DNA from: Phialocephala subalpina
Taxonomy: Eukaryota; Ascomycota; Leotiomycetes; Helotiales; Mollisiaceae
DNA length: 64,000 bases
Assembly: GCA_900073065.1 (NCBI GenBank)
Contig: FJOG01000018.1
Coordinates: 862,079-926,078, forward strand
Reading direction: 5' to 3'
The number at the start of each line of letters is the position of its first letter. Within the stretch, counting starts at the first letter, position 1. Of this stretch, positions 1 through 64,000 are shown piece by piece. The position numbers were made by a program, and so were the translations under genes. The notes below the pieces were generated by a model. The model made no database searches, was not told the DNA's origin, and saw nothing but the letters and a program-made list of their open reading frames with translations.

Positions 1-399
1 CAATTTTCCCAACCATCGAGAGGAAAGCCCTTGGATGCTTCAATGAGTTCTTCTTGTGAGCATTTGAGGGCTTCGTCACGATCCACAAGGGGGAAAGGAT
101 GAATATATCCAACAGGTCTGTAAGCTGGCTTCGGCATAACTGCGTCAGGGGCCTTAGTGGATGGAGGCACTGAGCGAAAGTCGAATGGTGGGAATCTTAA
201 GTCAGGGTCCTGGATGTATTTGTCGATGCATTGCTGAATCGTTGGGAAGATCTCTCTCACGTCTCTTGTTGCTGTTGAGGCGCTTATCTCGCTTTAGCCC
301 TCGTTCAATCAACATGCATTGACGCGATATACTTTGATTAGTCGATCTTGGCGAGGCAACTCCTGCTATGGTTGATTTCTGAGAATCTTGTTTGGCCAT
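1..399 (-). CDS. Hypothetical protein, N-terminal part (runs off the left edge)
   Basis: Two exons can be joined: 333..399 and <1..271, with a 61-nt GT-AG intron between (272..332). The start is the ATG at 399 (MAKQDSQ...). The first exon is Ser/Thr-rich and basic. After the splice the frame stays open to the window edge and reads as ordinary protein with a stretch of Asp, Pro and aromatic residues (IQDPDLRFPPFDF). I do not recognise the family, and no membrane segment or signal peptide is visible. Without the intron the 110-residue frame starting further upstream ends at a stop near 202, so the spliced model is preferred. The function is unknown and the 3' end lies outside the window. Confidence 0.5.
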
Positions 400-896
400 C
401 CTCGGGTGAGGAAGTGGGCGATAGGGAGAGCAATTTTTAGAGTGGAAAAGCTGGTCTTTATAGAGAGAAGTGTGCTTGATTGTGCATCTCTCAAAGCACA
501 TAACATTGAATAATACTTTCAGATAAGTCTTCATTCAGGGAAACAGCCATCATGGATGACTACAGAAGCAATAAGATGCTTTGAGGCACAGAGGCACCCC
601 ACCTTGTTTCTGCCTTCAAGTGGAAAGGTAGGACCCTTACCAGAGTAAGGCGTCAAGATGGATGATTGGGAGGGTGCTGGAGTTTGGTTTGAGGAAGACA
701 AGAAGCAGAGATTGCAAAGGCTTGGTGGGAATTAGACGGAACAGGAAAGTGTTCTGTGAGGGTGTGGGGTATCTGCGTAGGGAAGTAACAACAAATCGGA
801 TCCTTCTGATTCTGAAAACGATACTGTTCATTGAATGCGGGAGCTACAATGGAGCAGTAGCCCCTCCCCAAATCTTTCATTCCCTTTTCATTCCCT
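400..896. other. Intergenic spacer
   Basis: This spacer lies between the promoter of the partial unknown gene and the 3' end of the multi-CFEM gene. Short open frames occur on both strands but none has coherent composition, splice sites or a recognisable domain. I see no gene here. Confidence 0.5.
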
Positions 897-3800
897 TCAC
901 AAAACAAGAGCAACCAACATCGCGGCGCCCAAAATCCCTGCCCCGGCCTTGAATCTTCCAGCCGCACCCGTGAACTGAACAGGCGCCGAGGTAGTGGCAA
1001 CTTCTGTGCTGAGAGCCTTCGTGCTCGTCGTCACCGAACTTCCTTTTCCCCCATTTCCACCCCCACTTTGTTCTGCCGCCGCAGTCGACGAACTCCCAAT
1101 CCCACTCACAGCTCCACTTGACCCTGGCCCGCTTCCAATTCCAGATGAAGCAAGTCCCGTGCTCGAAGCTCCAACAGCATAACAGCTGGTAGTTGCCGCC
1201 GTAATTCCAGAATTAGCGCAAGAGCACACATCATTCGCAGCACTCAAGACGCTCGGAATTTGCGAGGCAGGACAGGATGTTGCCACACATGGAGTGACTG
1301 CAGAGGTGAGTGCTGCGACGTTAGCAGATGTGCATTGGCAGGCGTAGTCGGTGACTGAGCAACCGATCGCCGAGATGGCGGATGTGAAGCATGGTAGCTA
1401 TGATCAATGTCAGCCAAGTCTTCACTGATGAAGGGTTGATAATATGGAAGTGAAATGGTGATGGACAAAAGGGAAGGGGCGCACTTACGGCGCAAGATGG
1501 AATCTCAGCAGCTTTAGAATTGCAATCTGGCGTGCTGGCCGGCACTGAGACGCATGTCGTGGTACCTCCTGATGTTCCCAAGCCACTTCCTAAGCTCGGT
1601 GTTACGCTGGCACTTGATCCGGTTGACTTGGATCCAAGCGACCCACTCGATTCGGATGTACCACCTCCAGAGGAAGATCCTGATGAGCAGATTGTCCCTC
1701 CAGTCACCGGACTATTCGCGCAACTACAAACCGCATCGGTAGCGCTTAGTACGGCTGCGATCTCTGAAGCTGGACCTATTTAAAGTCAATGAGTGAATCT
1801 TGGAGAGATTGAGGGGTTCCATACAAGAAGTTGCCACGCAAGGCGAAACATCGGAAGTCAAAGTAGCCTTATTTGCTGCTGTACATTGACATGCGTAGTC
1901 CGAAATATCACACCCAATTTTCGCAATCGAAGTCGTTAAACAAGACAGGGCACATGAAGGGATTGCAGCTGCTTCACTGCTGCAGTCTGGTGTTGAGGCA
2001 GCGCTGGCTACGCACGTACTTGAAGATCCAACGACGCCAGCTGTACTGGTGGCCTTTGTGCCGCTGCCTACTCCAATTGATGTTGAGCCTGGAGATCCCG
2101 ATTCGGTAGAAGTAGGACAAGTACCTCCCACAGGACCCGAGTTTGCGCAGGAACAGACCGAATTGGCGGCAGCCAGAACAGCCGAAATTTCAGAAGCTGG
2201 ACAAGATGTGGCGACGCAGGGAGTTACATCTGAAGTGAGAAGTGCAACATTTGCAGTCGTGCATTGGCAAGCACTGATTGAGGTCAGCATTTGAGACTTC
2301 TCTCATGGGCGGCCTATCTTACTAGTCTGTGATACCACATCCAATGCTAGCTATCGAAGTCTCGAAGCATGAGAGTGCACATGATGGAATCGAAGCTGCC
2401 TCGCTTGAACAATCGGGCACCGTGCCAGCTGTGCAGGACCCGGTGGAGGAGCTGACAGGTGGCGAGGAAGTCGTCTTAACCGCCACCGTTGACGTGCTGG
2501 AGCTTTGAACGATCGTAGATGAGGAGCAAGTCCCCCCAACAGGTCCCGAATTCGCACAAGCACAGACGCTGTTAGCTGCAGTCAAGACAGCTTCGATCTC
2601 GGAGGCTGGGCATGAGGTTGCTACGCAAGGCGTCACATCGGAAGTGAGTAGAGCTACGTTGGCAGTCGTACACTGGCATGCACTAGACCAAAGTGAGTAA
2701 ATTGGAATAGAGGAAAGGGGGCAAAATGCGAAGCTTACTAGTCAGTAAGAGCACAACCAATACTCGTAATCGAAGTCTCGAAGCAAGAAATTGCGCAAGA
2801 CGGGATCGTTGCCGCTTCACTTGAACAATCAGGTGCCGTTCCAGCGGAGCAGGAGACCGAGGATGTGCTCGTAGGTAAATACGATGAGGTTTGGCTTGTT
2901 AGTTTTGATGTCGTTGTCCCGACGATACTGGAGCTCTCAAGAATTGTCGAGGATGAGCATGTCCCACCGACGGGCCCGGAATTGGCACAATCGCACACGG
3001 CGTTCGCAGCACTTAAAACCAGGGGTATGTCGGTCGAGTCGCATGATGAGATAACGCACGGAGTCACATCGGTCGTCAATAAAGCGTAATTTGCTGTGGT
3101 ACATTGGCAGGCGCTGGATAGGTGTTAGCATTCTTCCGGGAAACTTGAGATGAAAGGGGAGAGTTTGAGGGAATTGTAATTTGTGCTTACTAGTCAGTCA
3201 AACCACAGCCCACAGCTGCAATTGACGTCTCAAAGCAGGGAACAGCACATGCTGGGATCGAGGCAACTTCACTTGAGCAGTTTGGCGTTGCTACTGCCGA
3301 GCAAGAAACGGTGGTGCTTGTGGCTGAAGTTGAAGATGTTTTGGAAAGGCTTGTGGTCGTGGAAGAGCATGAGGTTGTTAGGCTTTCTGTCGATAGGATT
3401 GAGGTTGAGCTTGTAGCGCTCGTGGAGGAGCAGATTCCGGTGCTTGTAATTGAAGGCGAATTGGCGCATGCACAAATTGCATTGGCAGCTGATTGGATAG
3501 TGATGAGGTCAGACACAGGGCAATTTGCGATGACACAAGGTGTGACATCGCTTGTGATTGTCCCAATGTTCGTGGACGAGCATTGGCCTTGAAATCGTCA
3601 GAAGATTTATTTCCGAAGCGCGATGCGGGACACTTACAAGCGTAATCATCAATCGCGCAGCCAACGCTCGCTGCAGCAGTCGAGAAGCATGAAAGCTATG
3701 AGAACTGTCAGAATCTAGACCTGGAAAGAACAAATGTGTCCTAGCATACCGCACAACTGGGAATAGCAGCAGCCTCACTGCTACAATCTGGCGTGGTCAC

Positions 3801-5071
3801 CGCCGTACAGCCTGAAGTTGAAGATACCACGCTTCGTGTTGATGACGGCGTGCTTGTAGGTACCGATGATGGCGACGTTGATACCGAGGATGTCCTTGAC
3901 ACTGAGGAAGATTGTACGGAAGATCTGAAAAGGTCAGTAACTGATTCAATGACTACTATTGGTATTTTCCACGGGGGCGTGGACGTACGATAAGTTGGTT
4001 GAGGACACTACACTTGAAGAACTAGATGGTGTCACGGAGACACTAGAGGTCGTCGTCGCCGAAACACTGCTACATGGAGTCGTGGGGTTCGCCGAGACAC
4101 AAGAGCACAATGCACCAGCAGCGTTGAGGACATCAATTGCTGTAGTCCCAGAACATGCTCCAAGAACACAAGCCTGAGCAGAATTCTGAATTTCGGCCGA
4201 GCTGGAGCATTGGCACGCAAGGTCTGCCGAGTTGCATCCGACTGCGGAGCCTGCTGAGAGCAGACATGGTTGCCCACATGCGGGAATGGCTGCTTCCGAT
4301 GCCGCACATGGACTGGCTGCTGAGCAGCTTCCTGTGGCAGTTGATGAAACAACTGGAGAAGAAGTGATTGGCCCCGTGCTGGTGGAACTTGACGACAGGA
4401 GACTTGAACTTGTGCTAGAGGTATCTGAAATGGACACCACGGAGCTGGAGCTAGATGACGGGCTCTGAACTTCTGACGTGGTGGACAATGATGTACTTGA
4501 AGGGATCGAGGTCGTTGAAGAGGGGATGCTACTGGTCACTGAGCTGACCGGCGTCACAGAAGAGCTAGAAGAAGTGACAGAAACCGATGAAGTCGTCGTT
4601 ACACTTCCTGAAACGGTCGTTGAAGTCACAGCTGTAGCGGAAGTGATGCATTTACAGACCGCTCCCGCAGAAGCTTTGGCGGACAATGCCGTCAGCAAGC
4701 CGCAGGCACTGGTAGCACACGGTAATGCTGCGATCACAATCGAATTTGACACAGCTGGTACGCACTGAGAGCATATTAGAAACGTCTCACACAGGGGTGC
4801 TATGAATATTCGAATGTCCTAGCTTTCAAGGACAATGGGGGAGAATTCTGGGCTTACCTGGCAAGAGTAGTCATCTGTAGCACATCCTAGAGATGTTGCT
4901 GCTGCGGCAATACAGGCGCTCTAAAAGAAATTAACAGGTTGACAGCTCATATTCGCGGGGAAGTGTACTCACGGCACAGGAAGGCACCAAAGTAGCGAGT
5001 GCAGTACATGAACTCTGAGCTGTAGCATAACCAGCGAAGCTTGCCATACACAGGACCGTACTGAACTTCAT
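897..5071 (-). CDS. Giant GPI-anchored cell-surface protein with eight tandem CFEM domains
   Basis: Eleven exons join in phase to a 1,179-residue protein: 4973..5071, 4858..4920, 3989..4764, 3750..3924, 3638..3695, 3191..3587, 2739..3113, 2323..2682, 1825..2273, 1489..1775, 897..1397. It has a signal peptide (MKFSTVLCMASFAGYATAQ), then CFEM domains at about residues 22-93, 201-276, 352-431, 486-565, 611-690, 731-810, 855-936 and 992-1073, separated by Ser/Thr-rich linkers. A hydrophobic tail (ILGAAMLVALVL) looks like a GPI signal. Every repeat keeps the D-x-x-C-x-C core (for example TDYACQC); in Candida CFEM proteins this Asp is the axial haem-iron ligand. Known roles of the family are haem/iron capture, adhesion and host interaction. 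Here the role is inferred: a wall-bound haem relay or adhesin. Repeats 4-6 share identical intron positions, pointing to exon duplication. Confidence 0.93.
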
Positions 5072-5186
5072 TTTCGTGACAGAAAAAATAAGCACTGGTA
5101 CCTAGAGACTCCGTCAATGTTCCTGAGCTTGCCAAACTCACAAAAATGTTTCTCGGTCCTCAATCATATACTCACCGAGATCTGCT

Positions 5187-6902
5187 TCAATGCAGGGTCT
5201 CCCTAGGCCTCGGTATTCTCCACAGAAGCTCCATAGAAACTCTTCGCATGACCTGCGATTCAGCCAATCTCTTCATGACTAGGAGGAAGCAATGATCTAC
5301 ATGCAGCTCTTGGGCTTTCCGGAGATGGAAATGGATAATGTTGGAGAGCAGATGTAACCAAGTTCTTGCGGGTATACTGGGGAAGCTCAGTCGATGCAAG
5401 GATAGAGAATATAGGAAAGAGGTATCAACGTCCGAGATGCGTAGGATCATGGCAGTATACTAGTCACAAATTCATTCAAAGCGGGAGTGACGCCGAAGTT
5501 ACAGGGATATAATCGTTGCATGGTGGCGGGGAGGGCTCTGGCGGGAAGAAAAGGATGTTGGTTCTCTTTCACGAAGAACTCCATTCTCGGCTGACTTGCA
5601 TGTGATTCTTTCGTGAACATATGTCCTAGAACCAGCAAGTAGCAGTCTAGGAGAGACAGAAGGTCTTGAGAGATGCGCAGGCTAGAAGCCACAACCCACA
5701 GGGTCCACCAATAGCTGCTGTTGTTCCCTTTGATCTTAGATCTCGGTACTGGGCCGGATCTACAGTGACGAAGACAAGCTCGCCATTTCCCCAGAAAATG
5801 ACATTAGATGGCAATTCCCAGCTCGTTGGAGATCTGGAAATGATTGTCATATGCAACGGAGAGACGTTTCTATGAACCTCGGCGCTCTGGATGGCTTTGT
5901 CGGCGATGAAAGCTCTTTTTGGTCAACATGGTCCCCCAATCGTACATTAACCTTGCCCGAGAAGCTGAACGGGGAATCGTTCCCGAGGTACCTTGCCTCA
6001 CAGAACGGAAACGGTCAGGAACAAGACTAGTGGACTGTGGGGAAATAAGAAAGAATGAATTTAAGCATACAAGGCAGGGATTGATATGCGGGGTTGACAC
6101 TAGCCAGGGCTGTACTCAGGTCTCAATTGAGATATTCCGCCGCACCAGATGTGACCATTCTGCGGAATCACAACGCACAGGAACGGCGCAGAATATGACT
6201 TCTTCTCATGGTCTTCCGATCATGTGCAATTCGAGAAATATGTTGATGGGATGCATCCTCGTGGCTTCGTTGAGAAGGAGCGAGAAGGAGAAGAAATGAC
6301 CTCGAGCGTGAACTTAAACCTAGATGGCAGCCGCAAACTTGCTCGAAGTCAACACGGCAACTCATCGAACAGATAATACCTCTCGAGGAGTTGATAGGCA
6401 CACTTTCGAGAGCATCGCGTCCCTCGGATTCGCGAATTCGGGACGGCATCCCCAGGGCATCCGGAGCATATTGAGGCCCGACGGTGTGGTGGGAAGGGAA
6501 GAATGGAGTTCACATGATGTCAGTAAGCAGCTTTTGTGGAAGAGTAGATTTTATTGCTTGGTTTTCGAATGGATTCATCGCGATTCTAGCTGTAGCTTCG
6601 TAGAAGCAGTCGGCGTCATGTGTGATCGCGAGACTGTCGAAGTGAGACCTGGCCGCGCCAGCGAAAGATGCGAGGGCTTGGAGAGTTCTGCTGAGTTGGT
6701 CGCAATGTTGTAAGAACCGACCAGGAGGAGAAATGGAGCCTTTGTGGAGAGGGAGGTCCTGTTGAGGTGATGGGGAGGAAAGTTTGACGCGTCGAGAAGA
6801 GACAAAAGCGAAGGGGGGATTGCCTCTCAGTCGGAGAAAAAAGTTGCCGACTTTGACACAGAGTGCACAATTTGATGAATCCGAAATCCTGTCAACAACC
6901 AA
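5187..6902 (-). other. Unresolved minus-strand coding fragments
   Basis: Several minus-strand stretches have protein-like composition but do not join into one credible gene. They are 6510..6902 (starts MVVDRISDSSN, ends at a stop after LLTDIM), 6168..6449, 5870..6060 after a good acceptor (pyrimidine tract then CAG at about 6036-6034), 5647..5910 and 5447..5760 (ends FVTSILP). Adjacent pieces lie in different frames without obvious donors. This could be one multi-intron gene of unknown family or a decaying gene. No known domain is recognised. Confidence 0.25.
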
Positions 6903-7279
6903 CTAATATTTCGCTCGAGATTCTTTGATGCAGAGCTTGAGCAGCTTCTCGACAAATATATTTTCAAAGTTTTATGAGTTTTGGATTGTGAGCGAGGGAG
7001 GAGTGTAGAGTTGAGCGAGCGAGGGTTTAGTGTTCTCGCGTTTAAAATCGCCCACTTATTTCTCCAGCTGAGAGTTTACTCCCCTATGAAACATCCGGAG
7101 TTAACAAGTGCCGGGGATACAGCCGGATCCGACGCTTCTTCCCGTTTTGCTCCTGTTGCATTTGTACGTCAAAGCGACAGCACCCTCAACCCTTTAGAAA
7201 TCTACATCCTCTTCTCATCCGACTCACCCCTCACTTTCCAGATCACTTCTTGGAGTCAAAGCAACGTCCTCTTCGAAAA
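6903..7279. other. Upstream region of the RNase H-like gene
   Basis: Probable divergent promoter region between the unresolved minus-strand fragments and the RNase H-like gene. A plus-strand open frame from 6981 overlaps the start of that gene in another frame and has no supporting features. I see nothing else. Confidence 0.4.
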
Positions 7280-8355
7280 ATGTCTCTCCCGCAACCACCC
7301 AAGAAGCTGATAGACTACCTGCCAAACGGCAAGACAGTCTGTTTCGATCATCACCTGAGGCGATACGGTATCTGCTGGGTCGATTTCACTTATGGCGAGT
7401 CCGATGAAGATGATCCTTACCATATCGACTATCAAGACGATAGCGATGAAGTCGCGTCCGGCGATGAAGAAGAGGACGACGAGGATGATGGAAATGATGA
7501 AGAGGATGATCGTGTGTTTGTGTTGAGAGGCGGCGTGGCGAGATTCATGCCTCAATGGGACCACCAAGTCCTAGGCGCGGGAAACGCCTTTCAAATCAAG
7601 ATGGAGTACGACAATCCTCCAAAACCACTGCCACGTTCCGAAAGTCACTACCTATCACTGCCCAATTTGTCAGCTTAGGTAGCTGATTGGACACGTTGGT
7701 GGTGAAGCAGCAGCTAAAGATCATCCATCTCATCACGTATCTTCTCACATCTACTCTGGTACACGTCGATCGCTGCTTGTCTTCACCGATGGCGCTTGCT
7801 CTGGCAATGGCACTCCGGCCGTGCGAGGTGGACTGAGTGTCTACTCGGCCCCGGATCCAAGTTCAGCTTTGTAGAACGCCTTATGGGAGTTCAGACTAAA
7901 GCCGAACTCGCAACTGCTGCTCGATCCTTGGAGGCTGTTCGTGCCAAGATCCTTCTCGAACGTCGCATCATGGTCACAGGAGCCAAGGGTAGCAATGATC
8001 CTCGTACAGTGAAGAATAGCATGAATCTGAGACTTGTCCTTGTCACTAACTCGAGTAAGTTACCACTCAAGTTGACCGTACTTTTGAGCTTCTTTCTACG
8101 TCCACCTTGCTGATTCCCTGATTTCCAGGCTATATCGTCGAAGGCATGTGCCGACACTGCTCGAATTGGAAGGAGAACAATCAAGGTGCTCTTGTCAACA
8201 AAGCTGGCAAAGCTACCGAAAATTCTGAGGGGTTCTTGCGACTGCGGGGTGAAGTTAAGAAGTTGAGCAGGGCCGGAGTCCATGTTGCTTACTATCTCGT
8301 TGTAAGGGAGGAAAACAAGGACGCCAACATACTTGCTAAGGGAAGTATCGCTTGA
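7280..8355 (+). pseudogene. RNase H-like gene, frameshifted and with altered catalytic residues
   Basis: The N-terminal part (MSLPQPPKK..., with IDYLPNGKTVC and ICWVDF) matches the leader common to fungal RNase H-like proteins and is followed by an acidic stretch. A likely intron (donor near 7646, acceptor near 7715) leads to the RNase H fold: FTDGACSGNG (first catalytic Asp), GVQTKAEL (catalytic Glu) and VTNSSYIVEG split by a clean intron at 8055..8128. The end is ENKDANILAKGSIA. The frame changes by one base near 7843-7846, between GGLSVY and GPGSKFSF. In addition the usual Asp of VTDS is Asn and the last catalytic Asp (normally AD before hxLA) is Asn. The frameshift plus two Asp-to-Asn changes suggest a non-functional copy. 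If the frameshift is a sequencing error, it would be a pseudoenzyme. Confidence 0.75.
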
Positions 8356-9973
8356 AGGTTCTAAGGGGACACGGCAGTGCAGAACACACGAGGAGGCAAA
8401 AAGGGGGAGGCGTTATGGGAAACAGAGACCCATCTCTTGTACTTTGCCGAGGTGCATTGCTCGCTTGTCCTTCTTTAAAAGCTATTTCCAAATCAAATGG
8501 AGAGATGAGACTTAGCATTTTGGAAGCCGAAGAAGTGATTCACGAGGGGGGCGTCTGTTAGCAGTCAGGCGAGTCTTAGCCGCTCAGCTTCACACACGTC
8601 CGACCCCAAAAACAAAAAGAAAAAGAATTCAGCAATTCTTGGACCTCTCTATAGTTAAGCCCTGCAAAGAAAAGAACCCCAATGTATACTTCAAAAAGAA
8701 AATCTACGGGGGCGATCTACGAGAGGGATGATTCTACAAGGGGTGATTTATTGGGGGAAGGAGTCGACTTACATGTCCACTTTTCAGCAGGGACGCTCCT
8801 TTATACTGAGGTTCTCTCAGTACAAGATCTTAGCTATCTCACCAATCCTATTTACTCTATTCCTAGAAGCCGATTACAGCGTCCGGGATAGGGACCTACT
8901 GCTCTTGCTTAATCGCCATTCAATGCTGCTCGGTTGTTAAACCTAACCAGATATGAATGCGTTCGGTGTAGAGTCTTATGTTTCGGCTTGTACTAAATAA
9001 ATGCTTATTTAAATCTATACGACCTTTTGTCGGTAGGAGTAGTGGGCTGGCTATTACACTAACCGAGAAGACGTGTTCACGTGAATTATCACCACAATCA
9101 CTTCATCAGGATGGACAACAATCGTATGGAAAGCCATACATTATTACATCGGCACGAAACAGATTCACTCGGTTTCTTCGCATCTGATCAATGTGCCAAC
9201 CATCGATAATCTACTCACCGACATCTCTGACTTCAAGTCTGGGGTCAGGAGTTTGGTTGAAGGTTGTTGTTTGTTTGTCTTTGAGTTGAGCTCGAGTTCA
9301 GAAAAAGTTAAAAGTACTGAAGAATAATATTCGATAAAGGTAAAAACAGCCTTGAATTATATAAACACAAAATTGATGTTTCGTCGAATCATAAACTAGA
9401 CTTGCTTACCTTCAATTAAGGCCGTTCAATCGATCATATTTAGGAAGTTGACACTCGTTCGACTCTGTTGAATTTTGAACGGAATCACACTCACACCAAA
9501 GAATCATACTTTCAAAAAGGCGAGACATCCATTGACAATTACTTTTTTTCTATAAAGCGAAGTATCTTCGGTCATGGAAATGCCTTCGAGCATGCGGCAC
9601 ACGTGACTTGCACCAGTTTTCATTATACCTCGAGATCATCACCTCGCATTACTCCTTCTCCATCTTAGAACGATCTCATCCAACAAGTGTAAGCTTGGCA
9701 TCAAAGATACTTTTAATATATCTCTTGAAACAATGAAGTTCTTCAAATAGGGGGGGCATTGCGAACACGCCAAGACACTCGCTTCCATCCAGCCTTGGCA
9801 ACACGAAGATCTAGCTTGAATGCGGTTAAGTATTAGCTGCCAACTTTTTAACGTGATGTCGTAGGTGCACGCCAATCATCTCCTTCATAGATAAGGGGCT
9901 ATTGGAAGCTTCGATGAAGACATCGCCATGCCATCAATCTCAATGCACTCGACGATGATAAATTCGCCCAAAG
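8356..9973. other. Intergenic region without recognisable genes
   Basis: About 1.6 kb with only short frames on either strand. None shows a domain, consistent composition or convincing introns. The stretch 9290-9560 is AT-rich. Confidence 0.5.
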
Positions 9974-11454
9974 ATGAGAGTCCTTGATCAACCCCGGGCC
10001 TCTCTTAAGCAGCCACGGCCTAACAACAGTCTCTCCCGCACGATAATTGCAACCACACTGGGCTTTTTTGCGTCTCTTTGCATGGCAACCTTAATCTTCA
10101 CGACCTACAAATCAGTCTTCACACTCCTTGTCGCTTTTCCCGTCAACTACGACCACCACCTCCCTCTCGAAGCATCCAAGATAGAAGATCTTGGTTTCGT
10201 CACGGACCCTGTCTTGAATGACGGCGGGATCTATCAGGATGGGGGAGGCGGCGCTACCCAGAACGGATATCATGTTCAAATTTTCGCTGATTCGGCTACC
10301 AACAAGAGTGGTTTTAACTTTGTGCATAATTCTGTTGCTTATTTCGGATATGTACGGAATCTCTAGTCTCGAGATATCTTGGGAAGGATGGATGGCTAAC
10401 AGTGCGTTTAGAGAGCCCCTCGCAACCCCTTGAATTTATACCAGTTTGGCATGAAAGGTCTGGAGGGCAAGGCCGCTTTCAGCGGCGTCGTTCCTGTCGG
10501 CCCTGAAGGCAATGAGACTGATGTTGGACCTATTTTTGCCATTTGGAGTAAGTGTTCATGGAAAAAGTTACCCCGCCCTTCCTGGCTTCAATTCGAAGGA
10601 ACTCTGCAATTCCTTCTCGCAAGCTTACGTAAGTATTGTGGTATATTTATGACGGAGCTTAAATTTCAAGACTACATACAGAGGCGGGGTATGCACGTAC
10701 AAAATTTACCCCGCATCTGTATCTACTTTGGACAATTGTTACCCTCGATTTGGAGAGGATGCATTTGAAAGCATCTCAAATTCAATTTCTGCAAGCTCTA
10801 CATCCTCTGCAAAGTCCACTGACACCCACCCCTCCACAGTACGGAACATTTGCCTTAGAAGCCAAGCCCGACGGCTACCTCTACCTTTACGGCTCCGACG
10901 TAACCGGAATAAAACTAGCAAGAACACCCAGCGCCCAATCCAGCATCGCAGACCGCAACCAGTACACCTATTTCAATTCCGCCACCAAAACATGGCAAAA
11001 AGACCCACATACCAAAAACGACAAAACGGGAAATATCATTACTTGGAGTAGAGAGGGTCCCAAAGGAAATGGGACGAGGGTAGGTCCCAATGTGGGTGAT
11101 GTTTGGTATGATAATTACCATAAGACGACGGTTATGTTGTGGAATGATGCGGGGATTGATGCGACATTTTGGTTTAGGTATGTGGTTCCTTATTGATGTA
11201 AGGTTAAATTGTTTCAAAGACTGATCAATACCATGTCTAGTTATGCGAAGACGAGCCAGGTAGAAGGGCCCTGGAGCGAGCCCGTACCAATCTGGACGCC
11301 ACCAATTCCCCCACAATGTTCCTTCTTCCCCGAACTCAATTTTAATTACCAAGGCCATGCGCATCCGGGCTGGGATCCGACGGGGAAGACGCTTTTGATT
11401 AGCTATGCTAGCTGTGCTAACTTTGTCAGTATGGCGAGGATTACCTGGGCGTAG
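9974..11454 (+). CDS. DUF4185-like membrane-anchored or secreted protein
   Basis: The N-terminus has a basic stretch then a hydrophobic segment (about residues 24-52), fitting a signal anchor. The body shows blocks typical of fungal DUF4185 proteins: FVTDPVLNDGGIYQDGG, NLYQFGMKG, ETDVGPIFAIW, YGTFALEAKPDGYLYLYGSD, then FWFSYAKTSQVEGPWSEP and QGHAHPGWDPTGKTLLISY, ending ITWA. Two introns are clear: 10352..10411 and 11178..11240. The stretch 10548-10840 should hold one or more further introns, but several alternatives keep phase and none reproduces the family consensus, so this part of the model is open. Family members are predicted five-bladed propeller-like, often extracellular, with no firmly assigned reaction. 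No neighbour suggests a pathway. Confidence 0.6.
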
Positions 11455-13332
11455 GTGGATTGGGCAGAGGGGAAGAGAGATGGGATGGATGTATGGATGT
11501 TTGTAAATGGTTTGGATGCGTGTGTTGTAGCACTTGGATAAACACGTTAAATAGGACCTCTTCCTTCGTGCACGCAGAAAACTTGCTTAATATAGCTCGA
11601 ATCTTAAAAAAAGTAGACAAGTCATAGACATCCTCTTGAAAACAAGCTCGGGCACGTGACCTGGCCCCCTTTCCTTTGTAACTCGAGAGACCACCTCATA
11701 GAGCTCTCCTTTACCAAGTTCAAGCTCCCAATGCCATCCAATGATAGCCAAAGCTTCAGATATCCTTAGATATATCCTTTATATACGCTAATAAGTACCC
11801 TAGATCTCAAAATATGGGAGAAAATAATCAAAAACCCAAGATTATATTTATGAAAACCCACATATAGGATAATTGATGCTAAAATCACTCCAACCCAACA
11901 AAATAACCCCAATTTTCCTCAGTATACGGTCATATGTGACAGGACATTGTATATTTAATATTCTATAAGACATAATTCAGGACGGAACACCTATGTAGGC
12001 ACGATATACTAGATCTTATAAGCGCACGCCGTCTTAAGGCTATTGTGTTTTGAGATTATTCAATTTTTAAAAAATGGCTCCATCAATATTTAGAATTGCT
12101 AGTTTCAAAATATTTATTTTGGAGAACAAACAACGACTTGTACTTCAGTCTTTCTTCCCCAACATTTCCTTTGCTCTCGAACCCTGCTCTTTGCATTCGC
12201 AGCATCAGTTATAAATGAGCCAAGCGGCTTTGACTGGCCAGTTCAACAAGCGTCGAGGAGCAGACTCCACAGAGGTTGGAATTGACCAGCAATCGCTGCG
12301 TCTTGCCGGATATACACAGCAACGATCTCTCGCCTCTATCTCCATCGATGGATCGATGATTGTTAGAGTCATTGAACTAGGGGTATGATTCTGGTGTCTT
12401 CCGTCGACCAGGGTAGTTGAGGGTCTCTACCGTACTTCCGTATCCAATGATAAAAACAAGGCTCTCAGTTGGCCTCACTACATCAATGACCCGCTTCTTT
12501 TCCATACGAGGAGACTTCAATCATGCCGCACCTTGCAGGAAAAAGTACTCCATTCAACCGCACCTAGCATAAAAAGTCTTCCTGGTGTGTGTGTGGCGAC
12601 AAAGTCCTGTTCGCCGCCTCTACATATCTCTTCTCAATTCGGTATCTTGCATCCTTATCGCAACACCCATCCTCTCGCAGACGGCTCTCATACGTCGGGA
12701 TGTCAGAGTTGGGTACCCTAGGTGCGCCAACGTACAGCACATGCTCGTTGCCATGATTTTGATTCTGCTGACGGCGACCTTTTAGAATGAGGTAAACAGA
12801 CCTCCAATGTGTGGAACAGTTTTCATGCGAGACACGTGTGGGTTTGTGGTGGGCAATGGATCCAGTCACACCGGCTGCATGCGACAGCAATCACTTTTGA
12901 AAGATTGGTGGTTCAAGCAAAGGCCGCATCTCAGCAAGGATTTCCTGGAAAAGGTTTCTAGAATATAGGGATTGAGATCCGTACTTTGCATGTTCGCAGG
13001 GCATTTCTACAAAGCACTTCAGCCCGATCCAATAATTTCGAGGCTCTTGATTAATTCCCTTGATTTGACAACGACTGGAGATCTTTATGTTGGGTCACCT
13101 CCAGAATCATAAGGGTTCGAAAAGGGCGGATTTTGAGGGGCCTTTTCAGAAACCTGGACTTGACTCGATAAAAAGGCATTTTCCAAAGTCTTTCGCCCGG
13201 GGAAGACATAGTGGCAGCGAGAAAAAAGACGTTCGACCCAGATCATTGGTAAGAGAAATGAAATGATGTCCGGCATGCCATATAGGGATATCGGCTGACA
13301 AAGTGTGAGGGCTATAGGGGCCGTCTCATACA
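11455..13332. other. Intergenic region with an AT-rich block
   Basis: The stretch 11570-12160 is strongly AT-rich with many TA dinucleotides and no open frame, the appearance of an old RIP-mutated repeat. This is an inference from composition by eye. A small ORF at 12215..12388 is listed separately. The rest has no supported gene. Confidence 0.45.
12215..12388 (+). CDS. Possible small ORF or gene remnant, 57 residues
   Basis: ATG to TGA without introns, starting MSQAALTGQFNKRRGA and containing LRLAGYTQQRSL. The latter faintly resembles the cytoplasmic N-terminus of fungal amino-acid/choline permeases, so this may be the 5' remnant of a deleted transporter gene. No membrane segments follow. 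It could be chance. Confidence 0.2.
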   Translation: MSQAALTGQFNKRRGADSTEVGIDQQSLRLAGYTQQRSLASISIDGSMIVRVIELGV

Positions 13333-15419
13333 ATGGCGAAGAACGGAAATAAACGAGGATATCGCGACGAACAATCGTCTGAATTTGCCAACGAAGGTGG
13401 GGATGAAAGTCAGGCGCGAGAGAGCAATGGAATGGAGGAGGTGAATGGGGGAGAGAAAACCGACAAGCAACAAAATTATCACTCTGGGCAGATGGTCAGA
13501 GAAGATCAGTCAAGTTTCACGCTTCAACCATACACGAACACTGTCTACGAGACCACTAAAGCCATTGCAGTGGTGCAGAAACATTTCGAGAAACTCAACG
13601 AAATCTACGTCAAGCATGCTGAGGACATCAAGAAGGTCCCGGAAGTGCATCTCAAATTATTCAAGCTCCGAAATGAGTGCAACCACAAAGACGAGAAGAT
13701 CCGTCGACAGAAGAACACGATCGCTGAATTGAGAGCCATGAGCCAAGAAGAAGAAGTGAAACTGGCGGAGATGCGACAAAAAATCAAGGAGGATGAGAAA
13801 GACCTAAAGGAAAGAATGGATGAGCAAGACAGGAGGGCCGCGAAGGAATTGAAAAGCATTGAAGCCTTGAAGACCCAGATGGAACTTGAGATGAAAAAAG
13901 TGTTGGATGATCAGCTGCTTGAGCAAGAGAATAAACATAGGACCCGCATGAAGCAGCTTGAAGAAGATATGAGTGCCAGAGAAGATCAGAGAAAAAGAAG
14001 ACTATCTAGCTTGGAGGCGGAGAAATTGAAATTATCTGAGGATCTCGAACAGAATAAGAAAAGGATGAACAAGCTGGAGGAACAATTGAATCTTGTAAAT
14101 GAGGATCTTGACGACAATAAGACAGCTAAGATCGCATACAAGAGGCAAAAGGAGGAGCTGGAAGTGACGTTGAAAGAGGTTCAGAACGAGTTTGGTTTGA
14201 CTTCCCAAACACCAGATTTCTAGTAAGTGTTTGACATCATTTCCGAATATTTTCTAGATGCCATTCTAACTTCGAGGGTAGCAAGGAAAGGTTTGCAGAT
14301 ATAGCGAAAGCTGTCGAGGACATATCATTCGAATACTTCAAAGCTTTGCCTCCTGAAGTAAGATCCACTCTAATCAAGCCAGTTAATCTACTAACCGAAT
14401 TCTAGGACTATGAGAAGATTCATAAAGAGCTCAAGGCGATCGACATATGCTTTAACTCGATTCCTATATCTGATGAGGAAACTTCTGAAAACTTGCGCAT
14501 TGCCCATGTTCAACGGATTATCTCTTCGACCCTGTATAACAACATCTGGAGACCTTTCTCTTCTGATAAGGCTTTATCGCATCTAGAGTTCGCCAACTTG
14601 CTCGACGAAATGTGCACGAGGCTTGCGAAAAATGACCTTGGCGGGAAGAATGGACGTGCAGCAATCGTCTGGAAAGTTCTGAGCATGCGGGGTCTTCAGG
14701 CTTTGGGTCAAGAATTGCCACCAAGCCCAACATCGACATCACACGAAACCTCTCGATGCTCGAGTCGGGCCAGCCAAGCTGTCCAAGATATGCTCAAGAA
14801 ACTCTCGCCTTTGGTTGGCCCAACACAGAAAGTCCAAATAGAAGAAGCCTTGCTTCGTCTTGCCCAGTCTGCTGTCGACGTGTGGAATTTGGCCCAGACA
14901 GATGAATTGAAGATTGCGGCTCGCCTTTCCCTCAGCCTTTCTGATCGCAACAGGTGGCGCTCTGTTAGATTCGATCATGATTCGTCAGCGGAAGCCGCAC
15001 CTGTTGAAACGGATATGAAGTCATACACGCGTCCCAGGGTCTTCACCCTCTTCCCTCAATTCGTTGTTCAAAACTTGTCTACCTTGGCTGAGCCTTTCCC
15101 TCATATTCCTGGTAGTTTCTCGACGCCTCAGCAGGGCTTCTCTAGGGCGGAGACTAGCATCCATTCCGGGATTGGACTCTCCGAATCGTCTGAGTTGGTA
15201 ATCCGGGGCAAAGCTGAGACAGAAGAAAATGAAGCACGCTTGAACGAATTAATTGAAAAATTTGAAAAAGAAAAGAAGGAAGTTGCTAGAAGTGGAAGAA
15301 AGAGGTTTGGTAGTAGGAGTGGTTCTGTATCTGGATCTTTGTCTGGATCTATACCTAACAGCCCGAGTGCACGATGGTCAAAGGGGGCAACAGTGATGGC
15401 GATGAAAGATGAGGACTAG
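13333..15419 (+). CDS. Long coiled-coil protein of unknown function
   Basis: Three exons (13333..14222, 14282..14357, 14406..15419) give 659 residues. The first intron uses the acceptor just after 14280 rather than the earlier TAG, because only that choice avoids a stop at the junction; it has a CTAAC branch point. Residues about 70-295 are dense in charged residues with heptad spacing and form a long coiled coil. The C-terminal half begins YKERFADIAKAVEDISFEY and has an alpha-helical region containing IWRPFSSDKALSHLEF. It ends in a Ser/Arg-rich tail (GSRSGSVSGSLSGSIPNS) typical of disordered phospho-regulated tails. No catalytic motif, signal peptide or membrane segment is seen. It resembles lineage-restricted fungal coiled-coil proteins; a scaffold role is a guess. 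Confidence 0.8.
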
Positions 15420-16508
15420 GAGCAGATAGAACAAATGTCGCAGATTCAAACACCAGTCAGCCATATCTGTGCATGCTTGATGGTGATTTTGCGGATACGA
15501 GATAGACGAAGATCTTGACCGACGATGATGCATCATGATCTCGGATCAGCGGCCAACTTTCACATCTGCGCCTCGGCGCTGAGATTCTGTGATGTATATA
15601 GGGTTAAGCGGTTGGATTCTATTGGGCTCCAACTCTATTATAGCTGTTAGCCTTGGACCTTCAAACAAAACGTCATTGTCAGACGAAGTTGATCGAGCTC
15701 TTGAAGGTCGATGACGGCTTTGGTATTGGTTTTGAGGAAGGCCGGGAATTCTTGATGGTTGACAATCAAATTCGAGTCAGCAACGAACGCCTGCTTACAG
15801 TGTATACGTAATGTGAATGTCTTGAGCCAAGAGGTTGTAGTATGTGGTGTCAACGAAGCGACTCATTCAACGCTTTCGCGACAGCTCGGGTGCGGGGTCG
15901 AGTCTTCCCTTTTGCAGGACCTAGGTTGCGAGAAACAGAACCCCAAATTTACCTAGGCAGTAGCTTTTGGTAATCTACGTGCTCGATCTTGCGTTCTCGA
16001 TTGGTGGTTTTTTTTGGAAAAGCAATAGCGAGAAGATCCAATGTGTGGTCCGATCATCTAATTATATGTTCTTGGATATGATTTTGGCATGCTACTCCGT
16101 TCATAAGGAGCACTACTGTTGGAATTAGTACAGATATTAAAATAAGAAAAAGGCTACCACATACGACCATAGAAAACAGAATATTGGGCTATTTACCTAG
16201 CTTGCGGAACACCAGCATCAAAAGTATCAAATACATTCTGAAAAACCGCATCTCAGTCGCCATCTGAAAGAGGTGCTATGGTGACCCGTTATTCGTGTCT
16301 GGAGTCCGAGAATCAAGACCCCAGAGCTCTATTTTTCACTGCACGAAATTTCACGGGAGTTCTGAATTCTTGAGTAAATATAACTCGCATTGCTGCTTTA
16401 TCAGAAGATAAGTACCAGGGTATTTGAACCAACACTACAAGTGTCTACCTTCCCCCCTTCAAAATATCTTTTCCTTCCTACACAAGTCCGTCCACAATAT
16501 CTTCAAAA
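15420..16508. other. Intergenic region, left border of the decayed island
   Basis: Short opposing frames near 15650-15960 have no domain. There is no supported gene. Composition becomes AT-richer towards 16.1-16.5 kb, just before the DUF3435 pseudogene. Confidence 0.4.
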
Positions 16509-17501
16509 ATGTCTAGGCAAGCGCGTCGACAACAGTTGCCTTTAATCACACGCGAAGAAGTGCACTCGAAAGAAGCAGAATATAACAGATCCAGACACCA
16601 TAAGCCTGTTGTGGCACTAACAACCAAGACATATTATCGAACGAAAGCCCTCTGGAAAAAGTGAGTGGCCTATTCCGATTCTGACCTTGCGTATTAATTA
16701 TATGTAGCTTCTACGAATATATTGACGAAGACAAACCTTGTCTGCAGAAGCATGAGCATCCACCTTCGCCTGGACGCTTGAAGCATTTTATAGAGTGGGT
16801 ATTCGAGACATCCTTCGGCGTGCTCACAGAACATATAACCCTGAAGAGCCTAGAAAACACATGGTATAATTTTTGTGCCATGTATTTCAGAGAAACCGAT
16901 GTCGCGATTCCACAGACTGCGGCAGACGATGTACGCTGCGTGAGTTGACCGAACACTCATCTAAAGCAATAACTGACATCCACAGTTTATCAAGACAGAG
17001 CTCAAGACTAAAGGGCTAGCCCAGATCCGTCGTCACAAGGCTTTGGCCGACGCGTTAGATGTTGCCTGGCTACTGACGTATCTATGGTGCTACGACAAGC
17101 ACGAATTCCGCCATCCTCGGTACAGAGCCTAGCTAAGTTTCATACTGCTCTTGGTTGTCTACACAGGCTCGAGACCAGGGGTGATTGTTGAGTCATCTGC
17201 CTACCGCGGTAGTAACGAGGCTATGCGCTACAAAGTATGTCCGAAACCTCTTTAACAACTCTACTTACTAATGAACAAACAGGATTTCGAGCTGGTAGGA
17301 CTACCAACTGGCCCCGAAAACACACTGGAACTTGTTCTCAAAGTCAAATTTCGTTATGAGAAGAATAATAGAGATCAAAAGCCTCAGACACATGCTAGTG
17401 AGAACGTGGAGGATGACGAGGATGTGAACGATCATGATGACAAGTACAAGTGGGTTTTATTCCGTGAAGACCGTACTTGTTGTGGACGGTGTCCACGATA
17501 A
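16509..17501 (+). pseudogene. DUF3435 (fungal tyrosine-recombinase-like) pseudogene, truncated
   Basis: ATG at 16509; exons 16509..16660, 16708..16939, 16986..17234 and 17283..17501 join in phase. Readable blocks are LWKNFYEYIDED, KHFIEWVFETSFG, the SLENTWYNF region, KALADALDVAWLLTYLW and LLLVVYTGSRPGVIVE followed by SSAYRGSNEAMRYKD. These are the conserved parts of the DUF3435/FluG-type family, whose complete members include Starship 'captain' recombinases. A TAG at 17130-17132 interrupts the frame inside an otherwise continuous block, where a Gln codon would fit (CAG to TAG). The reading ends at 17501, well before the C-terminal catalytic region, so the gene is truncated as well as interrupted. 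It marks this area as old mobile-element territory. Confidence 0.7.
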
Positions 17502-17963
17502 CAGTAGAAAGTGGTTTAGCGCAATCCGTAACAGCCCCCGGGGTTCCTTAAAATGTGCTTAGACGTGAGTAGAAACTTCTCAAAGATGATAAAGTCCAGA
17601 TCGGGATCAAACCGAAAGACAATTAAGCCAAATGTATAAGTAGAAGCTGCAGAACGAGGCAAACCGCATACGCCCTCCTTATCTCCCAGCTTCTCACCGC
17701 TGCTACTCGTTCGCCTCACTTCATCCTCTCACTGTCTCATTCATGACAGAAGAATCAAGCTATCCTTGTCGAATTCTGCATACCTGCATCAGCCCCCTTA
17801 GTTCATCACGAGAATTCTTGCCTGTCTATCTTCTATTTGTTTCTCCGTTCTCTTGTGCATCACTTCACTAAAGTTCATCGTAACAGCATGGCGGCTTTAT
17901 TACGAATGGACTCACTCTGAGCCGCCGACTAACCAATACCTCATTCGCAAGCCAAAATTATAG

Positions 17964-18462
17964 CTGGAGATAGGTGTATCGGCGATCTTCTTTATTCTTG
18001 GCGGATTGATCTTAATATTCTCGTTCGTCGGGAGCGAGCAAAAAGGTCTACAGATTCTTCTCTCGTTGATCGGATCTCTATTGGTCGCTTACCAGGTTGG
18101 TTGCCCTAATCCTTTTAGAGATAGTTCGCTTACCCTTTCTCTCAGGTCGGATATTTATCTGTGCACTATACCGATTGGGTGCGTTGGCTGTGGTGCGGGT
18201 TGTGGCAGAATACTCTATGTTATTCATAGCGTATTTGGCTCTGTTTTGGCAGGAGAAGTTCAAAGGCGTTATCCGTAACCTTATTTGCTAGAGTACGGGG
18301 CTTTGTTGTTTGATTTGGATTGGTGTTTTTGCATCTCTAGTCCTGTATTTGAACGATGAAGTTGACTTTATTGCCTCCTTGTGGATAAGTGATGAGCTTA
18401 TACAAAGTCAGTATTGGGATTCCTCTAAAGAGCTGCATAAATTGATACAGCAGCTGCCTTAA
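17964..18462 (+). pseudogene. Decayed multi-pass membrane protein gene
   Basis: After a probable acceptor at 17963 the frame reads a hydrophobic protein (IFFILGGLILIFSFVG, LLSLIGSLLVAYQVG). A 46-nt intron (donor GTTGCC after VAYQV, acceptor CTCTCAG) restores the frame into RIFICALYRLGALAVV, VAEYSMLFIAYLALFW and EKFKGVIRNLIC. An in-frame TAG at 18289-18291 is followed in the same frame by more membrane-like sequence (LCCLIWIGVFASLVLYL) and a polar tail ending HKLIQQLP. The stop could derive from CAG by one C-to-T change. The 5' exon is not resolved; an ATG at 17888-17890 may belong to it. The family is unknown. Confidence 0.4.
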
Positions 18463-19062
18463 TGTGGTTTGTGTGGTGGCTGATTAATCAAGCAATAGCA
18501 TTGGCGACAAGAATCTTATCATCGGGGAAGCGTGGCAACCAAGGGGGCTCATGGAGCGAAGAACGCAACGTTTCACAGCAGGATTTAGAGAGACAGAACT
18601 CTAAAGGTCCGTTGATCGGGTTTTAAGCCGTTCAAGAGACAGCGTGGGCGGAGTGAGGGGAGGAACAGGCGTAAGGTATTGTCAGGTCAGAGGAACTCCA
18701 GAGAATTATACATGTCATTACTCAAGCCCCATCTAAAAATATATCACATAGATCAGAACAAGACTTATGTGAGGCACATTGACCATATCGTAGCTCCGAA
18801 TCAGCTTTGGTGCTTCTTGTGCGGTTTATAAGAAGGCCTCACAGCACGGAGTATTGTCTCCACAATAGATCGATCCTAATCTGTCACTTTCAAGAGCAAT
18901 TCTCCCACTTTTGATCTGTCTTCGTTGTTGACTGATCCATGACAATCCTCTTCTACATACTTTCTCAACCTCATCTCGATCAGAGGGCCGCATTAGCAAC
19001 GGGCTAAAAAACGGTATGCAAGAATGATATTGTTCATGAACCGTTTCTAACATCTACCACAG
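18463..19062. other. Intergenic region with a weak duplicated segment
   Basis: The region 18630-18790 shares short blocks with 21560-21790, in the same order and orientation: GGGCGGAGTGAG, GAGGAACTCC.GAGAATTAT, AGATCAGAAC and GAGGCACAT. This suggests an old diverged duplication. No gene is supported. Confidence 0.35.
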
Positions 19063-19291
19063 AACCGCCAGCAAGACTATTATACCTGACCACCACCAGC
19101 CGTTTATAGATCTCGGGGAGGGGAGAACTGAAAGAACCGAAACTGAGAGCGTACCCGACACCGAAGAGGAAGTAGCGAAGTACTATTGCTATAGTTGTGA
19201 TAAGTTGAAAGAGTTTGCAGATGACAAGGTTTGTAGTGTTTATACGCATAGGAGCTGCAGATACTGCCTTCTTAGGCGAGAGCGTAACTAG
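19063..19291 (+). pseudogene. Relic of a fungal Cys-rich (F-box-associated type) protein C-terminus
   Basis: After a probable intron (donor at about 19014, branch TCTAAC, acceptor CCACAG at 19062) the frame reads an acidic stretch, then KYYCYSCDKLKEFADDK and CRYCLLRRERN followed by a stop. The C-x-x-C ... C-x-x-C arrangement with K-L-K after the first pair resembles the Cys block downstream of F-boxes in many fungal proteins. The upstream exon that would be needed contains a TAG in the required frame. Only this fragment is legible. Confidence 0.35.
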
Positions 19292-19557
19292 AAATTTTGT
19301 TGACAGCCAAAATCAATCTTAGCAGCACGAAAGTTTTGGTAGCGCTCAGAAATGTGAACAATTAGTTCAAAGGCAAGGTTCAGGATCAAATGACACTCAA
19401 TTGTAGATTATCAAAAGTTTCAGGAATCTCATTTTGGTCTATATTTGGAAAGCTCAAGTGAAGAATCACGAAGCCAGCCCTAATGTCAGCTACTGCCCAC
19501 GTTACCATATATAAGAACAAGCTACTTCGCTGGACTTTATTCTAACGGAAGGATACT

Positions 19558-19900
19558 TCTGACATATCGAGTATTGTACTTGTCTCGGAACGGCAATCTC
19601 GTTTTTTTATCGAAGAGTTTTTGGATATCCTCGAAGGAATTCACTTCATCTTCAAAGGAATCACCTTGCTCCTAAGAGGTGTTTTTATCCTGTTTGCTGC
19701 TATCATACTCAACGCCGGTTTCTTCTTTGCGATCATTAACATCGCGCTCCTCTTTATACCTGCTTTTATTTCATTATCACGCCTATCACAATCCATAAGC
19801 TGCTCTTTGGCATAGGCAACCCTGCGGTTCGCCGTCAAAGAACCTGAATTCTTAGCGAGGGAGATAAACCACCAACTCTGTTATCACAGTGCCTGTGAGT
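19558..19900 (+). pseudogene. Decayed small membrane protein
   Basis: The frame reads VLVSERQSRFFIEEF, then two strongly hydrophobic segments (LLRGVFILFAAIILNAGF, FAIINIALLFIPAFISL). It meets TAG at 19813-19815 and continues in the same frame with ordinary protein (ATLRFAVKEPEFLAREI). The stop again fits CAG to TAG. No ATG or clear exon structure is visible, and the family is unknown. Confidence 0.3.
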
Positions 19901-20258
19901 TTTCCTACGTCAAGGATATTGCGATATGCTGATAGTCACAGAAGGAGCCACCTCGATATCGTTAGGCCATTCTGAATATCCCGACCAAGCACCGTCTGAT
20001 TGCTGCTGGTCTATATAATCTCCAATTTCGCCTGTCAAATTAACATTTGATCCATCCTTTCCCATTAGCGGACGAGATCATAAAACATCAAGCCCAACGT
20101 ACCCACCGCCGCGTCTTGTGTATATTCGGTATCTCCATATAAGAGCCTTGCTAGAGCCTCTTTACTTTCAAAGCATTTCTTTTCCATATCCGAGATCTCA
20201 CATCCACAATGGCCTTTTCCTCACCACTTTCGCCAACATTTTATTGCCTCGACAAGAG

Positions 20259-21445
20259 ATGCGCTTCTCCTCTTCGAAGTATGCTATACGGGCGTCCTCA
20301 ATCCCGTTGCTCGCCGTCCTGGTGATCGGGAGCGAGTGAGCTTGATCAAGAGCGGAAATGTCTTTATTTTCGGGCAATCTTCTAGTATCAAACGCTGGAG
20401 CGATAGCTTGCTATGGAGTCCTAGCCGAGTTTTGGATAATTTCTTTATTTATCGGGAGCTTGAATGTCCACTGCGCGCACAAAAAATCTACCGGCATCAG
20501 CAAACGCAGGTCCTCTAGAACTCCAGGGAATAGAGTTGGCAATGTTTACAATCCAGTTTCTGCCGTTATTGCTGCTCCCACCTTCAAGGCCTCTTGCACC
20601 AACTCTGTCGATGGAAAAATCCTGCGTTCTTTGGTTGGGTCACTAGTCAAATCTTACGACTTCAAAGAGGAAGGTCTTGTCAAGAAGACTATTTCCGTCA
20701 AGATCGACGGTATAGCCCTCACTCTCGTCTCTTACTACACGATCGCAGACGTAGTAGCCAACAAGTTTACTACTCCTCCGACGCATCCTATGATCCAACA
20801 CATCACTCCACGACCAGACCTTGTGTCCAAGCAAGGTTTCAAGTTCTCAGAAGATGATGTGGAGAATCCATCTGTTTACGCTTCCTACCCGGCTAGAAAA
20901 GAATTTGGAACGATAAGCTGGAGCGCTCTCCCGGCTCTACCCATGGTCAATTTGAATAGTGGTTATGAACTTCAACTAGGCTGCGCACGGGGGGCCCACG
21001 GGGGGAGTTTTGAAATTTTTTTCTACCCGCGAGTCCCTCGCGAAGTCTTAGCGGGGCACCGCGAGGCCTCGAAGATACATAAATGCATAATATATGTATA
21101 AAACGTGTATAACTACATAAAATCTATAAAATTATGTAAAAAGATTATGCAAAATGTGCTTATTTTATACATTTATGTAGTCTTAGCAAACCACGGTGCT
21201 CCGCGGGCGGAGTCTTCTTAAGAAACTCCCCCCGTGGTGCCCCTATAAGGCGGAGCGGATTTGGGGGTTTTCCCCCCGCGGAGATTTTTGGAGCAGCCTA
21301 ACTTCAACAGCCCTCGTCGATGGCAGCTCAAACAGTCATACCTCCAGTCACTATGTACTGTGGGTATCAAGGAATCTCAAACGCTTCTGGATTATCTGAG
21401 ATGCCTTGGCCGTCCGATATGATGCTATCTTGCAGAACTACTTAA
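20259..21445 (+). pseudogene. Secreted-protein gene with its last exon split by a MITE
   Basis: A probable first exon at 20259 encodes MRFSSSKYAIRASSIP plus a hydrophobic run, a plausible signal peptide. The first intron (donor at about 20336, acceptor at about 20391) and a second near 20440-20460 are not resolved, because the phases do not agree cleanly. The main exon reads HCAHKKSTGISKRRS, NVYNPVSAVIAAPTFK and SYYTIADVVANKFTTPP, then FGTISWSALPALPMVN. At 20976 a 324-bp element plus one target copy interrupts it. Removing these restores the frame exactly (codons GAA CTT CAA CAG CCC), continuing through IPPVTMYCGYQGISN to TAA at 21443-21445. The family is unknown. The insertion introduces a premature end after a translated element segment. 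Confidence 0.55.
20977..21300. mobile_element. 324-bp MITE (hAT-like) with 8-bp target-site duplication
   Basis: The element begins TAGGCTGC and ends GCAGCCTA, a perfect 8-bp terminal inverted repeat. It is flanked by identical 8-bp copies of ACTTCAAC (20969-20976 and 21301-21308). Subterminal inverted repeats are also present: CCCACGGGGGGAGTTT near 20995 pairs with AAACTCCCCCCGTGG near 21220. The middle is AT-rich and there is no coding capacity. An 8-bp duplication with short TIRs is the hallmark of non-autonomous hAT elements; the superfamily assignment is inferred. Confidence 0.85.
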
Positions 21446-22003
21446 TTCATGGATTATTGTTCCAATGTTTACGCTGATTTTCTTAATGGGGTGGAAGAGG
21501 GCGAGAGGAGGAGCGAAACGAGTAATGAACAAGACTTTTCAGATATCAGCCGAGTGAGTTATACATAGACGAGATAGCACGGGCGGAGTGAGAGGAACTC
21601 CGGAGAATTATGCGTGTCTTGAACAATCTTACCAATCGATTCTCTAAGCTTTTTCTTTTGTGAATTAGGGTAGTTGCCTGAAACGGTCACTTTGACCGCT
21701 GTGACATTACCCGAAGCCTATCTGAAGATGTAAGCTCCAGATCAGAACGGGTTAGGGACCCATGCGAGGCACATCAACTACCTCTCAATCAGAGAAAATT
21801 ACGCACGCCCACGAATTTGAGCGTCCCGTAGTATTACTTTGGATACACTGAGATATCTTAATATAGAAAGATAATATTTGTGCGATCGTATGATCAGACC
21901 TCGTAAAACAATTAAGATGCGTTAATGTCTTGCTTCCTCCACACTCCTACATAGAGAACCGATGCATTCATCTTGATTATCCAAGGCGCCAGCACATTAT
22001 AGC
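21446..22003. other. Spacer downstream of the MITE-split gene
   Basis: Contains the second copy of the weak duplicated blocks also seen at 18630-18790. No gene is seen. Confidence 0.35.
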
Positions 22004-23054
22004 ATGAGACCTGAGCTGGAATGCAGCTATAAGTACCCGTATATCCCCGGTAGATCTAGAGCTACGACTCCTTCTGTACGCCGAAGAGAGTACTCACTGG
22101 ACCTGTCCTCCTCTAGCTTCACTCAGTCCTCTTCCAAGGGACCTCGGAAATACACACGAGCTAGGTGGACTGAAGCAGCTGAGGGAAAGGGCACGACGCA
22201 TAAGGTCGACCTTTAGGTACAACAAGCCCAGATTTGATTAGCAAGCAAGTCAATATCCTTCTAGGTACGCCGATTCCTGCTAATAAATCCACTTGCTAGA
22301 TATGCAAGTTCCTCGGGACTGGAGAGAAGGCTCGCAAGAAAACAGAAAAAGTGTTGCTACCTTTTCTCTCTTTTCTCTGTTGGCCAATGAATTGCAATAT
22401 CGGATTTGGGAGGAAACTTTTTCTCAACAACGAATCTTCGACGACGATACCCTTAGGCTTCTTAATCCTCAAGACGGCATCATGTACTCCTACCTGACTC
22501 CTTACGCACTATACGTTTGTCATGCCTCACGAGAATTCGCCCAGCAGCGACTCTGTCGCAGCTATCTCTTCCGATCATGGCCAAAGGGATTCGGACGTGT
22601 GATCTATTTCAGACCGGAGTGTGACGTCCGCGTTTACCAATTGACATAGCTACATTAGCGACCTGACAGCCAATTCTTGTTCAGCTGTGTCAAGATAATT
22701 GCAGACGTCAGTCCAGAGGATCTGACTAGCAACATCAGACACGGGCTTAGAAGTGTAGAGTTCCGTGAAAAGTTTCCCAACCTCAAAATGGTGACCGTGA
22801 CGGGCCTCCAATTGAACCTGTACGGAGAAACTGTCTGGAATAAGTGGACTGAAGAGCGGTGGCAACGAGATTCAAGGGTATACCAGAACGACTGGGACCG
22901 AGACTGGAAGGCTGTGAAAAAGCTCTTCGAAGGAAAGGGGATTAGGATTGAGGCTTCGTCAGATCTGCCCGAGACGTATAGAGAAAAGAAAAGATGCATT
23001 GAAGGCTTCCAAGCAAGTCCCATCGAGCCGGGGGGTCCGGTGACATTACTATAG
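22004..23054 (+). pseudogene. 2EXR-domain protein pseudogene
   Basis: A first segment from ATG 22004 (MRPELECSYKYPYIPG..., Ser/Arg-rich) is followed by a likely intron ending near 22298. The main exon has the 2EXR signature: FSLFSLLANELQYRIWEE near its start, YALYVCHASREFAQQR, then YFRPECDVRVYQL. Two in-frame TAG codons (22647-22649 and 22656-22658) occur within a few residues. The same frame then continues as FLFSCVKIIADVSPEDL, FPNLKMVTVTGLQL and on to TAG at 23052-23054. 2EXR proteins are abundant fungal proteins of unknown biochemical role. The first segment also ends in an in-frame stop before a good donor, so up to three disruptions are present. Confidence 0.65.
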
Positions 23055-26000
23055 TCACCAGCTCAAACCAGAACACTTGTAAGGGAAGGGGGAGGGGGTA
23101 AAACAGCAAGGGGTTGGGTCTTCTTGCTCAGGTACCTCGGTTGATGGTATAAATTCATCAATAGGTTTGCTCTCAACCTTCTTATCGGTAGTTTGTACCT
23201 CGGGCTCCGGGTTAGCAACCTCTTCGCTCTTGAGTTCCTCGACTGGCCCTTCAGGTTCGATGCTGATAGGCTCTTTAACAGCAGGCTCCTTCGTTGGTAG
23301 AGTCTCGTCGACGATCTCAGCATTCCAAACCTCAGGGACTGCTTCCTCCTCAACCGAAGACTCCTCAGGGATTGGTTCAGCCTCGACGACAGGGCTATTT
23401 TGCAATTGCCTCTTAACGATTTCGGTCTCGGGCTCCGGCGCGTGCGTAGACTCTTCGGCAATGGGTTCTTCTGCAACAGGTTCCTCCGCGATAGGTTCCT
23501 CTGCTATAGGCTCCTCTGCAATAGGCTCCTCAGCAACCGGTGCCTCGGGCTCAAAGTCCTTCTCAGCCTCCTCGACTTTCGATTTAGCTTCAACCTCAGA
23601 AACACTGTCGTCATCCACAACGGATACTTCCGGCTTAACAGCACTTCTACTCACCACCCTAGAATAACCGGGACTCGAACTCTTGAACCACGCCCCCTCG
23701 CTGATCGGCTTCGCAGTCTCTCGAGGCACAGACGCGGTATGGTCCTTAAGCAGCTCGACGCCTCGATCGCTGAAATAGACACCGTTTGCTAGCGGCGAGG
23801 TATGCTGTTGTAGCTGCCTAACGTCTTTCTTGTTGAAATACACGCCGTCGTGCAGCTGCACTATATGACTGCTTGTATCTTTGATGTTGTTGTCTAGACC
23901 ATCGAGCTTGGTAGTAATTGCGTCGAGATCTGTTTTATGTTGGTCGAGAGAAGTATTGAGGGCTGAGAGATCAGTTGCTGGGATGCCTTTGACGTCTCCG
24001 GAGAGAGTGGTAATAGATTCAGTGATTTGGGTGCCGGTGGCGTCAATCTCGGCCTTAAGCTCATCGCTTAGCGTCGTCAGACTGGTGGTGATAGCCGTAT
24101 GGTTGAAATCTAGCTGAGTCGTCATACTCGTAAGGTTTTGCTTCAAACCGACTATATTCGCGGCACCGGCCTCGACAAGCGCTTTCACAGCCTTGAAATT
24201 CTTTAGTACGGAACTACTTTCATCGTCATCTTGGGACAACAAAGCAGTAGCTCCTACTTTGGCGGCTTCGCCAATAGCTAAAGCACCAATAGCTTGCGCG
24301 AGATTCGCTTGCGAGTCTTTCGTCTCAGTATGAAGGGCTTTGACAAGAGCGCCGTAGTCTGTGATGCTAGCTTGCGATCAGCGAGAATGGATTTCAATTC
24401 CGAGACGTTGGTCAAGATGTTAGTGTGTGAAGAGTTATCCTTGATAGCCTCGAGGATTGGACCGTGGGTCGTAAAAAGGCCACGATTGGTTGATAAAAGC
24501 TCGTGGGACATTTCGATTGCGGCTAGGACCTTTGGACTTGCCGTTTTCTCCCCGATTTCGGATAAAGTCGCAGTTTGACCTTCGAGGGTGTTGAGGATGG
24601 TGGTGATGTGGGTTTCTAGGGCGGAGGAATCTGAGCTCTGGGTACTTGTTGCAGCGGCACTACGCTGGATGGACTTCAACTCTGTGAATGCTGCGGTGTG
24701 TGATGTGTGAGCGTTGTTGAAAGCTAATGTCGCGTCCTTAATTTCGGACAATGTAGCTGCATAAGTTGAGTGATTATCGTTCAAAGCTGATGTTGCATCT
24801 TTGAGTTCAGACAATGTGGTTGCATGTGCAGAATGCGACTCGTTGGATGCTGATGTTGCCTCGTTGATCTCTGCTAGGGTGCTGGCGTGAGCAGTATGCG
24901 ACTCGTTTGAAGCCAAAGCGGTAGCTTTGATCTCGCCCAGAATGGCAGCATGGGCGACATGCGAGTCGTTAGATGCCGTCGTAGCATCTTTGATGACAGC
25001 AAGGTGAGCACTGTGATCATCCAGCTTCGTGACAATACCGCCAATCTGTGCTTCAAGTCCACCAAGATTAACGCTGTCAGAAGAAGTAGGCTCGACAGAT
25101 CTGGACTTCAATTCGTCTAGAGAACTGGCGTGAGCAGTATGTGACTCGTCAGATGCCGTAGTAGCATCCTTGATTGCAACGAGATGGGCACTATGATCAT
25201 CCAACTTCGTGACGATACTATTGATTTGCTCCTCAAGCCCGCCTAGATTAGGACCGCCGTAGGAGCAGCAGGTTCTAGAGATTGAGATTTGATCTCATCC
25301 AACACCGCACTATGAGCAGCATGACTCTCACCGCTGGCATGCAACAGAGTCAAAATCTCGTCACTGACATCGCCTTCCCTGATCTCCGTTAACAGATTTG
25401 TGTGATTGACTTGTGCTTGCCCTATATTATGGAGAGCAGTCAGGATCTCGGCGCTGACATCTTCTTTGATCTTATTGAGGAGGTTAGTGTGCAGCATAAG
25501 TATTTCGATGACCGTCGCAAAAGGTCCATCTAAGTAAGACTCGACGTCGTCGGGGATAGACACGATTTCTTTGCTAACGGGTGTTTCAGAGGCACTACGC
25601 TCTTTGATTTCGTTCCAAGCTGTGCTGTGGGTGTTGAGTGTACTAATGATAGACCCGACTTGGGTTTTAAGGGCGGCGAGATTCCCGGTATCAGCTGCAG
25701 GCACACGCGAAATGCCTGGTGAGCGAATGTCTTCGACGGCGACGGCGTGGGTGGTGGTTGCTGTCTTGTTTTCATTCAGGACTAAAGAATGGATTTTAAT
25801 CTCGTTCAGTGCTGAACTGTGGGAATCGAGGGCGGTCAGGATGGCGGCAATTTGAGCTTCTAGGTTACCCTTGGCAGCTGGTGTAACGCTGAGGGAGTTA
25901 ATGCCCTCTAGAGAGGCGCCATGATTCTCGAGAGCAGCAGTATGTGATCCGCTTGAGGTCCTAATCTCATCCAGAGACGAACCATCAGATTCAAGTGTGG

Positions 26001-27902
26001 CGATGATAGCGGCAATCTGGCTCTCTAGAACTGTGATATTGTCGCATCCAGCTGGCGCACTGGCACCCAGTGATCTTATCCCTTCCAAAGATGTACCATG
26101 GCTTTCCAAAACAGTAGCATGAGAGCCTCCAGTAGTCTTGATTTCATCTAATGTCGCAGTGTGCTCGTCAAGCTTGCTAGCTATAGCGCTGATCTGAGTC
26201 CCCACATCACCAGTGTCGGCCGGTGGAGGAGCTTCAGAGTTGACAGATTTGATACCCTCCAGAGTAGCAGCATGGGAAGCGTGCGACTCGTTCGATTGCT
26301 TCACGGCAGCCAAGATCTCAGCACTTGGATCCTCAGCCTTTTGCCCTTCGATGATAATAAGCACGGTGTCAATTTTTGCTTTTAATCCAGTAACATTCTC
26401 GCTATTAGAGGCAATTCTAGCCTGGATATTTTCTTTCAAGGATTCGAGGTCTGCCTTCAGTCCCGAAAGAACAGCTGAATGATCGATAGGGCTGTCCTCT
26501 GAAATAACGGTAAGGGCAGGTGCAGCCCCGAGCGATCTGTCTCTGATCTCGCTCAATGCCGCGGCATGAGCTGTATGCGAGTTATTGGATTGTTAGAGCG
26601 CTTCGAGGATCTCCGGATGTGGTCCCTTTTCTTTAATTTCTCCTAAGACACCGCTGTGTTCTCCTACAGCTGCGAAGACATTTGTAAAGCCCTCTGTATT
26701 CGAGGCATTGCCTGCCTCAACAATCGCCTTCAAGGCGCCAAGTTCCGAAGATATAGCCTCGATCTTCTCCGTTGTGTCGGAGTGCCCCTTAAGAGCTGCG
26801 AGGTCGGTTGAAATAAGATCCAGCTTGATGGTATGTAATGAGACTAATAAGGCGTCTTGCGCCTCGGATTATTTGCTGATGGCTTGGATATTCTTTCCCA
26901 GATCCGTTCCGATAACTTCAATGATTTGCCGGATGTCTGCTTTTAATTGATCTAACTAGGCTTATGGAACTGATGTTGTGGTGTTCGATTGCTCGGAGGA
27001 GGATTTTAGGACGTCGATGCTCTCTTTCGTGGGTCCTAAAGATGCCGTTATGTCGACCACTCCCTGTGCCACTTCCGTGATCTTCGTAGTATTCGATTCG
27101 ATCGAGCCGGAAAGCCCAGAGAGAGTTGCGGTCGTCTTCGCATTGTTCTCGTCGAGCAACAGCTTGAAATAGTCCAAGATGGGCGTTGCTCCGCCCACGC
27201 TCCTAGCTACCGGTTCCTCTTCCAAAGCAGCATCTGCGGGCTTATCTGGAGGAGTTCCAGGAGGAGCATATGCAGAATCAATGATCGATTCCCGCTTTGC
27301 AGTATGTTCTGCATTTGACTCCAACCGCTCCAAGATATGCTCCACGCTTTGGTTCGTTTTCTGTAGTAAAAGTTCGTGTGTATAGACTGCCTCTATTAGT
27401 GGTTGTATAGTATCGAGTGCTGATTTAATTGATGGTTTAATAAGCTTCGCGAGGTTTGCTGCGATAGCATTCTGAAAGGCTTCGCCGTTGATAGCTTAAT
27501 CAACCGCATGTCGTAACGATTCAAAGTCCTGTGTGATATATCCGCTCGTGTGAACAGGACTACTGGCGATTGCTGAATATTGAGCATTGGGACTTCGGAG
27601 TTCTGGGTCTCCATCTGCAGTTATCCTGCCAGATTTACTGAGTTTCCGACCGCCCTCGAAGGATTTGCGTCGACTTTCAAAAGAAGCCTTGATGCGTGAG
27701 GTTGGATGGGAAAGGCGAGTTCGGCGGCGCTATAGTGCGATGAAAATGAGGGTATATTGGTAGTGACAGAGAGAGAAATGACAGAAAGAAAGACAGAGTT
27801 TTTACTCCAAACAAAACCTACCTCACCCTCACCGTACCTCGCGACCCGCCAGCTGGGTATATCGCGATGTGCTATAAGATTGGGATGCTTAGTTGTAAAC
27901 AT
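23055..27902 (-). pseudogene. Very large repeat/coiled-coil protein gene with five nonsense codons and two frameshifts
   Basis: Exon 1 (27822..27902, MFTTKHPNLIAHRDIP) is joined by a 92-nt intron to an exon starting at 27729. From there to 25243 one frame runs continuously, broken only by TAA or TAG at 27496-27498, 26962-26964, 26956-26958, 26869-26871 and 26593-26595. Each is one C-to-T change from CAA or CAG, in Gln-compatible context. The frame shifts near 25255 and again near 24365; in both cases flanking sequence reads on in the new frame to a stop at 23055. The encoded protein has roughly 12-15 degenerate repeats of the form SNESH.AHAATL.EIK, then a Glu/Pro-rich tail with AEEPIAEEP repeats. 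The family is not recognised; an extended fibrous or coiled structure is likely. The gene is decayed. Confidence 0.75.
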
Positions 27903-29056
27903 TTATGCGTGATTGATCGCTGACAGTATCACAGAAATGCGTTGTCCGGCACCTTAGGGAAGGTTCGAGGATGGCGCCTGCGGTTTCGCAGGGGTTGTTG
28001 CCGGCTGGAACATCTGTTTCGCCGCTCCGTTGGGCATTATTACCTAGACGCCATGCATCCACTCGTCGTGTGCTGTGGTGGACTTTGATGTCATTTGATA
28101 TTGGGCGGAAATGAGGCCATGCTTGCTTCTGCTGCCGGGGAACGTGTCAATGTGCAGTCATATGGGCGGGGGTGGGCAGCGGCATAGGCTGGACAAGGAG
28201 AGGGTAGACTGCGAGGAAACAGAACGGGAGAGGAACTGCATTGCGAGGAAACAACACGGAGACAGCGTACCTCCTCATAACCCCTCTTTAGACTCTTCAA
28301 AGTGACTATAAGGACTAGAATAGGAAGAATGAAAAGTAGGACATCGGTCCCACTAAAGTGCTTGTCTAGTGTGCCATGCGTTTCTAACGGGAGATTAATC
28401 CTCTCAGTGAAATAACGTCGTATAATAAAACCGAGAGTACGAGCAGAAAGCTCTCTATTAGCTCTATAATATCGTAAGGCGAATCTATTATACACCTCTT
28501 AGATGCAAGGATAACACGTAGTATGTATAAAAGGTCTACAACGCAATCTTGGTGTTCCTGCTGCGCTGCCACAGCCATATCTTGGCCTAATTTTGGCCTA
28601 AGGCGATATTTTACGTCAATGGAAGCCGCGATCGTTTCCAAGAGCATCGACATCGACCTTTAAATCAAACAGTCATCAATCGAACAACCAACAACTCTTT
28701 GGAGCATCTCAAAAGCTCGCTGTGGTAATCATTAATTCATCCGCAAACGAGTACCCATATCCCTTTCTGAGGTGCTGAGGAGTACGTCCACGGAGATATT
28801 CTCGATACCCGAATCTCCAACGATTGCACCCAACCCTTCCGCTATTCGAGAGAAAGGATTGCGACAACTGAGTACAATCCAACTGAGTGTGTAATCCCAA
28901 GCAGATCCAGTGAATCCGCTTTCTCACAGGCGTATATTGATTCCCGGCGCCTTAAAGATGCTGTTCAGACAACCAGAGGCTGACCTGCACTACTACTAGT
29001 ACGAGTTATCGAAAGACGGACTTCCCTGTTGGCGCAATCGACCCGATCGAACACAA
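27903..29056. other. Intergenic region upstream of the GCN5 paralogue
   Basis: Minus-strand frames at 28091-28653 (one with the hydrophobic run LLFILPILVLIVTL) have no domain and no clear splice structure. The right part, about 28680-29056, is the probable promoter of the acetyltransferase gene. Confidence 0.35.
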
Positions 29057-30343
29057 ATGGACAAAAGAGAGTCGCAATCATTCTCGGCCAACCGCGAACA
29101 AAATCTCCTAGTCGCGAAGCGCAAGGCCTCCGAAGAACCGAATACCCCCACTGCCACCAAAAGAATCAAAAGCTCTCACGATGGGTCTACGGAACCAAAT
29201 GTTGAGCTTCCGGCTACAGCCTGGAGGGTTCCTTTCCCAGACAAGGTATGCTAGGAGATTCCAATGTTTGGAAACATTCTAATTGAGTTAAAGCCTGCAG
29301 TCTTAGAAGAAATAAATGGCGAGATAGAATTCAGAGTTGTCAATAATGATGGCACCAGACAGAGTTATATTATCCTTACGGGTCTCAAATGCTTATTTCA
29401 AAAGCAACTTCCGAAAATGCCCAAGGATTATATCGCACGTCTCGTTTATGACCGCGCTCATTTATCTATCGCCATCGTCAAAATGCCTCTACAAGTTATC
29501 GGCGGAATATCATTCCGAGAATTCAGAGACCGCATATTTGCCGAAATCGTTTTTTGCGCAGTCTCATCTGATCAGCAGGTGAAAGGATACGGAGCACATC
29601 TTATGGCCCATTTGAAAGATTATATCAAAGCTACTTCCCCAGTGATGCATTTTCTAACTTACGCCGATAATTATGCTACTGGGTACTTTCAAAAACAAGG
29701 CTTTACCAAAGAGATCACCCTCGACAAGCATCTCTGGATGGGTTATATCAAGGATTACGAAGGAGGGACGATCATGCAATGCTCTATGCTTCCCCGAATA
29801 CGTTATCTTGAAGCTGGTCGTATGCTGCTTAAGCAGAAGGAAACTGTACTAGCCAAAATTCGTGCCGTGAGCAAAAGCCACATTGTTCATCAACCGCCTA
29901 CGCAATGGACTACTGGCGTTATCACTCCAATCGATCCACTCTCGATCCCTGCCATTCGGGCAACTGGCTGGTCTCCAGATATGGATAAATTAGCACGAGA
30001 ACCACGCCACGGACCTCATTTCAATCAACTTCGACGTTTTCTGGGTGAACTTCAAAACCACAAACAAGCATGGCCCTTCCTTAATCCGGTCAACAGAGAC
30101 GAAGTTCCTGATTATTACAATGTCATTACATCACCAATGGATCTATCAATGGTAGAGGAAAGATTGCACCAGGATCAATACCTTACCCCAAAAAACCTCG
30201 TCGACGATCTCAAATTAATTTTCAGCAACTGTCGGAAGTATAATGACGAAACAACGGTATACACCAAGTGTGCAGTCAGATTGGAGAAGCACATGTGGAG
30301 TCTTATTAAGGATATTCCGGAGTGGCATGAGTTACTTGAATGA
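29057..30343 (+). CDS. GCN5-type histone acetyltransferase, divergent paralogue
   Basis: Exons 29057..29245 and 29294..30343 give 412 residues; the 48-nt intron has GTATGC, a TTCTAAT branch and acceptor TTAAAG. After a basic N-terminus (KRKASEEP...TKRIKSS, nuclear-signal-like) comes the GNAT fold: [11 protein letters not shown] with the catalytic Glu at 147 and the acetyl-CoA loop [10 protein letters not shown] at 157-166. A C-terminal bromodomain (about 305-400) has [12 protein letters not shown] and the acetyl-lysine Asn in CRKYNDE. Canonical GCN5 acetylates histone H3 in SAGA/ADA. This copy differs from the near-invariant fungal sequence at many normally fixed positions ([26 protein letters not shown]), so it is probably a second, faster-evolving gene. 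It lies next to the decayed island. No disruption is seen. Confidence 0.85.
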
Positions 30344-31970
30344 AATGGTGTCAACGCCCCCCGTTCTTTGGAGTTTGGTTTGTTGTTAAATGGATCGGGG
30401 GGGTTTTGTTGAATCGTCATGCCGTACGGTAGTTTTCGAGTCACACTACTATGGGGTCCAGACCTATCATGTAGCCCAGGATCATTAGGTTATGAGCCCC
30501 GCTCTTGCTCGTCAACTTCAAAATATTCGTTTGAAACCGTCAGATCTTCTTCAATATCATTGCAACACTACAATTGTCACATCAATTTGGAATAACCTCA
30601 ATCTCGTCAATATGGTATCCTCAGCATCAACCTCTGCTGTACTAGCTACAGTTGGTGGCCATAAGAGTGAGCTCCTCAATGATAAGAACTTTTCACATGG
30701 TCAAACCGGGATGATAATTCGTCACCTAGAAACAGTTCTGCTGGGAACACTCCTGAGAGGTTAATTACACATGGGAACGATGACTCGGGATCAGATATCC
30801 CCGCTAACGCAGGCTCGTCGACGCCAAACGATAGAGGATCGGGTCAAGACAATGATGATTTCTAGAATGCCGAGGAGGAACTTGTGCAGCATCATTTTAC
30901 AGATGATCATTTTGAATAACAACCTCAAGAACGTATGATTTGGAGAGGGAAAGAGGTATTTAGAACCTGGGAATCACGCAGATTACAAGGCCACTCTGTC
31001 AACGTGTTTGTTTTGAATGAGTGACTTTAGTTAGATTTTCTCGCTAGACCAGCTAACCATCGGGCGCCCTCCGCTAGACACATATAACCACCGCGACTTG
31101 AGCATATATAATGACAGACAGTAATAAGCACCAGCAAACTCATCCAAAATCAAACTCGACGATAATGCTTCCAATCCGATCTTCCATCGATACCTATACT
31201 TGTATCCAATTTATGCGCCTAAATATCGGATCAATGTGTTAGCGGCTAGGCTTGAAACGTATTGGTTGAATGAGAAGTTCGGAAAGAGACGGAAAGAGTA
31301 GGGGGAATGAATGGAATGAATGGTCTTTTCGTCAGAACACTCATGTAATTTGACATACATTCTGAACAAGGCTGACCGTCTCCCGCAGTCGGCCCATTCT
31401 GGCCGTGGCATGTATCGCATGTATCTGTTTATTGAAGCAACTTCAGCACACATTTTTCTTGGGAGTGGAATACACTATAGCTGTGGATTTGATATTTGAG
31501 AGACTTACGGTTCGGGCAGAACCAACCATCGGGTCCTATAGAATAGCTAAGTAGAATTGGGCATCCTGTTCGCTCTGCCATACACAAGCCGTTTATCGGT
31601 GGATTAGTAGTTGGGTGGGTGACCACCAGCGAATACCTACTGTTGTATGTTCTTTTTTTGACTTTTTTTTTTTTTGGCTCCCGAGACCCACTTGCTGGGT
31701 GGTGATAAGAGAAAGGGTTGGGTGTGAGTGAACTCCAACAAACCTAAATATGTTCCCTGGGCTACTTCTGAGCCCTGAAATCGTCAAAAGAGTCCAAGGT
31801 TTGCTGCTTGTTGTGCATTTTCAGTCCTTTCTCCCAATTCGTGGACGTTGCACCCCAACCTTTTCACTTCGAGAATTTTGATTTATTTTCAGCTGTAATC
31901 TATGAATGGGAGTACAAGTTTCAAAAGAAACACCTGAAGTTGTGATTTCATGTTGTTAGGTGCTTTTACC

Positions 31971-32047
31971 ATTTTTGTTGAAGCGATGGTATAAAAAGGA
32001 AATGCCTCCCGACATAAAAAAAAAAGGAGGCCCTCACTTTAGCGAGG
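31971..32047 (+). repeat. Dispersed repeat, left copy flanking the nucleotidylyltransferase gene
   Basis: Contains ATTTTTGTTGAAGC followed about 50 bp later by an A-rich run and CTTTAGCGAGG. The same two blocks in the same order occur at 33905-33969. The two copies bracket one intact gene in direct orientation. Confidence 0.45.
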
Positions 32048-32264
32048 CTTCAGAATGGCATTGAAGTTCCCTTCCAAGTTCGGTGTATCCGAACACACAA
32101 TGATTCAAATTAGAAAATCTTTGAATAAAAATTACGAAAATTGTTTGTAAAATAATCTGGAAAGATAGTTTCAAGATAGAATTAATGGTTAACGAGTTTC
32201 GATGCTTTCAAGATCCTGGTGCGGGGTAGATGCGGGGTAGATACGGGGTACTGAAGCCCTGAAA

Positions 32265-32395
32265 CGCAGTGGTCGATACGCGGGAGATTTAGCGATTACA
32301 GGCTTGGGTCCGGCTAAATTTAGCGATCCAAGTTCTAGTTTCAGAGGATCGCTCACTAAATATCTAGACTCTCACTCCCTGGAATCGAGCAAGAG
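32265..32395 (+). repeat. Diverged copy of a GCTAAA-rich dispersed repeat
   Basis: The blocks GATCGCTCACTAAATATCTAG and ACTCTCACTCCCTGGAA, read in short pieces, match the 3' half of copies at 37340-37390 and 51960-52000. The palindromic GCTAAA/TTTAGC core is also present. It is more diverged than the other copies. Confidence 0.4.
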
Positions 32396-32765
32396 ATAAT
32401 GAAACTTGTATTAGACATATGGTGTCTTTTGAGAATGAAGGATTCAATTTTGAACTCACTCTCAGTCATGAATTCGGATCTAGGAAAATACTCTCCTGTC
32501 TTGCTCAATTTTGATTCAACAGGGTCACACCTCAAATCAGTCACCAGATGCATTGGCGAATTAACACGATTGCTAATTTGCGATGGAATGAATCAGAACA
32601 TCTTGTGAGTGATTGTACTCTGGGCAAGCTCCTATAAATTGCCCGGATAGGGTATTTTTCGACTTACAAAACCATCTCGATCCTCCAAGTACATTCGCAC
32701 ACGACGATTAAACTGCCGTTTGCTGAACCATAGAGGGGTCAAGCATTCGGAATTATACATCTGCC

Positions 32766-33773
32766 ATGGCCTCGCCTCCAGATCCGGCAGCACTTACCAA
32801 TACACATATTCCACATAACCCAAATATTATAGAGCCTTACTTGCAAGATGCCCTCAACACTTCCAGTAGCAGCGCACATCCAGCCCACCTCATCAACCCC
32901 ACCTCTCGCACTTCACATCCCATCAACGCACCAAACGCCATCACCACTTATCCAACCCTCAAACTCAACACCAGAAATCAAATCCTCCTCTTCCCCGGCT
33001 CCTTCAACCCGCCTCACCAAGGCCATCTTGCAACCATCCGCTACTTCCATGAGCGCCGAGACCAGCTCGCTATCGTCGCAATGTTCATCTTTGCTGATCC
33101 CTCCGACATCATTGGCACGAAGGAAAAGATATGGGGTGATATAATCCTTCCCCAGTCCCTCCGCAATCAAATGTTCGCTGAAGTCCTTGAACTGGCCCAG
33201 CTTATCGAGGGTCGTTGGCTTCATCTACTGGTGGGAGACATGGAAGGTCACATCAACGTTTTGCGTGATACGACAGATTTGATAGCAGACGCTGGGTGGG
33301 ACGTTAACTTAGTCGGGTTCCTCGGAGGCGATAAACTCTCCATCGAGAGCCCGCCGCATTTACCGCCTGGTGGGCTGAGGGCTTGGGGTCCAGTTGATGA
33401 GTTTTTGATCATGAATGCTAGGCGGCCGGTCGATTTCTACGATCCAGGACCAGATGCGAGTCCACACAATTTACTTGGCTGCACGGAGTGGAAGAGGGGA
33501 AAGTTGAAGGTAGAGCATGAGCAAAGCGTTGGGGCGCTGTGGCTTTGTAGAGCTTTGACTGTTCCTGGTGAGCCAGTTATTCAGTTCCGTGCTTCGAAGA
33601 GAAGTGCATCGAATGGTATTAGCTCGACGAAGATAAGAAGAATCATGTCTGAGGCACCTGATGAGGAACTTTATGGGCAGCTTAAAGATAAAGTTCTTAG
33701 TGTTGAGCTTCTTTTGGAGTGGTTGAAGATATATCGGAAGACCAAAATGATGGAAGATGAAGGTGCTCTCTAG
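32766..33773 (+). CDS. Nucleotidylyltransferase-superfamily protein (NMNAT-like fold)
   Basis: Intronless, 335 residues. The core has the two superfamily motifs: the (H/T)xGH loop as FPGSFNPPHQGH, with HQGH at residues 84-87, and the C-terminal ISSTKIRR. These bind nucleotide phosphates in HIGH-type adenylyl/cytidylyl transferases. The first ~70 residues are a low-complexity Ser/Pro/Ala leader. A conserved-looking middle block is LVGFLGGDKLSIE. The family includes nicotinate/nicotinamide mononucleotide adenylyltransferases, and fungi carry several divergent members of unknown substrate. Sequence alone does not assign this copy to NAD synthesis. The start is the first ATG in a long open frame. 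It is bracketed by direct copies of a short repeat. Confidence 0.8.
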   Translation: MASPPDPAALTNTHIPHNPNIIEPYLQDALNTSSSSAHPAHLINPTSRTSHPINAPNAITTYPTLKLNTRNQILLFPGSFNPPHQGHLATIRYFHERRDQLAIVAMFIFADPSDIIGTKEKIWGDIILPQSLRNQMFAEVLELAQLIEGRWLHLLVGDMEGHINVLRDTTDLIADAGWDVNLVGFLGGDKLSIESPPHLPPGGLRAWGPVDEFLIMNARRPVDFYDPGPDASPHNLLGCTEWKRGKLKVEHEQSVGALWLCRALTVPGEPVIQFRASKRSASNGISSTKIRRIMSEAPDEELYGQLKDKVLSVELLLEWLKIYRKTKMMEDEGAL

Positions 33774-34544
33774 CTTCTACCATTGAAGACTACCTTTTCA
33801 CTTGACGGGCATCGTTGGTTTATAGCTAGTTTGAACAGATACAACTTACAAATGTCCGAAGAAACGCTCAAATATTCGGTTCCGTATTACGACTTAATTT
33901 TATTATTTTTGTTGAAGCATTACTTCAGGAGAAGTCACCCCTCGAGCATAAAAAGGGACTTTAGCGAGGTCCAGATTTTGTAAGCGAAAATTACCCCGCC
34001 TTCTTCTTGGTCGTGACAACTGGTGATCTCAGGTTCGCCAACTAATGAGGAAGTCGGTGGCTCTCGTGGCCATGTTCGGAGATTAGGCTCAACTACTACT
34101 GCAGCTCCTTCGTATCGTCCCACCATGTGTCAGACTTCGGCCCCATACCCCAGAATCATAAAAACATCCACTCTACCCCAAGCAAGTGCGCGCGCTACCG
34201 GAGAAACTTTGGGGACTCCGCCAATTGCAAGTATTACGGAACGCTTGTCAATGCGCGTGGCTGGGCTCGATTGGATCGATAGTGGTGAGAATGCCCATGG
34301 TATCAACAGCTCATTACTCCATTCGCTATCTCTCCTCTCGCCATTCAGTCATCTGCTTGAATAGGCAACCAGAACCACTGCGGTGTACCGGGAATAATTT
34401 TGAAGATCTTGTGTTTGACTTGCGTATAATTAAGTCGTCCCATTGACGTCCTCCTCAATGTGATCAACAAACAGAGGACATTTGGATTCCAGATCTTCAA
34501 TCCTCTTCAGATATCTCTACAGACCTGTTTGTCAACCACCCTCC
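33774..34544. other. Intergenic region between nucleotidylyltransferase and sugar transporter genes
   Basis: Holds the right copy of the flanking repeat (33905-33969) and the promoter of the transporter. Frames at 34023-34446 lack any domain. An in-frame ATG at 34482 lies upstream of the chosen transporter start. Confidence 0.45.
33905..33969 (+). repeat. Dispersed repeat, right copy flanking the nucleotidylyltransferase gene
   Basis: ATTTTTGTTGAAGC then, 40 bp on, AAAAAGGGACTTTAGCGAGG. It is the partner of the copy at 31971-32047, in the same orientation. Confidence 0.45.
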
Positions 34545-36655
34545 ATGGGCACCCAGAAAGAAACCGGTAGCATTATGTTGCATGACATCAACATCTTGGA
34601 CTCGGAGGCTTTGAACCCCAGCCAACGAGTGAGAATAGCACAAAAACATAAGTGGAAATCCATTCGAGAGAATCCCAAGATCATCTTTATTGCATTTTTT
34701 GCTTCGTAAGTCATCGTACCCATTTGGTGGTAAACCTCTCGGGATGTATAATTGACATTCTCACAGCTTTGGTGGTTTCGAATATGGCTATCAACAGGGT
34801 GTCCTAGGCCAATCTCTTGTCATGTCGAGATTCAAATCGAACTTCCCATCAGTTGTTGCATCATCAAGCGCCACAGGCTGGCTTACCTCCGTCCTACAAC
34901 TGGGTGGTATTGTTGGTTCTCTTTCTTCCGGTGTCTTTGGGGAAGTCTTCTCTCGCAAATACACCATGTTTTCCGGTTGTTGCTGGGTCATTCTGGGGAG
35001 TCTGCTGTACATTGGCGCCAAAGATGGTCACCCTGCTCTCCTTTACGCCGGACGTTTCTTTACGGGTCTAGGAGTTGGAACGTTCAGCGGTGTTGGGTGC
35101 GTGCAATCCTCCGCTGAATAGAGCTCAAGTGTTGATGCTGCAAATAGGCCACTTTACAATGCAGAAATTTCGGCGCCGGAGATGCGTGGCTTCATCGTCT
35201 CGTTTTACCAATTTGCAACAATCCTAGGAATCATGCTTTCCTTCTGGGTTGGATATGCAAGCAACTACATCGGAGGTACAGGTGACGATCAATCCAACCT
35301 TGCCTGGCGCTTGCCATCCATCATCCAGAGCATTCCAGCTATCGCTCTATTCTTCGGCATTTGGTTCATGCCTTTTTCTCCACGTTGGCTGGTGAAGGCC
35401 GGTCGAGATGACGAAGCAAAATCGACCATCGCGTGGCTAAGAAAGCTCCCACTCGAACATGAACTAGTCCAAATCGAGTATCTTGAGATCAAGGCGGAAT
35501 CTTTGTTCGAGGAGAGAGCTTTTCAAAGATCCTTTCCCAACCTCGCGGCTAAGGAACAAAGAAGTGTTTGGGTCCACGAGTTCGCCCAGTACGTCAACTG
35601 CGTTAGAACTATGGACAATTTCAAGCGTGTATGCACAGCTTGGCTGGTCATGTTTTTCCAGCAGTGGAGTGGCATCGATGCAAGTCAGTGCTGTATATTT
35701 ATGCTCTGTCGCTCACCGCTGACTGCGATAGTTATTTATTACGCCCCACAAGTATTTGTCAGTTTGGGCCTTTCAAGTGGTACTATCTCTTTGCTTGCTA
35801 CTGGGGTCACCGGTGTGGTATTCTTTATTAGCACTCTACCGGCTATGGTAAGATCCCCTTGATTATTCTTCTGTTCTTGACTAACCTAAACAGTTAATCA
35901 TCGACAAAGTTGGAAGAAAACCTATGCTATATGTCGGTTCGGCAGTTATGTTTGTATCCAGTATGTATAATTCCCGCCTTGATTCCACCATTTCGCAAGG
36001 AGTCGAGCTCCCAAAGAGCTCGGCTCCTCGGTTCCTCGACTTCTCAGCATCCTTTGAAACCACTTACTAACTTCTTGTAGTGGTCCTCGTTGGTATAATC
36101 GTGGCAAAATTTCGCCATAACTGGGCTGATCACGGAGATGCTGGTAAGACGCTGTGAATCTATCTGAATATAGCTAACATTTGGGTATCAGGTTGGGTCG
36201 CTGTAGCGTTCATCTGGGTTTACATCGGAGCGTTCGGCGGCACATGGGGACCAGTCTCGTGGACTTTAGTCTCGGAGATCTTCCCCCTCTCTATCCGTGC
36301 TAAAGGTGCTTCCATCGGGGCCTCAAGCAACTGGGTCAATAATTTCGCAGTTGCTTTCTTTGTACCCCCGATGCTAAAAGCATGGGCCTGGGGGACTTAC
36401 ATCTTCTTCTCAGTATTTCTCGCTGGGGGCATAGTGTGGGTGTACTTCTACCTGCCCGAAACGATGAATGCGACCTTAGAGGAGATGGATCGGGTTTTCA
36501 AGAGTCACACTGGCGAAGCGGATGCGCGCTTGCTAGACGAGGTGAAAAGAGAGATTGGGCTCCTGCCACCCTCGTCTGCGAGCGTAAGCGGCAATGATGA
36601 GATGGACAAGCCAACGATAATGGCAGAGGAGAAATATTTGGAAAAGGGGATGTGA
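34545..36655 (+). CDS. MFS sugar/H+ symporter-type transporter
   Basis: Seven exons (34545..34705, 34767..35096, 35148..35683, 35732..35847, 35894..35960, 36081..36143, 36192..36655) give 578 residues. Sugar-porter hallmarks are present: FGGFEYGYQQGVLGQ in TM1, GRFFTGLGVGTFSG, PLYNAEISAPEMRG, PFSPRWLVKAGRDDEA, QQWSGIDAIIYYAPQ, DKVGRKPML, WTLVSEIFPLSIRAKG and the exit motif LPETMNATLEEMD. Twelve TM segments fit. It should import hexose, pentose or another polyol/sugar across the plasma membrane; the substrate is not readable. The fifth intron (35961..36080) is an introner-like element shared with the NCS1 permease gene downstream. An ATG 63 bp upstream is in frame, but the chosen start is more like the family. 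Confidence 0.9.
35961..36080 (+). repeat. Introner-like element forming intron 5 of the MFS gene
   Basis: The whole 120-nt intron, from GTATGTATAA to the branch region TTACTAAC, aligns with intron 3 of the unrelated NCS1 permease gene (40042..40176, minus strand). Shared blocks include AGGAGTCGAGCTCC, AGCTCGGCTCCTCG and AGCATCCTTTGAAACC. The internal blocks are mutually complementary and could fold as a hairpin. Confidence 0.85.
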
Positions 36656-38641
36656 TATCAGAAGAACGTGTATCGAGCCTATCGACATAAGTCCATGTTC
36701 CTGAGGATGTCGAAAAGTGCAATCACTAATGATATGATTGATTATGGCACTTAACTAGTCCCATTGAGCGATTTCGAGCTTACCGTTACTGCTTCTACTC
36801 TTATCTAATGTGGTTAACTTTACTTGGTTCACATGCACCTATAAAACATCCTATGTGAGTGCTAGAATTAATCGTCGTTCAGTGAATTATAGGAATTAAG
36901 GGAGCTTGTAACTTCAGGTACGTTTCTTTCAGGAAGAGTATTTTTTCTACGAAGAGATACGAGGATATAACGTGAAAACAAATACCGAAGAGCGTACTGG
37001 GAAAGTCGCCTCCCAAAAAAGAGTTGTAGCGAGAGGGAAGGAGTGAGGCAGTGGTGATGAAGGAGGTGCTGGTCGAGTGCTTGGCGGGCAGAACTTAAAA
37101 AGGGACGTCCAGAAGTTCGAAATGGTTGCGAACACAAAGTGAAGTGCTACTTCGAATTGAACTGCGGCGTTGAGAACTACTTGAAGAGACAAATTGCTTC
37201 GACATTTCTTGAGGTGACCTGATTCCTAGTTCTTTCGCCAAAGATAGGAACACAGCTTAGTGCGCGTGAACTTCAAGCGAGTCACAGCTGCAGGCTTTGA
37301 TCGCTAAAAATAAGGGACCCACGGTGCTGTACGGAGTCTCAGGGTATCACCCACTATATTCTAGGCTCTTGGTCACTAAACCTTAACACCCAACGCTGAA
37401 CCTCCTATGATCTATTTCTTTACTATGACTTTTGACATATGTTGCTGATTCATTTCATCAATGATTCGAAACTGAAAATAGGCAACCGTATCATGGGAAA
37501 CGGCTTCCTGGATCGCACGCACATTTTTCTCTCACAGCTGCAGGCTTTGATCGCTAAAAATAAGGGACCCACGGTGCTGTACGGAGTCTCAGGGTATCAC
37601 CCACTATATTCTAGGCTCTTGGTCACTAAACCTTAACACCCAACGCTGAACCTCCTATGATCTATTTCTTTACTATGACTTTTGACATATGTTGCTGATT
37701 CATTTCATCAATGATTCGAAACTGAAAATAGGCAACCGTATCATGGGAAACGGCTTCCTGGATCGCACGCACATTTTTCTCTCAGTATCAAAGAATCTAA
37801 ACCCAACAAGAAGAAAGGGGCACAAGAAAAACCAGAGAAGACCTTCAACACAAGCCCTACAATGCCATCCCGCACCCCTCACCCGCTCTTCACACACCCA
37901 CATTCTCTACACCCCATCCCTCTTCCTTCTAGATCCTCCGGCGGGCCCTCTCCCAGTTGCCAGACACGTATTCGGGTTTGAGAGGCACTAGCATATATTG
38001 AAGAATGGCATGGATTCTTCCATGTTTTTGTGTTCAGTATTGGATCGTGTTAGATGAGATGGTTTGCTTCGGTCAGAGGATTGGAAAGGTTGTTCTTGAT
38101 TTGTGTTTCAGTTGGTGGATGTTCTGATCGGATTTGACACTGTTGTTGAATGAAGTAGGGGAGAAAATGTTGAGTAGAATTCGAAGTTTATTTTATTTTA
38201 TAGAGGGGATTGTGAAGTGAGTAATGCGTGACTGTATTGAATCAAGAGCGTATTGCCATGTATAGAAACGATCACTTGAGCGCATGCTTTTGATTGAGAT
38301 GCCTAGTAGGAATAGAATAGTAAGATAGCAACGGATGATTCAAAAACAATATGAATACAGCTTCCCCGGATTCTCGCATCCTCTAGGACTCATGAGCTTG
38401 TCCTCTCACGAAAAATTCATAAACGCGAGAATGTGAAATGACTTCAAAGATCAAACAGTATTGCACTAGCCACATAGCCTAGAACAAGGAGGTTAATGGT
38501 AATTTTAATCTGAGAAAAAAGACCAGGACAAGTTTGTAGGTCCACAATCGCAGAGCTAAAGCAGGTCTCCCACGCGCCAAGACAGAATACTCGGATTCTC
38601 ATTCCTTTGAACAGCTGAATATACGTATGCGATAGCCATCA
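36656..38641. other. Convergent intergenic region with a perfect tandem duplication
   Basis: Lies between the 3' ends of the sugar transporter (plus) and NCS1 permease (minus). It contains the 250-bp tandem repeat described separately. Frames around 36870-37190 and 38640 have no supported coding function. Confidence 0.5.
37282..37781. repeat. Two perfect head-to-tail 250-bp copies
   Basis: Copy 1 is 37282-37531 and copy 2 is 37532-37781. I see no difference between them along the full unit, which starts TCACAGCTGCAGGCTTTGAT and ends CACATTTTTCTC. The first ~110 bp of each copy belongs to the GCTAAA-type dispersed repeat also found at 51910-52015. Identity implies a very recent duplication or an assembly artefact. 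Confidence 0.9.
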
Positions 38642-40844
38642 TCATCTCTTCTCCTCCCCATCACCATACCCCTGCTCCCTCGCCACCTCCTCCGAACTCG
38701 CATCCAAATCCCTTGGCCTCACACTCCTCCCCTCCTCAACAAATATCGTCCCATCCTCCGCAACCAGCGTATCCCCCCTCTGACTCTCCCACCCTAGTCC
38801 CATCTCCTTAATCAACCTCTGATTCTTAGTCGGCCATACAGTACAAAGTCCCCAATAAACCACAAAACTAATCGTGAAACTCAACAACCAGCCCAAGCGT
38901 CCGAGATCGGTAGCAGAGGTGGAGACGTGTGCTCCAAGCGTGCCCGCGAAACCAGGGAAGGGAGGAACGATACCGCAGATATAGGCGATGAGGGCTTGGA
39001 TGTTCCAGCCGCGGTGGTAGTAGTAGTGTTTGTTGGTCTTGGAGCCGTTGTAGAGGTTTCCGATGAAGACGTTGCCGTTGGTCAGGAGGTAATCTGTATG
39101 TTGTCAGTATTCATCATGTAGTATATCTTGGGGAAAGATGCTTACAGTCGCAGATCATGACAGCAACAACGGACGCCATGAAAAGACCGTATCCTGACAA
39201 GAACGTCGTGAATACGGAAGCTGAGGCGAGAATCTTCCATGGACAGATGGCGAAACCGAGGAACTCAACGAGGAATTGGCCACGTGGGATGGTGATGTAG
39301 CGGGGGAAGAGCATGCTGGAATCTGAGCCGAATGGAATCATGTTCGCTGCGATGTTTGTTCCGAGGATTGATACCATCCACGTGAAAGCAGACAGGAAGA
39401 CTGCGAACCTCACACTACCTGACCAATATCTGTCGAGGATGGCGCCAAGTAAATCCCAGGGGTTCCATAAGTCCAGTCCCCAACTATTGTTGATGGCCGC
39501 GGTAGCGAGAATGCCAAGAGATGCTGACAATGTAACAGCAATGGGGTTGGTGATCAATTGCGACCATTGAGCTCCAGATGCAGTCCTACTCCATCGAGCA
39601 ATATCGGGCTGGTTGGTGATCAAAGTTGCCGTATTGCCCATGCCGCTGTTGATGGCATACATGATAAACCAACCCTTGCTACCTATGATCTTTTCTTTGT
39701 ACAATCCACCTGAAATATTGGCCTTCGTGTTAACCATACAGAAGATGAACAGTCCCCACACAGCCGGAAGGATGATGATTGACTTGAACCAGAAAAATCC
39801 CCGAAGCTGGTAGGGCCTGAAAGCACAAAATGGAAAGTGTACCAGCCAGAACAAGAAAAAGGCCAGCATTCCAGATGTGGTGATGCCGACTGACTCTGGA
39901 ATATGATTGGGGATGTCTGTGTAGTTGTGGCCAAAGATACAGCGGAGAATGTTTGCCATGAAGCTCGCGCCGGAGTACACTGCTAGATATTAGATCACCC
40001 TCAATGGGCTGGAAACAGCACTCACATTGTACACCATACCACTACAACCAGTTAGTAAGAGGTTTCAAAGGATGCTTAGGAGTCGAGGAGCCGAGCTTCC
40101 TTCTCGACTCTTGAAACATGTTTCAGGAGCTCGACTCCTCACGAAAGGGTAGATTCAGGGCAGGATTTATACATACGATGATCGCCAATGCGGCACGAGC
40201 ACCCACGAAATAGTAGCTGTAGATGTTCTCAGGCCAAGTGCTTCATTAACCATAAGGGGAGAAGAGATCCCACCTGCCCCACATCCCAAAAACGCTTCGA
40301 GCAACGACCGGGTAGCCGATGTTGTAGACACTGGCGCATCTTGAGTTGAAGAACATGGCAATTGATGAGATCAATTGACTGGCAAAGATCACAAGGATAC
40401 TCTCCTGCCATCAGAATCTCAAAGTTAGTTTCCTGCTTTTGAACCTTTTGGAGTACAAATGCATGTCTTAGGAATGCATTGCTCCCGAGTACGTTGGAGT
40501 AATGCACTCCTAAGACAACACGAGAAGGGGAAATACTTCAAAAAATTGATACTTGCCCACCAATTGAGACCAATTCCAACCATTGTACTCCCCAGAGTCC
40601 AGTTTCCAAATGACAGCCCCATATAGAACGTGACATAATTCCACCATCGCCAGGTCCGCTTTTCAGGAGGGGTAGGATCCAAATCTTCATTCGACCATGT
40701 CTCCTTGGAAGCAGGGTCTCGATGCTTATCCAGGGCCGTATCATGAGTCTCAATGAAGTACTTGAAGCCCTCGCGACTCCTGAAAGCATTCTTCAATACC
40801 GTGGTCTTCTCCACGACAACTGTCTTGATTTTGGTGACGCCCAT
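38642..40844 (-). CDS. NCS1 family nucleobase/allantoin-type permease
   Basis: Six exons (40557..40844, 40274..40404, 40177..40216, 40026..40041, 39146..39982, 38642..39093) give 587 residues. Family blocks include WRWWNYVTFYMGLSFGNW, ESILVIFASQLISSIAMFF, YPVVARSVFGMWGSYYF, SGMGNTATLITNQPDIARW and RGWNIQALIAYICGIVPPF. About 12 TM segments fit a Fur4/Dal4-like proton symporter for uracil, allantoin or related compounds at the plasma membrane. Substrate is inferred only to that level. Intron 1 (40405..40556) begins GCAAGT, a GC-AG intron. Exon 4 is only 16 nt. Intron 3 (40042..40176) is an introner-like element. An in-frame ATG at 40898 would add 18 residues. Confidence 0.9.
40042..40176 (-). 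repeat. Introner-like element forming intron 3 of the NCS1 permease gene
   Basis: A 135-nt intron, near-identical from donor GTATGTATAA through AGGAGTCGAGCTCC to AGCATCCTTTGAAACC and the branch TTACTAAC to intron 5 of the MFS gene. It has an extra ~15 nt in the hairpin region. The host genes are unrelated in sequence and lie 4 kb apart in opposite orientation. Confidence 0.85.
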
Positions 40845-40898
40845 GACTGCGGCAGCTAGTGACGCTGTCTGTTGATTTTTGCGGGGTAAGAAGCTCAC

Positions 40899-41630
40899 TG
40901 AGATCTCATCCTGGACCCCAAAAACAATTGAAAGGACTCCAACTACTCAAATATAAAAAGAACAACGCGCAAACAAAAAGGAAGAATGTTCAGATGGCAG
41001 TCCGACAATATGTAACAGGCAGCCCATGTGCGACCCATTAATCAGGAGCTTGCCCTTAGTACCCACTCAGATATCGACCTGGAGATAACGGCGCCGTCGC
41101 GATTGCGAAGCTTTCGGGCTTACCGTCGAGCTCTAGGCATTATAAGGTTAGTCAGAGGGTGTATTGGCGGAGACGAAAGCATCGTCGACCAGTAAAGTCG
41201 GTGTAAAAAGTCAAACTCGTGCGGACAGCTTCCTAAACCAGCACATGCCTGACACTGTGGTGGCAAGGGCTTCGTCGCTCTGCCGATCAGGGCCGAGAAG
41301 GTATCAAGGATCTTATCGCGACCTTGAAGCAACATGCAACGACGACGCGAACCCTCAAAGGTGGGGAAAACATGCTGCTGGCCGGTGAGAAGAAGGTGAA
41401 GAGGTGACGAAGAAAGAAGAGAGGTCGAGAGGTTCACCAGACGTTCGATGCTGACCTAAACTTTCTGCGGGAGAGGCTGGGCGAGGGCCTAGCCCGATTA
41501 GGTTCGCCGTACTTTCCTTCCTGTACAGCATGCAAAAAGGAGAGGTCTTCCAAGTCAGACGAAAGTATCAAAAAAAAAACTTTCTTTCATCTCCCCACCC
41601 AAACTCTGACGCTCGAACAAGTCAGAATTG
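40899..41630. promoter_or_regulatory. Divergent promoter region of the NCS1 permease and PhyH genes
   Basis: About 730 bp between the two starts, without supported genes. Frames on both strands near 41120-41440 look like chance. An A-run and a CT-rich stretch immediately precede the PhyH start. Shared regulation is possible but not shown. Confidence 0.4.
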
Positions 41631-42806
41631 ATGTCAACAATGGCCTCGAACGCAACTCAAATCGTCGATGCTCCTCGATACATCACCCCCACTACTGAGG
41701 AGCTCAAAGCAAGTGCGTATGACAGTCGAAACATTGAGGCAGCACTCGAGGCACTTCACCAAGATGGTTTTGTAGTTCTCAAGTCGGTGGTTGATGTCAA
41801 TCATATTGAGAATTTGAATAAATATATGGCGAAGGATGCAGAACATATGATCAGAATCAAGCCGTTCAACCAAGGCGTGAATTGTGAGCTGATTCTCCTC
41901 TTGGCATGCCCAGACTAATACTGTACTTCAAGCGAACATCCTCCAAGCCCCTCCTCTCAAAGAATCAGATTTGTTATACGATGATGTCTTCTTCAATCCA
42001 TTTGTCATTCAACTCATGAATGCGTGAGTCCACCGACCTCTGCTGAAACATGAAAGCATTTCTCACAACTTTCCAAGGTACCTGGGTTCGAAGCCAATAT
42101 GGAACTTTCTCACCGGCAACAATGCTTTGCCTAAAACCAATGGACTCAGACAACCAGTCCACAAGGACATAACTTTCTGGCATCCGCAAGTGAGTCGTCC
42201 CTTTTCACTTTCCAAAAGCACTAGCTAATTCTTTCAAGTGTCCTTTTTTTGTTATTGCCAACGTACCCCTTTGCTCTTTCAATCCAACAACTGGCTCCAC
42301 AGAGTTCTGGCTTGGCTCTCACGCTCACACTGCTGGCACGCAGCAAAAGATTGCTACACGGGAATCGAAGCTGGCCAACGGGAAGCTTGTGGTTGGAGAT
42401 CCTATTTGCGACGTCCTCGATGATGTGGTCGAAGCAAGACGTAAAATCAGACCTCCGATCCAGCCTTCCTGTGAGCCTGGAGACATCATGCTGAGAGATC
42501 TGCGTACATGGCATGCTGGAATGCCCAACGAGTCCGAGAACTACAGAATTATGCTTGCTTTGGGTTATCAGGTTCGGTCAAAGTCCTTTCAATTTTAATC
42601 CTTGAGATATACTGACCAAGGCATAGGCTCAGTGGTACCCGAACCATACCCTTCGAGTCAAACTACCCCTTTCCCAAGGCAACTTCTTCATGAAACATGG
42701 CGGACAGCCTGTAGAAGTCAGAGCAGACCTCTTACCCGATGATGCTAACTTCGTGAAACTGAATGATGACTTCACCTTCAGACGCTCAGTCGACTCAAAG
42801 CTCTGA
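41631..42806 (+). CDS. Phytanoyl-CoA dioxygenase (PhyH) family Fe(II)/2-oxoglutarate oxygenase
   Basis: Five exons (41631..41883, 41933..42023, 42078..42189, 42239..42571, 42627..42806) give 322 residues. The iron triad is readable: H143 and D145 in QPVHKDITF and H244 in RTWHAGMPN. Arg255 in NYRIML follows at the distance expected for 2-oxoglutarate binding. The N-terminus has HQDGFVVLKSVVD, the usual opening strand. Such enzymes hydroxylate small molecules or lipids, and many fungal members act in secondary metabolism. There is no peroxisomal or secretory signal, so it is probably cytosolic. The neighbouring genes do not define a biosynthetic cluster and the substrate is unknown. Confidence 0.9.
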
Positions 42807-43900
42807 TCCAAATCTCGAGGTCAAGGCACCGGACATAGAATATTCCATCAGCAAAGCCACAAAGACGGCATCTCTCAACCTCACGTGGATATTGTACCTG
42901 CTTATAATAAGCTTTGTTGCACATCGCAAAGTCAACCGTTGAACAAATATCTTGGTAAATGAAGCTGTAGGCTAAAAGTCTCCGCTGCCGTGTGTGTTGC
43001 TGTGCTACCTGCCTACCCAACAAAATCTCCTTTCTTTTGGTAACCAACCCTCCTCGGAACATTATTCTTTGGCTTAGAAAGGCCCCAAGAAACATGCAAC
43101 TGCGCTTGCTTGCGTTTGAGGTTGGACTGTGCCACATACTTGGGACCATTAACTTCCACTCGAAAGGAGTCTGCGGCGGGGGGTGGGGCAGTTATCCCAC
43201 GTCAGAGCCTTTTGTCCGGTAAAGGGCTTCGAATTAGGATCTTACATTTCTGTCTCATTTGCTCTTGGACATCGTGATCGTTTTTGTGACTGTCGCTTTA
43301 TGCATGTCTGCACACCGTTATTGCGTTCAGTTATTGCATTTGTTGTCACCATACAGTGATCCCCCGCAGTAGTAATGTCAGCCACATTGCGGGGTCACAA
43401 TCTCGCTCCTCAGCCACAACCCCACAGCCGAACGCCTCTCCTTCCCAAGTAAACTTCAAACACGCCCAGAGCGGCCCTTTGTTTTTCCATATTGCGAGCA
43501 TTTTATCTCAAGACACATATGCATTTCCTTGAACTTTCTTCTTCCTTTGCCATTTCTTCCTCCAATCGCAACTCGGACCGCGACGGCAGACGACACCATG
43601 TTCGCGTTTAGGCAAAACCCGATTGACTCCCCTCGCAGATTGTTTCTCCACCCCGCATTTCATCGCAGCGTACCTGAGCGCCTTTCCGTCCCATCATTCG
43701 CGATCTAGAGATATATTGTGGGGAAGAAGTATAGGCTCAAGGTCGATTAAGCTTCAATGTAGCAATCTCGGCGCCGTAGTTCCGAAATTTCTGGTCTGTA
43801 TCTGCTACAGGGGAAAGTTCTCCTGGGTATGTAAAGGAACGTGTTGTCCGAGAGGAAGTTTTCTCTCTCAACATGCTTCATTTCTCTGTACATATTTATC
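42807..43900. other. Intergenic region upstream of the GH74 gene
   Basis: Contains short unsupported frames on both strands and, towards 43900, a CT-rich leader typical of fungal promoters. No gene is seen. Confidence 0.45.
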
Positions 43901-46167
43901 ATGCATTCCCTACTTTTCCTTGGTAGCTTTCTCTTGTCTACGGTTTCTGGTTATACCTGTAAGTAAATACGCAGATCATTGAGGAGTCTGTGAGGCTAAT
44001 TGAAGTAGGGAAGAATGTGAAGATCGGTGGAGGCGGTGGATTCACACCAGGAATTGTATTCAATCCCACCGAAAAAGGAGTTGCATACGCCAGGACAGAT
44101 ATTGGAGGACTCTACCGACTCAATGCGGACGATTCGTGGACCCCGCTGACGGATTACGCCAATGACACGACTTGGTACGTTTCAATGTCCCCTCTTTTCA
44201 CTTCAGACATTGAGCTAATTTTCAAAAGGCATGACTGGGGAGTAGACGCCCTAGCAACCGACCCCATCGATGCCCGTCGAGTCTACATCACAGTCGGCAT
44301 GTACACCAATTCCTGGGATCCCAACAATGCTTCCGTCATGCGAAGCCAAGACTACGGCAAGACATGGTCTCGAACCCCTCTCCCCTTCAAAGCCGGTGGG
44401 AACCAGCCTGGTCGCGGTATGGGAGAACGGTTAGCCATCGACCCGAACAACAACAAGATCATCTACTTCGGAGCTCGAAGCGGGAACGGACTTTGGAAAA
44501 GTGTGGATCAAGGATTGTCATTCCAAAAAGTCACAAGCTTCACCGCTGTTGGAACGTATGTGGCGGACTCGACGGATACGAGCGGGTATAATAACGATAT
44601 TGATGGGTTGGCGGCAATTACTTTCGACTCTACATCTCCGTTGAAAAATGGGTCGACGTCTAGGATTTATGTCGGAACTGCCGATCGAGATTCATCGACT
44701 TGGGTGTCCAATGATGCGGGTGAGACATGGACAGCGATGGTAGGCCAACCAACGGGTGTCTTCCCCCACAAGATGAAGTTCTCGAAGGAGGAGAAGGCGC
44801 TTTATATCTCGTATAACAGCGAGTCTGGACCTTACAGTGCTGGTTTTGGCTACGTCTACCATGTATCTTCAAATGGGACATTCACGAATATCACACCTGC
44901 ATGGGCTGCGAAGAATAGCGTCACGATTGGGTACGGAGGATTGGCATTGGATACTCAGAAACCAGGAACTCTGATGGTTGCTGCGATGAACCTCTGGGCA
45001 CCCGATGTCCAGATCTTCAGAAGCACCGACTCTGGCGCAACCTGGACAACAATCTGGGACTACGTGAACGGAACACAAACGAAATACTACACCCAAGACA
45101 CCAACCTCGCTCCCTGGATCAACAACCAACGCCAACCAGGCGACACCAAAATCCTCGGCTGGATGCTCGAATCCCTCGAAATCAATCCCTTCGATTCACA
45201 ACATTTCCTCTACGGAACAGGCGTAACAATCTATGGCTCTCATAATCTGGAATCCTGGCCAAAAATACACATCTCCTCCCTCGCAGATGGTATCGAAGAA
45301 GAATCGGTTCAGAATTTAATTTCACCTCCTGGGATCTCCATCCCGCTCATTTCCGCTGTAGGCGACGATGGCGGATTCGTACATTACGACCTCGATAAGG
45401 TGCCAGAGAACAGTTTCGTGGATCCGTTTTGGAGTACGACTACTGCTCTCGATTACGCTGGTCTTGCGCCCAAAAATGTTCTCAGAATCGGGAACTCGCA
45501 GCTTGCTACCTCAACGGATGCTGGGAAGAACTGGACTCTTGTCTCAAGTGCTCCAAGTACAGCGAGTGGAGGTGCGATTGCGTACGCAGCTGATGCGAGC
45601 GCGATTGTTTGGGCGAGTTCAGCGGGGAGTTTGAGAGTCGCTTCCAATTCTATCACGACGATCTCGAGTCTGCCTTCCAACGCAGCAGTGGTAGCTGATC
45701 GAGTAAATCCAGCGTACTTCTATGCAGGAGATACCACCGGCGTTCTAGTCTCCAAGGATGGAGGAAAAACTTTCACTCGAACAGTGAACGTCACATCGTA
45801 TGGCGGTGTCAAGATGGCTGCTCATCCCGCCACGGCAGGAGATGTCTGGCTAAGCACTGATCTTGGAATCTACCACTCGACTAACTTCGGAAGCACATTC
45901 ACCCAAAGTCCAAGTGTCACAGGCGCGAACGCGATTGCTGTTGGGAGAGGAGCCGGAAACGGGACGAATGTGTATTCATTTAATACGATTGGAGGTGTGG
46001 CGGCATTGAGGCTCACAAGCGATGTGGGAAAGACGTGGAGCACGATCAGTGATGCGGAGCATGGATTTGCGAGCGCGAGTGCCAACTGTCTGGCTGCGAG
46101 CTGGGAGACTCCCGGGCTTGTGTTTGTGGGCACGAACGGTAGAGGTGTCTTCTATGGTCTGCCTTGA
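43901..46167 (+). CDS. Secreted GH74 xyloglucanase
   Basis: Three exons (43901..43958, 44009..44174, 44229..46167) give 720 residues. The first exon is a signal peptide (MHSLLFLGSFLLSTVSG), and the 50-nt intron restores YTWKNVKIGGGGG, the mature start of GH74 enzymes. Conserved blocks are FTPGIVFNPTEKGVAYARTD, DTTWHDWGVDALATDP, GMYTNSWDPNN, GGNQPGRGMGERLAIDPNN and YFGARSGNGLWKS, then repeated propeller strands with SxDxGxTW (BNR-like) turns. GH74 folds as two seven-bladed propellers and cleaves the xyloglucan backbone outside the cell. The length matches a catalytic domain without a CBM1. It probably works with cell-wall degradation systems elsewhere in the genome. Confidence 0.93.
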
Positions 46168-46940
46168 TAGGTTATAGAACACATCAAAACAAACAGTCTT
46201 TCGACCCCTCCCAAGATGTTGCCCGTCAACGTTTGCCGTATCCCGGCTGCAGGTGTGCGTCCGACGTGCAACAAAAAATTTCGGAATGTTCGAAGTAGAC
46301 TTGACCACCCATTCACCTTCAACTTCCACACCAAACGACTCGATCTCAACACATTTTCATCAATATCCCAACAACAAAAATTCCAATCATCTATCCCTCA
46401 TAGCTCGAGGATCGAAAGACCACCATAAAACTTTTGCCCAATCGAGCAGTGAGCTGTCTTTATAGCTGTGCTACGGTGATGAGGGCGTTGAAATGCTTTT
46501 AACCTCCGGCCAAGGTGATATCCATAATTTGGCACTAGTGATGTGCAACGAAACTTTTCGTCACCTCAAGTTGAGTATGGACAACGAAATTGTTTTGTTG
46601 CGTATCTCATAGACATTTTCTGTCCCTCCACGGGAAACCCGAAGTCGGGTCGCCTTTTCACGCAATATGGCAGCCGTATGGCTCCTCCCTCCTCCCCTTT
46701 GCCGTCTAGGGTCGCGGAGGAGGCCTACAACATGGAACTAAATCTTGACAATGTTCCAAGTTAAAGTGAGGTACTGAGGTGGGCGGAAGCGCGGAGTGGG
46801 GAACAGTCAACGAGAAAGGTGTGTCGATGCAAGCGCACCTGAGAAGCAGTCTTGAGGTTCGAAGAGAGCAAGAACAAACGTTCTTTTGGATATTGGGATG
46901 GGAGTTCTTTGATATTTTAGCAAGTACATACTCTCTCGAA
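46168..46940. other. Intergenic region between GH74 and UNC93-like genes
   Basis: A convergent spacer. Frames on both strands have no domain; one plus-strand frame that crosses into the transporter is an antisense shadow. Nothing else is seen. Confidence 0.5.
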
Positions 46941-48474
46941 TCAGACCTTCCCAACCCCCTCCGCAGCATCTTTCTCCTCAAACTCCACCTTCTGCTCCTC
47001 CACCCCCTCAACCTCATGCACACTCGTCTCACTAACGGTCCAAACCATCGGCAACGCAATAAGCAATGCCCCCACACTCAACCCCCAATTCATATACAAC
47101 TGCGTCAGCGCCGGTTTATTCAACGCATTAATCCTCCAAGCCATCGCTCCCCCTGTCGCTTGAAACGTCTTATACGCTCCCACCAGAACAGCCGTCACCG
47201 CCGCCCTATTACTCTCTGCCCCAATAATCCAATAACAGAAACCTTGCCAAAGCGCATCATACATTCCATAAAAGATATATAGAAACATTGGTCCCACGAA
47301 GAGCTTTGGGTTGTCGAAATCGATGTCTTGTTTGAGGCCCTTCGTCAAGCGGCGGTTTTCCAACACTTGGAAAGCGTAGCCACCGCCCCAGATCGCCATT
47401 CCCGTCACAAAGAGAATAACCCAACCAATCCTCGCACGATTCGGTCTCGAGACTTTGGGAAAATCGAGAATAAGACCTATAAACAACCCTCCGAAAATCT
47501 GCGCAAACCAATACAAAGCGCCATTCAGACTCCTGGTCCTGAGCGTGAAGCTCTTCCCGTTCACACTGTTCTGCTGATACGAATAAAAAACATTCGCACA
47601 AAAGAACAACGGCAACATACACGCCACTCTCCAATTCAACATCGTCGTCCCCCACAGCCTCACCACCTCCCTCCCCTTAAATCCTCCCTCCTCAACTTCA
47701 AGTTGCGGCATCCTCACCGCTCTCGGAGAGCAAATAAACACCCCCAACAGCCAACCAAAAGCCATGATGACAATAATAGCAATGTATGTTGAGTTAGACA
47801 CGGTACCGGCTTTAGAGTGGTAGTTCAACCCCAAAGAGACGAATGAGCCGACCGAACCACCGAGGTTGAAGATGATCCAGAAGACGGCTATGGCGCGGCC
47901 TTTTTGAGATTCGGGGACGTAAGTTGTCATTATTGCTCCTTGGGCGATCCAGAGGAATGACGCTCCGATTCCCAGGATCGCTCCGGAGCCGATTACGAAG
48001 CCGGCGTTTTTAGTGTCTGGAGGTTGATCAGTAATGAGTGATTGCGGGAAGGAGAAGGGCGAGGGAGGGATACGGTTATAGCAGAGGAGAGCACCGGAGT
48101 AGAGAGCATAGGTCCAGCCTCCCGCAAACCAGCACCATCGAGGACCGATCAAGTCGAAGATGGGACCGACGAAGAAAAGTGCTGTGACTGCGGTGGCGGC
48201 GAGGAGGGCGACGGTTGCGTTTGCGGCGACGGTGGAGTCAATTTGACCCGAACCACCTAAGCCGCCCAAGGCATTATACATATGTTTTTGGTTAGCAAAA
48301 AGTCAGTTTTGGGAGGAATGAGAGACATACTCCGGGACAAGTGAAGCAGATCACCCCAATCAAGATGATCTGGAGCCATGGATGAGTGTACAAGCGATAC
48401 ATAGCTGAGCCATCACTTCGAGAAGAAGCTCCCTGCTCTGCAGAAAGCTGAGTATGTTGTGTCTCAGCTGACAT
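46941..48474 (-). CDS. UNC93-like MFS transporter
   Basis: Three exons (48331..48474, 48074..48281, 46941..48016) join in phase to 475 residues. Family blocks are PWLQIILIGVICFTCPG, MYNALGGLGGSGQ, GPRWCWFAGGWTYALYSG, NAGFVIGSGAILGIGASFLW and QGAIMTTYVPESQKGRAIAVF with about 11-12 TM segments. The 57-nt segment 48017..48073 is in frame but is removed because it has GT-AG ends and its removal gives the family sequence CYNHTKNAGFVIG. The first intron has a good donor (GTATGT) and branch (GCTAAC), but the expected acceptor AG just before ATGTATAAT is AT instead. Fungal members are uncharacterised transporters. Divergent pairing with the MurQ-kinase gene suggests amino-sugar uptake, an inference. 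Confidence 0.8.
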
Positions 48475-48884
48475 CTTGCAGAATATCCTGAGGTCGAAGG
48501 TCGTCTCAGAGCTCTTTCCTCCGAGGCACTAAAAGGGGGACGGATAAATATTTCAACCAAATCCCAGCATCTCGGAATGGATCTGGTGGATGTAACGTTA
48601 AGCTTCGAAGATGGGATACTATCTCCTTGGCACCATATTAGGCAGCTTTAGGCTTGATGCAGTGGCGATGGCAATCACTGAAACCCAAAGATGGGGTGTT
48701 GGCGCTATATCTAGGTCCACGCTTCCGAACACGGGACAAGTACCAGAGGAACAGGAAGTGATCGACACCCGCTTGCTGAGTTGAGATCACGATACATTCA
48801 ATTCTTTCTTCTGTTTTGTTAGTTTGGAAAAGATTTGAGCATCGCTTGAGCTTTCGAAGCAGAAGGTAAAACAAGTGTTTCAGA
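48475..48884. promoter_or_regulatory. Divergent promoter between UNC93-like and MurQ-kinase genes
   Basis: Only 410 bp separate the two start codons, which point away from each other. This is a compact arrangement suited to co-regulation. No specific transcription-factor site is claimed. Confidence 0.5.
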
Positions 48885-51145
48885 ATGGCAGAACTTGACC
48901 TTTCCTCCCTCCAGACGGAGGGACGAAATCTGAGGACCATGAACATCGATATCATTTCCACTTTAGACATGTGTCAAGTAATAAATGAAGAAGATGCAAC
49001 TGTCGCACAAGCAGTTCAGAGATGCGTTCCTGAGATTGCGGCTACGATCGACGCGGTTGCCCCAAGGATACGAAAAGGGGGAAGATTGATCTATGTCGGT
49101 GCAGGAACCAGTGGAAGGTGAGTGATTGCCCGACTCCAGCCTCTCCCTGGTCGTCTTGAGCCCATGTTTAGACTTCCAAATCATATACGGACAACGAGCT
49201 TGAAAACTTTTGGGAAGCGAAAAAAGAACCACGCTGACAAGAAATCAGACTCGGCATCCTCGACGCATCCGAGGTCCCACCAACATTCTCAGCACCAAGC
49301 ACTCAATTCGTTGGTATCATAGCTGGCGGCGATTCCGCCATTCGCACTGCGCAAGAAGGTGTTGAAGATTCTCACTCTCTCGCCATCTCAGACCTCGAGT
49401 CCCTCTTCATGGACCCCTCACTCGACACCGTGCTCGGAATTGCTGCATCAGGACGAACGCCTTATGTTCTCGCTTGCCTCAGATTCGCAAAGGAGAAAGG
49501 ATGCTTAACGGTAGGAATAGCGTGTGTAAGTGGGAGTGAGATCCAGCAAGAGGGAAATGTGGACCATGTGATTGAGGTTGTCACGGGTCCGGAGGTTATA
49601 ACCGGAAGTACACGACTCAAAGCAGGAACAGGAACCAAGATGGTGTTGAATATGCTGAGTACAGGAGTTATGGTAAAGGTTGGGAAGACATATGGAAACA
49701 TGGTACGTTAACTCATGAGAGGTGAGGCTGTAATTGATACGCGTAGATGGTGGATGTGAAGGCTTCGAACTTGAAGCTGAAACAGCGATCGAGAAATATT
49801 ATCAGAAGCCTCGAGTCCAGGGCGTCGGAGATCTCGGACGAGTTGCTAGACGAGAGAATTCAAGAGTGCGGTGGAAGCGTGAAGCTTGCCTTGATGACGC
49901 TCATGACTGGGTGCGAAAAGCAGCAATGTGAGGGTAATTTGAAGCAAGCTGGAGGTGTACTCTCAACTGCCTTGCAGATACTGAACGCCACTGCTTCAAA
50001 TAACATCTCGAACGGAACATCAACCCTAAGGAATACCGCACCGAAGCGGAAATTGGCTGTATGTATAGATGGAGGAGGATCTAAATGCGCTGTCGCGCTC
50101 TCGGACGAAGCTGGCAATATCGGAAGAGGAGAATCTGGACCTTGCAATGTGTAAGCTCATCTGTCAGGACTGCCTCAATACTTGTACTTGCCGAGCGCTG
50201 ACAACACGAAGCACCGATTTTGGCGTCAAGAGAATGTCAAAAGTTGTGACCCAAGCAACCCAGCAAGCTCTAGGGGACCTGTGCCCTGCCCAACCTGGGA
50301 TGGAATGGGGCCAAGACCAGAGTTCTTGGAAAGAGAAGATCGCCTTCACGAAAATACGTGCCGGCATGGCAGGCTTTGATCGTCCTGGGATATCTGCACT
50401 CATCGAAGAAGCACTGTCAGATCTCTTCAATATCTCGATCGGTCCAAATTTGCGCGTCACCAACGACGTCGACCTTCTTGCTTCAGCCATTGAGAAGCAT
50501 CCTAGAGCCAAAACAGGCATTGTGCTTGTCGCAGGGACTGGAAGTGTCGCGATGTCGTATCGAGTTGAATCTGGTGTAGCAGTTCGGACCGGCAGAGCAG
50601 GGGGCTGGGGTGCTGTCCTTGGAGACGGTGGGAGCGGATTCGACATCGGAAGGATGGCTGCTCAGCATACACTTTCTGCTCTAGAGTCAGCAAGACTAGG
50701 TACTGGGAGCAGGAAGGTTGCACTTAAAGATGTGCTGAGCCCACTCTGTGTCCAAATCCTCGAGAAGCTTCAAATCTCGGAAGGAAGCGACGTTTCGGTC
50801 GATGTCTTGAGCCACATCCTGACTGCTGAGTCAGCTGAGGGGTCGAGTTTGAAGCTGCAGATGGCCAGTCTGGCACCGACGGTACTGGATGCGTCTTCCT
50901 ATGATACTGAAGCAATTAGCATTGTGCATAGGGCAGTTGACAATCTTGCGTCGACGGTGTTGAGATTGGTGCGACCTGAGAGCGTCGTTCCTGCCGAGTC
51001 GGTTCTTATCCTGGCAGGGGGGTTGATCAAAAGCGCGGTATACAGAAAGTTTCTGACTGAAAAATTAGGAGAATTGGATGTCGTGTTTGAATCGATTGAC
51101 GTTGTCGAAGATGGAGCATTGACTGGATTGATGTCGTTGACTTGA
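48885..51145 (+). CDS. Fused MurNAc-6-phosphate etherase (MurQ-like SIS) and BadF/NAGK-type sugar kinase
   Basis: Four exons (48885..49117, 49249..49702, 49747..50150, 50212..51145) give 674 residues. Residues 1 to about 320 are a MurQ/GKRP-type SIS domain: TEGRNLRTMNID, IYVGAGTSGRLGILD, ASEVPPTF and AQEGVEDS. The Glu residues at 86 and 117, 31 apart, match the two catalytic glutamates of bacterial MurQ (83 and 114 in E. coli). Residues about 328-674 are a BadF/BadG-type N-acetyl-hexosamine kinase: IDGGGSKC, FDRPGI, TNDVDLL and VAGTGS. Bacterial MurQ cleaves the lactyl ether of MurNAc-6-P to GlcNAc-6-P, and the kinase would supply the phosphorylated substrate. In one cytosolic polypeptide this is a full phosphorylate-and-cleave module; activity is inferred. 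Confidence 0.88.
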
Positions 51146-52322
51146 AGGATGGAGGTGGAGAAGAGAAGTTGACGGGATTACAGAACTCGCGTGCAGCCCA
51201 GCACTACTTCACGTGGGACTTCAACACGTCCAAAACTCAACGTAATCACGGCCGAAAGTCATAAAACTGAAGTATGATTAACTTTAACCTTCTAATAATG
51301 TTTCTAACATGTATTGTGGCCAGGATCTTAGCACATCAATCATCTGCCGTCAAGTGATGCTGGGTCCCGTGATCTCAGGTTGCTCAACTGCAGCGAGACT
51401 ACGACGCGTCGAAACTCGACGAAAGCAAAGGTGAGCATCTCCAAATTCGTTTTCACGTATCTTTTGTCCTCAAAGAACTCCTTTGTGCCATAATTATGGT
51501 TGGGAGAATCAAAAAGGCCGCGGTGTACGGGGAAGGTGCCGTGCGAGGCTACCACGAGAGGAAGGGACTGCCGTACCAATCATCAATAACATCCTAACCA
51601 CATCATTTAGATTGACTGGACATGTAGAAGTCTAAAGAGACAATAGACATGTTCGAAGCGATAAAAAATCTTTAGAGCTCAATATGGGTAGAGTCTGCAC
51701 GATTCGAGACACTGAACCTGCCTTCAATGCTCTCAACCTTGCCTTCACCCAAAGCCAAGGTAACAAACATGTCGAGTAGAATTGAACTTGAAATACGCTT
51801 GATTCTATTGTTGCTTTTTAAGATCGCATAAAGCTAGCCTTTTATTAAGTCATCGTATGGTACGCTAATGATTTCCCAAGATGTGCATATCAGGCGAAAG
51901 GTAGCTATAGGCTTTGATCGCTAAAAGTTAGCGATGGTGCCTGAGCCTTCGGGGTGTCACTCGCTAAATGTTTAGGCTCTTCGCTCCCTGAAATACAACG
52001 CCTCATGTGCTCATGTTCCACAATTGCTCCGTCCTGATGCACAAAGCTACCAGATGCACCAATAGATAAGGATGTAGAAAATTAATATGAGCTTTATTTG
52101 AGGCTCGCGCGTATACATCACTTGAAAGTGTTGGGGCTGTATTTTCGTCCTTAACCTCGTAATTTGCTCTCGACTTGAAAGGGGAGAGCCAGCTTTAGCG
52201 AGCGAGATTACCCCCTTTTCATAGACATTGATATGGTCCGTGTTTGAGGCACTTGCCAGCTTACAGGTCAAAATCAAAGTCCTTCCATTGGAATAGCCCT
52301 CATATTTACACATTGATTGCAT
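51146..52322. other. Intergenic region with dispersed repeat
   Basis: Convergent spacer between the MurQ-kinase gene (plus) and the receptor gene (minus). It carries the GCTAAA-type repeat at 51905-52015 and a related CTTTAGCGAGCGAG block near 52193. No gene is supported. Confidence 0.5.
51905..52015 (+). repeat. GCTAAA-type dispersed repeat copy
   Basis: Begins GGCTTTGATCGCTAAAAG and contains the palindrome CGCTAAAAGTTAGCG, then TGTCACTCGCTAAATG and TTTAGGCTCTTCGCTCCCTG. The opening block is shared exactly with both 250-bp tandem copies at 37292 and 37542; the later blocks are shared with changes. Confidence 0.6.
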
Positions 52323-53357
52323 TTAGTCGCTCAGCATAAACCCAAGAGTCAACTCAAGCATCCTATGAACACTAAATTGATCTCTAACCTCATTCCACCC
52401 AAACGTTGCCGCATTCGCAAACCCAATATATGCCGTACTCGCTTGCAAAATGGCCAAAGCCCGTATCGGATGCCCAGTCGCCTCTGCCACTCTGTTCGCA
52501 ATTCCTGGAAGCCAAAGTACAACATAGAATAGAGGATATCCACTCAACAACAATAACGTTTTGCTCTTCTCGGAGATCGTCACTGCATCATCGTGATCTT
52601 GCGTTTCGAGCAAATGCTCCGTGTAGCCAGAGCTAGTCTGGTCCTTTCCTTCAGAATACATTCCTTCTAGCTCAAGGCCGTCTTGAGATTTAATTCGATT
52701 TCGTTTCACATAGAGTCGTATCCTCAGTCCCATTGCCAAGATCGCGATGATGAACACGAATCGCCAGCCATGCGTCAAGACATATCTCAGGTACTTCGGC
52801 TCGGCTTGGATCCAGCACCAGTTTCCTGATACAGGGTGATAGAAGTGTTTGAAAAGAGCCGTGAAGGAGGTGATTGTCGGGAGGATCCAGGGAGCAACGA
52901 TGAGTGTGGCGGTAATTCGGCGGGGTGGTTTGACGAGGTCAAATCGTTGAGTTATTATGAAGAAGAGGGTGATAGAGATGACGAGCATGTTGCAGTCGAC
53001 TGCTTGTACACACAGTTGTGTGAGAAAGCCGCTTGCAACACATCCTGGTCCGTCTTGAAGATCTCTCTTTAAGCCCAAAATCGTTAGGCCACTGATTGAA
53101 CCGCCTAGATGTAGCCCAAACTCTAAGAACAAACACAAGATTAGTAAGCTTTTCTGATATCATGAAGTTTCTAAAGATCGAGGAAACGTACCGGCAACAG
53201 CAAGATTTCGAATTAGAGTATGCCTGACATGGCTCAATTTTGGTGGGAGGAAAATGTACGTCGCAAGGATGAAACAGGTCCCAATTGATGACAGTAAGCT
53301 ACCTACGAGGGTTGGAATCGCGACAGCGAGATCCACGGCTCCATGAGAAGCTGCCAT
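52323..53357 (-). CDS. Seven-TM receptor, fungal cAMP-receptor-like (Git3/Dicty_CAR type)
   Basis: Two exons (53192..53357, 52323..53122) with a 69-nt intron give 321 residues. TM1 is near the N-terminus (VAIPTLVGSLLSSIGTCFILATYIF), followed by LSHVRHTLIRNLAVAEFG, a conserved Cys in GPGCVASGFLTQLCVQ, TM3 leading to TQRFDL, and NWCWIQAEPKYLRY before TM5, as in cAMP-receptor-like proteins. A polar loop (about residues 200-235) precedes TM6 (LLLLSGYPLFYVVLWLPG) and TM7. Such receptors couple to G-alpha proteins in nutrient or stress sensing at the plasma membrane. The ligand is unknown. No defect is seen. Confidence 0.85.
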
Positions 53358-54141
53358 GAGACTTTGAAGCTCTTCTTGGTTTCCGAATTGCTATATCTAG
53401 CGATATCTTGCAAAGTAAAGTGTCCTCCAATTTTCAATAAAAGTCGTTGCAAGTTGAAGCGGGATTCAGCCCCGTTTCCGCAAGTGTTGGAAGTGCGAGG
53501 GAAATCCAAGGAAGCCGTCCGGAAACCAAGAAGGAGCCTCAAGAATTGGAAGGATGGTAGTACAGACGATATGATTGAGCTTCATCTTGACACGTACCTC
53601 AGGAAATTGGTGGTGGCTGACCACTCATCCTCTGCAAAACAAGCCATTGCTGCGCAAACTTCACTCAAGCACAAATTTTACGGACTGAAAGTTCAGCTGA
53701 GCTGCACACTGCATGAAGGATAAAACCCATTGGTGAAATTCAAGGTCCATACATAATTCGCACTAGCTGAGCAAATCAGCAGAGACAGTATCAGCCTCTT
53801 TTGGCCCCCATCCTCACTAGTGGGCTGCAAGTCCGGCTGTGTCTCCCCTTCCGGACAAATGCAACCCCAACGAGGCTCCGGTGCGATTCTGGCCTCCTAC
53901 TATTGGCCCTAGCCATACGAGGTTCACTTTCACAAACTGTTCCTTCTTTTCGACTTATTGGCTGGAGAAGGAAGATCAAACGTGGAGGGAATGTGTTGAA
54001 AAAACAAATCTTCCTCGTGACCCTATCTCTATGAGATGTTGAACCTCGGACTTTCGCTTTCCTCTTCGACGGCACTTCTACAGTGACGGGACTGATGGAC
54101 GCTAGTACTGCCACCTCAATTTGGCGAATACCATCTACGCT
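53358..54141. other. Divergent spacer between receptor gene and membrane-protein gene
   Basis: Probable shared promoter area. A plus-strand frame at 53343-53723 (126 residues) lacks domains and overlaps the receptor start, so it is not called. Confidence 0.45.
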
Positions 54142-55323
54142 ATGATGTCGACACAAGACATACGAAATACCACCACCACTCCAGAGAGAATTGGCTTCAT
54201 CTGGGGACCATCCGGTCGAAGCACATCAACATTGCTCCAAAGCTGTATAATCACCCTCCTCTCCTGCACCTGGGCAGTTCTCCATCTCAACATCCCCTCA
54301 CCAGACGACGACCTCCTAGCCCTCTTCAAACGAAAACTAAAATGGACTCTCATCACCCTCATAGCACCTGAAATCACTTGCTCAGTCGCTCTCCGACAAT
54401 GGCAAGAAAGCCGCTCAGCAGTTCAGGAGATGAGGAAACGAGGCGTCCTCTGGTCCATGATGCACGGATTCTACGCCACGATGGGAGGATACGTGCTCCA
54501 TCACCACGGTGAACGTGTCCCTCTCCTCCCTTCAGAAATCATAGCTCTGTTAGACAACTCTGACAAGACATGGCCATTTCGACTGCCCCTTATTGATGAA
54601 AAGGATATTCAAGATCGCAACAAAACAAGCGGGTTCGCAAAGTTCTTCGCTCTGGTACAGGCTGGATGGCTGGTAGCTCAATGCATCGGTCGAGGAGCTC
54701 AACGCCTTCCTGTCTCGCAGTTGGAAATCGCAACCGTGGCATTCGTAGCATGTACTTTTCTCGCGAGCGGATTTTGGTGGAACAAGCCACTCGATGTCGG
54801 GATGACAACTCCTATCTTCTACGATGGAGATTTGCCTGACTCGTTCAGCTGCAAGAACAAAGGACTGGCGGATCGAGAGGTGTTGCAAAGGGTTAAAATG
54901 ACGACGAGAATCATCAAACGAGGAAGTCAGAAGAGCATGTTTTTCCATCTAGTGCTACCGTTCTTTTGCTTCAGTACAATATTCAGCATCATACATCTCA
55001 TTGCTTGGAACTTTGACTTCGCGACTGCGACCGAACTAAGGATGTGGAGGGCTTGTAGTCTGACGGCGACACTTACACCTATTGTTATTGCTGGTTCGCT
55101 TCAGTTGGCTAGTATCTGGGATCCAGGAGTGAAGAGTACAAAGCAGGAGAAGATTGCTGCGCCGGAATTTGCGGCGTTGGTTGTGTTGTGTTATTTTATG
55201 GCGTTGGCGGCGTATTTTGTTGCAAGGATGGTGTTGCTTTTTCAGGTGTTTTATTGTTTGAGGTCGATGCCGTTGGAGATCTACAGGAGTGCAGCGTGGA
55301 TTAACTATATTCCACATGCCTGA
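54142..55323 (+). CDS. Fungal multi-pass membrane protein of unknown function
   Basis: Intronless, 393 residues from the ATG at 54142 (MMSTQDIRNT). Hydrophobic segments: SCIITLLSCTWAVLHLNIP, KWTLITLIAPEITCSVAL, FFALVQAGWLVAQCIG, LEIATVAFVACTFLASGFW, FHLVLPFFCFSTIFSIIHL, SLTATLTPIVIAGSLQLA and a long last one (AALVVLCYFMALAAYFVARM). The pattern CTWAVLHLNIP ... LKWTLITLIAPE and WWNKPLDVG marks a large ascomycete family that recurs in many paralogues per genome. No transport or enzymatic motif is visible. It has about seven membrane spans and its function is unknown. Confidence 0.8.
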   Translation: MMSTQDIRNTTTTPERIGFIWGPSGRSTSTLLQSCIITLLSCTWAVLHLNIPSPDDDLLALFKRKLKWTLITLIAPEITCSVALRQWQESRSAVQEMRKRGVLWSMMHGFYATMGGYVLHHHGERVPLLPSEIIALLDNSDKTWPFRLPLIDEKDIQDRNKTSGFAKFFALVQAGWLVAQCIGRGAQRLPVSQLEIATVAFVACTFLASGFWWNKPLDVGMTTPIFYDGDLPDSFSCKNKGLADREVLQRVKMTTRIIKRGSQKSMFFHLVLPFFCFSTIFSIIHLIAWNFDFATATELRMWRACSLTATLTPIVIAGSLQLASIWDPGVKSTKQEKIAAPEFAALVVLCYFMALAAYFVARMVLLFQVFYCLRSMPLEIYRSAAWINYIPHA

Positions 55324-55531
55324 TTCAAATCAATTAAGGGGATTCGGGGACTGAGCCCTTTGAAAATTTTGTATCATGGCTCACTTGAGTAAGCTACAGA
55401 GAGATTTGAAGATAAAAAAGATCTTGCTATCGACAGAACTTTGAACATTACTCTCAACATGCTCTATGATGGTCCATACTACATGATCCCTCTCGAATCC
55501 AAAAAAATATTTACTAAATGAAAGATCAACC

Positions 55532-56356
55532 TCACGCAACAAACTTCTTCGCAGTACCAGTCCCAGTCCCTTTAGGAGGAGCCGTCGAAGTCTCCTTGCC
55601 CTTGGCCGATTCCGCCATGCCAGCAGCAGAAGCAACGAACTTGGCAGCTTCATCTGCGTTCATCGAATACTTCAATCCCAGTCAGTCAATGAATAAACGG
55701 AAAGTTTCGGGAGCACTGACTGTTAAATAAGGTTGCAAGATCTGGTCTCCGTGTTGGCAGATGTTATCACCGTCGTGGCAGATGACTTTGGTCTTGGATG
55801 CTAGGATGGAACCGACTGCTGTTCCGTTGTTTGGGTCTCCAAAGATGAGAACCGAGTTGACTTTTGCGCTGGTCGCTGCATCCATCATTTTGGCAGCGTT
55901 GTGGACGAGTTGTCCTCCTTGACTAGATTTGTATTAGCAACCATGCATCTTGAAAGAGACAGACGTCGCATACCTATACCCACTCATAACAACCTTTGTG
56001 TTAGGACATTGGGTCATAGCCTGCGTTACCAATTGCGCCATCGTCTTACTTCCATTGGCATCTCCACCAGCCAGGAAACCTGGAATGTCTGCAGGATACT
56101 CAACACCTTGGACTGCGAGGTTTTCCATTCCTACAGATGCTGCAAGAGATGCGAAGAAAGGTGGTCCAGAGAGTGAGCCGACATTGCCTTGTTCTGTTGT
56201 GCCGCGTGCGAAGATGACTGTCATTGCTTTGCAGCCAGTGCCATCTGTGAGACCATTTTGTGTAGTTGCTGTGCCAAGAGTTCCAGTGCCAGTGCCGGTG
56301 CCTGCGGCGTGGAGGAAGGGGAGGGAGAAGAGAAAGATCGACAGAGAGGAATACAT
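55532..56356 (-). CDS. Cutinase-family (CE5) secreted esterase with altered catalytic His
   Basis: Three exons (55974..56356, 55721..55922, 55532..55669) give 240 residues. The signal peptide is MYSSLSIFLFSLPFLHAAG. Next come CKAMTVIFARGTTEQGNVG, the nucleophile motif GYSQGG (split by an intron) and FGDPNNGTAVGS. Then comes ICHDGDNICQHGDQI with the conserved Cys pair and the catalytic Asp. At the His position (PHLTY in active fungal cutinases) this protein has PYLTY; the codon is TAT. Low-complexity GTGTGT runs sit after the signal peptide and near the C-terminus. Cutinases hydrolyse cutin and short esters outside the cell; with His replaced by Tyr activity should be strongly reduced, unless another His substitutes. 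Its start faces the calpain gene start across a 1.7 kb spacer. Confidence 0.88.
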
Positions 56357-58037
56357 GTTGAGGCTTGAAAAAAGTAAATATGCGAAATTAAGTATGAACA
56401 GTGTATATGAATACCAAATTTTTTCTTCTTCTTCAGAATCAGCTTGAAATCGATAGACAGCAACTTCATATATAGGACTTCCCCGATTTTCGCAAATATT
56501 AGCTAAAGAGGCAATCGTGGTCAACATCATGCCTTTTCGGACAAAAGTATTTTTCTACTTGATCAAGTGCCGAGGCAGAAAAATCGATCTTTATGACAGC
56601 TCTTCGATCTAGAAGTTGCGATTGGACCAGAAAGAACCGGTATCGTCTTCCATAATCGTGATTGGAAAGAGTTGAAGCAGATGAGACGAGGATGCTCCCG
56701 GCGATTTGCTTCGTCTGATCTTCGAAACGAATTCGGGTGATCTGAGAAGATCATTCTGAAGCATGAAAACATAAGACCTGCAGAAAGGCTTAATCTTGAC
56801 AAGCTCTCGGGTGTAGAAATACGAAGAACATGTTCAACGGACTAATCAGAGTCCTTGCGATGTGTTTTGAAAGCGGTTTCTTCGTCAGAACTCTTGGCGG
56901 CTGGACCATTGAATCATCTCATCTGGAGATAAAGGCTCGCGTCTTGATCTCGTTCAAGTATAATATCCGTCATCGATTGAATGCAGAGCGCCGAGTCCGA
57001 GTGCGAACACGAAATAATTTTTATCTTGAAAAGATGTAGAGATGTAGATGGTGGACGTCCGAGAGGCGACCTTAAGTCTCAGCACAGGACCCATATTTCA
57101 CGTGCTTCTTGTGTAAATGGACGTTCCGACCTTTCTAATCTTTTCTTTCCTTTCTTCTTTTCAATCTTGTTCAATGTTTCCAGTCTTGCTGCAATCTTTC
57201 TTTCTAATATATAATGTTACGAATGTCAATACTTTCAATTGTGGCTTCTCGGTGAAGAAGCACGCTATCCGTGCCTGGCTTTGGCGAGCATCCGCGACGC
57301 GCCAGTTGTATCCTTTCTTTTCGCTGTGAATCATTTGCAGTCACCACCAGATGTGCCACAACATCCACAGGTTGCCTTGGCCTATCATTCGCTCCAGCCA
57401 CCGCCTTGTATCGCGAGAATCCATATGCAGTCTCACATCGTCAGACCGAAGCCGTCACTCCCGACTGGAGCCTTGCCTGAAGTCTTTCGCCCTCTGCGAA
57501 CCACGAGCCGCGAGAACACGTCAGTGACGATCAATCCAAGGCTGCCAATGAGGCTGTGAAACCTACTTCAGGCAAGGACTCGGTCAGCAGAGTGACCTTT
57601 GCGGCTGAACATTGGCCTCGAAGGCCATGGAGTCACCTACAGGATTCGCGATGGCGTCGCTGGCGAAGATTGGACGAGGCTTCCTCTTGGCTGGATCCCA
57701 TGCACACCGGCTGCATATTGGACACCCCCCAGAAGCGAATGGCTTTCACCAGAACCAGAACTTGTTGAGGCAACACGGTAAGGGAGGAGAGATAGCGGAG
57801 GTTCACCTGCCACTACTGCCTGGTTCAGCTCCAGTCTCTACCTTCGAGGAAAGGATGATTTTGATGACTGATGAGTCGCAAGGCTGTCAGCCCAGCACCA
57901 GACCCCAATATAACCTGATCTGTGTCACGCACAGGAAGGTCTTGCCCGAAACCTCCTTGCGATTTTGCTATCACTCTGCAAGAAGCCGTTTTCATTACCA
58001 TTGATCGTGTTAACCAGCTTTCCTCCGAATAGCAAAC
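56357..58037. other. Divergent intergenic region between cutinase and calpain genes
   Basis: About 1.7 kb. The frame at 57612-58004 ends 34 bp before the calpain start and is more likely leader sequence than a gene. TC-rich stretches at 57120-57200 look promoter-like. No domain-bearing ORF is seen. Confidence 0.45.
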
Positions 58038-61000
58038 ATGTCGAGCGTCGCCGATTCAGATGATTCGGACAATAGTAGGAGAGGGCATCGCTCTGCTCCT
58101 CCACCCCCGCCACCCTACGGAACGAAACCAAAGACGAAAAAGAAGAAGAAGTTGCCTCCACAAGACACCATAAATAAGATCTGGCAGAAGTTCTCTGCGA
58201 CAAAATTCAGCAAAGCGACTGTAATCCTCCCATTCGCGACTCCAACCACGAAAAGCTCCCCAGACCCCTCGACCAAAGAGGTACCTAAACCCGAACGAAC
58301 CAATCTCCTCGTCTCCGAAGACTTCGAAAGAGCTGTGCAAGAATGTCGGACGAGAGTGCGAAAACTCATAAAGGAGTGCCGGAGGGTCAATATGCGATAT
58401 CGAGATCCAGATTTTGACATTGATTGGGATTTGAAGTGGGAGAAGGGATATTGCCTCAACGGACTGGGGGATAGCAAGTTCGATATCAGTGGACGAGCAT
58501 TCTCCAATCCAACCTCGAACGTTCCCAAGGCCGTAAAGAGGGTACACGAGATCTTCGAAAACCCCACTTTCCTCAAAGAGAAAATATCGTCTGCAGATGT
58601 CAAACAAGGTAGTCTGGGGGACTGCTGGCTGATGGCTAGTTTGACGGCACTGGCAAATATGGAAGTTGGGATCCAGAGAATCTGCGTCGAATATGACACC
58701 AAGATTGGAATATACGGCTTCGTTTTTCATCGCGACGGGGAATGGATCATCTCAATCATCGATGATAAACTGTACCTGAAGTCGCCCGATTGGGACTCGC
58801 CATCTGTCCAACGCCACCTACTGGAGCAAACCGACAAAGAAGATGTGGAGAAGACGTATCGAGAGACATATCAAACAGGCTCTCAGTCGCTATTCTTCGC
58901 ACAATGCAAAGACCAAAACGAAACTTGGTTGCCTCTTCTCGAGAAAGCTTACGCAAAGGCTCATGGGGATTATGCAGCCTTGGCAGGTGGATGGATAGGA
59001 GAGGGAGTTGAGGATCTGACTGGCGGTGTCACTACGGAGTTGCTGACATCCGACATTCTTGATACGGACGAGTTCTGGAACAACGAGATCATGAAAGTTA
59101 ACAAGGAGTTCTTATTCGGTTGCTCGACTGGGCTCCTGGGCGGTGGATATGGAAGTCGAGATGGGATTTCTGAAGGACACGCATATGTGATCATGGAAGC
59201 ACGAGAAATCTCAACCGGGCAGCGTCTACTCAAACTCCGGTAAGTCCCCTTCTCAAACTTTCCGTGACAAAATTCTAATATTATTTGCAGAAATCCTTGG
59301 GGCAAAGGCAAGAGAGGAAATTGGGAAGGCGCATGGTCCGATGGGAGCAAGGAGTTCACTCCCGAAATCCAGCTTGAACTGAACCACAAATTCGGCAATG
59401 ACAGTGTCTTCTGGATCGAATACAAGGACCTTCTGCGAAAGTACCAACATTTCGATCGCACACGCCTCTTCATGGACTCACCGGACTGGCGCATAATCCA
59501 GCAATGGATAAGCATGGAAGTTCCCTGGAAAGCCGAATTCGAGCAGAAATTCAGAATCGTCCTTACCAAAGAATCGCCCATCGTCCTCGTACTCAGCCAA
59601 CTCGATGATCGATATTTCAATGGTCTACAAGGACAATACAACTTCCGACTCCAATTCCGTCTTCATGAAGTCAACTCGCCAGAGGAGAACGAGTACATTG
59701 TGCGCAGTCACGGCAACTACCTTATGGAGAGGTCTGTGGTCACAGAGCTGAAGGAGCTGCCACCTGGAACCTATTCGGTCTTCATCCAGGTCGTTGCGGA
59801 TCGTAACACCATCCAGCCGTCTGTAGAAGATGTTATCAAATACCAGACAAGGCGTAGAACAGAGAATGAGAAGCTGGCGCAAGTTGGTATGTCCTACGAC
59901 CTGGCTCATAGCAAAGGCGCCGTATACACGGAGTCGAAAGCTGCTCGGCGAAAGGCTCAAGACAAAGCCAAAGCTCGAGAAGCCAGGATTGCAACTCGGC
60001 GCAAGAATTGGGAGAAGCGACACCTTAGTCGAGATATCATGAGGAAACAAGAAAAGAAGAATCGCGAGAAGCGTGAGCGCAAAGAAGCCAAGGACGACGC
60101 CGAAGCGCAAGAAAGAGAAGAAAAGGAGCCGAAGGACCAAGCTGTTCAAACCGAGGACGTCGTGGAGATCGCAGCCAAAGAGGATAAGAGCATTCAGACT
60201 GAGGATCAAAACACATCATCAAGCGCGGAATCCGAACAGACAATCAAAGAGCCCGCCCCAGCCGCAGAAGAATTAAAGGATACCGACAAAGGCGTCCAAA
60301 CAGACGACACATCCATCGCCGACTTCTCACAGTGTACGCCTGATACCCCGAACGGAAGCTCCATCGCGAATTCTCACCGTGAAGAAGTTGTCATAATCGA
60401 TCGCCGCTCTTCCGGTCCACCACCACCACAAGCCTATATCCGCGAACGTAAACATTCCACATCTCCAAACGACTACGCCCACGGCCAACGCCAACAATAC
60501 ATCACTTCGGATGGTGAATCTTCCGCTTCTCCTATATCGGATTATGATGATATGTATTCGGATGATGACCCGACGTTGAGACCTCGACCGGCAACTAATA
60601 CGGGGACGCCGGCGCCGACGAGTAAGAGTCGGGATAGGGACGAGGAGGATGATGATGAGCCGGATCCGTGGAATGCGGTTTGCATTGTGGGGTTTAGGGT
60701 TTATAGTAAGGATGAGGAACTATCTTTGCAGGTTTACGATGATGATGTGGTTGAGGACGTTGTGAAAACGGAGATTCCGGAGAGGGAGGATGATGGTACA
60801 GATGCAGATGTTGAGGATGAGGTATCGAAAGAGGAAGAAAAGGAGAAGAAGAATACGGCCAAGAGGGAGGAAGAAGCTGCTGAGAGTGGAGAGCCGGAAT
60901 TACCTATCAAAAGTAAAGAGACTGGAGAGCTGGTTCTGGTGGACGAGGAGAAAAAAGCTATGTCTAAAGAGGCGGACAACTCCGGGAGCAATATCGCAGA

Positions 61001-61307
61001 AGCTGAGAAAGAGAAGCCAAAGTCCGAGGAGAATGAGAAGACGGATGAAAGCAAGAAGGATGAACCATCAGACGACAATGCCCAGTCCGAGTTGCCTATC
61101 AAGTCCAGGGATACCGAAGAGCTGGCTTTGGTCGATGAAGAGAAGAAGGCCATGTCTCTTGGAACGGAAGCCTCTAAGAGCAAGGCTGCGGAGAAGGCGG
61201 AAGAGCAGCCAAATGAGCCAATGTCCGGAGAGTCTGCGAGCGAAGTTGGCGACCTTCAAAAGAAGGTGCAGGAGGGCGTATTTGAATCGACCAACTCGAT
61301 TCCATAG
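58038..61307 (+). CDS. Calpain-like cysteine protease with long acidic/disordered tail
   Basis: Two exons (58038..59239 and 59291..61307) give 1,072 residues. The catalytic triad of family C2 is complete: Cys196 in GSLGDCWLMASL, His381 in SEGHAYVIM and Asn402 in RNPWGKG, the last just after the single 51-nt intron. A C2L-like beta domain follows (FEQKFRIVLTKESPIVLVLS ... PPGTYSVFIQV). Residues from about 600 on are low complexity: a basic coiled region rich in Lys, Arg and Glu, then acidic blocks. Two near-copies of a 25-residue unit (ELPIKSKETGELVLVDEE and ELPIKSRDTEELALVDEE) lie near the C-terminus. No EF-hands are seen. It is probably a cytosolic Ca-independent calpain-like protease as in other filamentous fungi; substrates are unknown. 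Confidence 0.9.
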
Positions 61308-62004
61308 GACTGCATATACTAGGCGTTTGGATATTTTACTTAATTACGGCAGCGGCAGCGGTGTACACTTCTCAATCATCCGGGTATGTAATGAGGCTAC
61401 GATAATTATGATGTATGTTATGAGTACAGATAATACTGGTATAATACGAATGCATTTTTGGAGTGCTGAATTCTAGTGGGATATTGAGATGTTTGATACT
61501 TACAAAGTGAACAATGATCTCAAAAGTACTAAACTAAAGTAGGACAATCTCGATAGAGCAATGCTTCGAACCGATTTCGGTGCTTTACCGTGCTATAATA
61601 TGTGTCTTCATGTAGTAACACAGTAAGGTGAAACATGTCGCTTTCATTGAAGGTTACTTAGTCGTAGGGCGTTTCTTGAGTGCATTCCTTGAGTGGTGAA
61701 GAAATCAAGAAATGTTCGTCCTTGAACGAACAATATGATCCATCATCTAGTACACAAGCAAAAGTATCACGTTCAACTTCGAGAAGCCTCTTTCTTGACC
61801 TCAAACCCCTGTCTTCACCGCCCGCTCAACCGAGGATCATTTTCTGCCCCGCGATCCCTCGGTCGAGTCATCCCACTACATTTCAATTCAAACCAAATCT
61901 CTTCAACCTCACCTTCAACAACAACACCATATTTCCACCCATATATACTCGAGTACTACCACTGCTCTTCGTTTGCAGATTCGACCCAACCACAACAGCT
62001 CACC
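61308..62004. other. Spacer and leader of the dephospho-CoA kinase gene
   Basis: An open frame begins at 61735 and runs in frame into the kinase, but the residues before 62005 are not like the family and the sequence is CT-rich. It is best read as 5' leader. Confidence 0.5.
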
Positions 62005-62823
62005 ATGCTCCTCCTCGGCCTCACCGGCTCAATCGCAACCGGGAAAAGCACCGTATCCTCCATCCTCTCCTCTCCACCATACTCCCTCCCCATAATCGAC
62101 GCCGACATCCTCGCCCGCCGCGTCGTCGAACCAGGTACTCCCGGCTATGCGAAAATTCTATCACACTTCCTCCCAACAACACCCGACCTTCTTCTTCCCT
62201 TCCCCGACGACCCAAACTACGATCGCTCAAAAGGCGCGCCGTTAAACAGACCTGCGCTCGGCAGAAGAGTATTTGGTGATAGTGAGGAACGGAAAAGGGA
62301 TCGTTTGGTACTAAATGGGATCGTTCATCCAGCGGTTAGGAAAGAGATGTATTTATCGTTGCTGAAATACTATCTCATGGGGAAATGGGCGGTGGTGTTA
62401 GACATACCGTTGTTGTTCGAGTCAAAGTTAGATGTGCTTTGTGGGACGGTGATGGTTGTTGCGGTAAAAGATCCAGAGGTGCAGATGAGGAGGTTGATGG
62501 ATAGGGATAAGCATTTGACCAGGGAGGATGCAGAGAATAGGGTGGGGAGTCAAGGGGATGTGAGGGTTAAGGCGAAGAGGTGCGAGATGAGGGGGGACGG
62601 GAGGGGGGTTGTGGTTTGGAATGATGGGGAGAAGGAGGAACTGAAACTGGAGATTGATCGGGCTATGAGGTTGGTGAGGGAGAAGAGTCCGAGGTGGTGG
62701 GCTTGGTTGTTGTTGCTTTGTCCGCCGATGGCGGGGTTGATTGGGGTGTGGACATATTGGAGGAATACGAACATAAACAAGGAGTGGGAGAGGCAGGAGC
62801 TCAAGACGAAAGCGAAGCTTTGA
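62005..62823 (+). CDS. CAB5: Dephospho-CoA kinase
   Basis: Intronless, 272 residues from ATG 62005. The P-loop is GLTGSIATGKSTV (residues 5-17), then PIIDADILARRVVEPG, a CoaE signature. RRVFGDSEERKRLNGIVHP-type sequence (RRVFGD and LNGIVHPAVRKEM) and VLDIPLLFE follow, then RLMDRDKHLTREDAENR, the lid region. It phosphorylates the 3' hydroxyl of dephospho-CoA in the last step of CoA synthesis, an essential housekeeping function. A hydrophobic segment near the C-terminus (WWAWLLLLCPPMAGLIGVW) is typical of fungal orthologues and suggests a membrane (mitochondrial or ER) anchor. The symbol follows the yeast orthologue. Confidence 0.92.
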   Translation: MLLLGLTGSIATGKSTVSSILSSPPYSLPIIDADILARRVVEPGTPGYAKILSHFLPTTPDLLLPFPDDPNYDRSKGAPLNRPALGRRVFGDSEERKRDRLVLNGIVHPAVRKEMYLSLLKYYLMGKWAVVLDIPLLFESKLDVLCGTVMVVAVKDPEVQMRRLMDRDKHLTREDAENRVGSQGDVRVKAKRCEMRGDGRGVVVWNDGEKEELKLEIDRAMRLVREKSPRWWAWLLLLCPPMAGLIGVWTYWRNTNINKEWERQELKTKAKL

Positions 62824-63352
62824 AATCTTATTGGAGAGGAGAGATCAGCGTAATATGGCCACGATGGACAAAATACTGGATAAGTATATGTTTGGAAACG
62901 TGTCTGACGGTCTGCGGAAAGATGGTGTCTGATAGGCTTACTGTGGGTAGGCGGGAATATTTAGAAGGTTATTGAAATATGGGAAGGAATGTTTGGCCAT
63001 GGCTGAAAGTAACCAGTGGCGTCTAAGACATCGATGCCGTGTGCAAAAGGCTATCTGCAGAGGTTGGGTAAACATACCCAAAATAATCTACACGCGTTTA
63101 CGATCCCAGATATGAAGCTAGTACTTGACGACAGAATTCGGATAGACTTGTATAGGGTGATGCGTTTCTCCAATTGGAAATTTAGGCCCGAAGTCAAGCT
63201 TTTGCGATGTCTACCTTTGATGAAGACTTTGTTTCGTCAGTTGCTGGCATTCGAAGCACAGATCTTCAAGAGTCTCGGCAAATTCATGTTGAAGCATTTT
63301 GTTTCTCACTTGGCATTTCTGCATTTCGTGTTTCGGATTTTACCAAGAAGGG
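62824..63352. other. Convergent spacer
   Basis: Lies between the 3' ends of the kinase gene and the zinc-finger gene. A frame at 63016-63369 has no domain. Nothing else is seen. Confidence 0.5.
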
Positions 63353-64000
63353 CTAAGAATCCTCCATGATAGCCAAACTCCTCTCCAAAGCTTCAATATC
63401 ACCATCAAGTCTCGCACGTTGCAATCGTTTCTGCTTCAACATCTCCCTCGGCTGCTGCTTCTCGCTCTTCAGTCCCATTCCTTCCGTACCCATTGCAGTC
63501 TCTTGTTCAGATACCTCCTCTCCGTCATTCCCCGCACCATCAGACCGAGGATCGGCAACTCCTTGGCTATTCGTATCGGGGATGGCCGCTCGAGGATGAC
63601 ATCGTCTCATATGATCCAGCAAATTATACCTCCTATTGAACCCCCTAGAATGCCTCTTACAAGAAGTCAATGGGCAACGATAGTCTTCGGACCCGTGGAC
63701 CTCGCGCTCGTGCCGCTCGAGGCCGGGTTTGTCTCCGAACCGGGGGTGTTTGCAGTTGAAGACTTTACAGGTGTATGGTTTGGTGTGTTTTTGGAGATGT
63801 CTCCTACACGAAGTTAGTTGGTATGACTTTGGGATTGGATATTGGGGGTGTTGTGCTCTAAAGCTGCCTTGCTTGAGAAGTCATGTTCGACCGTGCAGTC
63901 GGTGTAGGGGCATTTTAGAGTTGAGTTTCGTCCCGACTGGGGAGCTGGAAGGATCGACTCTGGATTTGGTACCATATCGCTTGTGTTGAAAGAACCGAGT
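63353..64000 (-). CDS. C2H2 zinc-finger protein, C-terminal part (runs off the right edge)
   Basis: Two exons are visible: 63857..>64000 and 63353..63803. The reading contains CPYTDCTVEHDFSSKAALE, then after the splice RHLQKHTKPYTCKVFNC, PGLERHEREVHG, CPLTSCKRH and YNLLDHMRRCHP: three tandem C2H2 fingers of the fungal type with long inter-Cys loops. The tail contains a short charged helix (MLKQKRLQRARLDGDIEALE). The intron (63804..63856) has a good branch and acceptor, but its donor reads GC (GCACAA), so it is either a non-canonical GC-AG intron or a base change. DNA binding is inferred from the fingers. The N-terminus is outside the window. Confidence 0.75.

Follow-up and report, generated by a model that had tools for sequence, protein, structure and literature searches.

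The window, by which we mean the whole 64,000-nt stretch of DNA from the Helotiales root endophyte Phialocephala subalpina that was analyzed, holds two transporter genes on opposite strands that each carry a copy of one intron family, here termed F1, and the second of these genes also holds a copy of another family, F2 (Table 1). The spliced model of the MFS gene is identical to the P. subalpina protein P0121 over its residues 11-578 (568/568). For the NCS1 permease, homologues suggest that the acceptor of intron 4 lies 3 nt further in, which would give a protein of 586 aa.

Table 1. Features of the two host genes and their introns (positions within the window)
Feature	Position	Strand	Description
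Host gene 1, MFS sugar/quinate transporter	34545..36655	+	578 aa gene model; Pfam, homologues
F1 copy, intron 5 of MFS quinate/sugar transporter gene	35961..36080	+	120 nt; phase 1 within Met404 (A|TG)
Internal hairpin of MFS copy	35998..36028	+	13-bp stem AGGAGTCGAGCTC/GAGCTCGGCTCCT, loop CCAAA; RNA fold, 34-copy alignment
Conserved 3' end of MFS copy	36046..36080	+	AGCATCCTTTGAAACC-ACTTACTAAC-TTCTTGTAG; branch-point-like CTAAC, acceptor TAG
Host gene 2, NCS1 (uracil/allantoin-type) permease	38642..40844	-	587 aa gene model; Pfam, homologues
F1 copy, longer sub-lineage, intron 3 of NCS1 permease gene	40042..40176	-	135 nt; phase 0 directly before Trp154 (TGG)
F2 copy, intron 1 of NCS1 permease gene	40405..40556	-	152 nt, GC-AG ends, near-terminal inverted repeat

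The boundaries that the preliminary description of this DNA had given for the two F1 introns are exact to the base, with both introns running from GTATGT to TTGTAG. It had aligned them from the first donor base to the branch point; the alignment does start at the donor and is more extensive than described, covering the full length of both introns with 75% identity end to end over 136 columns (two-sequence BLAST, E 1.4e-23). Within the first 49 nt, eight differences were found where nine or ten had been counted, and the three words described as common occur in both introns, namely AGGAGTCGAGCTCC (intron position 38 in each), AGCTCGGCTCCTCG (position 57 in the MFS and 80 in the NCS1 intron), and AGCATCCTTTGAAACC (positions 86 and 101). 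To call the pair near-identical is too strong at 75% identity and for members of different sub-lineages; closer copies are found elsewhere in the genome, with up to 91% identity to the MFS intron and 99% to one another. As had been proposed, the host genes are not homologous (Sugar_tr/MFS_1 versus Transp_cyt_pur in Pfam) and the exons beside the introns do not match, the flanks of F1 loci, taken up to 300 nt each, giving two weak hits among 3916 locus pairs.

A search of the genome with the 120-nt intron had been set beforehand as a test that could refute the introner-like reading, and it returned copies confined between donor and acceptor in many genes. The family counts at least 91 copies in the 68-Mb genome, the numbers from the genome search being lower bounds because only the best candidates were scored. 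Clustering of the copies took in every match to the 3'-end and 5'-end patterns described below, 14 of the 45 hairpin-pattern matches, and 6 of the 40 scored matches to the whole intron; the others proved on visual comparison to be included already. Among the best 40 of 90 candidate matches, 39 span positions 1-120 of the query and one spans 8-120. A 26-base pattern from the 3' end, with up to three mismatches, matches the genome 76 times, a 30-base pattern from the 5' end 69 times, and a 40-base hairpin pattern 45 times; the reversed controls gave no match in any case, which rules out chance similarity. All 89 copies read start with GT and 88 end with AG, the acceptor having been lost in one (C54:324530). 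Given that similarity between the copies begins at the donor and stops at the acceptor, a transposable element nested within old introns is ruled out. The earlier proposal that the intron itself has moved is thus supported by the number of copies, their registration on the splice sites and their unrelated hosts, and it is nearly certain that F1 is a mobile introner family.

Most copies (73/89) are 104-120 nt long, and the lengths step by 8 nt, with 66 of the 89 lying on a ladder from 96 to 136 nt; the sub-lineages comprise 70, 14, and 5 copies. The starts of four copies were corrected, and the figures reported here for frame, folding, TG-site enrichment, flank matches, and flank correlations use the earlier starts. 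A scan of IMG/VR with the F1 5' end gave no match. No Rfam family matched positions 35900-40600 of the window at the gathering score, which argues against a group II intron or another catalogued structured RNA. A [D1,2] stwintron reading was also rejected, since a G precedes the GT donor in only 8 of 89 copies.

Folding, which had been suggested as a further check, revealed an internal hairpin, followed in the MFS copy by a tract of 8-nt repeats. This 13-bp hairpin is paired in 95.2% of the cells of an alignment of 34 copies of 112 nt (35 were scored as having this length, and L080, with an altered 5' part, was excluded). The minimum free energy of the consensus is -27.3 kcal/mol, and the folding z-score against mononucleotide shuffles averages only -1.7 over the copies, falling below -3 in 13 of 89. 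Compensatory changes in the hairpin showed no clear excess in the 34-copy alignment, where 44 of 500 shuffles reached the covariation score.

Insertion is seamless at all six F1 sites with homology on both sides, which are those of the MFS and NCS1 genes and of the loci C117, C75, C54, and C96. In the latter four, the Pfam positions (AA_permease, MFS_1, Transp_cyt_pur, and Sugar_tr, respectively) run on across the site with neither gap nor extra residue. The MFS site has no gap within five residues, and Met404 is present in 120/120 listed homologues; at the NCS1 site, Trp154 is present in 101 of the 107 ungapped homologues among 120 listed. The two closest MFS paralogues in the genome read through the intron site uninterrupted, and 14 segments of NCS1 paralogues span theirs, nine without stops and thus uninterrupted, the other five having stops and being left out of account.

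As judged from open frames and Pfam matches, most F1 copies are in coding exons and in sense orientation. A reading frame was assigned to 81 of the 89 copies, and in these the intron phase is derived from the open frames and not from homology. The eight copies without an assigned frame include the MFS copy of the window, which is coding by its gene model. Another of the eight (C51:1758208) has no good sense frame and a 140-codon antisense opening without Pfam match. The frame score is higher on the sense strand in 64 of 89 copies, equal in 10, and lower in 15. Frame openness alone is a weak test of orientation. Where both left and right frames are clear they agree in 32 of 39 copies, and the NCS1 copy of the window is among the seven that disagree, because of its neighboring introns. 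Sense flank peptides (n = 133) matched 54 Pfam families, 25 of which were listed and many of which are overlapping WD40 models, with 38 of the 133 taken in by per-peptide scans; antisense flank peptides (n = 82) gave no Pfam match.

Read from the flanking exon bases, the target of F1 is strong, (A)|TG(G), and is not a protosplice site. TG occupies exon positions +1 and +2 in 76 of 89 copies versus 8 of 88 ordinary introns, the latter being unvalidated, pattern-based candidates; the Fisher test (p 1.2e-26) was run with 78/89, which is the count for G at +2 alone. When TG sites of the same phase in the host exons are taken as reference, C(-3), A(-1), G(+3), and T(+5) are enriched too, extending the motif to C.A|TGG.T, and the AG|G context is found in a single copy of the 89. 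A phase bias is seen as well, for which the PWM test is partly circular. The possibility that TG(G) is carried by the element, adding a codon, was rejected, since homologues keep both Met404 and Trp154 and none of the six hosts tested gains a residue. Pairing of TCTACCAT inside the intron with the ATGG target was likewise dropped, since the ACCAG and ACCAA sub-lineages still land on TGG.

The NCS1 gene holds both families, F2 as intron 1 and F1 as intron 3. F2 has no similarity to F1, its pattern has 81 matches in the genome, and its exon signature is T|G, unlike the A|TGG of F1.

As a whole, the observations are best explained by F1 being introner-like elements, that is, complete spliceosomal introns that insert copies of themselves into the coding exons of genes unrelated to one another; we give this explanation, including the copying route outlined next, a probability of about 0.8. 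It is somewhat more probable than the contrary that the copying step passes through RNA. The intron would be excised from a transcript and spread as a hairpin-bearing RNA, which would be re-inserted in sense at A|TGG in transcribed sequence, by reverse splicing with either RNA or the open strand of an R-loop as substrate, and then copied to DNA. The new copy would at once be spliced out of the host transcript and, for this reason, would cost the gene little. The A|TGG target differs from the AG|G context that the spliceosome would be expected to favor, which speaks against this explanation. More tentatively, F1 may be target-directed, knowing the extended motif around A|TGG and inserting seamlessly on the sense strand, with F2, which has a near-terminal RNA stem and a T|G signature, spreading alongside. 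Such insertion would call for a specific integrating activity, either a reverse-splicing complex in modified form or an endonuclease and reverse transcriptase that have been recruited, and not for random break repair. Given that the signatures of F1 and F2 differ within one genome, and even within one gene, the signature would then be set by the intron.

Among the alternatives, F1 could be a DNA element, non-autonomous and equipped with both splice sites, whose insertion at A|TGG is blunt and whose copies elsewhere have been lost. The sharp extended motif does resemble the DNA preference of an enzyme, and target-site duplications (TSDs) or terminal inverted repeats (TIRs) are reported, in the part of the 2022 survey cited here, for 78.5% of the judged introner families outside ascomycetes (PMC9860276). 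However, direct repeats of 2-3 nt flank 6 of 89 F1 copies versus a mean of 5.9 for shuffled pairings, which is the chance level, and inspection of the consensus by eye revealed no TIR. Neutral copies would moreover be expected outside exons, in about half of the genome, a share inferred from 20,173 genes, exons of 443.9 bp, and 2.7 introns per gene, yet only the eight copies mentioned above lack a sense frame and the antisense flank peptides match no Pfam family, so that DNA transposition is rather unlikely. The capture of excised intron RNA at double-strand breaks, ligated during repair, has been proposed for the sister introns of Hypoxylaceae, in what is cited here of PMC12403724 and PMC8469720, and would agree with the seamless insertion, the lack of TSDs, and the hairpin RNA. 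If the breaks were random, TG would not be expected at 76 of 89 sites, and this origin for F1 is improbable.

Recombination of a cDNA, in which the flanking exon bases of the donor (..A|..|TGG..) help the element into matching sites by micro-homology, would explain why the relatedness of the introns tracks the bases at +1,+2 (r = 0.38, p = 0.001) and, very weakly, those at -8..-4 (r = 0.075, p = 0.02), and why two related copies (C36:651718 and C47:3067341) both have TCC in place of TGG. The first correlation may nonetheless stem from divergent outlier copies; position +3 gave p 0.07, no significant correlation was found for +4..+8, +9..+20, or -3..-1, and the flanks of pairs with 97-99% identity have little in common beyond TG, making this route very doubtful. 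Transporters recur among the hosts (Sugar_tr in 10 and MFS_1 in 9 of the 133 flank peptides), as would be the case if gene duplication or exon shuffling had spread the copies without any movement of the intron. This is contradicted for the copies examined, whose flanking exons do not match, whose host paralogues lack the intron, and which include two NCS1-type hosts interrupted at different points, and its probability is negligible.

The origin of new introns has long been an open question. Ascomycete introners form, in the sections cited of PMC9860276, an outlier group without transposon signatures. Here, one fungus, from a species with isolates and a genome sequence, holds two families, with at least 91 copies of F1 and about 80 pattern matches of F2. 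The target motif of F1 is strong enough for a prediction of where new insertions should fall, which would make it possible to choose between reverse splicing, DNA transposition, and repair at random breaks. No description of introners in Phialocephala or Leotiomycetes was found in the literature searched, with supplements and subscription papers outside it, and neither Phialocephala, Mollisia, nor Leotiomycetes appears in the main text of the 2022 survey, whose families are in its supplements (PMC9860276). Within this scope, F1 is a new introner-like element and extends such elements to Leotiomycetes.

The comparisons with known systems refer to the portions of the papers cited. The introner-like elements of Dothideomycetes (Fulvia fulva, Dothistroma, and Zymoseptoria) are near-identical full introns in unrelated genes, with several families per genome and two elements in one gene (PMC4457414), and F1 resembles them in being a whole intron in unrelated genes, with several families in the genome and two elements in one gene. 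F1 also shares their seamless insertion and predicted secondary structure (features as cited in PMC8469720); it differs in its host, which belongs to Helotiales in Leotiomycetes, and in its target, a preference for AG/GY sites having been reported for those elements (as cited in PMC8469720), where F1 uses (A)|TG(G). The AG/GY preference is a reported tendency of these elements and not a defining feature. The sister stwintrons and cropped sister introns of Hypoxylaceae and Xylariaceae are, like F1, seamless, without TSD, symmetrical as RNA, and able to function only on the coding strand, and the near-terminal inverted repeat of F2 resembles the NTIRE of these sister introns (PMC8469720, PMC12403724). 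F1 and F2 are read as single introns and not as nested ones, and F1 has both an exon bias and a phase bias; an exon bias is absent from those elements, as is a phase bias in Hypoxylon (PMC8469720, PMC12403724). In the 2022 survey, which covered 3,325 genomes, introners resemble one another as far as the splice sites, ascomycete families lack TIR or TSD, and GC-rich insertion motifs are noted in many families (PMC9860276); F1 agrees with the first two of these. With the DNA-transposon introners of the Micromonas/Aureococcus type, F1 shares the mass creation of introns in coding exons; unlike them, it has no TSD and borrows no splice site from the target, but carries both (PMC9860276, PMC12403724).

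F1, the introner-like family to which intron 5 of the sugar/quinate transporter gene (MFS) and intron 3 of the uracil/allantoin-type permease gene (NCS1) belong, has multiplied into unrelated genes, seamlessly where this is testable, with a sense bias and a target motif. The preliminary description was right about both intron positions, and about their similarity in that the pair aligns from donor to acceptor, while the identity of 75% falls short of the near-identity it had claimed. A search with the 120-nt intron, which it had proposed, covered the genome that the window comes from (119 contigs, 68.1 Mb) and gave many further copies registered on donor and acceptor, so that the two introns represent two sub-lineages within a much larger family. 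All 40 candidates scored, the best of 90, match; the alignment spans query bases 1-120 in 39 of them and 8-120 in the remaining one. Pattern searches gave 76 genome matches for the 3' end, 69 for the 5' end and 45 for the hairpin, and none with the reversed controls. Clustering led to 89 copies and a query from another sub-lineage to two more, giving at least 91; the 89 lie on 31 contigs, with strands divided 46/43.

Features of the window discussed in the text
Feature	Position	Strand	Description
F1 copy	35961-36080	+	MFS intron 5
F1 copy	40042-40176	-	NCS1 intron 3
F2 copy	40405-40556	-	NCS1 intron 1, GC-AG ends, near-terminal inverted repeat
Tandem duplication	37282-37781		Exact; a 250-nt unit present twice at 100% identity, between both transporter genes

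The tandem duplication may have arisen recently or may be an artefact of the assembly.

All 89 F1 copies start with GT, 81 of them with GTATGT (counted once the starts of four copies, altered in their 5' parts, had been corrected), and 88 end in AG, the acceptor being lost only in the copy at C54:324530 (contig:position). The copies L083 (C51:2647707), L040 (C111:830155) and L086 (C51:3170541) show either a large internal deletion that leaves 56 nt with GT..AG ends or replacement of the first few bases, with a GTAAAT donor. The 112-nt consensus is GTATGTATAAATCCCGCCCTGATTCTACCATTTCGTAGGGAGTCGAGCTCCCGAAGAGCTCGGCTCCTCGACTCCTCAGCATCCTTTGAAACCACTTACTAACTTCTTGTAG. Lengths range from 56 to 146 nt, with 73 of 89 copies at 104-120 nt, and follow 8-nt steps, given that 66 of 89 measure 96, 104, 112, 120, 128 or 136 nt; this ladder arises as a TCCTCGAC-like unit adjoining the hairpin is gained or lost, possibly through slippage during copying. 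By a simple rule, the 89 copies divide into 70 of sub-lineage A, 14 of B (..GCTAAC-type tail) and five long ones of C; of the window's two copies, one is an A and the other a C. Identity to the nearest neighbour has a median of 94%, and 99% in the best pair.

Folding, also suggested beforehand, gives a 13-bp hairpin for the consensus (-27.3 kcal/mol). Against mononucleotide shuffles the mean z over copies is -1.7, with 13 of 89 below -3. An alignment of 34 copies, out of 35 initially scored as 112 nt long, has 95.2% of the hairpin pair cells paired, versus 31-52% in slid versions, and compensatory changes show no clear excess over shuffles. For this reason, the hairpin is taken as inherited, with no evidence from these alignments of upkeep by selection after insertion.

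The flanks of F1 (up to 300 nt) gave two weak matches in 3916 locus pairs. For 81 of 89 copies, a frame that stays open to the left and to the right can be assigned. Where each flank has a clear frame of its own (39 copies), the two agree in 32; 2000 permutations averaged 16.0 agreements and never exceeded 26. The NCS1 copy is one of the seven discordant cases because other introns are close by, and the eight copies with no assigned frame include the MFS copy, which is coding by gene model. Frame openness favours sense in 64 of 89 copies, antisense in 15 and neither in 10; at C51:1758208, an F1 copy with no good sense frame, there is a long antisense opening without a Pfam match. The 133 sense peptides adjoining F1 match 54 Pfam families, with Sugar_tr (10 peptides) and MFS_1 (nine) at the top and overlapping WD40 models making up many of the remainder; 82 antisense peptides scanned in the same way matched none. 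Homology is clearer evidence of sense orientation than frame openness. In a second Transp_cyt_pur permease (L017, C54:614062), F1 sits elsewhere in the domain, the family having entered two related genes independently.

The spliced MFS model equals the deposited Phialocephala subalpina 'probable MFS quinate transporter' over 568/568 residues, and the best named relative of the NCS1 model is from Mollisia scopiformis (89%). The MFS intron splits Met404 (A|TG), a methionine in all 120 listed homologues (best 120 of 378), with no alignment gap within five residues. The NCS1 intron precedes Trp154; in the 120 listed homologues of 302 found, 13 rows are gapped at the site and the other 107 have Trp (101) or Tyr (6). 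The one-residue gap seen in nearly all NCS1 rows five residues past Trp154 results from the next intron's acceptor in the gene model. Domain profiles likewise run across F1 with no gap in hosts on contigs C117 (AA_permease, 159 to 163, exactly three residues between), C75 (MFS_1, 112 to 117, four residues), C54 (Transp_cyt_pur, 365 to 367, one residue) and C96 (Sugar_tr, 399 to 402, two residues). Nine of 14 NCS1 paralogue segments spanning Trp154 are free of stops (C64, C47, C54, C51, C110, C46, C45, C117 and C112), the five with stops being left out of judgement, and the two closest MFS paralogues are uninterrupted there, each with 188 codons in 564 nt.

At the 89 F1 insertion points, the flanking exon has T at +1 in 83, G at +2 in 78, both in 76, TGG in 51, and A at -1 in 54. 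Among 88 ordinary intron candidates, picked by pattern in the window and at 29 loci, TG follows in eight (Fisher p 1.2e-26) and G is at -1 in 39. Relative to same-phase TG sites in the same exons (n=71), enrichment is seen for C at -3 (32 versus 16.1 expected), A at -1 (42 versus 21.0), G at +3 (46 versus 25.4) and T at +5 (34 versus 20.1). The phases 0/1/2 of the 81 copies with assigned frame (22/48/11) depart from the TG background (p 1e-7) and are largely as the motif predicts (0.19/0.53/0.28), with a residual p of 0.008 in a partly circular test. Direct repeats of 2-3 nt flank six of 89 copies, much as in shuffled pairings (mean 5.9). An acceptor is not expected to favour T at exon +1, which makes selection for splicing a poor account of the motif; we infer that an insertion preference is the better one.

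NCS1 intron 1 belongs to a second family, F2, with no BLAST similarity to the 89 F1 copies. As a query it matched 18 other places in the genome, and a better copy gave at least 40 matches of 81-100% identity (best 40 of 86 candidates); a 3'-end pattern has 81 genome matches against one for the reversed control. F2 is about 163 nt, GTAAGCATCAA..CTCGGAG...CTCCGAG..TTGATGAACAG, and its inverted repeat lies slightly inward of both termini. Compared across 12 copies, the stem is paired in 93.5% of cells, with five double-change cells versus a shuffled mean of 2.0, a value reached by one of 500 shuffles and possibly inflated by relatedness. Its exon signature, G at +1 in 12/12 and T at -1 in 9/12 (T|G; the end of copy L107 is uncertain), is unlike that of F1. 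On C115, an F1 copy (1244386) and an F2 copy (1245440) lie about 1 kb apart, a pairing of the two families also seen in the window's NCS1 gene.

F1 probably spread via an RNA route, and the strongest argument is that non-coding copies are scarce. Exons make up roughly half of the genome, as calculated from the gene number (20,173), exon length (443.9 bp) and introns per gene (2.7) in the available text of PMC5148876, and neutral DNA insertions should therefore leave many F1 copies outside exons. The unusual target, which is the most interesting feature of F1, speaks against an RNA route, and capture at breaks alone would leave the motif unexplained. For the published P. subalpina genome of 69.7 Mb, that paper reports few transposable elements, an RNAi pathway and signs of RIP; its main text does not use the term introner.

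We rate F1 as fungal introner-like elements, a kind already known. AG|G occurs at one of 89 F1 sites, and the F1 target therefore differs from a protosplice site and from the AG/GY preference reported for Dothideomycete introner-like elements (cited in the available part of PMC8469720); it also differs from the Hypoxylaceae elements, described in the parts available as having no exon or phase bias (PMC8469720; for exon bias also PMC12403724).
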